A stretch of DNA of 51,367 nucleotides, from positions 1,052,297 through 1,103,663 of the forward strand of contig NZ_CM001466.1 of NCBI RefSeq assembly GCF_000231055.2. Reading direction: 5' to 3'. This document shows, one piece after another, positions 1 to 51,367 of this stretch. Each line of letters starts with the position of its first letter. Positions within the stretch are counted from its first letter, which is position 1. The notes beneath the pieces were generated by a model that was not told the origin of the DNA, did no database searches, and saw nothing but the letters and a program-made list of their open reading frames with translations. The position numbers were made by a program, and so were the translations under genes. This DNA comes from Saccharomonospora azurea NA-128. Its GTDB lineage: Bacteria > Actinomycetota > Actinomycetes > Mycobacteriales > Pseudonocardiaceae.

Positions 1-146
1 GCATGGAGCGCGGCGAGCACCGCGTCGCGGCGGCGTGCGCGGACACCCGCCCGCACGACGCGACCGCCGCGCAGCCCGGTCCGCACGCTCAGCGCCTCGA
101 CACCGAGCGGGCAGAGGACGATCAGCTCGTCAGCCCGGCCCGACAT
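1..146 (-). CDS. hpnG: HpnG-like hopanoid nucleosidase/phosphorylase, 5' part only
   Basis: Only the first 48 or so residues are visible; the gene runs off the left edge. The N-terminus reads MSGRADELIVLCPLGVEAL followed by an RTG and an Arg-rich stretch, which resembles the opening of the hopanoid-cluster phosphorylase/nucleosidase. HpnG removes adenine from adenosylhopane to give ribosylhopane during C35 hopanoid synthesis. The ATG has a GGAGAG ribosome site eight bases upstream and overlaps the end of shc by 17 bases, so translation is probably coupled. Position directly after shc matches actinobacterial hopanoid clusters and carries most of the assignment, because so little sequence is present. 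Confidence 0.7.
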   Translation of the reverse strand, partial: MSGRADELIVLCPLGVEALSVRTGLRGGRVVRAGVRARRRDAVLAALH

Positions 147-2058
147 CCCGACTGCTCTCCACGTACCTTCCCAGCGCGGTGATCGGGAACACCAGGCGGT
201 ACAGGTGGTAGTTGATGTAGAAGTCGCCGGGGAACCCGGTTCCGGTGTACTGCGGCTGGTCCCAGCCTCCGTCCGGACGCTGTGTCTCCACCAGCCACTC
301 CACACCCCGCGTCACCACGGCACCCCGCTCCCCCGCGGCGAGCAGAGCCAGCAGCGCCCAGGCCGTCTGCGACGCCGTGGACGCACCCCGGCCGACCCAG
401 GACGGGTCCACGTAGGAGCGCAGGTCCTCGCCCCAGCCGCCGTCCTCGTTCTGGTGAGCCGTGAGCCAGTGGACCGCCGCGCGGATCGCCTCGTGGTCGG
501 CGGGGATGCCGCACGCGATCAGCGCGGGCACCACGGCTCCCGTGCCGTACACGTGGTTGGCGCCCCATCGTCCGAACCAGGACCCGTCGGCCTCCTGCGC
601 GTCCAGCAACCAGCGCACCCCGCGCCGGGCCGCTTCGCTGTCGGCCAGGCCACGGGCCGCCAGCATCTCGACGACGTGCGCGGTGACGTCGGCCGACGGC
701 GGGTCGATCACCGCGCCGAAGTCGCAGAACGGCAGCTTCTCGCACAACGTCCGCGTGTTGTCGGCGTCGAACGCGCCCCAGCCGCCGTCGGAGCACTGCA
801 TCCCGATCAGCCACTCGGTCGCGCGCCGCACGGACGCGTCGACCCGCTCGGGCTCGGGGTGCCGGACCCGGCGCAGCCCCAGCACGACCTCGGCCGTGTC
901 GTCGGTGTCCGGGTAGCAGTCGTTGGCGAACTCGAACGCCCAGCCTGACGGTTCGAGGTCCGGCCGTCGCACCTGCCAGTCACCGCCGACGCGGATCTCC
1001 TCGCCCAGGATCCAGTCCGCCGCGGAGACGAGCGCCGGATGGTCGTCCGGGGTCCCGGCGTCCAGCAGCGCCGTCATCGCCAACGCGGTGTCCCACACCG
1101 GTGACTGGCACGCCTCCAGCCTGCGCACCCAGCCGTCCGCCGTCTCCTCCCGGATCGTGAACCCGTCGAGCCCGTCGAGCGCCTTCGACATCACCGGGTG
1201 GTCGATCGGGTAGCCGCGCAGGTGCAGCGCGAGAATCGAGTAGACCCACGGCGGCTGGATCCCGCCCCACCCGCCGTCGGCCTCCTGACGGTCCAGAATC
1301 CACTTCTCCGCGCGGTCGAGCGCGGTCGCCCGCAGCGGCTTCACCGGCAGGCGCTCCAGCCGGTGCAGCACGGCGTCGAGCCCGTGGAACAACCCGGCCC
1401 ACGACATCGCGGAGTCGGCGGAGCGCGTCGCCGCTCCCGTGCGCAGTTCCCGCAGGCTGAAGCCGAGCTGCCGCGCCGGCCGGGCCGCACCGACGATGGT
1501 CAGCGGCACCACCGTCTGCCGCGCCCAGCAGGCCCAGTCGTAGATGTTGAGCGGGAACCAGTCCGGCAGCAGCACCAGCTCCGGCGGCAGGACGGGGAGC
1601 TCCCGCCACGACCACTGCCCGAACAGGGCGAGCCAGATGCGGGTGAACACGCGGGTCGCCTCGATGCCGCCGCTGTCGAGAATGTACTCCCGCGCGCGCC
1701 GCAGGTGAGCGGCGTCGAGCGGGTCGCCCGCGAGCCGGAGCGCCGTGTAGGCCTCCACCGTGGTGGACACGTCGGCGGGACCGTCGTGGAACGTCGCCCA
1801 GGTACCGTCCTCCCGCTGCCGCGACCGGATCCACCGAGCCGTCTCCTCGGTCACGCGCGGATCCGAGATGCCGAGGAACTGCCGGAGCAGCAGGTCCTCC
1901 GCCTCCATCGTCACGTTCGTCTCCAGCTCGCCCTTCCACCAGCCCTGCGAATGCTGCAGCGAGAGCAGGTGGTCGCGCGCGGAGTCCACACAGCGCCGGA
2001 CGCGATCCGGTGACGGTGCGACCACGGGGGCCGGCTCACGGGTCAGGACATCGGTCAT
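130..2058 (-). CDS. shc: squalene-hopene cyclase
   Basis: A class II triterpene cyclase of 642 residues, the usual length for the family. It cyclises squalene to hopene/hopanol at the membrane. The catalytic DXDD acid motif is present as DTDD at about residues 384-387. Repeated QW-type motifs run along the chain (QREDGTW, EADGGWGG, CSDGGWGAF, EADGSWFGRW, NEDGGWGED, RPDGGWDQ), and the C-terminus has the family ending GFPGDFYINYHLYR. Its ATG overlaps the stop of the upstream polyprenyl synthase by four bases (ATGA), and hpnG overlaps its 3' end. It is the penultimate visible gene of the hopanoid operon. Confidence 0.97.
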   Translation of the reverse strand: MTDVLTREPAPVVAPSPDRVRRCVDSARDHLLSLQHSQGWWKGELETNVTMEAEDLLLRQFLGISDPRVTEETARWIRSRQREDGTWATFHDGPADVSTTVEAYTALRLAGDPLDAAHLRRAREYILDSGGIEATRVFTRIWLALFGQWSWRELPVLPPELVLLPDWFPLNIYDWACWARQTVVPLTIVGAARPARQLGFSLRELRTGAATRSADSAMSWAGLFHGLDAVLHRLERLPVKPLRATALDRAEKWILDRQEADGGWGGIQPPWVYSILALHLRGYPIDHPVMSKALDGLDGFTIREETADGWVRRLEACQSPVWDTALAMTALLDAGTPDDHPALVSAADWILGEEIRVGGDWQVRRPDLEPSGWAFEFANDCYPDTDDTAEVVLGLRRVRHPEPERVDASVRRATEWLIGMQCSDGGWGAFDADNTRTLCEKLPFCDFGAVIDPPSADVTAHVVEMLAARGLADSEAARRGVRWLLDAQEADGSWFGRWGANHVYGTGAVVPALIACGIPADHEAIRAAVHWLTAHQNEDGGWGEDLRSYVDPSWVGRGASTASQTAWALLALLAAGERGAVVTRGVEWLVETQRPDGGWDQPQYTGTGFPGDFYINYHLYRLVFPITALGRYVESSRDVGPG

Positions 2059-3062
2059 CGGTCACGCTCCACGACGAAACGGGTGAGGTCGGTCAGTGCC
2101 GCCCGGATGTCCGAGGGCGGATTCGCCACGTCGAGGGACGCCTCGGCGTCGGCGATGTAGCGGTGCGCACGCTCACGGGTCCAACCGATGGCGCCCGTGT
2201 CGTCGATCAGGTCCGCCATCGTGCGCACGTCCTGCTCGTTCGGCGGTCGGTCCCTGCGGTAGTACTCACGCAAGGCCAGCGCGCTCTCGGTGTCGGCGTT
2301 CAGGGCCACGGCCACGGGCACCGACTTCTTCCGCACACGCAGGTCGGCGAGCACGGGCTTGCCGGTGACCTCGGGACTGCCGACGATGCCGAGCAGGTCG
2401 TCGACGAGCTGGAAGCCCATGCCGAGGTTACGGCCGAAACGACCGAGCGCGGCCACCACGGTGTCGTCACCGCCCCCCAGGCGCGCACCGACCTCCGCGG
2501 CACACGCCATGAGCGAGGCGGTCTTCCCGTCCTCCATGCGCAGGCATTCCTCGACACCGACGAGCGCGCGGCCCTCGAACTCGATGTCGGCAGTCTGCCC
2601 CTCGATGAGCCTGCGCACGGCACCGGTCAGGAAGCGGCTCGCGGTGAGGTCGCCCGTCGACTCCAGTACCTCGACGGCCAGGTTCAGCAGGGCGTCTCCG
2701 GCGAGGATCGCGGCGGGCGTGCCGAACAGGGCCCACACGGTGGGCCGGTGGCGACGTTCGGTGTCCCCGTCCATGACGTCGTCGTGCAGCAGCGAGAAGT
2801 TGTGCACGAGCTCCACCGCCACCGCGCCCGCCAGCGCGGACTCCGGTCGCGCGCGCACAGCCTGCGCCGCGAGCAGGGCGAGTGCCGGACGCAGCGCCTT
2901 GCCTCCGGCGCCCTCCACGGTCTCGCCGTGTTGGTCGGTCCACCCGAGGTGATAGCTGACGATGCGCCGCATCGCGGGATCCAGGGTGTCGACCGCCTCC
3001 CGCAACGCGGGTCGGACCAGCAGCTGGGTGGCGCTCACCTCGGACGGCAGGGTCGTCGTCAT
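2055..3062 (-). CDS. polyprenyl (farnesyl/geranylgeranyl-type) diphosphate synthase of the hopanoid cluster
   Basis: A trans-isoprenyl diphosphate synthase of 335 residues. The first aspartate-rich motif is LLHDDVMD (Asp94, Asp95, Asp98). The second is QLVDDLLG (Asp221-222), where the last Asp of a classical DDxxD is Gly, a form often seen in actinobacterial GGPP/FPP synthases. It should condense IPP onto allylic diphosphates and so supply prenyl diphosphate to HpnD/C/E. The ATG beginning MTTTLPSEVS overlaps the hpnE stop by four bases. Product chain length cannot be read from the sequence; farnesyl diphosphate is inferred from context. Confidence 0.93.
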   Translation of the reverse strand: MTTTLPSEVSATQLLVRPALREAVDTLDPAMRRIVSYHLGWTDQHGETVEGAGGKALRPALALLAAQAVRARPESALAGAVAVELVHNFSLLHDDVMDGDTERRHRPTVWALFGTPAAILAGDALLNLAVEVLESTGDLTASRFLTGAVRRLIEGQTADIEFEGRALVGVEECLRMEDGKTASLMACAAEVGARLGGGDDTVVAALGRFGRNLGMGFQLVDDLLGIVGSPEVTGKPVLADLRVRKKSVPVAVALNADTESALALREYYRRDRPPNEQDVRTMADLIDDTGAIGWTRERAHRYIADAEASLDVANPPSDIRAALTDLTRFVVERDR

Positions 3063-4438
3063 CGGCTCACACCCCCCGCCAGGTGTGCAGCGACGAGCTC
3101 GGCCGCTCGGTGTCCACTTCGCACGGCTCCCTCCATCGTGTCGGGCCAACCTGTGGCGGTCCAGGATCCGGCGAGGACGAGGCCGGGCAACGCCGTGCGC
3201 TGGGCCGCACGCAAACTGTTCGATCCGGGCCCCTGGCGGAAGGTGGCCCGTCGCTGTCGGGTGACGAAGAACCTCGAACACGGTGTGGTGGCGGCGGCGG
3301 GGAAGAACCTGGCGAGTTCGGCGAGGAACACGTCCCGCAGCGCCGACGCGGGCGTGGTCAGCCACGTCTCGGCCGCCGAGAGCGACACGGCGAGGTACTG
3401 CCCGGAGGTCAGGCCCGCCGCGGCCGTCCGGTCGAACAACCACTGGACGGGCGACGACACCGCCGCGGCGAACGTCAGGTCGGTCACCGGCCGTTCGTAC
3501 ACCACGTGGACGTTGACGATGGGCACCGCCCCGAGCCGCGTGAGTCGCGCCTCGGGCAGTCCCGCCCGGCCCGGCGCCACCCGCATCGCGGTCTCGGGCG
3601 GCACGGCGAGAACCACCGCGTCGGCGTCGAGGACCTCGTCGTCCATGCGCACGAGGAACCGTTCCCGCACGGGGGTGATGCCCCGGACGGTGCTGTGGGT
3701 GCGCACCTGCCCGTGGCGTTCGAGCAGGTACTTCTCCGCGGGCCGCACGTGCAGGTCGTCGAGAGGCCACCGCGGGATTCCGATGTCGGCGCCGTCGGCC
3801 GATTCGAGCAGCGCCGTACGGAACACCATGGCCGCCGACGCCAGCGACACGTCGGACGCGTGGCCGTTGAGTGCCGCCACCGTGATGAGATTCCACAGCC
3901 GGTCGAGCGTCGCGTCGTTCTGACCGTGCCGGCTGAGCCAGTCGGCGAAACTGAGGGAGTCGAGCGAGGCGTCCTGCGGGTCGAGACCCCGCAGCGCGAG
4001 CGCCGCGCGGAACACGCGCAGCCGGTCGAGCGGGCGCAACGCGGCGTAACGGGCGATCGCCGGCACGAGGTGGAGCGGCGCCCGCGCGTCGGTGCGTCGC
4101 AGCTCGGTGAACCGACCGCCCGGGGCCAGCACCGGCACCCGGAAACGGTCCTGCATTTCGAGACCGTCCGCGCTGCCGAGCCGGGTGAGCAGCGCGTGGT
4201 AGGCGGTGCAGCAGCGCAGTGTCACATGCTGCCCGTTGTCCACGGTGAGGCCGTCGCGCTGGAACGAGAAGGTCGCGCCACCGAGCCGGGACCGCGCCTC
4301 CAGGACGGTCACCGCGAATCCCGCATCGGCGAGATCGCACGCGGCGGTGAGCCCCGCGAGACCGGACCCGACGACGACCACGCGGACGTCCCGAGGACCC
4401 GACCCGCGCGCCCGAGGCTCCGCACACGGTGCCGTCAC
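3059..4438 (-). CDS. hpnE: hydroxysqualene dehydroxylase HpnE (FAD amine-oxidase/phytoene-desaturase-like)
   Basis: A flavoprotein of 459 residues. The N-terminal dinucleotide-binding motif VVVGSGLAGLTAACDL (about residues 20-36) is followed by LEARSRLGG and the NGQHV segment typical of squalene-associated desaturase-like proteins. The C-terminus has the family motif GLVLAGSWTATGWPDTMEGA, which contacts FAD. HpnE reduces hydroxysqualene to squalene. The chosen GTG (V-T-A-P-C) overlaps the hpnD stop as GTGA, like its neighbours. A longer in-frame extension reaches back into hpnD but has no ribosome site and is read as a shadow. Confidence 0.93.
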   Translation of the reverse strand: MTAPCAEPRARGSGPRDVRVVVVGSGLAGLTAACDLADAGFAVTVLEARSRLGGATFSFQRDGLTVDNGQHVTLRCCTAYHALLTRLGSADGLEMQDRFRVPVLAPGGRFTELRRTDARAPLHLVPAIARYAALRPLDRLRVFRAALALRGLDPQDASLDSLSFADWLSRHGQNDATLDRLWNLITVAALNGHASDVSLASAAMVFRTALLESADGADIGIPRWPLDDLHVRPAEKYLLERHGQVRTHSTVRGITPVRERFLVRMDDEVLDADAVVLAVPPETAMRVAPGRAGLPEARLTRLGAVPIVNVHVVYERPVTDLTFAAAVSSPVQWLFDRTAAAGLTSGQYLAVSLSAAETWLTTPASALRDVFLAELARFFPAAATTPCSRFFVTRQRRATFRQGPGSNSLRAAQRTALPGLVLAGSWTATGWPDTMEGAVRSGHRAAELVAAHLAGGVSR

Positions 4439-5304
4439 GGTGTGCCTCCCATCAACGCCACGCAGGCCACGAACGCCTTCTCCCAGTCGGGCAGACCGGT
4501 GCGGCCACGCAGCACGAGCGACGGCCGCAACGCCATCCGGGTGAGCAGCCGGTGGTAGATGCCCGCCATCGCGGCGCAACACGCCCGGCTGCGTCCGTCC
4601 AGCACGTCGAGCAGCCGCAGCCCGCGTTCGTACCACTCGTACGCGCGAGCGGCCTGGAACTCCAGAAGTGCCAGGAGGTTCTCGGTGTCGTCGACGAACG
4701 CGCCGTGCGCGTCACGGTCGAGCGTGCAGCCGAAGCGTTCGAGCTCGTCGGTGGGGAGGTACACCCGTCCGTTGTCGAGGTCCTCGACCACGTCGCGCAG
4801 GATGTTGGTGAGCTGCAAGGCCACGCCCAGGTCGTCGGCCACCGGCTCGTCGCGAGCACGGTCCGGACTGCCGAAGACCGCGAGCGACAGCCGTCCGATC
4901 GACCCCGCCACGCACTGGCAGTACTTTCGCAGCGCGGGAAAGCTCCCGTACTCGACGCCGAGCACGTCGGCACGGCAGCCGTCGATCAGGTCGTCGAACG
5001 CGTCGAGGGGGAGGTCGAACCGGCGGGTGGCGTCGGCGAGCGCCAGCAGCACGGGATCACCCGAGCCGGCGTCGAGTCCGAACTCGACCGATCGGAGGTC
5101 CGTGCGGGCGTCCTCCAACCCCTTGAGCTTGACCTCGGGACTGAGGTCGCCGTCACCGATGTCGTCGATCCTGCGGGCGAACGCGTACACCGCGCTCAGG
5201 GCGTCACGCTTCGGTTCGGGCAACAGGCGAATGCCGTACGAGAAGTTCCGGGCCTGCTGGCGGGTGATGGCCACGCAGGCCCCGTAGGCGTCATCGGTCC
5301 TCAC
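4435..5304 (-). CDS. hpnD: presqualene diphosphate synthase HpnD
   Basis: A squalene/phytoene-synthase-family protein of 289 residues. Both aspartate motifs are intact: RRIDDIGD near residue 45 and NILRDVVEDLDNGRVYLP near residue 175. The N-terminal ARNFSYG motif is also typical. It should join two farnesyl diphosphates into presqualene diphosphate, the first committed step of the three-enzyme squalene route. The GTG start (V-R-T-D-D) overlaps the hpnC stop as GTGA. An upstream in-frame extension lies entirely inside hpnC and is Pro/Arg-rich, so it is rejected. Confidence 0.95.
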   Translation of the reverse strand: MRTDDAYGACVAITRQQARNFSYGIRLLPEPKRDALSAVYAFARRIDDIGDGDLSPEVKLKGLEDARTDLRSVEFGLDAGSGDPVLLALADATRRFDLPLDAFDDLIDGCRADVLGVEYGSFPALRKYCQCVAGSIGRLSLAVFGSPDRARDEPVADDLGVALQLTNILRDVVEDLDNGRVYLPTDELERFGCTLDRDAHGAFVDDTENLLALLEFQAARAYEWYERGLRLLDVLDGRSRACCAAMAGIYHRLLTRMALRPSLVLRGRTGLPDWEKAFVACVALMGGTP

Positions 5305-6257
5305 CACGCACCACCCGTCCTCAACAAGGTCAGGGCCGAGGCCGCGACGTGCGCGCGCCGGGGACGCGGTGACCGCGCGAGCAGGTGGAAGCCGGCTTCG
5401 GCCAGCGCCGGCGCGGGGGCCGGGCCACGGGGGAGGTAGCGGGCGATCGCCACCGGGGCGGCTCCAGGCAGGGTGGCCAGGAGGGGAGGGCCCTGGTCCA
5501 GCAGGTCCAGGGCACGCGGCACCGGGAGGGGGAGGGGGGGGGGCACGCCCGTGCTCGCCCGCGCCGCCACGAGATCGTCCTCGGCCACCCCGTACCGTTC
5601 GAGGTCGGTGGTCGGGAGGTACACCCGGCCCGCGTAGGCGTCCTCCACCACGTCCTGGCAGTGCTCCAACACCTGCAGGGCGCTGCAGATCCGGTCCGAG
5701 AGCACGCGCCGTTCGGCGGAGTCGGCGTCGAACACGCGCAACACCAGGCGACCGACCGGATCGGCGGACAGCGAGCAGTAGTCCAACAGGTCGTCGAAAG
5801 TGCGGTAACGGTGCACCAGCTGGTCCCGGCGATTGGCCTCGACGAGCCGTTCCAGCTGGTTCCGGGGGAGGTCGCACACCGCCACGGTGTAGGCGAGCCG
5901 CTGGTACAGCGGGTCGGTCGTCACGCCACCGGCGTAGAGGCGGTCGAGCTCCGCGGACACGCTGTCCAGAAGCGAGAGCCGATCGCCCGAGGCGGCGTCG
6001 CCGATGTCGTCGACCATGCGCGCGAACGCGTACAGCGTGAGAAGGTGCCGGCGGTAACGGGCAGGCAGCACGTGAAGCGCGACAGGGAAATTCTCGTGTC
6101 GTGCCCGTGAGTGCAGCCGCTCCAACGGCGGTGACGCCTGTGCAGCTTCGGCGTGCATGGGCCTCGCCTCGTCCCGTCCGGCCGGTGAGCCGAGCGTCGG
6201 CATCTGGGAGATTCCATTCTCGTCCGGGACAGGCGTCGACGGCAACTCCGTTCCCAT
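5301..6257 (-). CDS. hpnC: hydroxysqualene synthase HpnC
   Basis: A squalene/phytoene-synthase-family protein of 318 residues and the first gene of the hopanoid operon. It shows HENFPVALHVLPARYRRHL, then FARMVDDIGDA, and a second acidic motif CQDVVEDAYAGRVYLP. It should convert presqualene diphosphate to hydroxysqualene. The ATG has GGAAGGA eight bases upstream. About the first 45 residues are a low-complexity extension before the core. Near residue 240 the coding strand carries a run of ten C, read as V-P-P-P-L-P-L-P; the reading frame stays open through it, but the local sequence does not look like the family. Confidence 0.93.
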   Translation of the reverse strand: MGTELPSTPVPDENGISQMPTLGSPAGRDEARPMHAEAAQASPPLERLHSRARHENFPVALHVLPARYRRHLLTLYAFARMVDDIGDAASGDRLSLLDSVSAELDRLYAGGVTTDPLYQRLAYTVAVCDLPRNQLERLVEANRRDQLVHRYRTFDDLLDYCSLSADPVGRLVLRVFDADSAERRVLSDRICSALQVLEHCQDVVEDAYAGRVYLPTTDLERYGVAEDDLVAARASTGVPPPLPLPVPRALDLLDQGPPLLATLPGAAPVAIARYLPRGPAPAPALAEAGFHLLARSPRPRRAHVAASALTLLRTGGAW

Positions 6258-6330
6258 GGGTTCGATCCTTCCGGGGCCGATGGCACGCGTCCGGCGTCGG
6301 TTCGCTCTGACTTTTCCTGGTCCACCGGAA

Positions 6331-6358
6331 ATGCTATGGCGTCACGACCCGCCCGCAA
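6331..6358 (-). promoter_or_regulatory. candidate promoter of the hopanoid operon
   Basis: On the minus strand TTGCGG (-35-like) is followed after 16 bases by TAGCAT (-10-like), about 70 bases before the hpnC start. No other gene on this strand begins here, so the whole hpnC-to-hpnG run probably depends on this region. The match is moderate and no regulator site was identified. Confidence 0.4.
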
Positions 6359-6498
6359 CCGTAGAGACGAGTCCACGATCGTGTGACCGCTCCGCTCAGT
6401 GAAGCGGATTTCCACGGCCGACACTATCCACAAAGGTCACAAGGCCGCACCTCCCAGCTCGCCTCCGGATCACTGGTCAATCCACTTGAGACTGTAAG

Positions 6499-7216
6499 CT
6501 ACGGCGTTACGACGGCACGTCCGGTGAGCGTTCCCTCCTCCAATCTGCGATAGGCCTGCGCCACGTCGTCGAGCGAGAACCGGGTCACCTCGGTGTGCAG
6601 CGAACCCCTGGAAGCGAGCGCGAGAACCTCGACCAGCTCGGGACGACTCCCCCAATAGGTGGTCTGCACCGACAACTCGAACGGCATGGCGAAGAACGAC
6701 ACGGGCAACCGCCCTCCTCCCAGACCCACGATCGTGAGGTCGCCGAGCACCCGAGCGACCGACGCCGCCAGAGCCAACGTCTCGTCGTTGCCGACGCAGT
6801 CGACGACGACGTCCGCGCCCCGTCCCCGCGTCTCGTCGCGTACCACCTCGGCCACTCCGTCACCGGGGCGGAGGGTCACGTCCGCTCCGAGTCGCCGCGC
6901 CAGCTCCAACGCCTCCGGCCGGGTGTCGACGGCCACCACCCTGGCGGCGGTCGTCGCCTTCACGACCTGCACGGCCAGATGCCCGAGCCCACCGACACCG
7001 ATGATCACGGCGGTGGCGGTGGGGGTGAGTTTCGACCACGAGCGGCGCACCGCGTGATACGGCGTGAGTCCCGCGTCGGTGAGCGGCGCGGGACTCACCG
7101 GATCGAGGGCCGTCACCCCCGGTCCGCACCAGAACCTGACCCGGCCCCGGTTCCGGGACGTCCACCTCGGTCAGGACGGGCTCGGTCAGCCAGTCGTGCA
7201 TCCGGAACGCCCGCAT
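6499..7216 (-). pseudogene. zinc-type alcohol dehydrogenase, internally deleted and frameshifted
   Basis: The start is normal: ATG with GGAG upstream, then MRAFRMHDWLTEPVLTEVDV and PEPGPGQVLVRTGG, the N-terminus of a medium-chain alcohol dehydrogenase. Within a few codons the frame changes and the protein resumes as ALDPVSPAPLTDAGLTPYHA, which in intact relatives lies some 90 residues further on. The Rossmann half is intact (VIIGVGGLGHLAVQVV, DTRPEALELARRLGAD) through to GTLTGRAVVTP. The deletion, near base 7120, removed the catalytic GroES-like part with all zinc ligands. Such a product could not be an active zinc dehydrogenase. It begins 14 bases after the stress-protein stop, so it was probably once co-transcribed with it. 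Confidence 0.85.
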
Positions 7217-7229
7217 CGCCGCTCCCTCG

Positions 7230-8141
7230 TCAGCCCTCGTCACCCTTCGGTGGCCGTACGACCATCACAGGGCATTGCGCGTGGTGGATCAACGCCTGAC
7301 TGGTGGAACCGAGGAGCAATCCCCGGAAACCGCCGCGCCCACGGCTGCCGACGACCACGAGTTGTGCCGTCTCCGACCTGTCGAGCAGCTGTCTGCGGGG
7401 CCGGTCGCGCACCAGGACCCGCTCCACCTCGACGTCGGGATACTTCGCCTGCCAGTCCCCGAGCTGCGCGTCGAGCTCGGCGCGGACGTCCTTCTCCTCG
7501 GGCGAGTTGGTGAAGAACATGCGGGCGCGGCGCAACACGCTCTCGTCCTCGACGTCGGCCCACGCGTGCACCGCGACCAAGGGCGCGGAACGCCGCTGCG
7601 CCTCGTCGAAGGCGCACGCGACGGCGCGGTCGCTCAGCGAGCTGCCGTCCATGCCCACGACGATCGGCCCGGTGGAGGGCGGCTCGGTACGTCCCTCCCC
7701 ACACCGGACCACGACCACCGGGGCGTGGGCGTGCGCGGCCACCGCGACGGCGGTCGATCCGGCGAGCATCCCGGTGAAGCCCCCGAGCCCGGAGGCGCCC
7801 AGCACCACCAGTGCCGCCTTCCGCGACCGATGGGTCAGGGCGGGGACCGGCGGTTCGTCCACGGCCTCGACCGACACGGCCAGCCCCGGCGCCACCTCCG
7901 TCGCCTCGTCGGCGGCGGACTCTACGAGGGTCTGTGCTTCCTCCAGCAGGGTCTCGATGACGCTCGGCGGCACCGGAGCCTCGGTGGCGAAGTACCGTGC
8001 CACCAGCCCGTAGCCGTACACCACGTGCAGCGGAAGCGAGCGCTCGGCGGCCCGCTCCGCCGCCCAGCGCACGGCCAACCGCGCCTTGTTCGATCCGTCG
8101 ACTCCCACGACGACCGAATCGCGTCCGTCCTCCCCCGCCAT
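7230..8141 (-). CDS. tandem-domain universal stress protein
   Basis: A 303-residue protein with two UspA domains. The first begins SVVVGVDGS and ends GASGLGGFTGMLAGSTA; the second begins IVVGMDGS and ends GSRGRGGFRGLLLGSTS then VMVVRPPK. Both carry the G-x2-G-x9-G-S/T nucleotide-binding pattern, so ATP binding is expected. Such proteins accumulate in dormancy, hypoxia or nutrient stress in actinobacteria. The ATG at M-A-G-E-D was preferred over a GTG ten codons upstream because GGGAG precedes it. Confidence 0.93.
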   Translation of the reverse strand: MAGEDGRDSVVVGVDGSNKARLAVRWAAERAAERSLPLHVVYGYGLVARYFATEAPVPPSVIETLLEEAQTLVESAADEATEVAPGLAVSVEAVDEPPVPALTHRSRKAALVVLGASGLGGFTGMLAGSTAVAVAAHAHAPVVVVRCGEGRTEPPSTGPIVVGMDGSSLSDRAVACAFDEAQRRSAPLVAVHAWADVEDESVLRRARMFFTNSPEEKDVRAELDAQLGDWQAKYPDVEVERVLVRDRPRRQLLDRSETAQLVVVGSRGRGGFRGLLLGSTSQALIHHAQCPVMVVRPPKGDEG

Positions 8142-8248
8142 GTCCGCTCCCTTCCCCTCCGGCACCGCCACACACGAGGAGCACAGCCGACCGTAAGGCG
8201 GGAAGCGAGCCGGGCGCCGCCATCGTTGGTCCCGTCCACGTCGGGACT

Positions 8249-9499
8249 TCAGACCCGAGACGAGCGCTCAGGGGGAAGGATCGAGAACGGGTGGGCGTAC
8301 AGGTGGGTCAGCAGCCCGGTGCACGCCGCCATGGCCTGCACGTCCGGGCCGAAGCGGCTCATCGTGAGGATGTCGCCACCGGGCAGCGCGGTGGCGCTCT
8401 CGTAGGCCTGCCTGACGGCGGGCAGCTGCTCCGGCGCGTCGGTGAAGGCCTGCCCGCCGAGTACCACCAGCTCGGGGTTCACGATGTCGCGCAACAACGC
8501 CACCGCCGTGCCCAGCGCCCGGGCACGATCGGCGAGGATGGCGTCGGCCGCCGGGTCACCGGAGCGCGCCGCCTCCCGTAACGCCGCGAAGTCCGGGCGG
8601 GTCAGCACTCCGGCACGGACGGCGCGCTCCAGCACCGCGCGTTCGGCGACGGTCACTTCGAGGCATCCCGTCCGCCCGCAGTGACACGGCACGTCCCCTC
8701 CCACCGGGAGATGCGCGATGCTGCCCGACTGCCCCGGCCCGCGGTGCAGCACGCCGTCGACGGCGACGGCCGCACCGACCATCTCGCGGGCGTAGACGTA
8801 GAGCGCGCTGCGCGCGTGCACCGCCTCCCCGAACAACAGCTCCGCCGTCGCCATGGCCGGCACGTGCCCGTCGAGGTGCACCGGCAGGCGGGTGACCGAC
8901 TCGACGATCGCCGCGGCCGGGACGGCGCGCCAGCCGAGGGGACCGTGGTCCAGCAGGCCGCGTTCCGCGTCGACCTGACCACCGATCGCCAGTCCCACGC
9001 CGATGATCCGGCGCTCGGGCCAGTGGGCCAGGAACGCGCCGACCTCGCGGGCGATGTGTTCGAGCACGTCCTCCGGGCTGCCGTGCGGCGTCGGCATGCG
9101 CACACTGTCGAGCAGCACACCGCGCAGCGTGCTCAACCCGTACGTGGTCGTCGTGATCCCGACGTGCACACCGCACGCGGCGATCACGTCGTCGTTCAGG
9201 TCCACCGGCACCGTCGGCCTGCCGACCTCGCCGGTCGGCGTGGGCGACGGTGACTCGCTGAGCAGACCGAGGTCGACCAACGTCGCGATCTGCCTGCTGA
9301 CCGTCGGCATGCTGAGCGAGGTGTGCCGTGCCACGGCCGCCCGGGACAGCGGACCGTACGCCCGCACCGCGCCGAGCACCGCCGCCGCGTTCGCCTCCCG
9401 GACTCCGCCGGCCGTTCCCGACGACGTCCCGTTCCGACCGAGCACCCTCTCCGCCACACCGACCTCGCTTCCGCCCTCAGCCCACCGAACGACGGTCAT
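8249..9499 (-). CDS. ROK-family transcriptional regulator
   Basis: About 416 residues. The N-terminal winged helix-turn-helix (SRAAVARHTSLSMPTVSRQI) is followed by a ROK fold with the zinc motif CHCGRTGCLE. The position that is NDA in ROK sugar kinases reads HLDGHVPAMATAE, so kinase activity is unlikely and a regulatory role fits. These proteins usually sense a sugar or sugar phosphate. An alternative GTG lies 18 bases upstream with a weak GGTGAG site; the start is uncertain. The gene is divergent from the TSUP transporter and may control it or itself. Confidence 0.9.
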   Translation of the reverse strand: MTVVRWAEGGSEVGVAERVLGRNGTSSGTAGGVREANAAAVLGAVRAYGPLSRAAVARHTSLSMPTVSRQIATLVDLGLLSESPSPTPTGEVGRPTVPVDLNDDVIAACGVHVGITTTTYGLSTLRGVLLDSVRMPTPHGSPEDVLEHIAREVGAFLAHWPERRIIGVGLAIGGQVDAERGLLDHGPLGWRAVPAAAIVESVTRLPVHLDGHVPAMATAELLFGEAVHARSALYVYAREMVGAAVAVDGVLHRGPGQSGSIAHLPVGGDVPCHCGRTGCLEVTVAERAVLERAVRAGVLTRPDFAALREAARSGDPAADAILADRARALGTAVALLRDIVNPELVVLGGQAFTDAPEQLPAVRQAYESATALPGGDILTMSRFGPDVQAMAACTGLLTHLYAHPFSILPPERSSRV

Positions 9500-9540
9500 G
9501 GTGTCAACGCATTCCACGGCGTGGACTCACCGGGTAATTG

Positions 9541-9570
9541 TTTCAGCGCTTTTCTTAACAGCGTCTGAAA
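9541..9570. promoter_or_regulatory. dyad between ROK regulator and TSUP gene, candidate operator
   Basis: TTTCAGCGC and GCGTCTGAAA face each other across 11 AT-richer bases, a nearly perfect inverted repeat (one inserted T). It sits 42 bases in front of the ROK start and 139 in front of the TSUP start, a normal place for an autoregulatory site. The protein that binds is inferred only from position. Confidence 0.4.
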
Positions 9571-9708
9571 TGGGTGCTCGACTCACTCGGTGGGAATGGC
9601 GTGACCCGATTCCCCGTGTACTGCCATGATCGGGACCCCGCTGGCGGCGGCCGGGTCTTTCGGCTGGCGGCCTGGCGATCGCGACCATCCGGGAATCGGA
9701 GACATTTG

Positions 9709-10611
9709 ATGCAGACCTTGTTGCTGTTCGGACTGGCCGGAATTCTGGCCCAGCTCGTGGACGGGTCGCTGGGAATGGCATTCGGAGTGACCGCCACCAC
9801 GACTCTGGTGACGCTGGGCACTGCTCCGGCGGTCGCGTCGGCCGCCGTCCATCTCGCCGAGGTGGGCACCGCGTTGGCCTCGGGTGCCGCGCACTGGCGG
9901 TTCCGCAACATCGACTGGCGCACCGTCGTGATCCTCGCCGTGCCCGGTGCGGTGGGTGCCGTGCTCGGCGCGTACGTCCTGACCTCGCTGCCGATGGAGT
10001 TCGCCGAGGTGTGGATCACGGCCGTGCTCCTGCTGCTCGGCCTGTACGTGCTCGTCCGCTTCGCGTTCCTGCGGCTCGGCGCCCTGGTCGCGACGCGTCG
10101 TCCCAGCGCCCGGTTCCTGGCTCCGCTGGGACTCGTCGCCGGTTTCGTCGACGCCAGCGGTGGCGGCGGGTGGGGCCCGGTCGCGACCACGACGCTGCTG
10201 TCGTCGGGCCGCCTCGAACCCCGCAAGGTGGTCGGGTCGGTGGACACCTCCGAGTTCATCGTCGCGCTGGCCGCCAGTGCGGGCTTCCTCCTGACGCTGT
10301 CGCAGGAGCACGAGCTGAACTACACCGTCGTCGCGGGTCTGATGATCGGCGGTGTCCTCGCCGCACCCCTGGCGGCCTGGCTGGTGCGCAAGCTCCCACC
10401 CCGGGTACTCGGCGCCGCGGCGGGCGGGCTGATCGTGTTCACCAACGCGCGCACGCTGTTGAACGCGACCGACACCGGCTCGACCGTCACCACGGTCGTG
10501 CTGACCGGCGTCGGCGTCCTGTGGGCGGTGGGGCTCACCGCCGCGATCCGATCCGTGCGTGAGGAACGGCGTCGACGCGAGCACGAAGCGCACGAGACTC
10601 CGGTGGGCTGA
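9709..10611 (+). CDS. TSUP (TauE/SafE-type) membrane transporter
   Basis: A 300-residue, very hydrophobic protein with about eight membrane segments in two halves, the TSUP pattern. The N-terminal half begins with a Gly-rich helix (QLVDGSLGMAFGVTATTTL) and the second half repeats the theme (GFVDASGGGGWGPVATTTLL, then SVDTSEFIVALAAS). The family exports sulfite, sulfoacetate or other organosulfur anions; the substrate here is unknown. GGAG lies about ten bases before the ATG. The 190-base leader contains only a short open frame and no riboswitch that I recognise. Confidence 0.88.
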   Translation: MQTLLLFGLAGILAQLVDGSLGMAFGVTATTTLVTLGTAPAVASAAVHLAEVGTALASGAAHWRFRNIDWRTVVILAVPGAVGAVLGAYVLTSLPMEFAEVWITAVLLLLGLYVLVRFAFLRLGALVATRRPSARFLAPLGLVAGFVDASGGGGWGPVATTTLLSSGRLEPRKVVGSVDTSEFIVALAASAGFLLTLSQEHELNYTVVAGLMIGGVLAAPLAAWLVRKLPPRVLGAAAGGLIVFTNARTLLNATDTGSTVTTVVLTGVGVLWAVGLTAAIRSVREERRRREHEAHETPVG

Positions 10612-10681
10612 CAGGGTCAACCACCGGGCGCGCGCCGTGCGTTGACAGCGAAACGCCGTGTCCCGCGCACGCCGTCGACCG

Positions 10682-10687
10682 TAGGCT
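10682..10687 (+). promoter_or_regulatory. -10 box TAGGCT, probable leaderless promoter
   Basis: TAGGCT ends six bases before the ATG of the hydrolase gene, and no ribosome-binding sequence precedes that ATG. This TANNNT-N6-ATG arrangement is the typical actinobacterial leaderless promoter. A TTGACA 34 bases upstream is too far to be its -35. Confidence 0.5.
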
Positions 10688-10693
10688 CGTGCG

Positions 10694-11602
10694 ATGGCGA
10701 CTGTGCGGCTCGACGGTGTGCGACTGGCCTACGACGATGTCGGAGAGGGGCCTGCTGTCGTCCTCGTCCATGCGGGCATCGCCGACCGGCGTATGTGGGA
10801 CGACCAGGTGACCGCGCTTTCCCCGGCACACCGTGTCGTGCGATACGACTGGCGTGGCTATGGCGAGTCCGGTGAGGCCCGAGGCCGGTTCGCCCACCAC
10901 CGCGACCTGCTCGGTCTGCTCGACGCTCTGCACATCGAGTGCGCGACAGTGGTGGGCGCGTCCATGGGTGCCGCCTACGCCGTCGATGCGGCGCTCGTGG
11001 CGCCACACCGGGTGTCCGGGTTGGTCCTGCTCGGTCCCGGACTTTCCGGCCACACCTGGCCCGAGGCGATGCTCACCGAAACCCGCGAGCGAGTCCACAG
11101 TGCGGTGCCCGCGGATCGGCTCGCGCGCTATCGCGCGGGCACGGCGGAGCACATCGAGCCCGCTGACGTGATGGCGATGGCCCTCGCCCAGGCTCGCTTC
11201 CTCGTCGCCGGCCCCTCTCGGGACCCGGACACGGTCTCTCCCGCCGTCTGGGACCGGGCGGTCACCATGCTGTGCGACGTGTTCCGTCGACTGTGGACCG
11301 CGCCGGAACACGTCGCGCTACAGCCGGATTCCCCGGCGACAGAACGGCTCGGTGAGCTGTCCATGCCCGTGACCGTGGTGAACGGGGAAGCGGATGCACC
11401 GTGGATCCAGGACGTCGCCGAACTCGTCCACACCGGGGTACCTCACGCTCGTCGACTCGACCTGCCCGGCGTCGGCCACCTTCCGGCGCTGGAACGGCCC
11501 CGTGAGGTCACCGCCGCCATCCTCGACACCGTCCGTGAGGGCCGACCGCGTCGACCGAGCGTCAGCCCATCGTCTTCTGACCGTCGATCGTCTCGCGGAT
11601 GA
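10694..11602 (+). CDS. alpha/beta-hydrolase
   Basis: A 302-residue alpha/beta-hydrolase with an intact triad: nucleophile Ser90 in VGASMG, an acid in the VNGEADAPW loop and His in GVGHLPALERP. The oxyanion region is LVHAGIADRRMWDDQV. The fold resembles ester, lactone or 3-oxoadipate enol-lactone hydrolases, but no substrate can be named. The last 41 bases overlap the 3' end of the convergent DinB gene; the C-terminal Ser/Arg-rich tail is coded in that overlap and is probably dispensable. Confidence 0.9.
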   Translation: MATVRLDGVRLAYDDVGEGPAVVLVHAGIADRRMWDDQVTALSPAHRVVRYDWRGYGESGEARGRFAHHRDLLGLLDALHIECATVVGASMGAAYAVDAALVAPHRVSGLVLLGPGLSGHTWPEAMLTETRERVHSAVPADRLARYRAGTAEHIEPADVMAMALAQARFLVAGPSRDPDTVSPAVWDRAVTMLCDVFRRLWTAPEHVALQPDSPATERLGELSMPVTVVNGEADAPWIQDVAELVHTGVPHARRLDLPGVGHLPALERPREVTAAILDTVREGRPRRPSVSPSSSDRRSSRG

Positions 11603-12095
11603 TGTCCGCGTGCCCGGCGTGCTGCGCGGTCTCGGCGATGAGGTGCAGCAGCACCCGGCGCACCGACCAGCGCGCACCGGGCTCGAACCACGGCGCGTCG
11701 GGCAACGGGTAGGACGTGTCGAGGTCGGGCACGTCCGCGATGGCCCGCTCGGTCTCGGCCGCGACCTCGTCGTAGCGGGCCAGGACGCTCGCCAACGTCT
11801 CACCGGGGAGCAGCTCGAACCGCTGCTCGTGCTCACGCTGCATAGCCTGCAGGCCTTCCTCCGTGGTCGGAATGTCGATCGCGGCGAGGTCGCCCTGCGC
11901 GAACCGGATCCACGTGTGTTCCGTCTCCGCGACGTGTTTGATCAACCCACCGAGGCACAGTGCGCTCACGGTGGGTCGCGCGACGGCGTGTTCGTCGCTC
12001 AGCCCCTGCACCGTGTAGCGCAGGGCCCCTCGGTGCAAGGCGAGTGTGCCGAGCAGATCGGAGCGCTCGGCGGTCAGCGTCGGTGCCTGGGTCAT
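11562..12095 (-). CDS. DinB/DUF664-family metal-binding protein
   Basis: A 177-residue four-helix-bundle protein of the DinB superfamily, DUF664 branch. Candidate metal ligands are His54 in GLIKHVAETE and the histidines of LLHLIAETAQHAGHADIIRE near residues 151-162, the family signature. In actinobacteria many members are mycothiol-dependent transferases or isomerases. The specific reaction here is unknown. It is convergent with and overlaps the hydrolase gene. Confidence 0.92.
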   Translation of the reverse strand: MTQAPTLTAERSDLLGTLALHRGALRYTVQGLSDEHAVARPTVSALCLGGLIKHVAETEHTWIRFAQGDLAAIDIPTTEEGLQAMQREHEQRFELLPGETLASVLARYDEVAAETERAIADVPDLDTSYPLPDAPWFEPGARWSVRRVLLHLIAETAQHAGHADIIRETIDGQKTMG

Positions 12096-12158
12096 TGTGA
12101 ACCCCTCTCGATCGGAATGCCGCCACGCTAGCCACCGGCACCGACAGAAACCGCGCGT

Positions 12159-12857
12159 TCAGCCGCCCGAGCGGCGAGCGCGTTCGAGCGCCGGGCCGAA
12201 GCGCTCCCGTACCGCGTGCCACGCCTCGACGACCTCGGCCCGCTCCGGCTCCACCGGTTCGGGATCGGCGCGGTCGCCCTGGAACGACAGGAGCAACTGC
12301 ACGACGCGACCGACCACGTCGGGGTGACCGAGTGGTACCGGTGGTTCCACGCGCACGGCGGGGTCGGTCTCCCTGCTGACGAACGCCGCGACGCGTACCC
12401 CTCGCGCGAGCAGGTGCTGCCGCGCCGCCGCCGTGTCGGTGTCCCACCAGTCCGCGTACGAGCCGTCGGCGTCGGCCTCGACACCGGCCCGCGTCATCGG
12501 GGCCGGATCGACCACCACGACACTTCGGACGCGGTCCGCGTGAGCGTCCGCCAGCCGCAATGCCGCCTCGGCGGCCGTGCCCGCGGCCACCAGGTGGGCG
12601 TGGGTCGCCACACCCTCCAGCAACTGGTCCACCGACGGCGTGTCACCGGTCTCCGCGGGCAGCCGGCACCAGCCGACCCGGAGGTGGTCGGCCAACGGCC
12701 TCCACGTCGCGGGCAACGCGTCGTGCTTCGCCTCGCCCGCCGGGTCGAGCACCAGCAGCACGGGCGCCGACTCCAGCCCGTGCCACACCACCGGTGGTCC
12801 CGCCCCGCGGACGTCGTCGTCCTGGAAGTCCCTCATGGACGCAGACGTACCCGGCAT
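12159..12857 (-). CDS. alpha/beta-hydrolase-like protein lacking the nucleophile
   Basis: A 232-residue protein with the spacing of an alpha/beta-hydrolase: PVLLVLDPAGEAKHDALPATW, an elbow HLVAAGTAAEAALRLA, a strand VRSVVVVDPAP and a late GHPDVV histidine. The elbow reads A-G-T-A-A in place of G-x-S-x-G, so the catalytic serine is missing and ordinary hydrolysis is unlikely. The start is uncertain: this ATG has CATAGT eight bases ahead (possible leaderless promoter), and an in-frame ATG lies seven codons in. It is divergent from the TetR gene, which may regulate it. Confidence 0.72.
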   Translation of the reverse strand: MPGTSASMRDFQDDDVRGAGPPVVWHGLESAPVLLVLDPAGEAKHDALPATWRPLADHLRVGWCRLPAETGDTPSVDQLLEGVATHAHLVAAGTAAEAALRLADAHADRVRSVVVVDPAPMTRAGVEADADGSYADWWDTDTAAARQHLLARGVRVAAFVSRETDPAVRVEPPVPLGHPDVVGRVVQLLLSFQGDRADPEPVEPERAEVVEAWHAVRERFGPALERARRSGG

Positions 12858-12996
12858 TGATCGCGACTATGCGTGCCGGCGACGCGCAACCGCCCGAGGA
12901 CGGCGCCATCCCGGCTCACCCGAACCGGTCCGGCGGTGCCCTCGTCGGTCCTCGTCGCCCTGTACGACCCGCCGCCGGTTCGTAGACTTGCACCTT
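12858..12996. promoter_or_regulatory. divergent promoter region, hydrolase-like gene and TetR gene
   Basis: On the plus strand TAGACT ends nine bases before the tetR-type ATG. On the minus strand CATAGT ends nine bases before the other ATG. Neither start has a convincing ribosome site, so both genes are probably leaderless. No clear palindrome for the TetR protein was found between them. Confidence 0.4.
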
Positions 12997-13599
12997 ATGC
13001 CCGGTCGAGGCCACTACCACCACGGTCACCTGCGCCGTGCCATCATCGACGCCGCCGTGGACGTCATCGCTCAGGACGGCATCGGAGCCATCAGTCTCCG
13101 CGACCTCGCCCGGCGGGCCGGTGTCTCCCACGCCGCCCCGGCGCATCACTTCCACGACAAGGCGGAGCTGCTCACCGCCATCGCCGTCGAGGGGTTCGAG
13201 CTGCTCTCCGATTCCCTGGAGGAGGCACTCGACACCGCTCCGCTCCCGCTGCTGGAAGTGGGCACCCGGTACGTGCGGTTCTCCGTCGAACATCCCGGGC
13301 ACTTCGAGGTCATGTACCGGCCGGAGGTCTATCATCGCGACGACCCCGACCTGGTCGCGGCACGGCTCTGGGCCCGACGCGTACTGTGCACGGGCGTCTC
13401 CACCGCGTCTCCGGGCCTCGACGACGAGGTTCTGCGGTCCGGAGCGCTCGCGGCCTGGGCCCTCGCGCACGGCTTCGCCACGCTGGCCCGCAGCGGCAAC
13501 TTCGACGAGTACCTCGAACGCACGTCGGCCACGGAGCTCTTCCACCGCATGGCGGTGCGGGTGCTGTCGATGGGCACCTCGCCGGGCGAACCCGCCTGA
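12997..13599 (+). CDS. TetR/AcrR-family regulator
   Basis: A 200-residue one-domain-pair repressor. The helix-turn-helix lies at about residues 10-55 (AAVDVIAQDGIGAISLRDLA, then ARRAGVSHAAPAHHFHDKAE). The ligand domain contains YVRFSVEHPGHFEVMYRPE, typical of the WHG/TetR_C_33-like group. The ligand is unknown. Divergent from the hydrolase-like gene and convergent with the carboxylase gene, from which it is separated by a hairpin. Confidence 0.93.
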   Translation: MPGRGHYHHGHLRRAIIDAAVDVIAQDGIGAISLRDLARRAGVSHAAPAHHFHDKAELLTAIAVEGFELLSDSLEEALDTAPLPLLEVGTRYVRFSVEHPGHFEVMYRPEVYHRDDPDLVAARLWARRVLCTGVSTASPGLDDEVLRSGALAAWALAHGFATLARSGNFDEYLERTSATELFHRMAVRVLSMGTSPGEPA

Positions 13600-13603
13600 C
13601 CCG

Positions 13604-13630
13604 CCGGTGCCGCGCCTCACACGGCACCGG
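13604..13630. terminator. bidirectional hairpin between tetR and carboxylase genes
   Basis: A perfect 9-bp inverted repeat, CCGGTGCCG and CGGCACCGG, with a nine-base loop, lying five bases after the TetR stop and 24 bases beyond the carboxylase stop on the other strand. There is no T tract, as usual in high-GC actinobacteria. Confidence 0.65.
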
Positions 13631-13653
13631 AGGTCACCTCGACGGAGGCGGGG

Positions 13654-16600
13654 TCAGCGGCGTTCGTGTCCGCGTTCCACGGCGGCGATCAACTCCGGAC
13701 GCAGCGCCTCGGGCGCGATGACCGCGTCGACGGAACCGACCTCGACCGCACGGCGGATGGAGTGGATCTCGTCGAACTCCGCGGCGACCTCGCCGAGCTT
13801 CTCCGCGCGCACGGACGTGCGTACGTCGGCGAGCTGGGTCGCGAGCTCGGCCCGCTCGGAGTCGTCCGCCTCCGCCAACCGCGCCTCCAGGTCCCGCACC
13901 CGCTCGTCGGCGGCCGTGCGGTTGGCGACCTCACCGGAGAACACCACCGCCGCGGCCGGTGCGCCACCGATCACGGACGCGAACGACCCGTCGACGGCGA
14001 GCACCGTCATGTTCGGGTTCAACGCCTTCGAGAAGACGACGAACGCACCGCCGTGGTAGCGCGAGATCACGCAGAACACGATCGGGCCCTCGAAGTTGAC
14101 GATCGCGCGGCCGATCTCGGCGCCGTACTCCAGCTGGAGCTTGCGCATCGATTCCGGCGAACCGTCGAAGCCCGACAGGTTGGCCAGGACCACCACGGGA
14201 CGGTTGCCGCTGGCCGCGTTGATCGCGCGCGCCACCTTCTTGGACGACCGGGGGAACAGCGTGCCCGCCGTGTAGGTGTCGGGCCCGTCCGTGGGCGGGA
14301 ACCCGCGCCGCGGCACGGATCGCGACTCGATGCCGATGAGGCACACCGGCCACCCGCCTAGGTGCGCGTCCTGCACCACCGCGGTCTCGGCGTCGGCCAT
14401 GCCCGCCCACCGTTCGAGGACGGGGTGGTCGGCGTCGGCGACCGCGCGCATCACGGTGCGGATGTCGAACGCCTTCTTGCGGTCGGGGTTCGTCTCGGGC
14501 GAGAAGATCTCCCCGACGGTGGTGAAGTCGCTGCCGACGACGTTGTGCGGGTAGGGGCTCACGTCGCGGTCACGCGGGTCGGTGGTCTCGGCGCGGCGGG
14601 GTCCGCTCTCCCCCGGAGCGACGTAGGTGTGGTCGTAGTGCGCCATCAGGACGTCCCGGGCGCCCGCGAGGTCGGCCGCCCAGTACTGGGCCTGGCCGTT
14701 GGGGCCCATCACCCGGTCGTAGCCGCCGATGCCGTGGTTGTCCTCCGCGGACACCCCGCCGGAGAAGTCGAGCGACTGCTTGCCGGTGAGCACCATCGCC
14801 GAGTCCGGGGTCATGACGAGGATGCCCTTGGTGTGCATCAACATCGTCGCCTCGGCGTTCCAGTAGGGCTGAGCACCGACGTTGATGCCCGCCACGACCA
14901 CGTTGATCTCGCCGCCGTCCTGGGTGAAGTGGACGATGCGCTTCAACGCCGCCGCGACCCAGTCCATGTTCTCGGTACCGGAGTCCATGGCGATCCGCGC
15001 GCCCGCGGAGAGGGCGAACCACTCGAGCGGCACTCCCATGCGTTCCGCGAGGTCCAGGGCGGCGATCACGCGGGCGCACTCGGGTTCGGCGAGCGCGCCG
15101 AGTGCCTTCGTCGGGTCGCCCAGGAGCACCACGCGGGTCACGCCCTGCGGGTGGCGGACGGTGGGCGTGGTGACCACACCGGCGACGATGCCCGCCGTGT
15201 TGCCGCCCTTCGGCCGGTCCACGGGGACGAGCGTGCCGTCGGCGTCGAGGTCGTGTTCGACGAACGTGCCGTTCGGACCCGCGAGCAGGCCCACCAGCTC
15301 GTAGGGATAGACCGTGTTGCGCCGGCGCGCCCGCAGCACCTTCTGCCCGTACGCGTCGAGCGGGCGGACGACCTCAGTGGACGGTGTGGTCATGCGCACG
15401 CTCACCCCCGAGCCGGGGGTGTGCGTGATGAGCACGGCGACCTCGCGCGTGTCGCCGGTCGCGGGGTCACGCCGCCGGCCGAGGAACTCGACGCGTTCGA
15501 CACCCGCGCCCGCGGTGGTCGGCACCACGCGGCGGGCCACGGCACGCAGTTCGTCGGTGGTGAAATCGATCGTCGGCCACACGTAGATGACGATCCGGTT
15601 GGTGTCGAGGCGCTTCTTGGCCGGGCGGCGCACCTGCTGCTCACGAATGGCGTCGAGGCAGGCGGCGAGCGACCCCTCCACGTCCGGCAGCGCGAGGACG
15701 CGCCCCTCGGAGTCCCGCAACGGCGTGAGGTCGCGGACCTGCGCCATCGCCACGAACCGCTCGTCGGACGGGTTGTCCGGCGCGACGCACCGCACGAGGT
15801 GGACCTCCTCGTCGGCGGACGGCAGCCGGGTGAGGTCGAACTCGCGGAGGCGCCGCAGCTGGAGCCGCTGCGCGATGAGCGGGTGCAGACCGCGGATCAG
15901 CCGGTCCTCGGTCAGGCCCTGGGCGGACGACCGGAAGGTGAAGTGCTGGTGCATCACCGAGCCGGTGCGTCCCGCCACGGTGACGGTGACCCGGCGCACG
16001 GCACGCGGCAACGCCACCTCGGTGAGGGTCGCGAACAGCTTCGCCGCGGCCGTCTCGTCGTCGGCGAACTCGTCGGACCACGCGAGGTAGAGGTCGACGA
16101 CCACGCTCGCGTCGTCGGCGGAGCCGGACGCGGCCGCGTCGATCGCGTGCAGCGCGTCGGTCAGCTGCCGCGGGTCGGCGGCCGTGGACACCAGCCGCAC
16201 CCGCTCGGTGTCGAGCTCGTATTCGGCCGTCACACACGGGAATCCGGAGACCTGCTGGACCCGCACGTTCGCGAGCGACCGGTCGCGGTAGTAGCGGCCG
16301 GCCATGACCTCCAGCAGCGGCCCCAGGTCGGCGCCCTCCCGGTGGATGCGCTGCCCGACGATGCGCACCAGCGGCTCGGCGCACGCGACCATGGCGGCGA
16401 TCCGCTCGGCGCGGTCCGGGCAGTCCGGGTGCGTGTCGAGATGGCGCAGGTGCTCCCGCACCTCGACGTAGGTCTCGGCGCGCTTCCGGCGCAGCATCGG
16501 CTGAGCGAACCACCGGAACACGACGCTGCGGGCCAGGTCGGCGACCACGGGGAAGCGCACCTGGGTGGCGGCCACCAGGTGTTCGAGCATGTGCCCGACC

Positions 16601-19155
16601 GGCTCCCGCACGGACTGTTCCGGCGCGGGCTCGGTGAGCCACTGCCGCAGCAGCGCGGTGACCAGCCCGACGTCGCTCGCCGCCCGTTGCTGGGCGCAGA
16701 ACAGGCGGAACACGGCCTCCGTCAGCTCCGGCCCCTGCTCCAGCTCGTCGACGCCGTAGTGGGCCAGGGCGCGGGACAGCCGCTCGCAGAACTCCTCCGA
16801 CAGCCCGGCCCGGTCGATGTCCAGGCTCTGCAGGTAGGTGTGGAAGTACTCCCGGGGGCTGTGCACGCGGGTGTCGGGTGACCGTTCGTCGGCGACCGGC
16901 CGGTTGCGGCTCAGCTCGGAGAGGTCGGCGAACACGTGCAGCAGCTGCCGTTCGGCCTCCACCGGACGCTCGCCCCGCTCGACGAGCTCGCTCCTCGCCG
17001 ACTGGTACTCGCGCACCACGCGGTCGACGTCGTCCGAGTCGAGGTCGAACCCGAGGAGCCGGCTCCGCAGGTCGGCGAGGGCGCGCTCGGCGCGCTCCGC
17101 CGCGTCGAGGGACGGGGGCGCCGACGGCAGTTCGAGCTCCTCGCCGGCGGACTCGGCCTGGTCCGCGTCGGCGTCCTCGGTGTCGAGCGGCTCCAGCCTC
17201 AGCAGCGGCGCGCCCGCCTCGACCTGGCTGCCGATCGACACCGGGCGCTCCCGCAGCACGGCGCGGAACGGCGCCCGCAGCACCGTCTCCATCTTCATGC
17301 TCTCCAGGACGAGCACGGGCGCACCCGCCTCGACCTCGGCGCCCACCTCGACGGGCGCCGCGACCACCAGCGCGGGCGCCGGTGAACGCACGATGCCACC
17401 CTCGTCGCGGCTGATGCGGTGGACGGCGCCGTCGACCTCGACCACGTGCACCGGGCCGTGGGTGCCCGTGACGAAACGGAACCGCGTGCCGTGCGCGACG
17501 AGCTGGCCCGTGGCCTCGCCGTGACGCTCGATCTCGACGTCGATCCGGTGCGTGACGGGCCCGTTCTCGATGGCCACCCCGTACCGCCGTGGCGCGGTCC
17601 GCGCCACGGTCACCCGGTAGCCGGTGCCGCGCAGCTTGAGCTCCACCGAGCGAGGGCCGGAGTGGCGGATCTGCGGCCGCCCACCGTGCGCGGTCGACAG
17701 CAGGTGCTGCTGTTCGGCCTGTTCGGCCTCGGTGTAGGAGTCGATGGCGGCGATCGCGAGCGCGACGCCCGCGTGCCGCGTCGACCGCAGACGTCCCTCG
17801 CCGCGGACCCGGTCGATCCACCCGGTGTCGGCGCTGGCGTCGACGACCTCCGGCGCGTCGAGGAGGTCGAGCAGGAAGCTCTTGTTGGTGGAGCCGCCCT
17901 CGATCAGCACGCTCGTGTCCGCCACCGCGCGGCGCAGGCGACCCAGCGCCTCGTCCCGGTCACGGCCGTAGGCGATGATCTTCGCGATCATCGAGTCGAA
18001 GTCGGCCGGGATCGTGTCGCCCTCGCTCACTCCCGTGTCCACCCGGACGCCCGGGCCCGCCGGGAAGTTCAGCAGGCTGATCCGGCCGGGTGCCGGGGCG
18101 AAGTCGCGGTCGGGGTCCTCGGCGTTGAGTCGCGCCTCCACCGCGTGTCCGAGCTCGGACGGCTTCTCGCCCTCCAACCGGCCCCCTGCCGCGACGTGCA
18201 GCTGCGCCTTCACCAGGTCCATACCGGTGGTGGCCTCGGTGATGGGGTGCTCCACCTGCAGGCGGGTGTTGACCTCGAGGAACGCGAAGAGCTTTTCGCC
18301 GGGGTGGTAGAGGAACTCCACCGTCGCCGCTCCGCGGTAGCCCACCGCGAGCACGAGCCGTTCCGCCGAGGCCTTCAGCTCACTCGTCTGCTCCGGCGAG
18401 AGCAGCGGTGACGCCGACTCCTCGATGACCTTCTGGTTGCGCCGCTGGACCGAGCAGTCGCGCACCCCCAGCGCCCACGCCGTGCCCTGACCGTCGGCGA
18501 TGACCTGCACCTCGACGTGCCGCGCTCCGGTGACCAACCGTTCGAGGAACACCACGCCACTGCCGAAGGCGCGCTCGGCCTCCATCCGGGTGCGTTCGTA
18601 GGCGTCGGTGAGCTCGTCGTCGGACGACACCACCCGGATGCCGCGTCCACCACCGCCGGCGGTGGCCTTGAGCATCAGTGGATACCCGATCCGGTCCGCG
18701 GCGGCGCGGGCGGCGTCGAGATCGTCCACGGGCCCGCCGCTCCACGGCGCGACGGGAACGCCGACCTCCTCGGCCAGCAGCTTCGCGCCGATCTTGTCAC
18801 CGAGCTTGCGCATGGCCTCGGCGCTCGGACCCACGAACGTGACGCCCAGCCGATCGCACAGCTCCGCGAAAGCCGGGTCCTCGGCGACGAAACCCCAGCC
18901 GACCCAGGCCGCGTCGGACCTGGTCTCGACCAGAGCGCGTTCCAGCAGCTCGAGGTTCAGATAGGGCCGCGCGGACGCCGCTCCCAGGCAGTACGCGTGA
19001 TCGGCTTCCCGCACGAAGGTGGCGTCCCGATCGGCGTCCGTGTAGAACGCCACGGTCTCCAGTCGCGGCCCACCCTCGGCGTTGCGCTCCCTGACGGCAT
19101 GGATCAGCCGCATAGCGGCTTCCCCGCGGTTGACGATGGCGACCCGACGGAACAC
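13654..19155 (-). CDS. single-chain multidomain acetyl/acyl-CoA carboxylase
   Basis: A 1,833-residue protein with every step of a biotin-dependent carboxylase on one chain. Biotin carboxylase occupies about residues 1-450 (VAIVNRGEAAMR, ATP-grasp KATAGGGGRGIRVV, EVNTRLQVEH). The biotinyl lysine is in VLESMKMETV near residue 621. A long central region (about 690-1270) resembles the linker of eukaryotic ACC. The carboxyltransferase follows (GIVAGVVTTPT, GGINVVVAGINVGAQP-like segment, PVVVLANLSGFDGSPESMRK). It should carboxylate acetyl- or another acyl-CoA to feed fatty-acid and polyketide synthesis. A multidomain carboxylase of this kind is known in Saccharopolyspora. GTG with AAGGGGAG upstream is the start; a longer extension is rejected. 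Confidence 0.93.
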   Translation of the reverse strand: MFRRVAIVNRGEAAMRLIHAVRERNAEGGPRLETVAFYTDADRDATFVREADHAYCLGAASARPYLNLELLERALVETRSDAAWVGWGFVAEDPAFAELCDRLGVTFVGPSAEAMRKLGDKIGAKLLAEEVGVPVAPWSGGPVDDLDAARAAADRIGYPLMLKATAGGGGRGIRVVSSDDELTDAYERTRMEAERAFGSGVVFLERLVTGARHVEVQVIADGQGTAWALGVRDCSVQRRNQKVIEESASPLLSPEQTSELKASAERLVLAVGYRGAATVEFLYHPGEKLFAFLEVNTRLQVEHPITEATTGMDLVKAQLHVAAGGRLEGEKPSELGHAVEARLNAEDPDRDFAPAPGRISLLNFPAGPGVRVDTGVSEGDTIPADFDSMIAKIIAYGRDRDEALGRLRRAVADTSVLIEGGSTNKSFLLDLLDAPEVVDASADTGWIDRVRGEGRLRSTRHAGVALAIAAIDSYTEAEQAEQQHLLSTAHGGRPQIRHSGPRSVELKLRGTGYRVTVARTAPRRYGVAIENGPVTHRIDVEIERHGEATGQLVAHGTRFRFVTGTHGPVHVVEVDGAVHRISRDEGGIVRSPAPALVVAAPVEVGAEVEAGAPVLVLESMKMETVLRAPFRAVLRERPVSIGSQVEAGAPLLRLEPLDTEDADADQAESAGEELELPSAPPSLDAAERAERALADLRSRLLGFDLDSDDVDRVVREYQSARSELVERGERPVEAERQLLHVFADLSELSRNRPVADERSPDTRVHSPREYFHTYLQSLDIDRAGLSEEFCERLSRALAHYGVDELEQGPELTEAVFRLFCAQQRAASDVGLVTALLRQWLTEPAPEQSVREPVGHMLEHLVAATQVRFPVVADLARSVVFRWFAQPMLRRKRAETYVEVREHLRHLDTHPDCPDRAERIAAMVACAEPLVRIVGQRIHREGADLGPLLEVMAGRYYRDRSLANVRVQQVSGFPCVTAEYELDTERVRLVSTAADPRQLTDALHAIDAAASGSADDASVVVDLYLAWSDEFADDETAAAKLFATLTEVALPRAVRRVTVTVAGRTGSVMHQHFTFRSSAQGLTEDRLIRGLHPLIAQRLQLRRLREFDLTRLPSADEEVHLVRCVAPDNPSDERFVAMAQVRDLTPLRDSEGRVLALPDVEGSLAACLDAIREQQVRRPAKKRLDTNRIVIYVWPTIDFTTDELRAVARRVVPTTAGAGVERVEFLGRRRDPATGDTREVAVLITHTPGSGVSVRMTTPSTEVVRPLDAYGQKVLRARRRNTVYPYELVGLLAGPNGTFVEHDLDADGTLVPVDRPKGGNTAGIVAGVVTTPTVRHPQGVTRVVLLGDPTKALGALAEPECARVIAALDLAERMGVPLEWFALSAGARIAMDSGTENMDWVAAALKRIVHFTQDGGEINVVVAGINVGAQPYWNAEATMLMHTKGILVMTPDSAMVLTGKQSLDFSGGVSAEDNHGIGGYDRVMGPNGQAQYWAADLAGARDVLMAHYDHTYVAPGESGPRRAETTDPRDRDVSPYPHNVVGSDFTTVGEIFSPETNPDRKKAFDIRTVMRAVADADHPVLERWAGMADAETAVVQDAHLGGWPVCLIGIESRSVPRRGFPPTDGPDTYTAGTLFPRSSKKVARAINAASGNRPVVVLANLSGFDGSPESMRKLQLEYGAEIGRAIVNFEGPIVFCVISRYHGGAFVVFSKALNPNMTVLAVDGSFASVIGGAPAAAVVFSGEVANRTAADERVRDLEARLAEADDSERAELATQLADVRTSVRAEKLGEVAAEFDEIHSIRRAVEVGSVDAVIAPEALRPELIAAVERGHERR

Positions 19156-19349
19156 CGAACTCCCCTTACCCTGCTGCGACGACACGCGACCGGCGCGGAC
19201 GCCTCGGCAGAGACGACCGGCCCCTGCCACTCTCGCGGTTGGGAGCCCCTTCCGGTAATGATCGGACTCACCACGTCGCGTCAGCGGGTTTTGTAGGAAT
19301 CTGCCAAACCGCTCGTCAGGTCACTCGACGTACCGAAGCGGTCACGCGA

Positions 19350-20651
19350 TCACGCCGGGCTCAGCGACCGCGACGGCTCCGGGTCGGCGCCGGCGCGGAT
19401 CACCGGCTCCGCAGCGGGCTCGGGACGGCCTGCCGGGGTGCTGTGCCCGCGTGTCAACGAGCGCAGCACCCCGGCCGCCACGGCGGTCGCCACCAGCGTG
19501 ACCAGCCCGGAGACCAGCAGCGCCTCCTGGGGACCGAACCGTTCGGACAGCCAGCCGAGGGCGGGTGCCCCGAGTGCTCCCGCGCCCCCGGCGACTGTCC
19601 CCTGCACCGCCAACACACGGCCCCGCATGCTGTCGGCGGCGTCCAACTGCAGGCGCGTGCTCTTCACGGTGTCGATCACCACCGCGCCTGCCGCGATCGG
19701 CAGCAGCACCAGCGCGAACCCGGCGAACCCCGGGACGTAGCCACTGATCGCCTGCAGCACACTCGTCACCCCCGCCGCGACCAGGAGCACGGGGAGGGTG
19801 AAGTCCTTGATCCGGGCGGCGAGCAGCCCGCCGAGCACCGTCCCGACGGCGAACACCGAGGACAGCGTTCCGTAGCCCGCGGAGCCCGCGCCCAGCGGTC
19901 CTTCCGCCATGGCGGCCATGCTCACCTGGTAGTTCCGGCCCAGCGACGACAGGACGAACCCCAGCGCTAGCAGCACGAGAAGGACGTGCCGGGTGCGCAG
20001 GTAGCGCAGTCCGGCGCGCACCCCGGCGTGTTCGGGCTTGCTCACGGCCAGAGGGTGGAACTGCGTCGTGCGCATCGCGAGCACCGTGACGATGACGGCG
20101 CCGAAACTCACCGCGTTGAGGCAGAACAGCAAAGGCTCCCCGACGACCGCCGCCAGCACCCCGGCGAGGCTCATCCCCAGCACCCGGCCCACCGAGTTCA
20201 TCACCGAGTTCCACGCCAGCGCGTTGCCCAGGTGCACCCTGGGCACCACCTGGCTCGCGAACCGTCCGAGCGCCGGCCCCTCGAACGTGCCGACGAGGCC
20301 CGCGGCGGCGGTGAGACCGAACAGCACGGGCAGCGGCAGACCGGCCCACACGGTGAGCGCCAACGCCAGCGCGATGAGCACGTGCAGTGTCTCTCCGGCC
20401 AGGATGATCCGACGGGGCGACACCCGGTCGGCCAACGCGCCGGCCCACGGCCCGCACACCATCGCGGGGATGGTGGACAGGGCCACGGACAGTCCCACGG
20501 ACGTCGCCGAACCGGTGCGTTCCATCACGACCCAGTTCAGGCCCAGCACCTGCATCCACGTTCCCGTGACCGACACGAGGTCGGCCAGCGCCCACAGCCG
20601 GTAGTTCCGGCTGGAGAACGCGCGCAGCATCGGCGGCAGGGCTTGCCGCAA
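19350..20651 (-). CDS. MFS exporter (MFS_3/EntS-like)
   Basis: A 433-residue major-facilitator protein with 12 predicted membrane segments and the loop motif GALADRVSPRRIILAGE after helix 2. It resembles the MFS_3 group that includes the enterobactin exporter; no substrate is evident and no siderophore genes are near. TTG is the first possible start, because an in-frame stop lies three codons upstream; AAGGA sits very close to it. An ATG seven codons in is an alternative. It is followed by the carboxylase gene on the same strand after 194 bases. Confidence 0.87.
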   Translation of the reverse strand: MRQALPPMLRAFSSRNYRLWALADLVSVTGTWMQVLGLNWVVMERTGSATSVGLSVALSTIPAMVCGPWAGALADRVSPRRIILAGETLHVLIALALALTVWAGLPLPVLFGLTAAAGLVGTFEGPALGRFASQVVPRVHLGNALAWNSVMNSVGRVLGMSLAGVLAAVVGEPLLFCLNAVSFGAVIVTVLAMRTTQFHPLAVSKPEHAGVRAGLRYLRTRHVLLVLLALGFVLSSLGRNYQVSMAAMAEGPLGAGSAGYGTLSSVFAVGTVLGGLLAARIKDFTLPVLLVAAGVTSVLQAISGYVPGFAGFALVLLPIAAGAVVIDTVKSTRLQLDAADSMRGRVLAVQGTVAGGAGALGAPALGWLSERFGPQEALLVSGLVTLVATAVAAGVLRSLTRGHSTPAGRPEPAAEPVIRAGADPEPSRSLSPA

Positions 20652-21078
20652 GATCCTTCAATCCCTTCGGGGACGGTGCACGCGGCCCGCACCCGCGCGT
20701 CGGGGAGCGCGAGGGGCACGGCGTCCACCGCATCGACAGCAGTGTGAGCGCGACCGGACGGTGTCGTCGTCGAACGGCCACCAGCCGCTGGGCCCTCACG
20801 CTACCGAGCGGGACGAAGGGCGTCCTCACTTCTCGCCTGTGGTGATGGCAACAATGAGGTTTGATCCGGGCGAACCCGGACATGCCGTCGCCACAGTCGA
20901 TCCCGGTGCAGAACAAGTCCACTACGGACAGTACGACGCATACTCGCAGTGGTCAGTCGTCGACAGGCGCCGGTGCCGTCTCCGACCGATCCGCGCGACG
21001 TCTGCACCACTTCCCCTGGACACACCACGGCCGCGGACGAGGGCCTGGCGCCTCGCCCGCGGCCGGGTCGAACGACGG
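20652..21078. other. intergenic region without recognisable gene
   Basis: The 427 bases between the PRC/DUF2382 gene end and the MFS start hold no open frame with plausible composition on either strand. The stretch is somewhat less GC-rich between about 20850 and 20960. It presumably contains the MFS promoter, but I could not place one. Confidence 0.5.
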
Positions 21079-21990
21079 TCAGCGGGTCGTCGGGCCCTCG
21101 CCCGGACCCCGCCGCTCCTCGTCGATGTCGAACTGCTCCTTGCGGACCTCGCCGGAGATCGTCTCCTCCTCGGTGACCGTCTCCTTACCGAGTCGCACCT
21201 TCTCCACGGGCACGTTCTCCTTGGTGACGTGCGCCTCCTCGCGGTGCAGGGTGATCTCCTGCTCCTCCTCGCCGATCTCGTGCGGTGTCCCGCGCTCGGC
21301 TCCGGTCACCGGTTCCCGTTCGATGCGGACCTCTTCGTGGGACACGGGCACCGTCATCTGCTGTTCCTCGGTCACGACGTACTTGCGCAGCCGCACCCGA
21401 CCGCTTTCGACGTTCTCGGTGCTCGCGTGCAGTCGCTCCTCGGACCGCACCATGCCCTCGTCCTCCGAGCCGGGCCGCCCCTGGGGCATGTCGCTCGGGC
21501 GCCCCCGCCCGGCCGTCGTTCCCGTCTCCCCCGCCGCTGTCGTGCCCGCGGCGCCGGTGGTACCGGCAGTACCGGCGGCTCCGGTCATGCCCGTGGTCGG
21601 ACCCGTCCCACTCCGCTCACCTCGACCGCCGGTGCCCGTGTCTCGGCCCGTGGACTCCTCCGGCATCGCGGACCTGGGGGTCGGGAGGTTGTAGTGACGG
21701 TACAGGGCCGCGGCCTCCTCGCCGGAGAGGTCGCTGTCGGCGTCCGTGTGAGGAGCGTCGGAGACCTGCGCCTTCGACACCGAGACGTGGACGCCGTCGG
21801 AGTCCATCCGCGCGCCCTGGAGCGGCACGAAGCTCTCCCTCTGCCCGAAGAGGCCCGTTCGCACGGTGACCCACTCCGGGTCTCGCGATTCCTCGGCCAG
21901 GTAGACGGTGCCCACCTTGCCGATCTTGCGGCCCTCCGCGTCGACGACCGAGTTGTCGACGAGTTCCTCCGGACGCAGTGTCGTGGCCAC
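21079..21990 (-). CDS. PRC-barrel and DUF2382 stress-related protein
   Basis: A 303-residue protein. An N-terminal PRC-barrel (about residues 1-80: NSVVDAEGRKIGKVGTVYL) is joined by a Gly/Thr/Ala-rich linker to a C-terminal DUF2382 domain (about 180-295: LRKYVVTEEQQMTVPVSHEE, HVTKENVPVEKVRLGKETVT). The family is widespread in actinobacteria and radiation- or desiccation-tolerant bacteria, but its biochemical role is unknown. The GTG start has GGGAGG nine bases upstream. Longer extensions upstream are Arg/Pro-rich and were rejected. Convergence is absent; RtcB lies upstream on the same strand. Confidence 0.92.
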   Translation of the reverse strand: MATTLRPEELVDNSVVDAEGRKIGKVGTVYLAEESRDPEWVTVRTGLFGQRESFVPLQGARMDSDGVHVSVSKAQVSDAPHTDADSDLSGEEAAALYRHYNLPTPRSAMPEESTGRDTGTGGRGERSGTGPTTGMTGAAGTAGTTGAAGTTAAGETGTTAGRGRPSDMPQGRPGSEDEGMVRSEERLHASTENVESGRVRLRKYVVTEEQQMTVPVSHEEVRIEREPVTGAERGTPHEIGEEEQEITLHREEAHVTKENVPVEKVRLGKETVTEEETISGEVRKEQFDIDEERRGPGEGPTTR

Positions 21991-22141
21991 GATCGCTGCC
22001 TCCCTTCCGCTGTGTGTGCACGGACCGGGTCGAACAAGCCGCCCAACCCTCTGAGCAGCCTTCACCTCACACCGACCGTGAAACAGCGAACCCGAGCCAA
22101 TCACCCACACGGGTGTGGTCGACCGGTCGTCTCGTGAACGA

Positions 22142-22167
22142 CTGACCACGCCGCGTACTGCGGTCAG
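22142..22167 (-). terminator. hairpin at the rtcB stop codon
   Basis: CTGACC and GGTCAG flank an inner CCGC/GCGG pairing, giving a short interrupted stem that overlaps the rtcB stop. It may end rtcB transcription before the DUF2382 gene. Two further palindromes (CCACAC-GG-GTGTGG and CGACCGGTCG) follow at 22105-22128. Confidence 0.4.
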
Positions 22168-23360
22168 CCCTTCACACACACCACCTGCTTGAGGTGGGCG
22201 ACCACCTCGACCAGGTCGGTCTGCGCCTGGATCACCGAGTCGATGTCCTTGTAGGCCGCCGGGATCTCGTCGACGACACCGGCGTCCTTGCGGCACTCGA
22301 CCCCGCGCGTCTGCTCGGCGAGATCCGCGGCACTGAACTGCTTGCGGGCCTTGGTGCGGCTCATCCGCCGCCCCGCACCGTGGGACGCCGACTCGAACGA
22401 CGCCTTGTTACCGAGGCCACGCACGATGTAGGAGCCGGTCCCCATGCTGCCGGGGATGATGCCGAGATCGCCCTTGCCCGCGCGGATCGCACCCTTGCGG
22501 GTCACCATCACGTCGACGCCGTCGTAACGCTCCTCGGCGACGTAGTTGTGGTGACACGAGATCGGCTTCTCGAACCGCACACCCGGCACCGTCTCGGCCA
22601 GCGCACGCTGCACCAGCGCGAGCATCGTCGCGCGGTTGCGCGCCGCGTACTCCTGAGCCCAGTACAGGTCATGCCGGTAGGCCTCCATCTCCGGCGTTCC
22701 CGCCACGAACACCGAGAGATCCGGATCCGGCAGGTCGGCGTTGTGCGGCAGCGACTTGGCGATGTCGATGTGCCGCTTGGCGAGCTCGTTGCCGATGCCC
22801 CGCGAACCCGAGTGGAGCATGAGCCACACCCGGCCCCCGTCAGCACCGCCCTGTTCGAGGCAGACCTCGATGAAGTGGTTGCCGCCGCCCAGCGAGCCGA
22901 GCTGCCGCCGCGCACGGTCGAGCAGCTTGTGCACCGACGGGTGCAGCTCGGAGAACCGTGCCCAGAACGGCTCCCAGCCGCCGACGCCGGGGACCTTCGC
23001 CGGGTTCACGGGCGTCTTGTGCAGGTCGAAGCCCACCGGGACGGCCGCTTCGATCCGCCTCCGCAGAGGGCCCAGGTCGTCGGGCAGGCCGGACGCCGTG
23101 AGCGACGTCCGCACGGCCGACATGCCGCAGCCGATGTCCACGCCCACGGCGGCCGGGGACACGGCGTCGCGCAGGGCGATCACGCTGCCGACCGTCGCCC
23201 CCTTGCCGTAGTGCACGTCGGGCATCACGGCGAGCCCGTGGATCCACGGCAGGGTGGTGACGTTGCGCAACTGCTGCAGGGCAGGCTCCTCCACCGTCAC
23301 CGGGTCCGTCCACATACGAATGTCGGTCCGGGCGCCCTCGATCGTCGTGTACACGCTCAC
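22164..23360 (-). CDS. rtcB: RtcB RNA ligase
   Basis: About 398 residues with the RtcB hallmarks: metal site VDIGCGM, LGGGNHFIEV, HSGSRGIGNELAK, CHHNYVAEE and the active-site block SHGAGRRMSRTKA, whose histidine takes up the guanylyl group. RtcB joins RNA 2',3'-cyclic phosphate or 3'-phosphate ends to 5'-OH ends using GTP and Mn, for tRNA or RNA repair. The start is uncertain: GTG at V-S-V-Y-T-T is preceded by GAGGAA, while another GTG 27 bases upstream has its ribosome site too close. No archease or RtcA gene is adjacent. Confidence 0.95.
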   Translation of the reverse strand: MSVYTTIEGARTDIRMWTDPVTVEEPALQQLRNVTTLPWIHGLAVMPDVHYGKGATVGSVIALRDAVSPAAVGVDIGCGMSAVRTSLTASGLPDDLGPLRRRIEAAVPVGFDLHKTPVNPAKVPGVGGWEPFWARFSELHPSVHKLLDRARRQLGSLGGGNHFIEVCLEQGGADGGRVWLMLHSGSRGIGNELAKRHIDIAKSLPHNADLPDPDLSVFVAGTPEMEAYRHDLYWAQEYAARNRATMLALVQRALAETVPGVRFEKPISCHHNYVAEERYDGVDVMVTRKGAIRAGKGDLGIIPGSMGTGSYIVRGLGNKASFESASHGAGRRMSRTKARKQFSAADLAEQTRGVECRKDAGVVDEIPAAYKDIDSVIQAQTDLVEVVAHLKQVVCVKG

Positions 23361-23433
23361 CACCTCACGTTCCTCGTCACCGTTCACCCTCCCCGATCCC
23401 GAGGCGGGCCGACAACATCATTTCCGAACGCGA

Positions 23434-23482
23434 GAACACCGCGTCCCCGGGGCTGGGCACGGGCCCCGGGGACGCGGTGTTC
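23434..23482. terminator. perfect 19-bp inverted repeat, operon terminator
   Basis: GAACACCGCGTCCCCGGGG pairs without mismatch with CCCCGGGGACGCGGTGTTC across an 11-base loop, 42 bases beyond the stop of the cupredoxin gene. It should end the secreted-oxidase operon and insulate the rtcB promoter. No T run follows. Confidence 0.75.
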
Positions 23483-23523
23483 GATCGGGCACTCTCCGTG
23501 CCCGAGTCAGGTGTCGGCCGCCA

Positions 23524-25110
23524 TCACCTCCTCGCCTGCTCGGCGGCCCGGACGATGCGGCGCTTCTCGGCCTCGGAGATCACGTCGGACTCGGCCAGCT
23601 CGGTCGCCACGGTGGCCGCCCGCTCGGCGGAGTTGCCGTGACCGTGGTGCTCCCCGTGCGTGGCGAGCACGTCGTTGATCGTGCAGCCGTTGCCGGTGTC
23701 GACGTTGGCGACGGTGGTGTCGTGCCCGCCGATCACCACCGTCGGCCGGATGTCGGAGCCCGGGCAGGCATCAGCCTCGGCGGCGACCACGGTGAACGTG
23801 ATCGTGCCGTCCTCGCTCCGGTTTCCGGCGTGGTCGATGGCGTGGTACAGCACGGTGTGCTCGCCGGGGCGGTTCACCACGATCGGTTCCCCGTAGGGAG
23901 TGTAGGAACCGCCGTCGAGGGAGTAGCGCAGGAACCGCACACCCGAGTCCGGGTCGTGGGCGGACAACGACACCGTGGCGGAGTCCACGTAGTCCCAGTC
24001 CGCGTTCTGGGACCCCGTGACCTGCGCCGTCACCTCGGGTGGCGTGGTGTCCTCCTCGTCGGCCTCCACGACCGTGAAGCTCGCCGAGCCCACCTCGGAG
24101 GTGTTGCCCGCACGGTCGGCGGCCCGGTACTGCACCGTGTGTTCACCGGGTTCGTCCACCACCACCGGCTCCGAGTACGGCTCGAAGCCCGCGCCGTCCA
24201 GGTCGTACTCCACACTGTCCACACCAGATCCGCCGTCCTGGGCGGCCAGTTCCACCGTAGCCGAGCCGACGTAGTTGCCGTCCCCGTCCTGGTCCCCGGA
24301 CACCGTCGCGGAGACCTCCGGTGGAGTCGTGTCGTTCGGGTCGCCCTCCACCACGGTGAAGGTCACCGAACCCACCTCGGAGGTGTTGCCCGCCCCGTCC
24401 GTGGCGCGGTACTGGAGCGTGTGATCACCCGGTGCGTCGACGGTCACCGGGTCCGAGTACGGCTGGAAACCGGCGCCGTCCAGGTCGTACTCCACACTGT
24501 CCACACCGGAGTCGTCGTCCTGGGCGGCCAGCTCGACGGTGGCCGCGCCGACGTAGTTGCCGTCCCCGTCCTGGTCACCCGACACGGTGGCCGAGACGGA
24601 CGGAGGCGTCGTGTCGTCGCCACCGCCGTCGTCCTCACCGACCACCAGCACACCCTGCATCGTCGAGTGGCCCGGGATCGCGCAGTAGTACCGGTAGGTC
24701 CCGGGCGAGAGCACCACGTCGACCTCGTAGCGGCCCTTGTTCGCGTCGAACGGGCTGGCGACGATGTTGAGGTCGACGTCCGAGTTGTGCTCCGACGAGG
24801 CCGTGTCGAACGTCAGCGTGTGCGACATGCCGGTCGTGTTGCCGGTGGCCTCGCTGTTCTCGAACACGATCGTCGCCGGCCCCGGCTTCGCCGTCGCCGG
24901 GGCGGAGACGTACTCCGTCATACTGTCGCCCGCGGTCCAGGTCAGTACCTGCTCCTGGACCGCGTCCCTCGGCGCGTCTCCCCCGCCCGGCAGCGCGCCC
25001 GCCGGGACGAGCCACAGTGCGACCACGGACGCGGCGACGCCGGCGACCACCGCGCCACGCACGGTTCTCTTTCGATGAGCCCGTAGGCTCGCGAGCAACT
25101 GGCGAATCAT
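23524..25110 (-). CDS. secreted cupredoxin with three Ig-like repeats and a C-terminal GCT module
   Basis: A 528-residue exported protein. A basic N-terminus and hydrophobic segment (VVAGVAASVVALWLVPAGAL) form a signal peptide or anchor. A plastocyanin-like domain (about 45-150) has type 1 copper ligands: His in GMSHTLTF, then Cys, His and Met in YYCAIPGHSTMQG. Three repeats of about 88 residues follow, each opening TPP-[SE]-V and containing YDLDG-type and YRA-D-AGN strands (OmpL47/Ig-like). The last 80 residues form a module with GCTINDV that recurs in the upstream protein. GGAG precedes the ATG. It is last in the operon, 28 bases after the giant gene. It probably carries single electrons outside the cell. 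Confidence 0.85.
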   Translation of the reverse strand: MIRQLLASLRAHRKRTVRGAVVAGVAASVVALWLVPAGALPGGGDAPRDAVQEQVLTWTAGDSMTEYVSAPATAKPGPATIVFENSEATGNTTGMSHTLTFDTASSEHNSDVDLNIVASPFDANKGRYEVDVVLSPGTYRYYCAIPGHSTMQGVLVVGEDDGGGDDTTPPSVSATVSGDQDGDGNYVGAATVELAAQDDDSGVDSVEYDLDGAGFQPYSDPVTVDAPGDHTLQYRATDGAGNTSEVGSVTFTVVEGDPNDTTPPEVSATVSGDQDGDGNYVGSATVELAAQDGGSGVDSVEYDLDGAGFEPYSEPVVVDEPGEHTVQYRAADRAGNTSEVGSASFTVVEADEEDTTPPEVTAQVTGSQNADWDYVDSATVSLSAHDPDSGVRFLRYSLDGGSYTPYGEPIVVNRPGEHTVLYHAIDHAGNRSEDGTITFTVVAAEADACPGSDIRPTVVIGGHDTTVANVDTGNGCTINDVLATHGEHHGHGNSAERAATVATELAESDVISEAEKRRIVRAAEQARR

Positions 25111-25138
25111 CGTCGACTCCACTCCTCAGGCGGTCGGG

Positions 25139-28100
25139 TCACAGTTCCCGCACCCGGACGTTGCGAAACTCGATTACATCGTCACCACCGTGGTTCTGCA
25201 GTCCGATGTACCCGGAGACGAACTGCCGCAGATCGGTCGCCGGATCACCCTCTCGGGAGGACTGCTTGCCGGGAACGTTGTCGAACTCGTTGATCACCTT
25301 GCCGTTGCGCACGATCGTGTAGTGCTGACCCTCCACCCGGATCTCGTAGTCGTTCCACTGCTCCTTCGGCGTCACCCCGGCCCGTCCGTGGTACACGCTG
25401 TCGAAGTTGTAGACCGAACCGGTCTTCTGCGGCTCACCCGACTTGCCGTCGTAGATCTGGATCTCGTGTCCACAGTAGATCGCGACCCACGCCTGCGAGT
25501 CCTTGGCCGAACCCTTGGTCCCGCAGCTGGTCGAGGGCCGGTCCTTCGACGGCACCCGCGGGTCGGGGAAGCGGACGAAGACGCCGCTGTTGGCGCGGTG
25601 CTCGTCCGGTGCGACATCCCGGAACTGCAGCTTCAGGGAGAAGTCGCCGTACGCCTTCGTGGAGTACCAGAGCATGCCGAGCCCGCCGTCCGCGCGCAGC
25701 GATCCGTCCGGCTGGAGCTCGAAGCTGCCCGCGTCCGCCTGCTCCCAGCCCGCCAGCGACTGCGGCGTACCGTCGAAGATCGCCTCGTATCCGTTGTCGC
25801 CCTCGGCCCCGATCCCGGAGTTCCTCGCTGCCTTGACCAGCGTGTTCTGCTCCGACTTGCTGAGGACACCGTCCTTCACGAGCGGCTTCGTGACGTCCCG
25901 GACATGGGAGACGAACGCCTTGTTGTCCGGCCAGCTGCTCTCGTCGTCGATCAGGTCGTCGACCGTGCACCCGCCCGCGACGTCGTGGTTGGTGACGCCC
26001 GTGTCGTCGTCGCGATAGTGCACGGTGCGACCGGTGTCCGGCACCGCGCACTCCACCGCGACCTCCTTCTTCACGGTCACCTTCTCACCGTCGGCATAGG
26101 TCACCGTCAGGGTCGCGGTGTAGTTGCCCGGCTCGGCATAGGTGTGCCTCGGGTTCGCCTCGGCCGACGTGGTGCCGTCGCCGAAGTCCCACTGATGCGA
26201 CACACCGCCGGACCGCAGCCCGTCGAACGCGATCGTCAGCGGCTTGTTCTGCACCGCGTACGAGCGCGCCGCCGGAGCCGGCGTCGCCGGACCGCCCTTG
26301 TACGTCACGCGGATCAGCTTCTGGTTGTCGTCCAGACTGAAGAATCCGCCCGCGTAGTCGAGCAGGTACAACGCCCCGTCCGGTCCGAACTTGGCGTCCA
26401 TCCAGCTCTGCAGCTGGTCGGAACCACCGCCACCCGGGATGATCTTGCGGAGGTCCTCGGCGAACGGCGGTGGCGTGGCATCCTCCACCGTGGCCGGGTC
26501 GATCGTCACCGCGATGCGGTTGTTGGCGTTCGACTGGTCACCGATGAACCACTTCCCGTCCCAGTACGCCGGCCAGGCCACCCCGCTGTCGGTGTCCACT
26601 TCGGAGCGGTAGTAGGTCGGCCCGGACATGATGGCCTGCCCACCGCCCTTCAGGTACGGCCAGGTGTAGGTGCTGTCGTCGATCTCGTAGGTCGGCAGGC
26701 CGCTGCCGTCCCCGCGCTCCGGGAACACCGGACCGCCGCCCTGCGGCGAGTACCAGATCATGTTGTTCCGCACCGGAGGCAGGTCCTCCAGCCCCGTGTT
26801 GCGCGGCGAGGTGTTCTTCGGGTTGTCGCAGTCGTACCACCCCGTGAGCACGTCGGCGTCCTCGTTGCTCCGGTCGCGATAGGGCTGCTTGTTCCCCATG
26901 CAGTACGGCCAGCCCTGGTTGCCCGCCGACGTGATGATCGTGGCGTTCTCGTACTTCGCCGGCCCCAGCTCGGGGTCGGGTTCGCCCGCGTCGGGCCCCA
27001 CCCAGGCGGCGGTAAGCCAGTCGTGCTTGGCGTCGATCTGGATCCGCGCCGGGTTGCGCACGCCCATCACGTAGATCTCGGGCCGCGTCTTGTCACCCGG
27101 GTCGGCCGCCTCGGGGAAGAGGTTGCCCTCCGGAATGGTGTACGTGCCGTCGTCCTCGGGATGGATCCGCAGGATCTTGCCGTTCAGGTCGTTGGTGTTG
27201 CCCGACGTACGGCGGGCGTCCTGGAACGACACGCCCTTGTAGTCCTTGGTCCAGTTGTTGCCCGAGTACCCGTCCGAGCCCTGCGAGGAGTTGCTGTCAC
27301 CGGTGGCGACGTACAGGTTGCCCTCGTCGTCGAACGCCATCCCGCCACCCGCGTGGCAGCACGAGTGGATCTGCGTGTCCCACGCCAGCAGGTCCTTGCG
27401 GCTGTCGAGGTCGATGGTCGCCGACCCGTGGTCGTAGGTGAAGCGCGAGACCGTCCGCTCGCCGATGCGCTTGTCGGTGTTGATCGACTCGTACGGCATC
27501 CAGTACACGTACAGCCAGCCGTTGGTGGCGAAGTCCGGGTCGAGCTCGATGCCGATCAGCCCCTCCTCCGCCTTCACGAGCTCGTCGCCGCTGCCGCGGT
27601 TGCCGAACACGTCGAGCGTGGCGAGCAGCTTCACGCGCTCCGTCTCCGGGTCCCACTGGTGGATCGTTCCGCAGCCCAGACCGACGTTCTCGTCCTCCCA
27701 GTCGGGGATCGGCCCGGTCGCACACGCCGCCTTGCCGATGTAGAAGACCGTGCCGTCGTCGGCGATCGTGAGTCCGTGGGGCTCACCGATCTGGTCGAGC
27801 CGCCCGGGCAGGTTCTCACCGGTCAGCCGCTCGATCTCGTAATTCTCGGCGATCGTGGCCTGGCAGTCGCCGCGCACGAGCCCGGTCGTCCACTCCAGAG
27901 CCCCCAGGAGGTGGCCGCGGAAGTTCTTCTCGCCGTAGCTGTCCGCCGTCCCGCCCATCGCGGTGTAGAACGACCGGCCACCGCCGTAGTCGTGGCACCA
28001 CGAGATCGGGTGGAACGGCCCGTTCGCGGCGGGACCCGGGTCGTAGGTGTGCTCCTGGACCTGCGCGACCGTGTGGACCTCACCGACCGGGCTCGACTCC

Positions 28101-29149
28101 CAGTTCAGCCACTTGTCGGTGCGCTTCCACGTCAGCGGCAGACCCTTGTTCGCCGGGTGCTGCCGGTCGGTGACGCTGACCACGGCCTCCTGGGCGTCCG
28201 GATCCACCGGCTCGGTCTCGTCGCCGGTGTAGAGCTCGAACTCGGCGAGCTGGGTGGCGTCCGCCCCGCGGTTCGCCGTGATGTTCAGCCGGTAGTGGGA
28301 GTAGCTGGTCTCGTTGTCGAATCGGTACTGTTTGGGCTGGAACCGGTTGGGGAAGTCCTCATCGGACTGGGAGTCCAGGTCGGTCCAGTTCTCCCCGTCG
28401 TTCGAACCCTGCAGCGTCCAGTCCTTCGGGTCCCGATCGGGGAAGTCGTTGGCCGACACCACGCCGTAGTGGGAGACGGCCGTGGGTTCGGCGAGCTCGA
28501 CGCTCAACCACGCGGAGCTGTCGAACGCCAGCCACTTGGTGTCGTCCTTGCCGTCGACCGCGTGCGCCGCGGACTCGTTCGGTGCGTTCTCATTGCTGGC
28601 GCTGGCACTCGCGACCTCCGCGGGCGTCGGCCGGGCACCCGCCGGCCTCGCGCCGACGAGACCGGAGAACCACGCCGAGCGCTCCTGCGCCCGCGCCGCA
28701 TCACGGATGCCGAGGAACCCGCCCCCGTTGTCGAGGTAGCTCCGCAACGCCGCTTCCTGCGACTGGTCGAGCTCGGACCCGTGCGCCGACAGGAACACGA
28801 CACCCCGGTACTTGCTCAGGTTCTCGCTCGTGAACGCGGCCGGGTCGGTGGTCACGTCGACGTCGAGGCCGCTCGTGGCACCCAGCTCGCCGATCGCGTC
28901 CGCCGCACGCTCGACCGGGTCGTCCTGCTCGTCCGGGGCACCGTGGAACACCAGCACCGACGCCGCCGGCGCGGCGGCGCGCTCCCGCGGCTTGCCCTTG
29001 CCGTTGCCGGGCTCCGGCGCGCCGAAGCTCGGTGTCGCCGCCAGCCCGAAGACCAGCGTCAAACCGGTCGCGACCACCATGGTGCGCCGGAACAGCGTCG
29101 GTCTCGCACGCCCGGCGCGGGGTAGAGCTGACAATCTTCTTCGACCCAT
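25139..29149 (-). CDS. giant secreted ThuA / discoidin / PQQ-dehydrogenase-like / PKD / DUF1080 protein
   Basis: A 1,336-residue exported protein; the signal segment is about residues 20-43. A ThuA fold (about 63-428) is split by an inserted F5/8C discoidin domain (about 175-308). A glucose/sorbosone-dehydrogenase-type propeller follows (about 445-965), with EEGLIGIELDPDF, HAGGGMAFDDEGNLYVATGD, GVRNPARIQID and GNQGWPYC. Next come a PKD domain (QWDFGDGTTSAEANPRHTY), a Cys-containing module with GGCTVDDL, and a DUF1080 domain (about 1140-1336), the 3-keto-glycoside hydrolase family. This suggests binding, oxidation and cleavage of an extracellular carbohydrate. GAGGAG lies five bases before the ATG. 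The substrate is unknown. Confidence 0.9.
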   Translation of the reverse strand: MGRRRLSALPRAGRARPTLFRRTMVVATGLTLVFGLAATPSFGAPEPGNGKGKPRERAAAPAASVLVFHGAPDEQDDPVERAADAIGELGATSGLDVDVTTDPAAFTSENLSKYRGVVFLSAHGSELDQSQEAALRSYLDNGGGFLGIRDAARAQERSAWFSGLVGARPAGARPTPAEVASASASNENAPNESAAHAVDGKDDTKWLAFDSSAWLSVELAEPTAVSHYGVVSANDFPDRDPKDWTLQGSNDGENWTDLDSQSDEDFPNRFQPKQYRFDNETSYSHYRLNITANRGADATQLAEFELYTGDETEPVDPDAQEAVVSVTDRQHPANKGLPLTWKRTDKWLNWESSPVGEVHTVAQVQEHTYDPGPAANGPFHPISWCHDYGGGRSFYTAMGGTADSYGEKNFRGHLLGALEWTTGLVRGDCQATIAENYEIERLTGENLPGRLDQIGEPHGLTIADDGTVFYIGKAACATGPIPDWEDENVGLGCGTIHQWDPETERVKLLATLDVFGNRGSGDELVKAEEGLIGIELDPDFATNGWLYVYWMPYESINTDKRIGERTVSRFTYDHGSATIDLDSRKDLLAWDTQIHSCCHAGGGMAFDDEGNLYVATGDSNSSQGSDGYSGNNWTKDYKGVSFQDARRTSGNTNDLNGKILRIHPEDDGTYTIPEGNLFPEAADPGDKTRPEIYVMGVRNPARIQIDAKHDWLTAAWVGPDAGEPDPELGPAKYENATIITSAGNQGWPYCMGNKQPYRDRSNEDADVLTGWYDCDNPKNTSPRNTGLEDLPPVRNNMIWYSPQGGGPVFPERGDGSGLPTYEIDDSTYTWPYLKGGGQAIMSGPTYYRSEVDTDSGVAWPAYWDGKWFIGDQSNANNRIAVTIDPATVEDATPPPFAEDLRKIIPGGGGSDQLQSWMDAKFGPDGALYLLDYAGGFFSLDDNQKLIRVTYKGGPATPAPAARSYAVQNKPLTIAFDGLRSGGVSHQWDFGDGTTSAEANPRHTYAEPGNYTATLTVTYADGEKVTVKKEVAVECAVPDTGRTVHYRDDDTGVTNHDVAGGCTVDDLIDDESSWPDNKAFVSHVRDVTKPLVKDGVLSKSEQNTLVKAARNSGIGAEGDNGYEAIFDGTPQSLAGWEQADAGSFELQPDGSLRADGGLGMLWYSTKAYGDFSLKLQFRDVAPDEHRANSGVFVRFPDPRVPSKDRPSTSCGTKGSAKDSQAWVAIYCGHEIQIYDGKSGEPQKTGSVYNFDSVYHGRAGVTPKEQWNDYEIRVEGQHYTIVRNGKVINEFDNVPGKQSSREGDPATDLRQFVSGYIGLQNHGGDDVIEFRNVRVREL

Positions 29150-29211
29150 CTCTACTCCTCACTGAAAGGGTGTTACAGGCCAGTTCGACAGGTCAGCGAC
29201 CGGGTGGTGTC

Positions 29212-30228
29212 CTAGTGGCCACCCTGATGTCCGAGGTAGCGGTCGATCGCCTCCTGGGCGCCGTCGGGCATGCTGCCGTCGGCGTTGCGGACGAGGAAGA
29301 TGCCCGACATTCCGGTCTCGGAATGGCTTTGGACGTGGCAGTGGAACATCCACGCACCGGGCCCGACCCCGTCTCCTGCGATCACCTGGAAACCGAAGGA
29401 GTCCCCGGGGTTCAGGTCGCGGTTGTCGACGACCTTGCTCGGGTCGTCGGGGCCCTGGAGGTAGCCGGTGCGGTTGTCGGCCCAGCGGTGCGCGTGGAGG
29501 TGGAAGGTGTGGAAGTTGTTGCCGTGCCCGATGGCGATGAACTCCACGCGCTCGCCGAGGTTGGCTTCGAGGATGGGCACGTCCGGCGCCATCTTGTTGT
29601 TGATCGTCATGTCGTTGAAGACGACGGTGAATTGCCGGTCGGGCACCACGTCGCCCTCACGCCGGACGACGAGCGCGCCGTACAGGCCCTTCGCGATGCC
29701 CTCGGTGCCGTGATCACTGCCGAGCGCGTGGTCGTGGTAGTGCCAGTAGCCCGCACTGCCCGGGATCCAGAAGCCGCCCGGGCCCTCCGACTGGAAGCTC
29801 GTGCTCCACACGTAGGTGCGGGTCTCGCCGGGTTCGTTGAAGGAGTCGTTCAACGGGCTGCCGTCGGACGCGACGTCGTAGTTGACGCCGTGCGGATGGA
29901 TCGACAGGCGCCGGTCGGTGTTGTTCACCAGCTCGATCTCGAGGGTGTCACCCTCCCAGATCTCGAAGACGGGTCCGGGCACGGTGGCCTTGCCCGGTTC
30001 GAGCCCGTAGCCGTAGAGGCCGCCGGGCAGCTCCTCCGCGTAGACGGTGACGCGGTGCGTTTCACCCGTGCGGCCCGGGCGCCCCTTGCCGCGCCCCTGC
30101 GCGGCGGCGGAGCCGGCACCGAGGGTGGACACGGCTACGGGCGCCACCACCCCGGCCGCGGCGCCGACCAGCATCGAACGACGAGACACCTTCTGGGACT
30201 GAGGTAGCCGAGCCTGTTCACCGGTCAT
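29212..30228 (-). CDS. two-domain (small) laccase, multicopper oxidase
   Basis: A 338-residue multicopper oxidase of the actinobacterial small-laccase type, normally a trimer. The twin-arginine signal (KVSRRSMLVGAAAG) indicates export as a folded copper protein. Copper ligands are complete: HPHGVNY (His111, His113), WHYHDHA, HTFHLHAHRW and WMFHCHVQSHSETGM, giving type 1 His240, Cys297, His302, Met307 plus the trinuclear cluster. It oxidises phenolic or other one-electron donors with O2. It is the first gene of the three-gene secreted operon, 62 bases before the ThuA-type gene, and its upstream region carries operator-like repeats. Confidence 0.95.
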   Translation of the reverse strand: MTGEQARLPQSQKVSRRSMLVGAAAGVVAPVAVSTLGAGSAAAQGRGKGRPGRTGETHRVTVYAEELPGGLYGYGLEPGKATVPGPVFEIWEGDTLEIELVNNTDRRLSIHPHGVNYDVASDGSPLNDSFNEPGETRTYVWSTSFQSEGPGGFWIPGSAGYWHYHDHALGSDHGTEGIAKGLYGALVVRREGDVVPDRQFTVVFNDMTINNKMAPDVPILEANLGERVEFIAIGHGNNFHTFHLHAHRWADNRTGYLQGPDDPSKVVDNRDLNPGDSFGFQVIAGDGVGPGAWMFHCHVQSHSETGMSGIFLVRNADGSMPDGAQEAIDRYLGHQGGH

Positions 30229-30261
30229 GGTCTATGCCTCCAGCGACATGAGTTTCCGTCG

Positions 30262-30340
30262 GGACGTTAAACACTTCTGGTCTGGACGTAAATATCTAAG
30301 ATCGAGAACGTCCTACTTTTGAGCAAGAAATGCAGAAGTG
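30262..30340 (-). promoter_or_regulatory. promoter/operator region of the laccase operon
   Basis: An AT-rich patch in GC-rich DNA, 34-112 bases upstream of the laccase start. It holds two direct GGACGT boxes (30262 and 30284) exactly 22 bases apart and an inverted one (ACGTCC at 30308). A perfect 8-bp inverted pair, CACTTCTG (30272) and CAGAAGTG (30333), is separated by 53 bases. The arrangement looks like paired operators around a promoter; the regulator is unknown. Confidence 0.5.
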
Positions 30341-30454
30341 GTTACGCTGAACGGCCCAGATCACACGACCGTTCGCAGGCATGGAGAGGCGAGGCTCACG
30401 GCGGGTCATCCCGCCGAGCCGCCTCGCCTCACAGGGACTTCATCTCCCCGGCCC

Positions 30455-30713
30455 CACGTGTCCGCACCTCTCGCACACGTGTCTGTACCCCTCGCACCCG
30501 TGTCCGCACCCCCCGTACGCGTGTTCTCACCCCACGCCCGTGTCCGCACCCCACGAACCCGTGTCCGCACCTCACGCACCCGTGTCCGCAGTCCACGTGC
30601 GCGTGTCCGCGGCGTGCGACGCGAACACTCGCACGCAGGCCGCGGACACGATGCCAAGGCCCACCCAAGGCGTACGGGAAGTGCGGACACGCGTGCACAG
30701 ACCGCGGACACGG
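30455..30713. repeat. 21-bp-period repeat element, copy A
   Basis: Eight head-to-tail units with the consensus CCCGTGTCCGCACCCCACGCA start at 30455; seven are 21 bases, one is 19. Three inverted cores (GCGGACACG) follow near 30643, 30683 and 30704. The final segment from 30671, CGTACGGGAAGTGCGGACAC then GCGTGCACAGACCGCGGACA, is almost the same as in copy B at 46338. Direct and inverted units can pair into several alternative long stems. It begins 226 bases ahead of the laccase start and its inverted end lies 25 bases beyond the stop of the DUF1059 gene. Confidence 0.9.
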
Positions 30714-30737
30714 CGTCCTCCGCTCACCCGGGTGGTG

Positions 30738-31238
30738 TCAGGCGCTGAAGTCGGTGGTGGAGCGCACCTCCAGGTTCACGAAGCGGGGTTCGTCCGTGCA
30801 CACCGCACGCACCTTCTCGGCGAACTCCGCGGTAGCGGGGTGCGCCGAGTTCTCCATCCCGGCCGGATAGTCCGGGAACTCCACGATCTCCATGTAGGTG
30901 CCCGGCCGGTCCCGGTCGGCTCCGACGAGGGCCCACCGTGCGGTGCGGTCGGCGCCGATCGCGTCGGCCCACTCGCGTGCCATCCGCTCGACCTCGTCGA
31001 TCCGGTCGGTGTGGAACTCGATCAGCTGCACGAACGCCCCGGGCGTCGTGTCGGCCACCGGCGCGTCCTTGAGTCCCTGCCGCACTCCTTCGCGGAGTTC
31101 CTCGTCATCCGTGTGCTCGTGCACGTCGACGGCGTGCTGCACCGCCGCGCGCACCAGTTCCTCCTCCTCGCCACTCATCGCCAGCGTGCACCCGGACACG
31201 CTGGGTGTCTCTCGGCAGTCCACGTACTTGCGCGTCAT
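30738..31238 (-). CDS. DUF1059 fused to an ABM-like domain
   Basis: A 166-residue cytosolic protein. Residues 1-60 match DUF1059: TRKYVDCRETPSVSGCTLAM with two Cys, then EEELVRAAVQHAVDVHEHTD. Residues 65-165 look like a dimeric alpha/beta-barrel (antibiotic monooxygenase-like) domain: FVQLIEFHTDRIDEVERMA and GTYMEIVEFPDYPAGMENSA. Function is unknown; DUF1059 proteins are usually free-standing and small. GGAG is eight bases before the ATG. It is divergent from the LuxR-type gene across 95 bases, which suggests joint control. Confidence 0.85.
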   Translation of the reverse strand: MTRKYVDCRETPSVSGCTLAMSGEEEELVRAAVQHAVDVHEHTDDEELREGVRQGLKDAPVADTTPGAFVQLIEFHTDRIDEVERMAREWADAIGADRTARWALVGADRDRPGTYMEIVEFPDYPAGMENSAHPATAEFAEKVRAVCTDEPRFVNLEVRSTTDFSA

Positions 31239-31333
31239 CACCGTTCTCCGTTCCGGTGTCGGCGCCGCTTGACTTTGCTCTTCTCACGGCGCACGGTCGA
31301 AAGGCACGCCTTGCTCCCCTCCTCGAGCCGGCC

Positions 31334-31909
31334 ATGTACTTCTCACTACGCACGGTGCGTCAGCTGGTGTCCACTGTCGACACCATCGCCGGGATCACCG
31401 CCCCGGAGCGGTTCCCGGAGTCGTGCCTGGCGGTGATGTGCGACCTGCTCGCGGCCGACGCCGTCACCTACCACGAGCGGCACCTGCGGGCCGGGACGGT
31501 GCACCGCGTCGAGTTCCGGCGCTGTCCCCCGGAGAACGGGTTTCCCGGCCACCGCGCCGCGTTGTCGGTGCAGCCGTACGCCGACCTGCACGTCACCGTG
31601 GTCTTCACTCGCTGGTCGCGCCCCTTCACCGACGTCGAGCACGACGTGTGTGCCTTGCTGCGTGAGCCGATCGCCTCGGTGCTGCGACGCGCTTACTCCG
31701 ATCGGTTCGTCGGTCCCACGCCGGCCGACACCGACCTGACGTCGCGGGAACGGCAGATCCTTCGGCTGGTCGCGCGGGGCCGGACGAACGTCGCGATCGC
31801 GCACGAACTCGCGTTGAGCCCGCGCACGGTCGCCAAGCACCTGGAGCACGTGTACCGCAAGCTCCGGGTCGACGGCCGGGCCGCGGCGGTCGCCAGGATC
31901 CTGGGCTGA
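31334..31909 (+). CDS. LuxR-family transcriptional regulator
   Basis: A 191-residue regulator with a C-terminal LuxR helix-turn-helix (LTSRERQILRLVARGRTNVA, then IAHELALSPRTVAKHLEHVY). The N-terminal 120 residues are a small sensor-like domain with no receiver motif (no phospho-acceptor Asp pocket seen), so it is not a standard response regulator. TTGACT at 31270 may be the -35 box. An open frame extends further upstream, and the ATG at M-Y-F-S-L was chosen because alignment-like features begin there. It faces the DUF1059 gene and is convergent with the methyltransferase gene, 20 bases away. Confidence 0.87.
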   Translation: MYFSLRTVRQLVSTVDTIAGITAPERFPESCLAVMCDLLAADAVTYHERHLRAGTVHRVEFRRCPPENGFPGHRAALSVQPYADLHVTVVFTRWSRPFTDVEHDVCALLREPIASVLRRAYSDRFVGPTPADTDLTSRERQILRLVARGRTNVAIAHELALSPRTVAKHLEHVYRKLRVDGRAAAVARILG

Positions 31910-31929
31910 GCGACGGCACATCCTTCGGC

Positions 31930-33030
31930 TCACTTCCGCAGCTCGTACACCCGGTTGAAGTCGGTGGCCACGGCTTCGCGTGCGACCGAGAATCCGGCTT
32001 CTCGGCCGAGGGCGCAGGTCTTCGCCGGGCCGGCCTGGTTGCCGAGGCCGTAGGCGGGTTCGGCCGACAGTCCGCTCGGCAGGCAGATCCACGTCGACGC
32101 GCCCGCCAGCAGGCGACCGAGAGGGTTCAGCGTCTCCTCGATGGTGTCCCAGCTCATCGGCTCCACGAGCATCACCGCGCCGTCGTCGGCGAGCGCCGAA
32201 CGTGCCGCGCTCAGTGCTCCGACGGGGTCGGGCATGTCGTGCAGGCAGTCGAAGAAGGCGATGAGGTCGAAGGCGCCTTCGAGGTCGGCCGCGCCGGCGG
32301 TGCGGAAGGAGACCCGGTCGGACACGTCCGCCTCGGCGGCCCGGTGTTGCGCCAGCACGATCGACGGCGCGTGGTAGTCGATGCCCACGAACGTGCTCTG
32401 CGGATACTCCCGCGCCATGATGATCGTCGACGCTCCGAGCCCGCATCCGACGTCGGCCACGCGCGCGCCGGTCCTGAGCTTCTCCTCGACACCGGGCAGG
32501 GCCGGGATCCACGTCGTGGTGAGGTTGGCCAGGTAGCTGGGGCGGAAGAACCGCTCGGTGCCGAGGAAGAGGTCCTCGTGGTGCTCGTGCCAACCGACGC
32601 CCTCACCCGTGCGGAAGGCTTCGGTGAGGCGGTCGAGGATGCGGGTGGCCGCGGTGAGGTTCTGGAACGCTCCCGCGATGTAGGCCGGGCTCTCGGTGTC
32701 GGTGAACACCTCGGCCTGCTCCGGTGACAGCCGGTACCGCGCGGTGGCCGGGTCGGTGTCGCCGCCGTCGTAGGTGACGTAGCCGGTGGTGGCCATCGCG
32801 AGCAACCACTCCCGCACGTAGCGCTCGACGAGCCCGGTGCGGTCGGCCAGCCGGTCCGCGGTCATCGGCCCGCCGTCGGCGAGTTCGGTGAACAGGCCCA
32901 GCCGGTCACCGATCAGCGCCAGTGGCACGGTCATCGCCGCTCCCACGTCGGCGACCACCTGGTGCAGGAGTTCCTCGAGTTTCTCGGAGTCGACGACGTC
33001 GACGGCGTCGGACGGATTGGTCGCGGTCAT
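31930..33030 (-). CDS. class I SAM-dependent methyltransferase with N-terminal winged helix
   Basis: A 366-residue protein. About residues 25-105 form a winged-helix dimerisation domain (TADRLADRTGLVERYVREWL). The C-terminal Rossmann domain has the SAM-binding motif VADVGCGLGASTIIMA and the acidic VGIDYHAPS, then FDLIAFFDCLHDMPDP. This layout matches small-molecule methyltransferases of the UbiE/O-methyltransferase type common in actinobacteria; the substrate is unknown. AAGGAGG lies six bases before the ATG. It is divergent from the VOC gene. Confidence 0.9.
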   Translation of the reverse strand: MTATNPSDAVDVVDSEKLEELLHQVVADVGAAMTVPLALIGDRLGLFTELADGGPMTADRLADRTGLVERYVREWLLAMATTGYVTYDGGDTDPATARYRLSPEQAEVFTDTESPAYIAGAFQNLTAATRILDRLTEAFRTGEGVGWHEHHEDLFLGTERFFRPSYLANLTTTWIPALPGVEEKLRTGARVADVGCGLGASTIIMAREYPQSTFVGIDYHAPSIVLAQHRAAEADVSDRVSFRTAGAADLEGAFDLIAFFDCLHDMPDPVGALSAARSALADDGAVMLVEPMSWDTIEETLNPLGRLLAGASTWICLPSGLSAEPAYGLGNQAGPAKTCALGREAGFSVAREAVATDFNRVYELRK

Positions 33031-33210
33031 GTGCGCCTCCTTACGTGCTCCGTCCAGCACACGCGCGCCGAGCCGGAACGTCCATACGCATTGCGCGCAC
33101 GTCGGGCGGGGTTGGCCTCCCGCGTGCCGGGTACGCCGCTTGCGGGGCCGATCGCGCCCGGCGGACGCGGCGACGGAACCCACCACCCGCTTTCGGGAAG
33201 GGACGCGGAG

Positions 33211-33666
33211 ATGGATCGCATCGCCACCTGCCTGTGGTATTCGAACAGCGCGGAGGAGGCCGTGCGCTTCTACGGCGAGGTGTTTCCCGATCTGCGTGTC
33301 CACGAGATCGCGCGCAAGCCCGGCGGAGACGCTCTCGTGGTCCTGTTCGAGCTACGCGGCCAGCACTACATGGCCCTCAACGGCGGCCCCAACTATTCGC
33401 TCTCTCCGGCCGCGTCGATCTACGTGCCGTGCACCGACCAGGCGGAGGTCGACCGGCTGTGGTCGGCGTTGACCGCCGGTGGTACGGAGCTGCAGTGCGG
33501 TTGGCTCACCGACGCCTACGGCCTGACGTGGCAGGTGGTGCCCTCCGAGTTGCCCCGTCTGCTCACCGATCCGGACCCGGCGAAGGCCGAGCGGGCCCAG
33601 CAGGCGCTGCTGCCCATGCGCAAGATCGATATCGCGACGATCCGGAAGGCCGCCACCGAGGGGTGA
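33211..33666 (+). CDS. PhnB-like VOC-family protein
   Basis: A 151-residue glyoxalase/VOC-fold protein of the PhnB (3-dmu-9_3-mt) group. It shows CLWYSNSAEEAVRFYGEVFP at the start, HYMALNGGPNYSLSPAASIY in the middle and CGWLTDAYGLTWQVVP near the end, the family's three conserved blocks. These proteins are dimeric metal-dependent or cryptic lyases; the reaction is unknown. GAAGGGA is eight bases before the ATG. The terminal KIDIATIRKA is also a common family ending. Confidence 0.93.
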   Translation: MDRIATCLWYSNSAEEAVRFYGEVFPDLRVHEIARKPGGDALVVLFELRGQHYMALNGGPNYSLSPAASIYVPCTDQAEVDRLWSALTAGGTELQCGWLTDAYGLTWQVVPSELPRLLTDPDPAKAERAQQALLPMRKIDIATIRKAATEG

Positions 33667-33702
33667 CGCCGGACGAGGCGTCTCGCCGCCACCCGGGGTC
33701 GT

Positions 33703-34560
33703 TCACACGCCGGCCACGACCCGGCGCATCGCGGGAAACTCGTCGCGCGAGAGTTCGAGGATGCGCCGTAACGCGGTCGGCGCGTCGTGGAGCACGAGCC
33801 GTCGGGGTGAGATGCGTTCGGCGAGGGCGGCGATCGCGTGCACACCTCCGACGTCGATGAAGCCGAGTTCGTCGAGGCGGAGATGGAGGTCGCCGTGCAC
33901 GGGCAGGGCGTCGAGGGCGATCTCGAACACCTCGCGTGAGGCGAGGTCGAGCTCGCCGTAGACCCGCCACGTGTTCTCGTCGTCGGGATCGGCGTACAGT
34001 CCCGTGCCCACACCGAACGTGGAGTGCTGGCGCACCGGGTGCACGAAGGCCAGAGCCGCGGCCGCGCGGCGGTCGACGAACCGGCCGTCGTACCCGCACA
34101 GGAGGGTTAAAGGCAGTCGCGCGGTGAGTTCGTCGACGAGCAGCTCGGTGTGGACGAACCGCTCGGCGTCGGACCGGCTCTGCACCGGGGGCGCGCTCTC
34201 GACCATGAGTCGGAGTCCGCTGTAGCCCGCCGCCACGGCACCCTCCACGGCGCGCCGGATGAGCGCGAGTTGCTCGGCCAGCACCTGGCCGCCCGCGGAA
34301 CCCCGGGCCGGCTCGATGCTCATCACGGAGAGCTGGCCGGTCCGCAGCAGCTCGTCCCGGTGCGGCAGTGCCCGAAGATCGTCGGCCAGCTCGTCCTCGG
34401 TCTTGTCGGAGAGGTAGAGCAGGCCCTCGCGCCGCGCCACACCCTCACCGGCGAAGGGCACCAACGCCGCACGCCAGTCGTCGGGCCCGGTGTGGAACCA
34501 GCAGGCATGATCATGCCAGCCCCGTCCCACCGGGACGGTAAGCGTGCTTGTCCTGCGCAT
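33703..34560 (-). CDS. MEDS-STAS sensory protein
   Basis: A 285-residue protein. The N-terminal 175 residues are a MEDS (DcmR-like sensory) domain beginning HDHACWFHTGPDDWRAALVP. The C-terminal 85 residues are a STAS domain (WRVYGELDLASREVFEIALD, DELGFIDVGGVHAIAALAE). In classical anti-sigma-factor antagonists the loop reads D-S-S/T-G and is phosphorylated on Ser; here it is D-V-G-G, so this switch is absent. Such proteins are thought to tie redox or one-carbon signals to the general stress response, but no anti-sigma factor lies nearby. Confidence 0.88.
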   Translation of the reverse strand: MRRTSTLTVPVGRGWHDHACWFHTGPDDWRAALVPFAGEGVARREGLLYLSDKTEDELADDLRALPHRDELLRTGQLSVMSIEPARGSAGGQVLAEQLALIRRAVEGAVAAGYSGLRLMVESAPPVQSRSDAERFVHTELLVDELTARLPLTLLCGYDGRFVDRRAAAALAFVHPVRQHSTFGVGTGLYADPDDENTWRVYGELDLASREVFEIALDALPVHGDLHLRLDELGFIDVGGVHAIAALAERISPRRLVLHDAPTALRRILELSRDEFPAMRRVVAGV

Positions 34561-34575
34561 GGCACCACCTAACCA

Positions 34576-34590
34576 GCTCCCACGGGGAGC
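34576..34590. terminator. short hairpin downstream of the LapA gene
   Basis: GCTCCC and GGGAGC flank three bases, with CCAG/CTGG outside after a small bulge. It lies 22 bases beyond the LapA stop and just before the MEDS-STAS start, so it could equally belong to that promoter. Confidence 0.35.
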
Positions 34591-34612
34591 GACTGGGTCC
34601 GAAAGTCCTTAC

Positions 34613-34933
34613 TCAGCGGTGATCCCGACGACTGCCTGCGCTCCGGCGGACCGTGCGACGGAGCTGCGCGATCCGGGCCGCGCCCAACGCGGCGACGACC
34701 AGGGCACCGACCACAGCCGACAACAACATCGACACGCCGAGCGGCAGCGAGCCCGACATCCCGAAGAACCGCACGATGACCGACTCGGTGTTCTGCAGGA
34801 TGAAGACGAGCAGGACGACGAGGAGCAGCGTCGCCATGATCGCGCTCGCCCACGCGCCACTGATCCTGGTGCGCTCCGCCGCTCGGGCCTTCTCACCCCG
34901 CTCTCGGGACGCGCCACCGGCCGGAGTACTCAT
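34613..34933 (-). CDS. LapA/DUF1049-type small membrane protein
   Basis: A 106-residue protein with two membrane helices (ASAIMATLLLVVLLVFILQN and LPLGVSMLLSAVVGALVVAA) joined by the family motif QNTESVIVRFFG. The N-terminus is charged and cytosolic, and the C-terminus is Arg-rich. Relatives of LapA/YciS act in envelope assembly in Gram-negatives; the actinobacterial role is unknown. The ribosome site is weak and very close (GGAG two bases away). Confidence 0.88.
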   Translation of the reverse strand: MSTPAGGASRERGEKARAAERTRISGAWASAIMATLLLVVLLVFILQNTESVIVRFFGMSGSLPLGVSMLLSAVVGALVVAALGAARIAQLRRTVRRSAGSRRDHR

Positions 34934-35175
34934 GACTCCATGGTCGGCCCGACCGACCGGGCTCGCAGGGCAACGTCCTCTTCGCTGCGCTCACCCCGAC
35001 GATGTGCCACGGAGTCGTCGCCCCACGTCCGCGACGAGACAAGGACCGTGCACAGTGGACCAGGCGGCCGCCCGGTCACCGGTCCGTGTTCCCACGACGG
35101 CAGGCTGTACGCACCCCGTTCGACCGACAGCGGCACCGCGACGTGTCCACCGATGCCCTCGCCCTCCGCCACCGG

Positions 35176-35478
35176 TCACGGCGGGTCACCGTCGTGGCTT
35201 CCCGACAACATGATCTGCCGCGCGAGCTTGGCCGCCCTCACCACCGCGCTGTCGGACTTGGTCACGCCCGGCAACGTGTCGTCACTCCGCACCGGACGGT
35301 CCTCCAGCTGGCGCAGTAACGACCCGAGTTCCACCCCGAGCCGTTCGACGGCCGCTCCGATGGTGCGCGAGTCGGGCCCCGTGTCGGGTGCGGCCGGATC
35401 GGGCCGCAAGGCGGCGATGACCACCGCCGCCAACTGTTGCGCCACACGTTCCGCGAGATCCCCGGCCTCTGACGTCAT
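35176..35478 (-). CDS. hypothetical acidic protein
   Basis: One hundred residues, mostly helical, beginning MTSEAGDLAERVAQQLAAVV, without a signal peptide, membrane helix or motif I recognise. GGGGAGGG lies six bases before the ATG, and codon use resembles the neighbours, which supports a real gene. It sits 72 bases downstream of the histidine-kinase gene on the same strand and might be co-transcribed with it. Confidence 0.65.
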   Translation of the reverse strand: MTSEAGDLAERVAQQLAAVVIAALRPDPAAPDTGPDSRTIGAAVERLGVELGSLLRQLEDRPVRSDDTLPGVTKSDSAVVRAAKLARQIMLSGSHDGDPP

Positions 35479-35550
35479 GGTGCCCTCCCCCGACGGTTCC
35501 CTCCCGAGAGTCCTCCGCATCCTTCGCTCGGTGAAGAGCCGAAGGTCCCG

Positions 35551-37260
35551 CTACGACGACGCGGTGTCGGGGTCGGGCAACGGCACCGTCCAGGTCAACC
35601 GCACCGCGCCGTCGCCGGCGTCGACCTGGACCTCTCCACCACGGTCGTGAGCGCGCCGCCGGACCTCCTCCAGCCAGCCGCTGTGGTCGGGCACGGGCGC
35701 GGATCCCTCCACGAGGACGTCGACGGTCACCACGTCACCGACGTCGACGTCGAGCGTGATCTCCGGCGGATCGCCGTGGTGGGCGGGCTGCCTGGCGAGC
35801 TGCCCGATGGCTTCCCGGGCCACGGCTTCGATGTCCCGGCCGAGCGACTCGGGCACGAGGGTGTCGAGCGCGCCTCCGATCCGCACCGAGGGGGCGGCCG
35901 CGCCCGCCGGCGGGCTCGACGCGATGTCGAGGAGTCTGCGCCGCAGGCTGTTGTGCCCGGACCTGCCCATCGAATGCAGGTTGAAGATCGACGTGCGGAT
36001 CTCCCGCACCGTCTGGTCGAGTCGCCGCACCGCGTCCTGAACCCGCTCGGCCGCGTGGGGATCGCGGATCCGACCGAGCACGCTCTGCAACCCCATTCCG
36101 AGGGCGAACAGGCGTTGGATGACGTGGTCGTGCAGGTCCTGGGCGATGCGGTCGCGGTCGGCGAGCAGGGCGATGGCGCGCTCGCTCTTCTGCTTGTCCG
36201 CGAATCGCAGCGCCACAGTGGCCTGCGCGGCGAACGACGCCACGAGCGACATGTCCTGGCGGGTGAACCCCGCGGCGCTGCGGCGCCGCAGCGCCAACAG
36301 CACGCCCTGCACCCCTTCGGCACTGCGCAGCGGTGCCACCACAGCCGGCCCGAACGACGTGGTGAGACCCGCGGGCAGCCGGGTGTCCGCGCGGCCGAGG
36401 TCGTCGAGGACCGCGGGCTCGACGGTGCGCAGCACGTCGGTGAGCACGCCTCGCGCGGCGATCAGTTCACCGACCCGGAGTCGGGGCACCGGTCCGCACA
36501 CCGCGCCGACCGACAACTCCCCCGACCCCTCGTCGAGCAGGACCACCGCCGCATCGGCTCCGGACAGCTCCCCGGCCGCCTCGGCGAGCCGTTGCAGCGA
36601 GCGGTCGGGTGAGGCCCCGGACAGCAGCTCCGCGTTGACCGACGTCACGGCCTCCAGCCACCGGCCGCGCACCCTCGTCTGCTCGAACAGCCGCGCGTTC
36701 TCCACCGCGACACCCGCCGATGCCGCCAGGGACCGGAGCACGATCTCGTCGTCGGCGCTGAACTCCCCACCGCCGCGTTTCCGGCTCACGTAAAGGGTTC
36801 CGATGGTCTCGTCGCGCACTCGCACGGGTACGGCGAGTGCCGCCCGCGACTCCGGGTCGCGGGCGTGCGGTACCTCGACGTGCGTCGCCGGGTCCGTCGC
36901 TGTGTCGGCCGGGTCGTCCGCGTCGAGGGTGCCGTCGTCGGAGTCGAGGTCGACCGACACCCGATCGGGGACCCCCTCCCCGGGGTCGGACACGGTCAAC
37001 GTGCCGCTGCGTGCGTCGACCAGGTCGACGGCCGCCCGTACGGTGCGACGCAGGGTGACGTCGAGTTCGAGTTGCCCGCTGACGGCGAGCACCGCGTCGA
37101 GCAGCGCCTGCAGCCGATCGCTGGTCCGCGAGATCTCCGTGAGCCGGCTCTGCACTCCGGCGAGGAGCTCGTCGAGCTTCAGCTTCGACAACTGTCGCGT
37201 GGCCGGCGTCGAGCGCAGCGTGTTCCGCTCCCTGCCGCCGGCTTCGGCACTGCTCGGCAT
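35551..37260 (-). CDS. GAF-domain histidine kinase (DevS-like) with degenerate ATP site
   Basis: A 569-residue protein: N-terminal coiled region, two GAF domains (about 45-195 and 200-355), then a HisKA_3 box DRDRIAQDLHDHVIQRLF with phospho-acceptor His377. The domain order matches the DevS/DosS dormancy sensors of mycobacteria. The catalytic half is odd. The N box reads AREAIGQLARQPAHH without the usual Asn, and the expected DDG-x-G reads VEGSAPVPDHSGW, so ATP binding may be lost. No response-regulator gene adjoins it. The start is uncertain, since no ribosome site precedes the ATG and a GTG 22 codons upstream is in frame. Confidence 0.85.
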   Translation of the reverse strand: MPSSAEAGGRERNTLRSTPATRQLSKLKLDELLAGVQSRLTEISRTSDRLQALLDAVLAVSGQLELDVTLRRTVRAAVDLVDARSGTLTVSDPGEGVPDRVSVDLDSDDGTLDADDPADTATDPATHVEVPHARDPESRAALAVPVRVRDETIGTLYVSRKRGGGEFSADDEIVLRSLAASAGVAVENARLFEQTRVRGRWLEAVTSVNAELLSGASPDRSLQRLAEAAGELSGADAAVVLLDEGSGELSVGAVCGPVPRLRVGELIAARGVLTDVLRTVEPAVLDDLGRADTRLPAGLTTSFGPAVVAPLRSAEGVQGVLLALRRRSAAGFTRQDMSLVASFAAQATVALRFADKQKSERAIALLADRDRIAQDLHDHVIQRLFALGMGLQSVLGRIRDPHAAERVQDAVRRLDQTVREIRTSIFNLHSMGRSGHNSLRRRLLDIASSPPAGAAAPSVRIGGALDTLVPESLGRDIEAVAREAIGQLARQPAHHGDPPEITLDVDVGDVVTVDVLVEGSAPVPDHSGWLEEVRRRAHDRGGEVQVDAGDGAVRLTWTVPLPDPDTASS

Positions 37261-37389
37261 ATCGGGCGTGTACCCGAGTCCGACGGTGCCAATCCGCTGG
37301 TCACGCAGTCCGAACCGAGCCACCACGGTCCGCCACCGGCCCGGCTCCCACGGCGCTCGACGAGTCCCCGAACCCGCGAGTGAGGCCCG

Positions 37390-37659
37390 TCAGCGCGCGA
37401 GGTGTGCGGGCTGGTGTGTGATCGCCTCGATGTCGGTCGCCGTGCTCTCCAGCAACTGGTGCGACAGGTCGGCCAGCGCCCTCGCGACCGCGAGTTCGTC
37501 GCCGATGGCGGGCACGTCGGTGTCGCGCGGATTCCGCCTCGCCACACCGATTCCCGTGTGGCCCGTCCCGTCGTCCTTGCGCAGCAGCGCCTCGGCTCGG
37601 GTCTGCCCGTCGTGTTCGTCGATGACGATGTTGATCGTCCAGGTGTTCGTGTGTTCCAT
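37390..37659 (-). CDS. DUF1876 protein
   Basis: Eighty-nine residues matching DUF1876 (dsRBD-like small proteins): TWTINIVIDEHDGQTRAEAL, then GTGHTGIGVARRNPRDTDVP and IGDELAVARALADLSHQLLE. The family is confined largely to actinobacteria and is often found near dormancy or stress genes; its function is unknown. GAGG precedes the ATG. It is divergent from the cupin gene and follows the DevS-like gene on the same strand. Confidence 0.92.
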   Translation of the reverse strand: MEHTNTWTINIVIDEHDGQTRAEALLRKDDGTGHTGIGVARRNPRDTDVPAIGDELAVARALADLSHQLLESTATDIEAITHQPAHLAR

Positions 37660-37857
37660 GTCGATCGCCTCTCTGTGGATCCACACTGCCTCGCCGTCTC
37701 GGCTCGACGGGAGAGACTTTCGTCCCGAACGGGGGGGCTCGCCGAGGCCCCGCGTCCTGCGAACCCGGGCCGCGAGTGGCGCGCGAGAACGCGAGCGAGC
37801 ACGATGACTGCAGCGACAGCCACACCCCGCGAGCAGTCGGACCGACAGGAGGACACG

Positions 37858-38193
37858 GTGAGCGAACACCCCACGGTGACCGCCGTCGACGCGCTGGCCG
37901 CCGAGCTACTGGACGAGGCGGAGAAGCACCGCGCTCGCCGTACCGCGCGCACACTCGTCGCGGGCAACTCGCTGCGGTCCACGCTGATCGCCCTGTTGAC
38001 CGGCACCGAGCTGGCCGAACACGACTCCCCACCCGGCGGAACACTGCACGTGCTGGGCGGCAGCGTGCTTCTGCGCACGCCGAGCAGGCAGTGGGAGCTC
38101 GCGGAGGGGGACCTCGCGACGTTGCCACCCGAGCGACACTCGGTCTACGCGCTGACCGACGCGACGCTGCTGCTCACCGTGGCGCTGCGCTGA
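37858..38193 (+). CDS. small cupin-domain protein
   Basis: A 111-residue single-cupin protein: GTELAEHDSPPGGTLHVLGG supplies the first motif and LAEGDLATLPPERHSVYALT the second. The first motif keeps one of the usual histidines (His-V-L) and the second keeps His in PPERHSV, so metal binding is possible but reduced. Many such proteins bind small ligands or act as stress or LuxR-associated accessory factors. GTG with GGAGG five bases upstream is the start; the frame extends 18 codons further back without support. Confidence 0.85.
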   Translation: MSEHPTVTAVDALAAELLDEAEKHRARRTARTLVAGNSLRSTLIALLTGTELAEHDSPPGGTLHVLGGSVLLRTPSRQWELAEGDLATLPPERHSVYALTDATLLLTVALR

Positions 38194-38214
38194 AGCGTGT
38201 GGTTCCCGCGCCTC

Positions 38215-38253
38215 GTCAGCAGTCGTCGTCAGCCGTCGTCGTCAGCAGTCGTT
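38215..38253. repeat. 13-bp tandem repeat, three units
   Basis: GTCAGCAGTCGTC, GTCAGCCGTCGTC and GTCAGCAGTCGTT lie head to tail. The third unit contains the stop codon and last residues (D-N-D-C) of the PASTA gene, so changes in unit number could alter its 3' end. Confidence 0.8.
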
Positions 38254-38604
38254 GTCGAAGCAGAACCGCGACTCCGCCTCCTCGGTCTTGCGCACGCTCA
38301 ACGTCACCTCCTCGTCGGGGGCGACGGTCACTCCGGCTTTCGGTGCCTGCCGGACCACGACCCAGTTGTCGTGGTCGACCACGAACAGATGACCGTCGAC
38401 CGGCACGGTCGTGACGTTCTCGACTCCCAGGGCTCGCAACGCCGCGACACCGTTTCCGAGCACCACGCCGCGCAACGACGGCATCGGTACCGGACCGGAC
38501 GGGGCGGTGTCGTCGAGCGCCGCCCTCAGGGGCAGGCAGGAACCGACTCCGAGAGTCAGGACGCCGACGACGAGAGAGCCCAGCTTACGGTGGATTGCGC
38601 GCAT
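38242..38604 (-). CDS. small exported PASTA-domain protein
   Basis: A 120-residue protein. The signal segment LGSLVVGVLTLGVGSCLPLR contains a possible lipobox (V-G-S-C), so it may be a lipoprotein. Residues 45-110 form one PASTA-like domain: PMPSLRGVVLGNGVAALRAL and VVRQAPKAGVTVAPDEEVTL. PASTA domains bind muropeptides or beta-lactams. The C-terminus (FCFDNDC) has two Cys that could form a disulfide. GGAGG lies seven bases before the ATG. No kinase or penicillin-binding protein is attached or adjacent. Confidence 0.82.
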   Translation of the reverse strand: MRAIHRKLGSLVVGVLTLGVGSCLPLRAALDDTAPSGPVPMPSLRGVVLGNGVAALRALGVENVTTVPVDGHLFVVDHDNWVVVRQAPKAGVTVAPDEEVTLSVRKTEEAESRFCFDNDC

Positions 38605-38768
38605 GAGGTGACCTCCGACGAAGGAGGGGAAGTGGGCACGTCCACCAGTCGGCCCCACTGGCCGGGGGCCTCGCGAACCGTCCTCACCGGAGGGATCCGC
38701 CGTTCCACACCCTCATCGTCGCACGGTCACCCAACCGTGTCACCGCCGGAGAAGTCACGGCCCGAGGA

Positions 38769-40238
38769 TCAGCGGGCGAACCAGCGCTGCGGCTCCGGAG
38801 CCGTGTTCTCGTAGATGTGCTTGGCCTCCTGGTACTCGGCGAGTCCGGCGTGGCCGAGTTCCCGCCCGACGCCCGAGCGCTTGTACCCGCCCCACTCCGC
38901 CTGCGGCAGGTAGGGGCCGAAGTCGTTGATCCACACGGTGCCGTGGCGCAACGCGCGGGCGACGTACTCGGCCTTGCGCGCCTCGCCCGTCCACACGGCC
39001 GCGGCGAGCCCGTACGTGGTGTCGTTGCCGATCCTCACCGCGTCCTCGATCTCCGAGAACCGCTCGACCGTCATGATCGGACCGAACGTCTCCTCCTGCA
39101 CCACCCGCATGCCGCCGTGGCAGTCGTCGAACACGGTCGGCAGGTAGAAGAACCCCCGCGCCAGCTTCGGGTCGTCGGGGCGGCGCCCTCCGGTGAGCAG
39201 CCGCGCTCCCTCGTCGACGGCGATCGACACGTACGACTCCACCTTCTCGCGGTGCTCCGCGGACACCAGCGGCCCGCTCTCGGTGTCGGCGTCGAGGCCG
39301 TTGCCCAGCTTGATCCGCTCCACCCGCTGGGTGAGTTCGGCGACGAACTCGTCGTGCAGCGCGTCCTCCACCACCAACCGGGTCCCGGCTGAACACACCT
39401 GCCCCGCGTGGAAGAACACCGCGATGAGCGCGTAGTCGATGGCGGCCTCGAAGTCGGCGTCGGCGAACACGATGTTCGGGTTCTTGCCGCCGAGTTCGAG
39501 CGCGACCTTCTTCACGGTGCGCGCCGCCGACGCCATGATGGCGCTCCCGGTGGCCAGCCCACCGGTGAACGACACCATGTCGACCTGCGGGCTCTCCGTG
39601 AGCGTCGAACCCACGGGGTCACCGGCGCCCAGGACGAGGTTCGCCACGCCGGCGGGTGCGCCCGCCTCGTCGAGCAGCTCCACGAGCTTGATCGTGGTCA
39701 ACGGCGTCGTCTCGCTGGGTTTGAGCACCATCGTGTTGCCCGCCGCGAGGGCCGGGGCCACCTTCCACGCGATCTGCAACAGCGGGTAGTTCCAGGGCGC
39801 GATCAGCGCGCACACGCCGATCGGTTCGTACAGCACCCGGCTGCGGACCGCGGGATTGCCCGCGTCGACGAGCCTTCCGGGATCGGACTCCGCCTGGGTG
39901 GCGTAGTACTCGAACACCGAGGTGACGTCGTCGACGTCGATGCCACTCTCGACGAGCGTCTTGCCCGTGTCGAGCGTCTCCAGGCGCGCGATCTCGGCGC
40001 GGTCGCGCTGCAGCAGTTCGGCCACGCGCCGGAGCAGCAGCGACCGGCGGCGGGCCGTCCACCCACGCCACTCGCCGTCGTCGAACGCCGCTCTCGCGGC
40101 CCGGACGGCGGCCTCCGCATCGGTCGCCGCGGCCTCGTCGACCGTGCGTATCACGGACTGGTCGAACGGATTGACGACCTCCCGAGTCCCGCCCGCCGTG
40201 GCGGACACCCAGCGGCCGTCGATGAACAGAGTGGACAT
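38769..40238 (-). CDS. betB: betaine-aldehyde-type aldehyde dehydrogenase
   Basis: A 489-residue NAD(P)-dependent aldehyde dehydrogenase with the full active site: Asn in IAPWNYPLLQIAWK, Glu in VALELGGKNPNIVFADADFE and nucleophilic Cys in FFHAGQVCSAGTRLVV. The sequence close to the Cys and the FPYLPQAEWGGYKRSG-like C-terminus fit the BetB group, which makes glycine betaine from betaine aldehyde. Divergent transcription from a BCCT transporter gene supports an osmolyte role. No choline dehydrogenase gene is in the window, so betaine aldehyde would have to be made elsewhere. Confidence 0.88.
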   Translation of the reverse strand: MSTLFIDGRWVSATAGGTREVVNPFDQSVIRTVDEAAATDAEAAVRAARAAFDDGEWRGWTARRRSLLLRRVAELLQRDRAEIARLETLDTGKTLVESGIDVDDVTSVFEYYATQAESDPGRLVDAGNPAVRSRVLYEPIGVCALIAPWNYPLLQIAWKVAPALAAGNTMVLKPSETTPLTTIKLVELLDEAGAPAGVANLVLGAGDPVGSTLTESPQVDMVSFTGGLATGSAIMASAARTVKKVALELGGKNPNIVFADADFEAAIDYALIAVFFHAGQVCSAGTRLVVEDALHDEFVAELTQRVERIKLGNGLDADTESGPLVSAEHREKVESYVSIAVDEGARLLTGGRRPDDPKLARGFFYLPTVFDDCHGGMRVVQEETFGPIMTVERFSEIEDAVRIGNDTTYGLAAAVWTGEARKAEYVARALRHGTVWINDFGPYLPQAEWGGYKRSGVGRELGHAGLAEYQEAKHIYENTAPEPQRWFAR

Positions 40239-40406
40239 GGAGCCACCTTCCCCGCGAAGTGCGGCGTGCCCAGCGCGGCGTCGTCGGTCTCGCTACCGTT
40301 GGAGAGCGTGCCCTGAAGCCTCCTCAACGCAAACATAGCGGCCACCGCCCGCACCCACAGCGCGGACGAACGCGGGTGGTGGGTGCGCGAACGAACGGGA
40401 GCGGCG

Positions 40407-42554
40407 TTGGCGACCAGCGACGGCAACAGGAACCCCGACCGGAACTCTCCCGACTCTCCGTCCGAGTTGGACACTGTCGGGGAACGGGAGCGCCCGCTGA
40501 AGTCCCGGGTCTTCTTCGGGGCGGCACTGCTCATCATCGCGCTGTCGGCCTGGGCGATCATCACACCGACCGGGACCTCGAACGTCATCGGCAGCGCCGT
40601 GGCGTGGATCTCGGCCGGCTTCGGCTGGTACTACTTCCTCGCCGCGACCCTCTACCTCGGGTTCGTCCTGTTCGTGGCGGTCTCCCGCTACGGCAAGGTG
40701 AAGCTCGGCCCGCAGCACGCGACGCCCGACTACGGCGTGTTCTCGTGGGCGGCGATGCTCTTCGCGGCGGGAATCGGCATCGACCTCATGTTCTTCTCCG
40801 TGTCGGGCCCCGTCAGCCACTACCTCGCACCCCCGGAGGGCTCCGGCCAGACCGTCGAAGCGGCGCGCCAGGCCGTCGTGTGGACGCTGTTCCACTACGG
40901 CATCACCGGATGGGCCATGTACGCCCTGATGGGCATGGCACTGGGCTACTTCGCCTTCCGCTACCGGCTACCGCTGGCGATCCGCTCGGCGCTGTACCCG
41001 ATCATCGGCAAACGGATCCACGGCAGGTACGGCGACGTCGTGGACCTCGCCGCGATCCTCGGCACGATCTTCGGCATCTCCGTGTCGCTCGGCATCGGAG
41101 TGGTGCAGCTGAACTACGGCCTGCGGTTCATGTTCGGCATCCCCGAGGGAGTCGCCGCCCAGCTCGCGCTCGTGGTGCTGGCGGTGCTCATGGCCACCGC
41201 GTCGGCGGTGTCGGGCGTCGACCGGGGCATCCGCAGGTTGTCGCAGCTCAACATCCTGCTCGCCGCGGTGTTGATGGTGTACGTGCTGGTGCTCGAAGGC
41301 CCGGTCCAGCTGCTCAACGCACTCGTGCTGAACATCGGCGACTACGTCAGCCGGTTCCCGTCGATGACGCTCAACACGTTCGCCTACGACCGGCCCGTGG
41401 AGTGGCTGAACGACTGGACCCTGTTCTTCTGGGCGTGGTGGATCGCGTGGGCCCCGTTCGTCGGGCTGTTCCTGGCCCGCATCTCTCGTGGCCGCACCCT
41501 TCGGGAGTTCGTCGCGGCCACGCTCGTCGTGCCGTTCCTGTTCACCCTCACGTTCATCTCGGTGTTCGGCAACAGCGCCATCAGCATCGTCCGCCAGGGC
41601 AACGTGCAGTTCGGGGACACCGCGATGAACGCGCCGCAAGAGGGCTTCTACGGACTGCTGGCCCAGTACCCCGGCGTCACGTTCAGTGCGGGACTCGCGA
41701 CGTTCGTGGGCCTGCTGCTGTACGTGACGTCGGCGGACTCCGGCGCGCTGGTGATGGCCAACCTGAGTTCCCGGCTGCCCACGCCCGTCACCGACGCCAG
41801 ACCGTGGCTGCGCATCTTCTGGGCCGTGGCCACTGGCCTGCTCACCATGGCCATGCTCATCGTGGGCGGCGTCGACGCGCTCACCAGCGCCACCATCATC
41901 ATGGGGCTGCCGTTCTCCGTCGTCATGTTCCTGATCATCTGGGGCCTGTACCGGGCGCTGCGCGTGGAACGCTATCGCGAGGAGGCGCTGCGGACCACGT
42001 TGTCGTCGTCGCTGTCGGTGCGGACCACCGCGCCCGGGGTGCCCGCCACCTGGCGGCACCGGCTCGCCCGCACGCTCAGCTTCCCCGGCAGACGGGCGGC
42101 GACGCGGTTCGTCGACGAGGTGTGCCGACCGGCGCTGCACGAGGTGGCGCGTGAACTCGAGAACCGCGGGGTGCAGGCCACCGTCAGTGAGGACACCGAG
42201 CCGGGGAGCACGCTGCCGGACGTCACGCTGCGCGTGGAACTGGGGACGGAGCAGCACTTCGGGTACCGGGTGCGTCCGGTGGAGCGACCCACTCCGGCGT
42301 TCGCCATGCGGTCGGTCGCCGAGCACGACCGCTACTACCGGATGGAGGTGCACCTCCCCGAAGGCGGGCAGGACTACAACGTCATGGGCTACACGCGGGA
42401 CCAGCTCATCGGCGACGTCCTCGACCAGTACGAGCGGCACCTCGAATTCCTCCGCCTGCACCGCCGGACCGACACCCGCCACGTGCTTCCCGACCACGCA
42501 CCGCCCTCCCCCGGCGAACCTCCCTCGGAGGAGGAAGGCGATGCCCCCCGCTGA
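40407..42554 (+). CDS. betT: BCCT-family choline/betaine transporter
   Basis: About 715 residues with 12 membrane helices. BCCT signatures are clear: AAMLFAAGIGIDLMFFSVSG, the helix WTLFHYGITGWAMYALMGMA and WTLFFWAWWIAWAPFVGLFL with its aromatic substrate box. The last 170 residues are a cytosolic domain like that of BetT, thought to sense osmotic stress. It should import choline or betaine with Na+ or H+. TTG preceded by GGGAG (six bases) is preferred; a GTG eight codons upstream is an alternative. Divergent from betB. Confidence 0.92.
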   Translation: MATSDGNRNPDRNSPDSPSELDTVGERERPLKSRVFFGAALLIIALSAWAIITPTGTSNVIGSAVAWISAGFGWYYFLAATLYLGFVLFVAVSRYGKVKLGPQHATPDYGVFSWAAMLFAAGIGIDLMFFSVSGPVSHYLAPPEGSGQTVEAARQAVVWTLFHYGITGWAMYALMGMALGYFAFRYRLPLAIRSALYPIIGKRIHGRYGDVVDLAAILGTIFGISVSLGIGVVQLNYGLRFMFGIPEGVAAQLALVVLAVLMATASAVSGVDRGIRRLSQLNILLAAVLMVYVLVLEGPVQLLNALVLNIGDYVSRFPSMTLNTFAYDRPVEWLNDWTLFFWAWWIAWAPFVGLFLARISRGRTLREFVAATLVVPFLFTLTFISVFGNSAISIVRQGNVQFGDTAMNAPQEGFYGLLAQYPGVTFSAGLATFVGLLLYVTSADSGALVMANLSSRLPTPVTDARPWLRIFWAVATGLLTMAMLIVGGVDALTSATIIMGLPFSVVMFLIIWGLYRALRVERYREEALRTTLSSSLSVRTTAPGVPATWRHRLARTLSFPGRRAATRFVDEVCRPALHEVARELENRGVQATVSEDTEPGSTLPDVTLRVELGTEQHFGYRVRPVERPTPAFAMRSVAEHDRYYRMEVHLPEGGQDYNVMGYTRDQLIGDVLDQYERHLEFLRLHRRTDTRHVLPDHAPPSPGEPPSEEEGDAPR

Positions 42555-42592
42555 CGCGTCCGTCCGGGCGGACCGCGCGCGACCGTCGGCCC

Positions 42593-44119
42593 TCAGTCCG
42601 CGACGGCCAGGGCGATGACGAGCGCGAGCCGGGTCTTGGGGTCGTCGAGCCGCAACCGCACCAGTTCGCTCATCCGGCGCATCCGGTAGCGCACCGTGTT
42701 GGGATGCACGTTCAGTGCGGCCGAGGCCGCCCCGAGGTCGCCCTGCGCCTCCAGCCAGGCGCGCAGCGTGGGCACGTACCGGGTGTTGTGCGCGGCGTCG
42801 TGGTCGGCCAGTTCCCGGATCGGCCCCCGACGCGGCGGCCGACCGGACTCGGCCGCCGTGCGCAGCCGCTGGAGCAGGATGTCGGACCACGCGGCGTCGT
42901 AGTCCACCGGCTCCTCACCGGGTCGCGTGACGTGCAGCGCGAGACACTCGTCCGCCTCCTGCCGCCCCGCCGGCAGCTGCGTCACCTCGCACACGCCCCC
43001 GATGCCCGCCGCCACCGTGACGTGGTCCGGAAGATCCCGCACCAGCTCCGCGACCCACGTCCTCGCGGGCGCCGGGTCGTCCCCGCAGGGCAACACCGTG
43101 TACACCGTGTTGCCGAACAGCGTGCTACGTCCCGGTCGCGACCACCCGAAACCCGTCGTGGCCCGGTCGTAGGCGAGCAACACGGCGGCGTGCCGCTCGT
43201 CGTCGGCGTGGGCCTGCAACGCCACGACGCGGAAGGTGTCCGGGGGCAGGCCCAGCTTGCCGCACACCGACGCCGCCTCCGGGGTGCCCTCCAGCAGCTG
43301 GATCACGAGCTCCGACTCCACCTGCCGTTCGAGGTCGGAACTCACCCGCGAACGCAGCAGGTGCAGGGTGACGGCCTCGGCGCCGTCCCGCAGGCCGCGC
43401 AGCCGCTGCCCGGTGAGCGGTTCGTCGCAGGTCACCCACACCGAACCGAGCAGCTCCCGGCCCGCACGCACACCCGCCACCATGCGGCCCCGCAACCCGT
43501 GTTCGGGCGACGGCGCGACGAACAGCGGCTCCTCCGACGTGCTGAGGTGGCGGAACACGCCGCGTTCGGAGAACAACCGCCGCACCGGCTCCGACACCCG
43601 CCTGCCGAGGATCGTGTCGAGGCGAGCGGGGTCGGCGTCCTGCTGGAGCGAGGAGTAGGCGACCACCCGCGACATGCGGTCCTCGACGGTGACCTGCCCG
43701 CCCACGGTCGTCGCGATCGCGTCGGCCAGCGCGAACAGGTCGCTCGGGCCGCGCCCGGACTCGGTCTCGCGGCCCTCCAGCACCAGTCCGTAGACGACAC
43801 CGCAGATCTGACTCCACGACACGGCCGCGTCCACGAGCAGCACCGCGATGCCGTGTCGCGTCGCCTCCGCCCCGGCCCCGTGGTCGGTGGCCGAGCCGTG
43901 CACCAGCACCGCGCTCGCCTGTGCGGCCACCGCCAGTTCCACCGCGCGCCGCGCGTCCCGCACCCCCACCGCCAGCAGGACGTCACCGACCGGAGTCGTG
44001 CTGTCCGCCGGGTCGTGCACGACGACGCTGTGCAGATCGGCGCCGCGCGACGGCACGGCCGCCAGAGGGACGACGCCGTATCCACCGAGGACGTTGATGA
44101 GCCGATCCAGTGTCACCAT
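42593..44119 (-). CDS. PucR-family transcriptional regulator
   Basis: A 508-residue regulator. The N-terminal PucR-type domain (about 1-125: LINVLGGYGVVPLAAV, VGDVLLAVGVRD) is followed by a GGDEF-like/CdaR middle and a C-terminal helix-turn-helix (TLRAWLEAQGDLGAASAALN, VHPNTVRYRMRRMSEL). Such proteins usually activate purine or amino-acid catabolic genes on binding a metabolite. It is divergent from the D-amino-acid-dehydrogenase-like gene, its likely target, across 139 bases. Convergent with betT, 38 bases apart. Confidence 0.92.
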   Translation of the reverse strand: MVTLDRLINVLGGYGVVPLAAVPSRGADLHSVVVHDPADSTTPVGDVLLAVGVRDARRAVELAVAAQASAVLVHGSATDHGAGAEATRHGIAVLLVDAAVSWSQICGVVYGLVLEGRETESGRGPSDLFALADAIATTVGGQVTVEDRMSRVVAYSSLQQDADPARLDTILGRRVSEPVRRLFSERGVFRHLSTSEEPLFVAPSPEHGLRGRMVAGVRAGRELLGSVWVTCDEPLTGQRLRGLRDGAEAVTLHLLRSRVSSDLERQVESELVIQLLEGTPEAASVCGKLGLPPDTFRVVALQAHADDERHAAVLLAYDRATTGFGWSRPGRSTLFGNTVYTVLPCGDDPAPARTWVAELVRDLPDHVTVAAGIGGVCEVTQLPAGRQEADECLALHVTRPGEEPVDYDAAWSDILLQRLRTAAESGRPPRRGPIRELADHDAAHNTRYVPTLRAWLEAQGDLGAASAALNVHPNTVRYRMRRMSELVRLRLDDPKTRLALVIALAVAD

Positions 44120-44169
44120 GGGCGTGAGTGTTCCCCGTGAACGTCGTCGTACAAAGGGTCGCCTTCAGA

Positions 44170-44186
44170 TTGTCCGGATCCGACAA
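44170..44186. promoter_or_regulatory. palindrome between pucR and dadA-type genes
   Basis: TTGT and ACAA flank the perfect 8-base palindrome CGGATCCG with one extra C on the left arm, 51 bases from the PucR start and 73 from the oxidoreductase start. It is the best candidate for the PucR binding site, inferred from position and symmetry. Confidence 0.4.
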
Positions 44187-44258
44187 ACGCCGGACGCATG
44201 TGGTCGGTCACTCTGGAGGGCGCAACGACGCACAGCAGGCCAGAGGAGGCAGGCGGTC

Positions 44259-45521
44259 ATGAACGAACACACGCGCATCGTCGGCGGTCCCCGCACAGCA
44301 GTGGTGGTCGGAGCGGGAATCGTGGGCCTGTCGACCGCCTGGTTCCTCCAGGACCACGGCGTCGACGTCACCGTGGTGGATCGTGACGACGTGGCGGCCG
44401 GAGCCTCGTGGGGCAACGCGGGTTGGCTCTCCCCCGGACTCGCCATCCCCCTCAACGAGCCGAGCGTCCTGAAGTACGGGCTGCGCACGCTGCTCGACCC
44501 GAAGGCCCCGCTGCACGTTCCGTTCACGCCCGACCTCGGGCTGTGGCGCTTCCTGACCCAGTTCGCCGCCCACTGCACCTGGGGCTCGTGGGAACGCGCG
44601 GCCCGCGCGAACCTTCCCTTCAACGCCGAATGCCTCGCCGCGTTCGACACGCTGACCTCGGCGGGCGTCACCGCCCCCACCACCAGCGCCCCGATCACCG
44701 CGCTGTTCGAGACCCCGAAGCAGGCCACCGGTCTGCTGAAGGAGCTCCAGCGCATCAACGCCTCCGGCGGCCACATCACCTACCGCGGCCTCGAGGGCGA
44801 CGAACTGCGCGAACTCGCACCCCAGGCCTCCGGCCGGATCACCGCGGGGGTGCAGCTCGAAGGTCAGCGCTATGTCGACCCCGGCGCGTTCGTCCACGCA
44901 CTGGCCGACGCCGTGCGCCGGCGGGGCGGCGTGATCCAGACCGGCTTCGAGGTCACCGCCATCCGCTCGCACCGCCAGTCCGTCACCCTCGAATCCCGCT
45001 CCGGCGAGGAGATCTCGGGCGACGTCGGCGTCGTGGCCACCGGCGCCTGGCTCGACCGACTCGCCCGCAGCAAGGGCGTGCGGGTACCGGTTCGGGCGGG
45101 GCGCGGGTACTCGTTCACCGTGCCCACCGACCGGCCGGTGCCCAACCCCGTCTACCTGCCCAACGTCCGGGTGGCGTGCACGCCCTACCGGAATGCGCTG
45201 CGGGTCGCGGGCACCATGGAGTTCCAGGGCCCGGACGCGCCGCTGGAAAAGGCCCGCATCGAGGCCATCGTCTCCTCCGCTCGCACGCTGCTCGACGGCG
45301 TGCACTGGGAGAAGCGCACCGACGAGTGGGTGGGCCCCCGCCCGGTCACACCGGACGGCAAGCCGCTGATCGGCGCGACGACGGCACCGAACCTCTACGT
45401 CGCGGGCGGGCACGGCATGTGGGGCTACACGCAGGGTCCGATCACCGGCCGCCTGCTCGCCGAGCAGATCGTGACCGGCAAGCAGCCGGAGGCTCTACGG
45501 GCGGTCGACCCGCTGCGCTGA
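44259..45521 (+). CDS. FAD-dependent D-amino-acid dehydrogenase-like oxidoreductase
   Basis: A 420-residue DadA/glycine-oxidase-family flavoprotein. The FAD motif is VVVGAGIVGLSTAWFLQDHG, followed by RDDVAAGASWGNAGWLSPG, a DadA-type block, and C-terminal TPDGKPLIGATT and GHGMWGYTQGPITG. It should deaminate a D-amino acid, glycine-type amine or hydroxyproline and pass electrons to the membrane. The substrate is not evident. GAGGAGG precedes the ATG. Likely controlled by the divergent PucR protein. Confidence 0.9.
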   Translation: MNEHTRIVGGPRTAVVVGAGIVGLSTAWFLQDHGVDVTVVDRDDVAAGASWGNAGWLSPGLAIPLNEPSVLKYGLRTLLDPKAPLHVPFTPDLGLWRFLTQFAAHCTWGSWERAARANLPFNAECLAAFDTLTSAGVTAPTTSAPITALFETPKQATGLLKELQRINASGGHITYRGLEGDELRELAPQASGRITAGVQLEGQRYVDPGAFVHALADAVRRRGGVIQTGFEVTAIRSHRQSVTLESRSGEEISGDVGVVATGAWLDRLARSKGVRVPVRAGRGYSFTVPTDRPVPNPVYLPNVRVACTPYRNALRVAGTMEFQGPDAPLEKARIEAIVSSARTLLDGVHWEKRTDEWVGPRPVTPDGKPLIGATTAPNLYVAGGHGMWGYTQGPITGRLLAEQIVTGKQPEALRAVDPLR

Positions 45522-45528
45522 GCGACGC

Positions 45529-45577
45529 CGCCGCCGACGCGGTCCAGTCCTCTGTGGCGAGTGACCGGTCGGCGGCG
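45529..45577 (+). terminator. possible terminator after the dadA-type gene
   Basis: CGCCGCCGAC and GTCGGCGGCG form a perfect 10-bp inverted repeat starting seven bases after the stop codon. The 29-base loop is long, so this is a weak call. Confidence 0.4.
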
Positions 45578-45723
45578 TTACGTGCCTCTCGGCGATTGCA
45601 CCTGTTCGGCTGTCACTCGTTCCTGTGATGCAATTTTCACCTCGCTCATTGCGGTTCTACGGTGTGACCGTCAGAAGAACGAGAAGCCACTGGGGTCCGG
45701 ATATGTGTCCGGAGGGGACCGTC

Positions 45724-45957
45724 ATGAACAAGACTGCCGACCAGATCGTCGTCGGTGACCGGATCACCTACCTCGCGGGAACGCCGATCGGGATGGAGAA
45801 GCTCTTCCTCAGCGGCGAGGTCGTCGCCTTTCCGATCGCCGACCCGTACACCTCGGTGCTGTGGTTTCCCACCCGCCCCGACGACGCGGGCGCCGACGCC
45901 GAACCGGTGTGGGTCCGCCACGACAAGGTCGTGGACGTGGCCTCCGCGGTGGAGTGA
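45724..45957 (+). CDS. small hypothetical protein
   Basis: Seventy-seven residues beginning MNKTADQIVVGDRITYLAGT, with many beta-prone stretches (GEVVAFPIADPYTSVLWFPT, PVWVRHDKVVDVASAVE) and no Cys or membrane segment. It reads like a small beta-barrel or SH3-like protein. GGAGGGG lies eight bases before the ATG and codon use is native, which supports translation. I do not recognise a family. The next gene is convergent, with its stop five bases away. Confidence 0.7.
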   Translation: MNKTADQIVVGDRITYLAGTPIGMEKLFLSGEVVAFPIADPYTSVLWFPTRPDDAGADAEPVWVRHDKVVDVASAVE

Positions 45958-45961
45958 CGCC

Positions 45962-46219
45962 TCACGCCACCAGCCGTCGCATGGCCGTGCCGGCCGCACA
46001 GACCACCGGTTCGCCATGGCCGAAACACAGTGTTCCGACGTCCAGTTCGGACAGAGACCGGATCGAGCGCATCAGCTCGGCGCGGTCCGTGTTGAACACG
46101 CCCGGGATCACGGCTCCGTCGTGTTCGGCGAGCGTGTCGCCGGTGAACAACACACGGTGATCCGGTTCGTACAGCGCGTTGCTGCCCTCGGTGTGCCCCG
46201 GAACAGACGCTAGCGGCCC
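45962..46219 (-). pseudogene. metallo-beta-lactamase-fold hydrolase, C-terminal remnant
   Basis: The sequence reads VPGHTEGSNALYEPDHRVLF, TGDTLAEHDGAVIPGV and CFGHGEPVV, the second half of an MBL-fold protein with the GHT, GD and GH metal ligands. The first half, with the H-x-H-x-D-H motif, is absent. Reading upstream, the frame meets a stop seven codons before the conserved part, and 15 bases beyond that stop the 21-bp repeat element begins. A 63-residue product from an internal ATG would be the most that could be made. Confidence 0.8.
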
Positions 46220-46236
46220 TCACCACTCCACCGCAG

Positions 46237-46380
46237 CCGTGTCCGCACTCAGCGAACGCGTGTCCGCACTTCCCGCACGCGTGTCCGCGCTTCCCGCACC
46301 AGTGTCCGCACTTCCCGCACCCGGGCCGGCGAGCGGCCGTACGGGAACTGCGGACACGCGTGCCCAGGGCGCGGACACGG
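46237..46380. repeat. 21-bp-period repeat element, copy B
   Basis: Four head-to-tail units (20, 21, 21 and 21 bases; typical unit CGCGTGTCCGCACTTCCCGC) are followed by a short GC spacer and the inverted segment GTACGGGAACTGCGGACAC (46339), then GCGCGGACACGG. The last direct unit (46302-46320) pairs with the inverted segment at 17 of 19 positions, giving a strong hairpin. The end lies nine bases beyond the stop of the quinone oxidoreductase gene, the same arrangement as copy A. It could act as that gene's terminator. Confidence 0.9.
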
Positions 46381-46389
46381 TGCAGGGGC

Positions 46390-47358
46390 TCAGCGGAGGG
46401 TGAGGACGACCTTGCCCTTCGCCGCGCGAGTGTCCAGTTCGGTCAGCGCCGCGGCGACGTCGTCCAGCGTGTACGTCGCGCCGACCGGAGGGTCGAGCAC
46501 GCCGTCGTCGACGAGCGGGCGCAGCTCGGCCCACTGCTGCTGCAGATAACCGGGCCGAGTGCCCCAGAAGGCACCCCAGCCGACGCCGACGACCGAGATG
46601 TTGTTGAGCAGCAGGCGGTTGACCTTCACCGTGGGGATCTCGCCCGCCGTGAAGCCGACGACGAGCAGCCGCCCTTCCGGTGCGAGGCACCGCAGCGAGT
46701 CGGTGAACCGGTCGCCTCCCACCGGATCGACCACGAGATCGACTCCGGCTCCGTCCGTCAGGTCCCTCGCCGCGTCGCGGAAGCCGTCGGGCGCGATGAC
46801 CTCGTGCGCCCCGACCCGCCGGGCGACCTCGCCCTTCTCCGGCGAGGACGTCACCGCGATCACCCGCGCGCCGAGCGCCGACGCGAGTTGCACCGCGGCC
46901 GTGCCGACGCCACCACCCGCGCCGTGCACAAGCACGGTCTCGCCCTCCCGCAGCCCGCCACGCCGGGTCAGCGCGAACTGCACGGTGAGGTAGTTCATCG
47001 GCAGTGCGGCCGCCGCCACGAACGACAGCGTGTCGGGAATCGCGAACACGGCGTCGGGCGACACGACCACGGTCTCGGCGAACCCACCGATGCCGGGGAA
47101 CGCGGCGACGCGGTCACCCGGTCGCACGGGCGCGTCGTCCGGCGCCGACCGCACCACGCCGGCGACCTCCGTACCCGGGACGAAGGGCAGCTCCGGCTTG
47201 TACTGGTACAGCCCCCGCGTCTGGAGCACGTCGGGGAACGTCACCCCGGCCGCATGCACGTCGACCACCACGGCTCCGTCGGCACCGCGTGGTTCGTCGA
47301 TGTCGGCCACACTCACCGCGGCGGGCCCGTCGAGGCTGGTGATCTGCGCAGCTCGCAT
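46390..47358 (-). CDS. NADPH:quinone oxidoreductase-like zinc-free MDR protein
   Basis: A 322-residue medium-chain dehydrogenase/reductase of the quinone oxidoreductase group, with a GroES-like N-terminal domain lacking zinc ligands and the NADPH motif VLVHGAGGGVGTAAVQLASA. The C-terminal TLDDVAAALTELDTRAAKGK is typical. Substrate may be a quinone or alpha,beta-unsaturated carbonyl compound. AAGGAG lies eight bases before the ATG. A palindrome next to the -10 box suggests TetR-type control. Confidence 0.92.
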   Translation of the reverse strand: MRAAQITSLDGPAAVSVADIDEPRGADGAVVVDVHAAGVTFPDVLQTRGLYQYKPELPFVPGTEVAGVVRSAPDDAPVRPGDRVAAFPGIGGFAETVVVSPDAVFAIPDTLSFVAAAALPMNYLTVQFALTRRGGLREGETVLVHGAGGGVGTAAVQLASALGARVIAVTSSPEKGEVARRVGAHEVIAPDGFRDAARDLTDGAGVDLVVDPVGGDRFTDSLRCLAPEGRLLVVGFTAGEIPTVKVNRLLLNNISVVGVGWGAFWGTRPGYLQQQWAELRPLVDDGVLDPPVGATYTLDDVAAALTELDTRAAKGKVVLTLR

Positions 47359-47394
47359 GCGTGACTCCTTCGTCAGGGGGCGACGGTCCGCACC

Positions 47395-47415
47395 ATACTA
47401 AGCAAGCGCTCACTT
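47395..47415 (-). promoter_or_regulatory. -10 box and TetR-like operator of the quinone oxidoreductase gene
   Basis: On the minus strand TAGTAT makes a good -10 box 36 bases before the start codon. The adjoining AAGCAAGC/GCTCACTT is an inverted repeat matching at 6 of 8 positions and resembles the AGCAAGCGCTTGCT-type sites of actinobacterial TetR repressors. A repressor there would block the promoter. Confidence 0.45.
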
Positions 47416-47444
47416 CAGCGGGAGGTGTGGCGCCGAACACGCCC

Positions 47445-47711
47445 TCAATCTCGTCGTCCGGAGCCGATCACCATGCGATAGAGCAGCAGGATCACCAGCG
47501 CGCCGAGAATGGCCAGCCCCCACGTGCGGAGATCGAAGAACGTCCCGAGGTCGACGTCGAAGGCCGTCCTGCCGATCCAGCCGCCCAGCATCGCGCCCCC
47601 GATGCCGAGCAGGATCGTGATCAGGCAGCCGCCCGGGTCCCGGCCCGGCATGAGCATCTTCGCGATGCCGCCTGCGAGTAGTCCGAGAACGATCCAACCG
47701 AGTACACCCAT
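47445..47711 (-). CDS. GlsB/YeaQ/YmgE-type small membrane protein
   Basis: An 88-residue member of the transglycosylase-associated protein family. Three hydrophobic segments (GWIVLGLLAGGIAKMLMPG, CLITILLGIGGAMLGGWIG, LAILGALVILLLYRMVIG) are separated by the family motif PGRDPGG. Usually induced by stress; its biochemical role is unknown. It lies between the quinone oxidoreductase and acyltransferase genes on the same strand. Confidence 0.94.
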   Translation of the reverse strand: MGVLGWIVLGLLAGGIAKMLMPGRDPGGCLITILLGIGGAMLGGWIGRTAFDVDLGTFFDLRTWGLAILGALVILLLYRMVIGSGRRD

Positions 47712-47751
47712 GGCGTCACCCTACGGGCAACTGGAACACGCGCCACCAAGC

Positions 47752-47786
47752 CGGGCCCGGGCCGATCGTGCGCCGCCTCGGGCCCG
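47752..47786 (-). terminator. possible terminator of the first acyltransferase gene
   Basis: Two copies of the self-complementary octamer CGGGCCCG, 19 bases apart, can form an 8-bp stem 20 bases beyond the acyltransferase stop. The match is simple and GC-rich, so the call is tentative. Confidence 0.4.
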
Positions 47787-47806
47787 CACCCTCGGTGGTC
47801 GAGACG

Positions 47807-49876
47807 TCACTGCGGCTTCGACGCCGTGTCCTCCCAGCCCAGCTGCGCGAGCATCTTCTCCTGGAGGATGGGCGACAGCGTGTTCAGGTACGTCTCCGTG
47901 ACGTGGTTGTCGTCCATGTAGACCAACACGTTCCCCATCACCGGCGGACACTGTGTGGCGGTGCAGTAGTAGTCACTGAGGTCGACGAACGACGTGCTCG
48001 ACGGCGCGGGCATCGACTCGTAGGGCGGCACGGCGTGGTACATCTCCGCGCGCGGGTGGCCGCACTTCTCGGAGGTCAGGCCATGAATCTGGGCACACCC
48101 CGACGGCTCGAAGTCGAAACGCGGATTGTCCCGGATCGCTACCACCGGGATGCCTGCCTCGTGCAGGCGCTGCCACTGCCGGACGTAGCCCTCGGGAGTG
48201 CGCTCGGCCAAGCCAACACGCACGTCCCGAGTCGCCATGGTCACCACGGCGTCCGGCTGCATGTCGATGATCTTCGGCAGCACGACGCGGTTCCAGTCGA
48301 CACAGCTCTGGTTGTTCGGGAGCACCTCGGTGGCGGTGAGCGGGCAGCCCGGCTTGTTCAACACGACCAACTCCCAGTCCAACCGCTCCGAGATCGGCCG
48401 CAGTGCTGCCATGAGTTGCAGGATGTGCGAGTCGCCGACCACCGCGAGACGGCGTTTGGGCTCCGCGCCGTTCAACGGCTTCACCGTACACGTTCGGACC
48501 TCAACGCCCTGTTCCGTAGCCCTCGTGCACTCGCCGCGCTTCCAACTGATCCACTCGTAAGGCAACGCCGCGAATGGTGGTACGACGTCGTTGGTGGAGT
48601 CGTACACCGGCTGGCCCGTCACCAACGCCTGGGCCCCCGGATACTGGGGGTCATCCGCGCGGAAATCGAACTCGGCCCGATCGAGAGTCACGTTCTGCCA
48701 CACCACCGCGACAGCGATCACCGGCACGAGCACGACCACCGCGAACCGGTAAGCCCCCCACCGGTTGTTCACCCCGATCCTGGAATCCCGAACCGGGTTC
48801 TCGACCAGGTGATAGGTCAGCACGGCCAGAACGACCGACAGGCCGATCACACCCGCACCACCGACCAGACCGACCTCCGTGCGACCCCGCACGAGCAGGT
48901 AGAACAACAGCACCGGCCAGTGCCACAAATACAGCGAATAGCTGATGTTACCCAGGTAGATCAACGGCCGAGACGACAAGAACCGGTCCGCACCGACCCG
49001 ACTACCCGTCGCACCGGCCAGCAACACCAACGCCGCCGACACCATCGGCCACAACGCCACATAACCCGGAAACATCGTGCCGACCTGCAACACAAGACCA
49101 CACGACGCCAGCCCGAGCACCCCGAGCCAACCCGCCACAAGCGCCAACCAGCGCGGCAAAACAATGCGATCGATCGTCAGAGCGAGAATCCCACCCAACG
49201 CGAACTGCCACACCCGCGTACCCGAGTGGAAATACGCCAGCGGCTGATTCACGGCCGTAAGCCACACCGAGAACGCCAGCGACCCCGCGAACAACACACC
49301 GAGCACCACCAGCAGCGTGGTCCGCATGTTCCAGCCCAGCCACCGCACGACCAGCAACAACACACCGATCAGCAACGGCCACACCACATAGAACTGGCCC
49401 TGGATCGACAACGACCAGAAATGCTGCATCAAACTGGCCGAACTATTCTGCGCGAAATAATCGGCCGAATCAGCAGCCAACTGCCAATTCTCGTAGAACA
49501 AAGCCGAAGCGACGATCTCCTTACCCGCCTGCAACCACCGATGCTCCGGCAACCACAACAGCGACACCGCCATCGTCACCACAAGCACCGTCAACGCCGC
49601 AGGCAAAAGCCGCTTGAACATCCGGCCCCAAAACGACCGGAACTCAATACGGCCCCGCACACTCGCCCGGAAGAGCTGCCCGGTGATGAGGAAGCCCGAC
49701 ACGAACAGGAAGACGTCCACGCCACCCGAGATGCGGTCCAACCACACGTGGTAAACGACCACCAACGCGGCAGCGAGAGCGCGAAGTCCCTGCAGTTCGG
49801 GGCGGAACTTACGTGCTCGTCGCGGCGCCGGAGTGGACGCGTTCTCCTCCCGCAAAGGTTCCCGCAACGTGGTCAT
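47807..49876 (-). CDS. AT3-SGNH membrane acyltransferase (OafA/YrhL-like)
   Basis: A 689-residue fusion. The N-terminal acyltransferase-3 domain has about ten membrane helices (ELQGLRALAAALVVVYHVWL, then SGGVDVFLFVSGFLITGQLF, RRLLPA-type motif as FKRLLPAALTVL). The C-terminal SGNH domain has the Ser motif VVGDSH and the Asp-His pair in MDDNHVTETY. Such proteins move acetyl or other acyl groups through the membrane and onto cell-wall or capsule polysaccharide. The ATG at M-T-T-L-R was chosen; GGGAGGG is about ten bases away. A close second copy lies upstream. Confidence 0.93.
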   Translation of the reverse strand: MTTLREPLREENASTPAPRRARKFRPELQGLRALAAALVVVYHVWLDRISGGVDVFLFVSGFLITGQLFRASVRGRIEFRSFWGRMFKRLLPAALTVLVVTMAVSLLWLPEHRWLQAGKEIVASALFYENWQLAADSADYFAQNSSASLMQHFWSLSIQGQFYVVWPLLIGVLLLVVRWLGWNMRTTLLVVLGVLFAGSLAFSVWLTAVNQPLAYFHSGTRVWQFALGGILALTIDRIVLPRWLALVAGWLGVLGLASCGLVLQVGTMFPGYVALWPMVSAALVLLAGATGSRVGADRFLSSRPLIYLGNISYSLYLWHWPVLLFYLLVRGRTEVGLVGGAGVIGLSVVLAVLTYHLVENPVRDSRIGVNNRWGAYRFAVVVLVPVIAVAVVWQNVTLDRAEFDFRADDPQYPGAQALVTGQPVYDSTNDVVPPFAALPYEWISWKRGECTRATEQGVEVRTCTVKPLNGAEPKRRLAVVGDSHILQLMAALRPISERLDWELVVLNKPGCPLTATEVLPNNQSCVDWNRVVLPKIIDMQPDAVVTMATRDVRVGLAERTPEGYVRQWQRLHEAGIPVVAIRDNPRFDFEPSGCAQIHGLTSEKCGHPRAEMYHAVPPYESMPAPSSTSFVDLSDYYCTATQCPPVMGNVLVYMDDNHVTETYLNTLSPILQEKMLAQLGWEDTASKPQ

Positions 49877-50055
49877 CGCCGGAAGGCCCTCCCGTTTACA
49901 GGTACGAATCCCCGGACGTGCCGAGGAGGTTGACGGACAGCACTCGGTCGGTCTGGACTGTCGTGCACCGGTCGGACCGCCGCTGCGACGAACGCCCTCT
50001 TCCCCATCGACCGCGGTCAGGCATGCCACCAGGCATCATGCTCATCAGTTCGCGG

Positions 50056-51367
50056 TCACTTCGGTGCCGCGGCGACCGTGGCCTCCCACCCAAGGGCGCT
50101 CAGCATCTTCTCCTGCAGAATCGCTGCCATCGTCTGCATGTACGTCTCCGTAACGTGGTTGTCGTCCGCGTACACGAGCACGTTGCCGATCACCGGCGGA
50201 CACTGTGTGGCGGTACAGAAGGCGTCGCTGAGGTCGACGAACTCGGTGTTCGGCGGAGTCGGCTCAGTCTCGTAGGGCGGCACCGCCAGATACATGTCGT
50301 CCCGTGGACGTGCACACTCCTCGGCCGTGAAGCCTTTGAGCTGCACGCACTCCGACGGTTCGAAGTCGAAACGCGGGTTGTCACGTACAGCGAGCACGGG
50401 CACACCGGCGTCGTGGAGGCGCTGCCACTGCTTCACATAGCCGTCCGGCAGCCATTCCTTCAGCCCTACTCGCACGTCGCGGGTTGCCATCGTGATCAGA
50501 ACATCGGGCTGAAGCTCGATGATCTTGGGAAGAGTCTCCCGATTCCATTCAGCGCATTCCTCGCTGATCGGATCCGTCTCAGTCGCGGTGAAGGGACAAC
50601 CCGGCCGGTAAAAAACGCTGAGCTCCCAGTTGTTCTTCTTCGCGATCGGGATGAGCGCGGAGTTGAGCTGCCACGTGTGCGAGTCACCCGCCACCGCGAT
50701 CCGGCGCTCCGGCTCGACGCCTTCGGGAGGTGACATTCTGCACTCGCGCACGTTGACGTCGTCATCGACCGGGACTCGGACACACTCACCCGGCTGCCAC
50801 GTGGTCCAGTCGCGGGACACTGCCGCGAATGGTGGTACGACGTCGTTGGTGGAGTCGTAGACCGGCTGGCCCGTCATCAACGCCTGAGCCCCCGGATACC
50901 GGGAATCATCGGCTCGGAACTCGAACTCGGCCCGATCCAGAGTCACGTTCTGCCACACCACCGCGACCGCGACCACCGGCACCAACACGACCGCCGCGAA
51001 CCGATAAGCCCCCCACCGGTTGTTCACCCCGATCCTGGAATCCCGGACCGGGTTCTCAACCAGGTGGTAAGTCAACACGGCCAGAACGACCGACAGGCCG
51101 ATCACACCCGCACCACCGACCAGACCGACCTCCGTGCGACCCCGCACGAGCAGGTAGAACAACAGCACCGGCCAGTGCCACAAATACAGCGAATAGCTGA
51201 TGTTACCCAGGTAGATCAACGGCCGAGACGACAAGAACCGGTCCGCACCGACCCGACTACCCGTCGCACCGGCCAGCAACACCAACGCCGCCGACACCAT
51301 CGGCCACAACGCCACATAACCCGGAACATCGTGCCGACCTGCAACACAAGACCACACGACGCCAGCC
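50056..51367 (-). CDS. second AT3-SGNH acyltransferase, partial at window edge, apparent frameshift
   Basis: The SGNH half and last membrane helices are intact: TYHLVENPVRDSRIG, AVAGDSHTWQL (Ser motif) and ADDNHVTETY (catalytic pair). The rest runs off the right edge. Compared with the neighbouring copy, CCGGAAACATC at about 49078 is CCGGAACATC at about 51324. The missing A shifts the frame, so the upstream part of the protein is read in a different frame from the part shown. The change may be real (then a pseudogene) or an assembly error near a repeat. SGNH sequences of the two copies differ clearly, so acceptor specificity may differ. Confidence 0.8.
   Translation of the reverse strand, partial: AGVVWSCVAGRHDVPGYVALWPMVSAALVLLAGATGSRVGADRFLSSRPLIYLGNISYSLYLWHWPVLLFYLLVRGRTEVGLVGGAGVIGLSVVLAVLTYHLVENPVRDSRIGVNNRWGAYRFAAVVLVPVVAVAVVWQNVTLDRAEFEFRADDSRYPGAQALMTGQPVYDSTNDVVPPFAAVSRDWTTWQPGECVRVPVDDDVNVRECRMSPPEGVEPERRIAVAGDSHTWQLNSALIPIAKKNNWELSVFYRPGCPFTATETDPISEECAEWNRETLPKIIELQPDVLITMATRDVRVGLKEWLPDGYVKQWQRLHDAGVPVLAVRDNPRFDFEPSECVQLKGFTAEECARPRDDMYLAVPPYETEPTPPNTEFVDLSDAFCTATQCPPVIGNVLVYADDNHVTETYMQTMAAILQEKMLSALGWEATVAAAPK

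Follow-up and report, generated by a model that had tools for sequence, protein, structure and literature searches.

The two-domain multicopper oxidase SLAC (S. coelicolor SCO6712, PDB 3cg8) belongs to the small laccases, enzymes that oxidise phenolics (PMC3918160) and delignify biomass (PMC5294454). A silA laccase mutant shows reduced or lost lignin solubilisation (PMC5675413), which fits a phenolic role for the laccase. In the retrieved parts of this literature, SLAC figures as a phenol oxidase acting by itself, with no mention of partner genes. On the sugar side, the described 3-keto-glycoside pathways comprise LacABC with a DUF1080 protein in Caulobacter and GlycDH/OGE/HYD/Gfo in Agrobacterium. 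In the latter, a C3-dehydrogenase and a TIM-barrel beta-eliminase act on 3-keto-glycosides, with a Gfo reductase added on preliminary evidence, and cleavage of a 3-keto phenolic glycoside by a TIM-barrel enzyme is described as well (PMC10628242). As for DUF1080 proteins, BT2157 is a 3-ketotrehalose hydrolase, CCNA_01705 is proposed to be a 3'-ketolactose hydrolase and another characterised member is an endo-xanthanase/lichenase (PMC9007349).

Here we analysed a window of 51,367 nucleotides from Saccharomonospora azurea NA-128 in which, in contrast to SLAC as treated above, a small laccase stands within a conserved multi-protein set, together with a giant multidomain protein and a cupredoxin protein, all three read as secreted. 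A sequence-only reading of this DNA knew of no described system joining these parts; in agreement, no description of the triad was found by title and abstract opening among the matches listed, which mostly fall outside subscription papers (and include PMC3918160, PMC12705666, PMC10628242, PMC5675413, PMC5294454 and PMC3192119).

Gene order and domain content of the triad

The triad spans 23524-30228, its genes lying head to tail on one strand in the order laccase, giant, cupredoxin (Table 1). The gaps of 62 bases (laccase/giant) and 28 bases (giant/cupredoxin) are those first reported, the second shrinking to 16 if GTG 25122 is the start. Close spacing, a single strand and conserved neighbours are all features of an operon, and the layout is beyond chance. 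A consensus scan of the window, blind to other promoter types, returned no sigma-70-type promoter. The strong terminator proposed behind the last gene is borne out in part: the hairpin is perfect and stable (the 86-nt stretch containing it folds at -52.6 kcal/mol, z -5.7), but it lacks a T run and is absent from the list of the terminator scan.

Table 1. Features of the triad locus, in window positions
Feature	Position	Strand	Basis or remark
Small laccase gene	29212..30228	(-)	338 aa
Giant protein gene: ThuA / discoidin / six-bladed GSDH propeller / PKD / shared module / 3-keto-disaccharide hydrolase	25139..29149	(-)	1336 aa; secreted
ThuA, first part, approximate	28649..28963	(-)	Pfam, 2 stretches
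Discoidin (F5/8 type C), inserted in ThuA	28238..28606	(-)	Pfam; PDB 7nsn
ThuA, second part	27887-28201	(-)	Pfam, 2 stretches
GSDH-type beta-propeller	26282..27877	(-)	Pfam E 2.8e-19; alignment; model
Cys-Cys-His motif; His aligns with catalytic His144 of sGDH	27353..27361	(-)	126/126 rows
Met917, at second Arg of Arg-x-Arg	26399..26401	(-)	Met in 126/126 rows
PKD domain (PKD_4)	26066..26278	(-)	Pfam
Shared C-terminal module, giant copy	25808..26050	(-)	BLASTP; 237 distinct rows; model
3keto-disac_hyd domain, PF06439, former DUF1080	25148..25792	(-)	Pfam E 2.9e-34
Cupredoxin protein gene: cupredoxin / three OmpL47-type repeats / shared module	23524..25122	(-)	Pfam; NCBIfam; alternative start ATG 25110
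Type 1 copper (plastocyanin-like) domain	24640..24945	(-)	Copper-bind E 4e-4, exactly at cut-off
Shared C-terminal module, cupredoxin copy	23527..23769	(-)	BLASTP; distinct-row search
Hairpin, perfect 20-bp, 3' of last gene	23434..23482	(-)	Probable terminator, no T run

All the domains claimed beforehand (laccase, ThuA, discoidin, propeller, PKD and DUF1080) were seen by Pfam, the type 1 copper domain exactly at its cut-off and the DUF1080 domain at 119 bits, over a cut-off of 26.8. The laccase consists of Cu-oxidase_2 and Cu-oxidase_3 and matches solved two-domain laccases over most of its length (3t9w, E 7e-130; 3cg8, E 1.5e-115), with 50 distinct laccase sequences among its PDB matches. 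It has the same ligand columns as SLAC: all T1 and trinuclear copper ligands are present, and their columns are conserved in 112-114 of the 114 further rows (138 laccases with identical rows dropped). By sequence, the window's laccase is thus a two-domain small laccase of the SLAC family. Its proposed Tat export holds for the twin-arginine motif RRSM, read by eye, but not for the Tat model, which scores 12.4 bits, below the cut-off of 22.7.

In the cupredoxin protein, the type 1 ligands His101, Cys147, His152 and Met155 are kept in all 122 rows compared with the query, the number left of 144 cupredoxins once identical rows were dropped, although the best PDB match, auracyanin A, is weak (E 0.0034). 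The domain resembles auracyanin and plastocyanin in its ligands and single-electron carrier fold, but here Ig-like repeats and a further module follow, and in Streptomyces-type genomes a DUF1080 domain as well. This module of about 80 residues occurs at aa 1034-1114 of the giant and again at aa 452-532 of the cupredoxin protein (BLASTP E 1e-5 between the two). Counting both copies of the window, 237 distinct rows contain it, and the giant copy is modelled at pLDDT 92.5. With no Pfam match on either copy, and nothing of similar fold in the PDB at E 0.001, a known domain was discarded, and the module is undescribed. It may tie the giant to the cupredoxin protein, a role that is a guess because of these same missing matches.

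Conservation of the triad and mobility of the DUF1080 domain

The survey of actinobacterial genomes for the three genes as neighbours was strongly positive. First, at E cut-offs that we chose, laccase and giant matches occurred in an identical set of 64 of the 200 genomes of the host's family. Second, the full triad was present in 142 of 155 fetched loci in three arrangements, a sample that is partly redundant in that some places appear twice (e.g. L067/L181, L069/L168, L071/L172, L077/L167). The triad lay on one strand in 135 of the 155, with the laccase divergent in 7 more; these gene maps were made with a simple caller based on codon position, so that start codons and some gaps are approximate and some open reading frames were called on the wrong strand (e.g. 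cluster 25 in Amycolatopsis). Third, within 8-kb flanks of named laccase loci a propeller was found in 76/80 and a cupredoxin in 75/80, these being the best 80 of at least 570 loci, which lean to close relatives. Linkage is conserved over several families: the triad also occurs in seven Streptomyces-type genomes, where the one laccase tested (L151) is about 90% like SLAC 3cg8 by eye.

Mirror-tree analysis of 97 loci gave correlations of 0.85 for laccase and propeller, 0.52 for laccase and cupredoxin and 0.42 for propeller and cupredoxin (0/500 permutations each); these values, the first of them uncorrected for species phylogeny, are consistent with co-inheritance only. Departures were also seen: in S. 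piscinae the laccase lies 440 kb away from the giant and cupredoxin genes, S. saliphila carries its giant on a different contig, and in Oerskovia the laccase is alone in 2/3 loci. At the cut-off, the giant is absent from all 8 laccase genomes listed outside the host's class, and distant giants (about 38-47% identity; e.g. G038, G027, G312) occur without a laccase. Taken together, these data make it almost certain that the three genes form one conserved functional unit; passenger or chance linkage was rejected on the 64 shared genomes and the 142 full loci.

The DUF1080 domain changes partner within this unit, moving between its two large proteins: it sits on the giant in 137 called proteins (duplicates counted), on the cupredoxin protein in all seven Streptomyces-type loci, and in a separate gene beside the triad at three loci of two genomes. 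In one paralogue of the host genome, GSDH and the shared module are fused with two DUF1080 domains and with a cupredoxin-like domain that scores just below its Pfam cut-off. CBMs are also present in paralogues of the giant.

These observations bear on two other explanations. Multicopper oxidases can serve copper resistance, and the laccase and cupredoxin could confer copper tolerance with the giant as an unrelated passenger. A CopA-type match points this way, far below its cut-off, but the strict laccase-giant co-occurrence in 64 genomes and the movement of DUF1080 argue against it and already largely refute the passenger claim. No copper transporter or chaperone gene appears among the annotated neighbour clusters, a minority of all, and copper resistance as the sole role was set aside; we consider copper handling very improbable. 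Alternatively, the laccase might attack phenolics or lignin and the giant with DUF1080 the attached sugars, the cupredoxin handing over copper or taking electrons from elsewhere, so that linkage would reflect joint action on one substrate, either phenolic glycosides or lignin-carbohydrate complexes, with no electron chain. Phenol oxidation (PMC3918160), delignification (PMC5294454), the lignin phenotype of the SilA mutant (PMC5675413) and TIM-barrel action on a 3-keto phenolic glycoside (PMC10628242) agree with such a division of labour, as does a lone laccase, not a second copy, at four of the 155 loci (L071, L172, L209, L210, where L071 and L172 represent the same place). Yet it leaves unexplained the regular presence of a type 1 copper protein, the cupredoxin-DUF1080 fusion (7/7) and the propeller/DUF1080/cupredoxin fusion of the paralogue, and we regard it as fairly unlikely.

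The propeller and its cofactor

The propeller was modelled at pLDDT 75.9, with Acinetobacter sGDH as the best Foldseek match (E 4e-19). Entries for sGDH, several of which contain PQQ, lead its fold matches, but Hedgehog-interacting protein, which is not known as a PQQ enzyme, matches the same model. Like sGDH, YliI, 3das and AA12 enzymes, the giant has a six-bladed propeller with aligned catalytic His, Arg and Asn: the residues corresponding to His144, Arg228 and Asn229 of sGDH are kept in all 126 rows compared with the query (147 propellers, with identical rows and those under 50% identity dropped), and His599, Arg698, Asn699 and a Gly-Pro-Asp motif are invariant. It differs from these enzymes in lacking Arg-x-Arg and Lys377 in the alignment, in having Cys-Cys before the His, and in its fusion to ThuA, PKD and DUF1080.

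The Arg-x-Arg of PQQ aldose dehydrogenases, which we take to be the Arg406/Arg408 pair of sGDH with Met917 at the position of Arg408, is replaced by Ser-x-Met. Arg-x-Arg is kept in five aligned chains (2ism, 3a9g, 7cdy, 2g8s and 3das) and in the host genome's canonical aldose dehydrogenase (L138). No basic residue was found at the placed Lys377 position in the propeller alignment. The residues that bind the PQQ carboxylates (Arg406/Arg408, Lys377) are therefore not conserved in the propeller, at positions that were mapped via aldose dehydrogenases, this part of sGDH itself being unaligned. The Arg-x-Arg assignment in sGDH agrees with a published account, according to which PQQ binding in AA12 enzymes dispenses with the contacts made by Lys377 and Arg408 (PMC6881789).

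PqqC was not associated with the triad (43/64 carrier genomes vs 90/136 others; Fisher p 1.0), and host PQQ synthesis was dropped as a marker of use. The PqqC search gave no match in the host genome or in 14 control genomes. This non-association is weak evidence, because the host keeps L138 without PqqC and none of the genomes searched was a positive control. PQQ can be scavenged, and the presence of L138 in a host lacking PqqC makes uptake of PQQ from outside possible.

A sugar dehydrogenase with bound PQQ as primary acceptor, as first proposed, thus has the fold, the invariant residues and the AA12 precedent on its side, and the Ser-x-Met replacement, the PqqC counts and the Hedgehog-interacting protein match against it. 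The loss of PQQ-binding residues named beforehand as refuting it is partial, since Ser-x-Met and the missing Lys377 stand beside a complete His144/Arg228/Asn229 set. We consider such an enzyme, and PQQ as the propeller's cofactor, doubtful. The cofactor may be PQQ in a changed binding mode, or another group at the Cys-Cys-His site. Of the sequence-only reading, then, the conserved unit stands and the PQQ component is weakened.

Carbohydrate neighbours and a putative electron route

In some relatives the operon is longer and includes a ribose-type importer and either a ROK or a LacI regulator, along with two enzymes, a Tat-type TIM barrel and a Gfo/Idh/MocA member. A TIM barrel with a twin-arginine start lies beside the triad in 16 of 68 family loci (Pfam on three), and L224 carries in one run ROK, ABC, binding protein, Gfo/Idh/MocA, TIM barrel, laccase, giant and cupredoxin (identified by Pfam on one member each of five clusters, and by eye for the ATPase). 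A LacI-type regulator lies within 5 kb of the laccase in 5/7 Streptomyces-type loci and adjoins it in 3 (Pfam on one). Sugar-transport neighbours were not recognised at the window's own locus, nor seen in most loci. The longest triad operons resemble the 3-keto-glycoside pathways in their DUF1080 domains, TIM barrels, Gfo/Idh/MocA enzymes and sugar transporters, but use a propeller and copper proteins instead of LacABC or GlycDH, outside a Gram-positive cell; neither LacABC nor GlycDH appears in the annotations of neighbour genes. The triad is therefore tied to carbohydrate, probably 3-keto-sugar, chemistry. We hold a carbohydrate role with good confidence, and keto-sugar chemistry itself as only slightly favoured, in view of the endo-xanthanase/lichenase activity of one characterised DUF1080 protein (PMC9007349).

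We propose the following scheme. The giant would bind carbohydrate via its discoidin and ThuA parts (CBMs occur in its paralogues), and its propeller would oxidise a sugar hydroxyl, probably yielding a 3-keto sugar. DUF1080, with the Tat-type TIM barrel where present, could then cut the keto-glycoside. The blue copper domain would deliver the electrons at the T1 site of the laccase, and the laccase would use them to reduce O2 to water. That the triad is one extracellular oxidative sugar-processing unit of actinobacteria is, in our estimate, evenly balanced; the putative electron route from propeller via cupredoxin to laccase is tentative, falling just short of even. The complete version is a new extracellular copper chain that would be the natural job of SLAC-type laccases: a propeller lacking the customary PQQ anchors, with a possible new redox site at Cys-Cys-His, would oxidise glycosides at C3, electrons would pass through a blue copper protein to laccase and O2, and DUF1080 would cut the keto-sugar on the same scaffold. 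As a whole, this version is unlikely. The linkage suggests that SLAC-type laccases may normally take electrons from extracellular sugar oxidation. It names partners for these much-studied enzymes, whose role becomes testable with neighbours and a glycoside rather than a dye. Were the route true, actinobacteria would have an extracellular form of oxidative keto-sugar breakdown, driven by oxygen and copper, and the propeller would count as a sugar oxidase whose cofactor site is undescribed.

The same neighbourhoods also bear on a different role, in which the triad would make or modify surface glycans of its own cell, or export a product of cyclitol type, and would not break down food sugars. Inositol-phosphate synthase genes adjoin L179 and L206, and a second ThuA-GSDH giant of the host genome adjoins inositol-phosphate synthase and ebo-like genes. 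The importer, the ROK/LacI regulators and the Gfo/Idh/MocA genes point instead to uptake, and the ebo-like neighbourhood comes from one triad locus, the only one inspected for it; we consider this role improbable. At that locus, in Amycolatopsis xylanica, a partial ebo-like cluster lies upstream of the triad; as beside the giant's paralogue, these genes recall the ebo cluster (PMC5133447) but lie outside the conserved triad set.

Gene set and its conservation

In the window, the three genes lie head to tail with gaps of 62 and 28 bases, as the sequence-only reading had given them, the second being 16 if an earlier GTG is the start. The claimed domains were also recovered with Pfam: the giant combines a ThuA domain interrupted by discoidin with GSDH, PKD and 3-keto-disaccharide hydrolase (DUF1080) domains, and the cupredoxin protein has a plastocyanin-type domain scoring right at the cut-off, together with OmpL47-type repeats (NCBIfam). 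Where a strong terminator had been proposed, a perfect 20-bp hairpin lies 3' of the cupredoxin gene, but it has no T run and is absent from the list of the terminator scan of the window. The genome is a single 4.76-Mb contig. Exact cores of a ~21-base repeat occur nine times in the window versus 0.6 expected.

Positions of genes and other features in the window and in fetched loci (L numbers)
Feature	Locus	Position	Strand	Remark
Two-domain laccase	window	29212-30228	minus	first in transcription order; Pfam multicopper oxidase
Secreted giant, 1336 aa	window	25139-29149	minus	second in transcription order
Cupredoxin protein, 532 aa	window	23524-25122	minus	third in transcription order
Tandem array, ~21 bases (CGTGTCCGCACCCCACGCACC, 7.4 copies)	window	30457-30610		upstream of laccase
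Core of the same repeat	window	46238-46358		second site
Giant paralogue	L011, own genome	7853-12094
Laccase and weak cupredoxin match	L163, family f28	5094-8763		genes overlap by 4 bases; giant absent
Partial ebo-like genes	L187, Amycolatopsis xylanica	1074-6086		upstream of set; 567-aa TIM barrel (possibly EboA hybrid), TatD-like EboB, EboE-like TIM barrel, phosphodiesterase
EboB/EboE-like genes	L010, own genome	15549-17516		beside giant paralogue
Inositol-phosphate synthase	L206	15266-16699		adjoins set
Inositol-phosphate synthase	L179	15299-16561		adjoins set
Inositol-phosphate synthase	L010	13675-14823		beside giant paralogue
Secreted-looking protein	L114	10263-11234		after cupredoxin gene
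Secreted-looking protein	L215	14469-15482		after cupredoxin gene

Among 200 Pseudonocardiaceae genomes (E 1e-60 for the laccase, 1e-130 for the giant), each gene was found in 64, and these were the identical 64 genomes, from 16 of 46 genera. Across 396 genomes of the phylum, the laccase was found in 16, the giant in nine and both in eight, that is the window's own genome and seven from a single genus; the eight with a laccase and no giant fall in two other families (f23 and f28), and genome G312 has a giant-like protein without laccase. Of 570 named laccase loci, the best 80, the closest being from Saccharomonospora, had a propeller nearby in 76 cases and a cupredoxin in 75. They span 29 deposited genus names, including Amycolatopsis, Prauserella, Micromonospora, Actinoplanes, Promicromonospora, Jiangella and Georgenia (a Rhodococcus label is apparently wrong).

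The complete triad was present in 142 of 155 loci of a partly redundant sample, ordered laccase-giant-cupredoxin in 126, giant-cupredoxin-laccase in nine, and with the laccase divergent in seven. The 13 exceptions are two Oerskovia loci with laccase alone (L209, L210; a third, L204, has the full set), S. piscinae with the laccase distant from the other genes (L071/L172, L070), S. saliphila with the giant on another contig (L068, L069/L168), S. halophila with no match for the cupredoxin in an 83% complete genome (L067/L181), a contig end (L191) and two second laccases whose genomes hold the set elsewhere (L136/L137). The survey for the three genes as neighbours, suggested by the sequence-only reading, thus came out positive, and the set is a real, single conserved unit. 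We found no description of it in the literature searched.

The second laccases of L136 and L137 are more distant (53-58% identity) and form tandem pairs, with an internal stop in one copy, in two large genomes. In L163, from a distant family, the gene after the overlapping pair likewise resembles a cupredoxin on inspection; laccase and cupredoxin are paired here in the absence of the sugar protein.

Domain rearrangement and a shared module

DUF1080 sits on the giant in most genomes (137 called proteins, duplicates counted). The cupredoxin protein carries it in all seven Streptomyces-type loci, where the giant terminates after the propeller; in genomes G061 and G094 the domain is a separate gene adjoining the cupredoxin gene. 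The L011 paralogue unites GSDH, two DUF1080 domains, an end resembling the shared module described below and a domain of cupredoxin type in a single chain. The last of these scores 20.2 bits against a cut-off of 21.2, and His, Cys, His and Met can be made out in it, although their spacing differs. Because domains rearrange while content stays constant, these sequences provide strong evidence that the unit would function jointly. Two further GSDH giants are encoded in the own genome (L009, L010); two of the three paralogues have ThuA, and their neighbours are an AP_endonuc_2 gene (L009), a Gfo/Idh/MocA gene (L010) and, at L011, a ROK regulator plus a sugar-binding protein.

One of the seven Streptomyces-type laccases (L151) was compared with 3cg8, the S. 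coelicolor SLAC structure, and matched it over its full length (704 bits, ~90% identical by eye); from this match, genus g67 is presumably Streptomyces. The L127 laccase is nearly letter-for-letter equal to 3t9w. By sequence, the SLAC-type laccase belongs to the unit.

A feature absent from the earlier reading is a module that occurs twice in homologous form (E 1e-5), at aa 1034-1114 of the giant, just before DUF1080, and at the C-terminal end of the cupredoxin protein, aa 452-532. Both cysteines are conserved at 1.00 (rounded) in 237 distinct rows, drawn from fetched cluster proteins and the window's copies. Its predicted structure reached pLDDT 92.5 and had no PDB fold match at E 0.001. Our guess is that it joins the two proteins.

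Propeller cofactor and possible electron route

The propeller model (pLDDT 75.9) best matches soluble PQQ glucose dehydrogenase (sGDH). His599, Arg698 and Asn699, aligning with sGDH His144, Arg228 and Asn229, are invariant in 126 rows. A Cys-Cys pair directly precedes His599 in all 126; in eight-bladed methanol dehydrogenases, vicinal cysteines adjoin PQQ. The Arg-x-Arg of aldose dehydrogenases, intact in five aligned chains and in the own genome's canonical enzyme, is replaced by Ser-x-Met (Met in 126/126 rows, Ser in 97/126). We assume that this site corresponds to sGDH Arg406/Arg408, as placed through aldose dehydrogenase relatives and PMC6881789 rather than direct sGDH alignment. PqqC exceeded the cut-off in 43 of 64 carriers of the set versus 90 of 136 non-carriers; no match over cut-off was found in the own genome, nor any in 14 control genomes. 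In AA12 enzymes, which do bind PQQ, the contacts made by Lys377 and Arg408 are missing, according to an excerpt of PMC6881789. The kept His/Arg/Asn set and this precedent speak for the PQQ propeller proposed earlier, the loss of Arg-x-Arg and, weakly, the flat PqqC counts against it. The evidence favours neither side, and use of PQQ appears doubtful.

Copper ligands are well kept: the type 1 ligands of the cupredoxin in 122/122 rows, those of the laccase in 112-114 of 114 rows per column. The blue copper protein would ferry electrons from the sugar domains to the laccase, and its place beside these domains, or fused to them in the paralogue, fits a carrier role. The laccase could instead treat phenolics, which fits the lignin literature on laccases, as far as excerpts of PMC5675413 and PMC5294454 go. 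Judging from gene content and ligands, the copper electron chain is plausible.

Carbohydrate neighbourhood

The set has as a neighbour, in 16 of 68 family loci, a TIM barrel that resembles xylose isomerase and carries a twin-arginine motif at its start (Pfam run on three). In the Amycolatopsis locus L224, a ROK regulator, ABC ATPase, permease, binding protein, Gfo/Idh/MocA enzyme and TIM barrel precede laccase, giant and cupredoxin on one strand (Pfam on one member each of the ROK, permease, binding-protein, Gfo and TIM clusters; ATPase by eye). These genes overlap or are less than 60 bases apart, except for ~1 kb 3' of the Gfo/Idh/MocA gene, called as an opposite-strand ORF. Five of seven Streptomyces-type loci have a LacI-type regulator no more than 5 kb from the laccase, directly adjoining it in three (Pfam on one). 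None of these neighbours was recognised at the window's own locus.

Excerpts of PMC9007349 report DUF1080 of BT2157 as a demonstrated 3-keto-glycoside hydrolase, propose this role for DUF1080 near LacABC, and describe one DUF1080 protein as an endo-xanthanase/lichenase. In Agrobacterium, excerpts of PMC10628242 join a C3-dehydrogenase, a TIM-barrel eliminase and, with evidence still preliminary for this one, a Gfo reductase. As far as these excerpts go, known 3-keto-glycoside pathways combine the same enzyme types as these operons, in which the propeller and its copper partners are the only candidate for extracellular oxidation among the genes annotated. The unit likely acts on carbohydrate; keto-sugar chemistry is slightly favoured.

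The secreted-looking protein encoded after the cupredoxin gene (~323-337 aa, no Pfam match) belongs to a cluster with members at 13 of the 68 family loci and at 30 of the 87 other loci.
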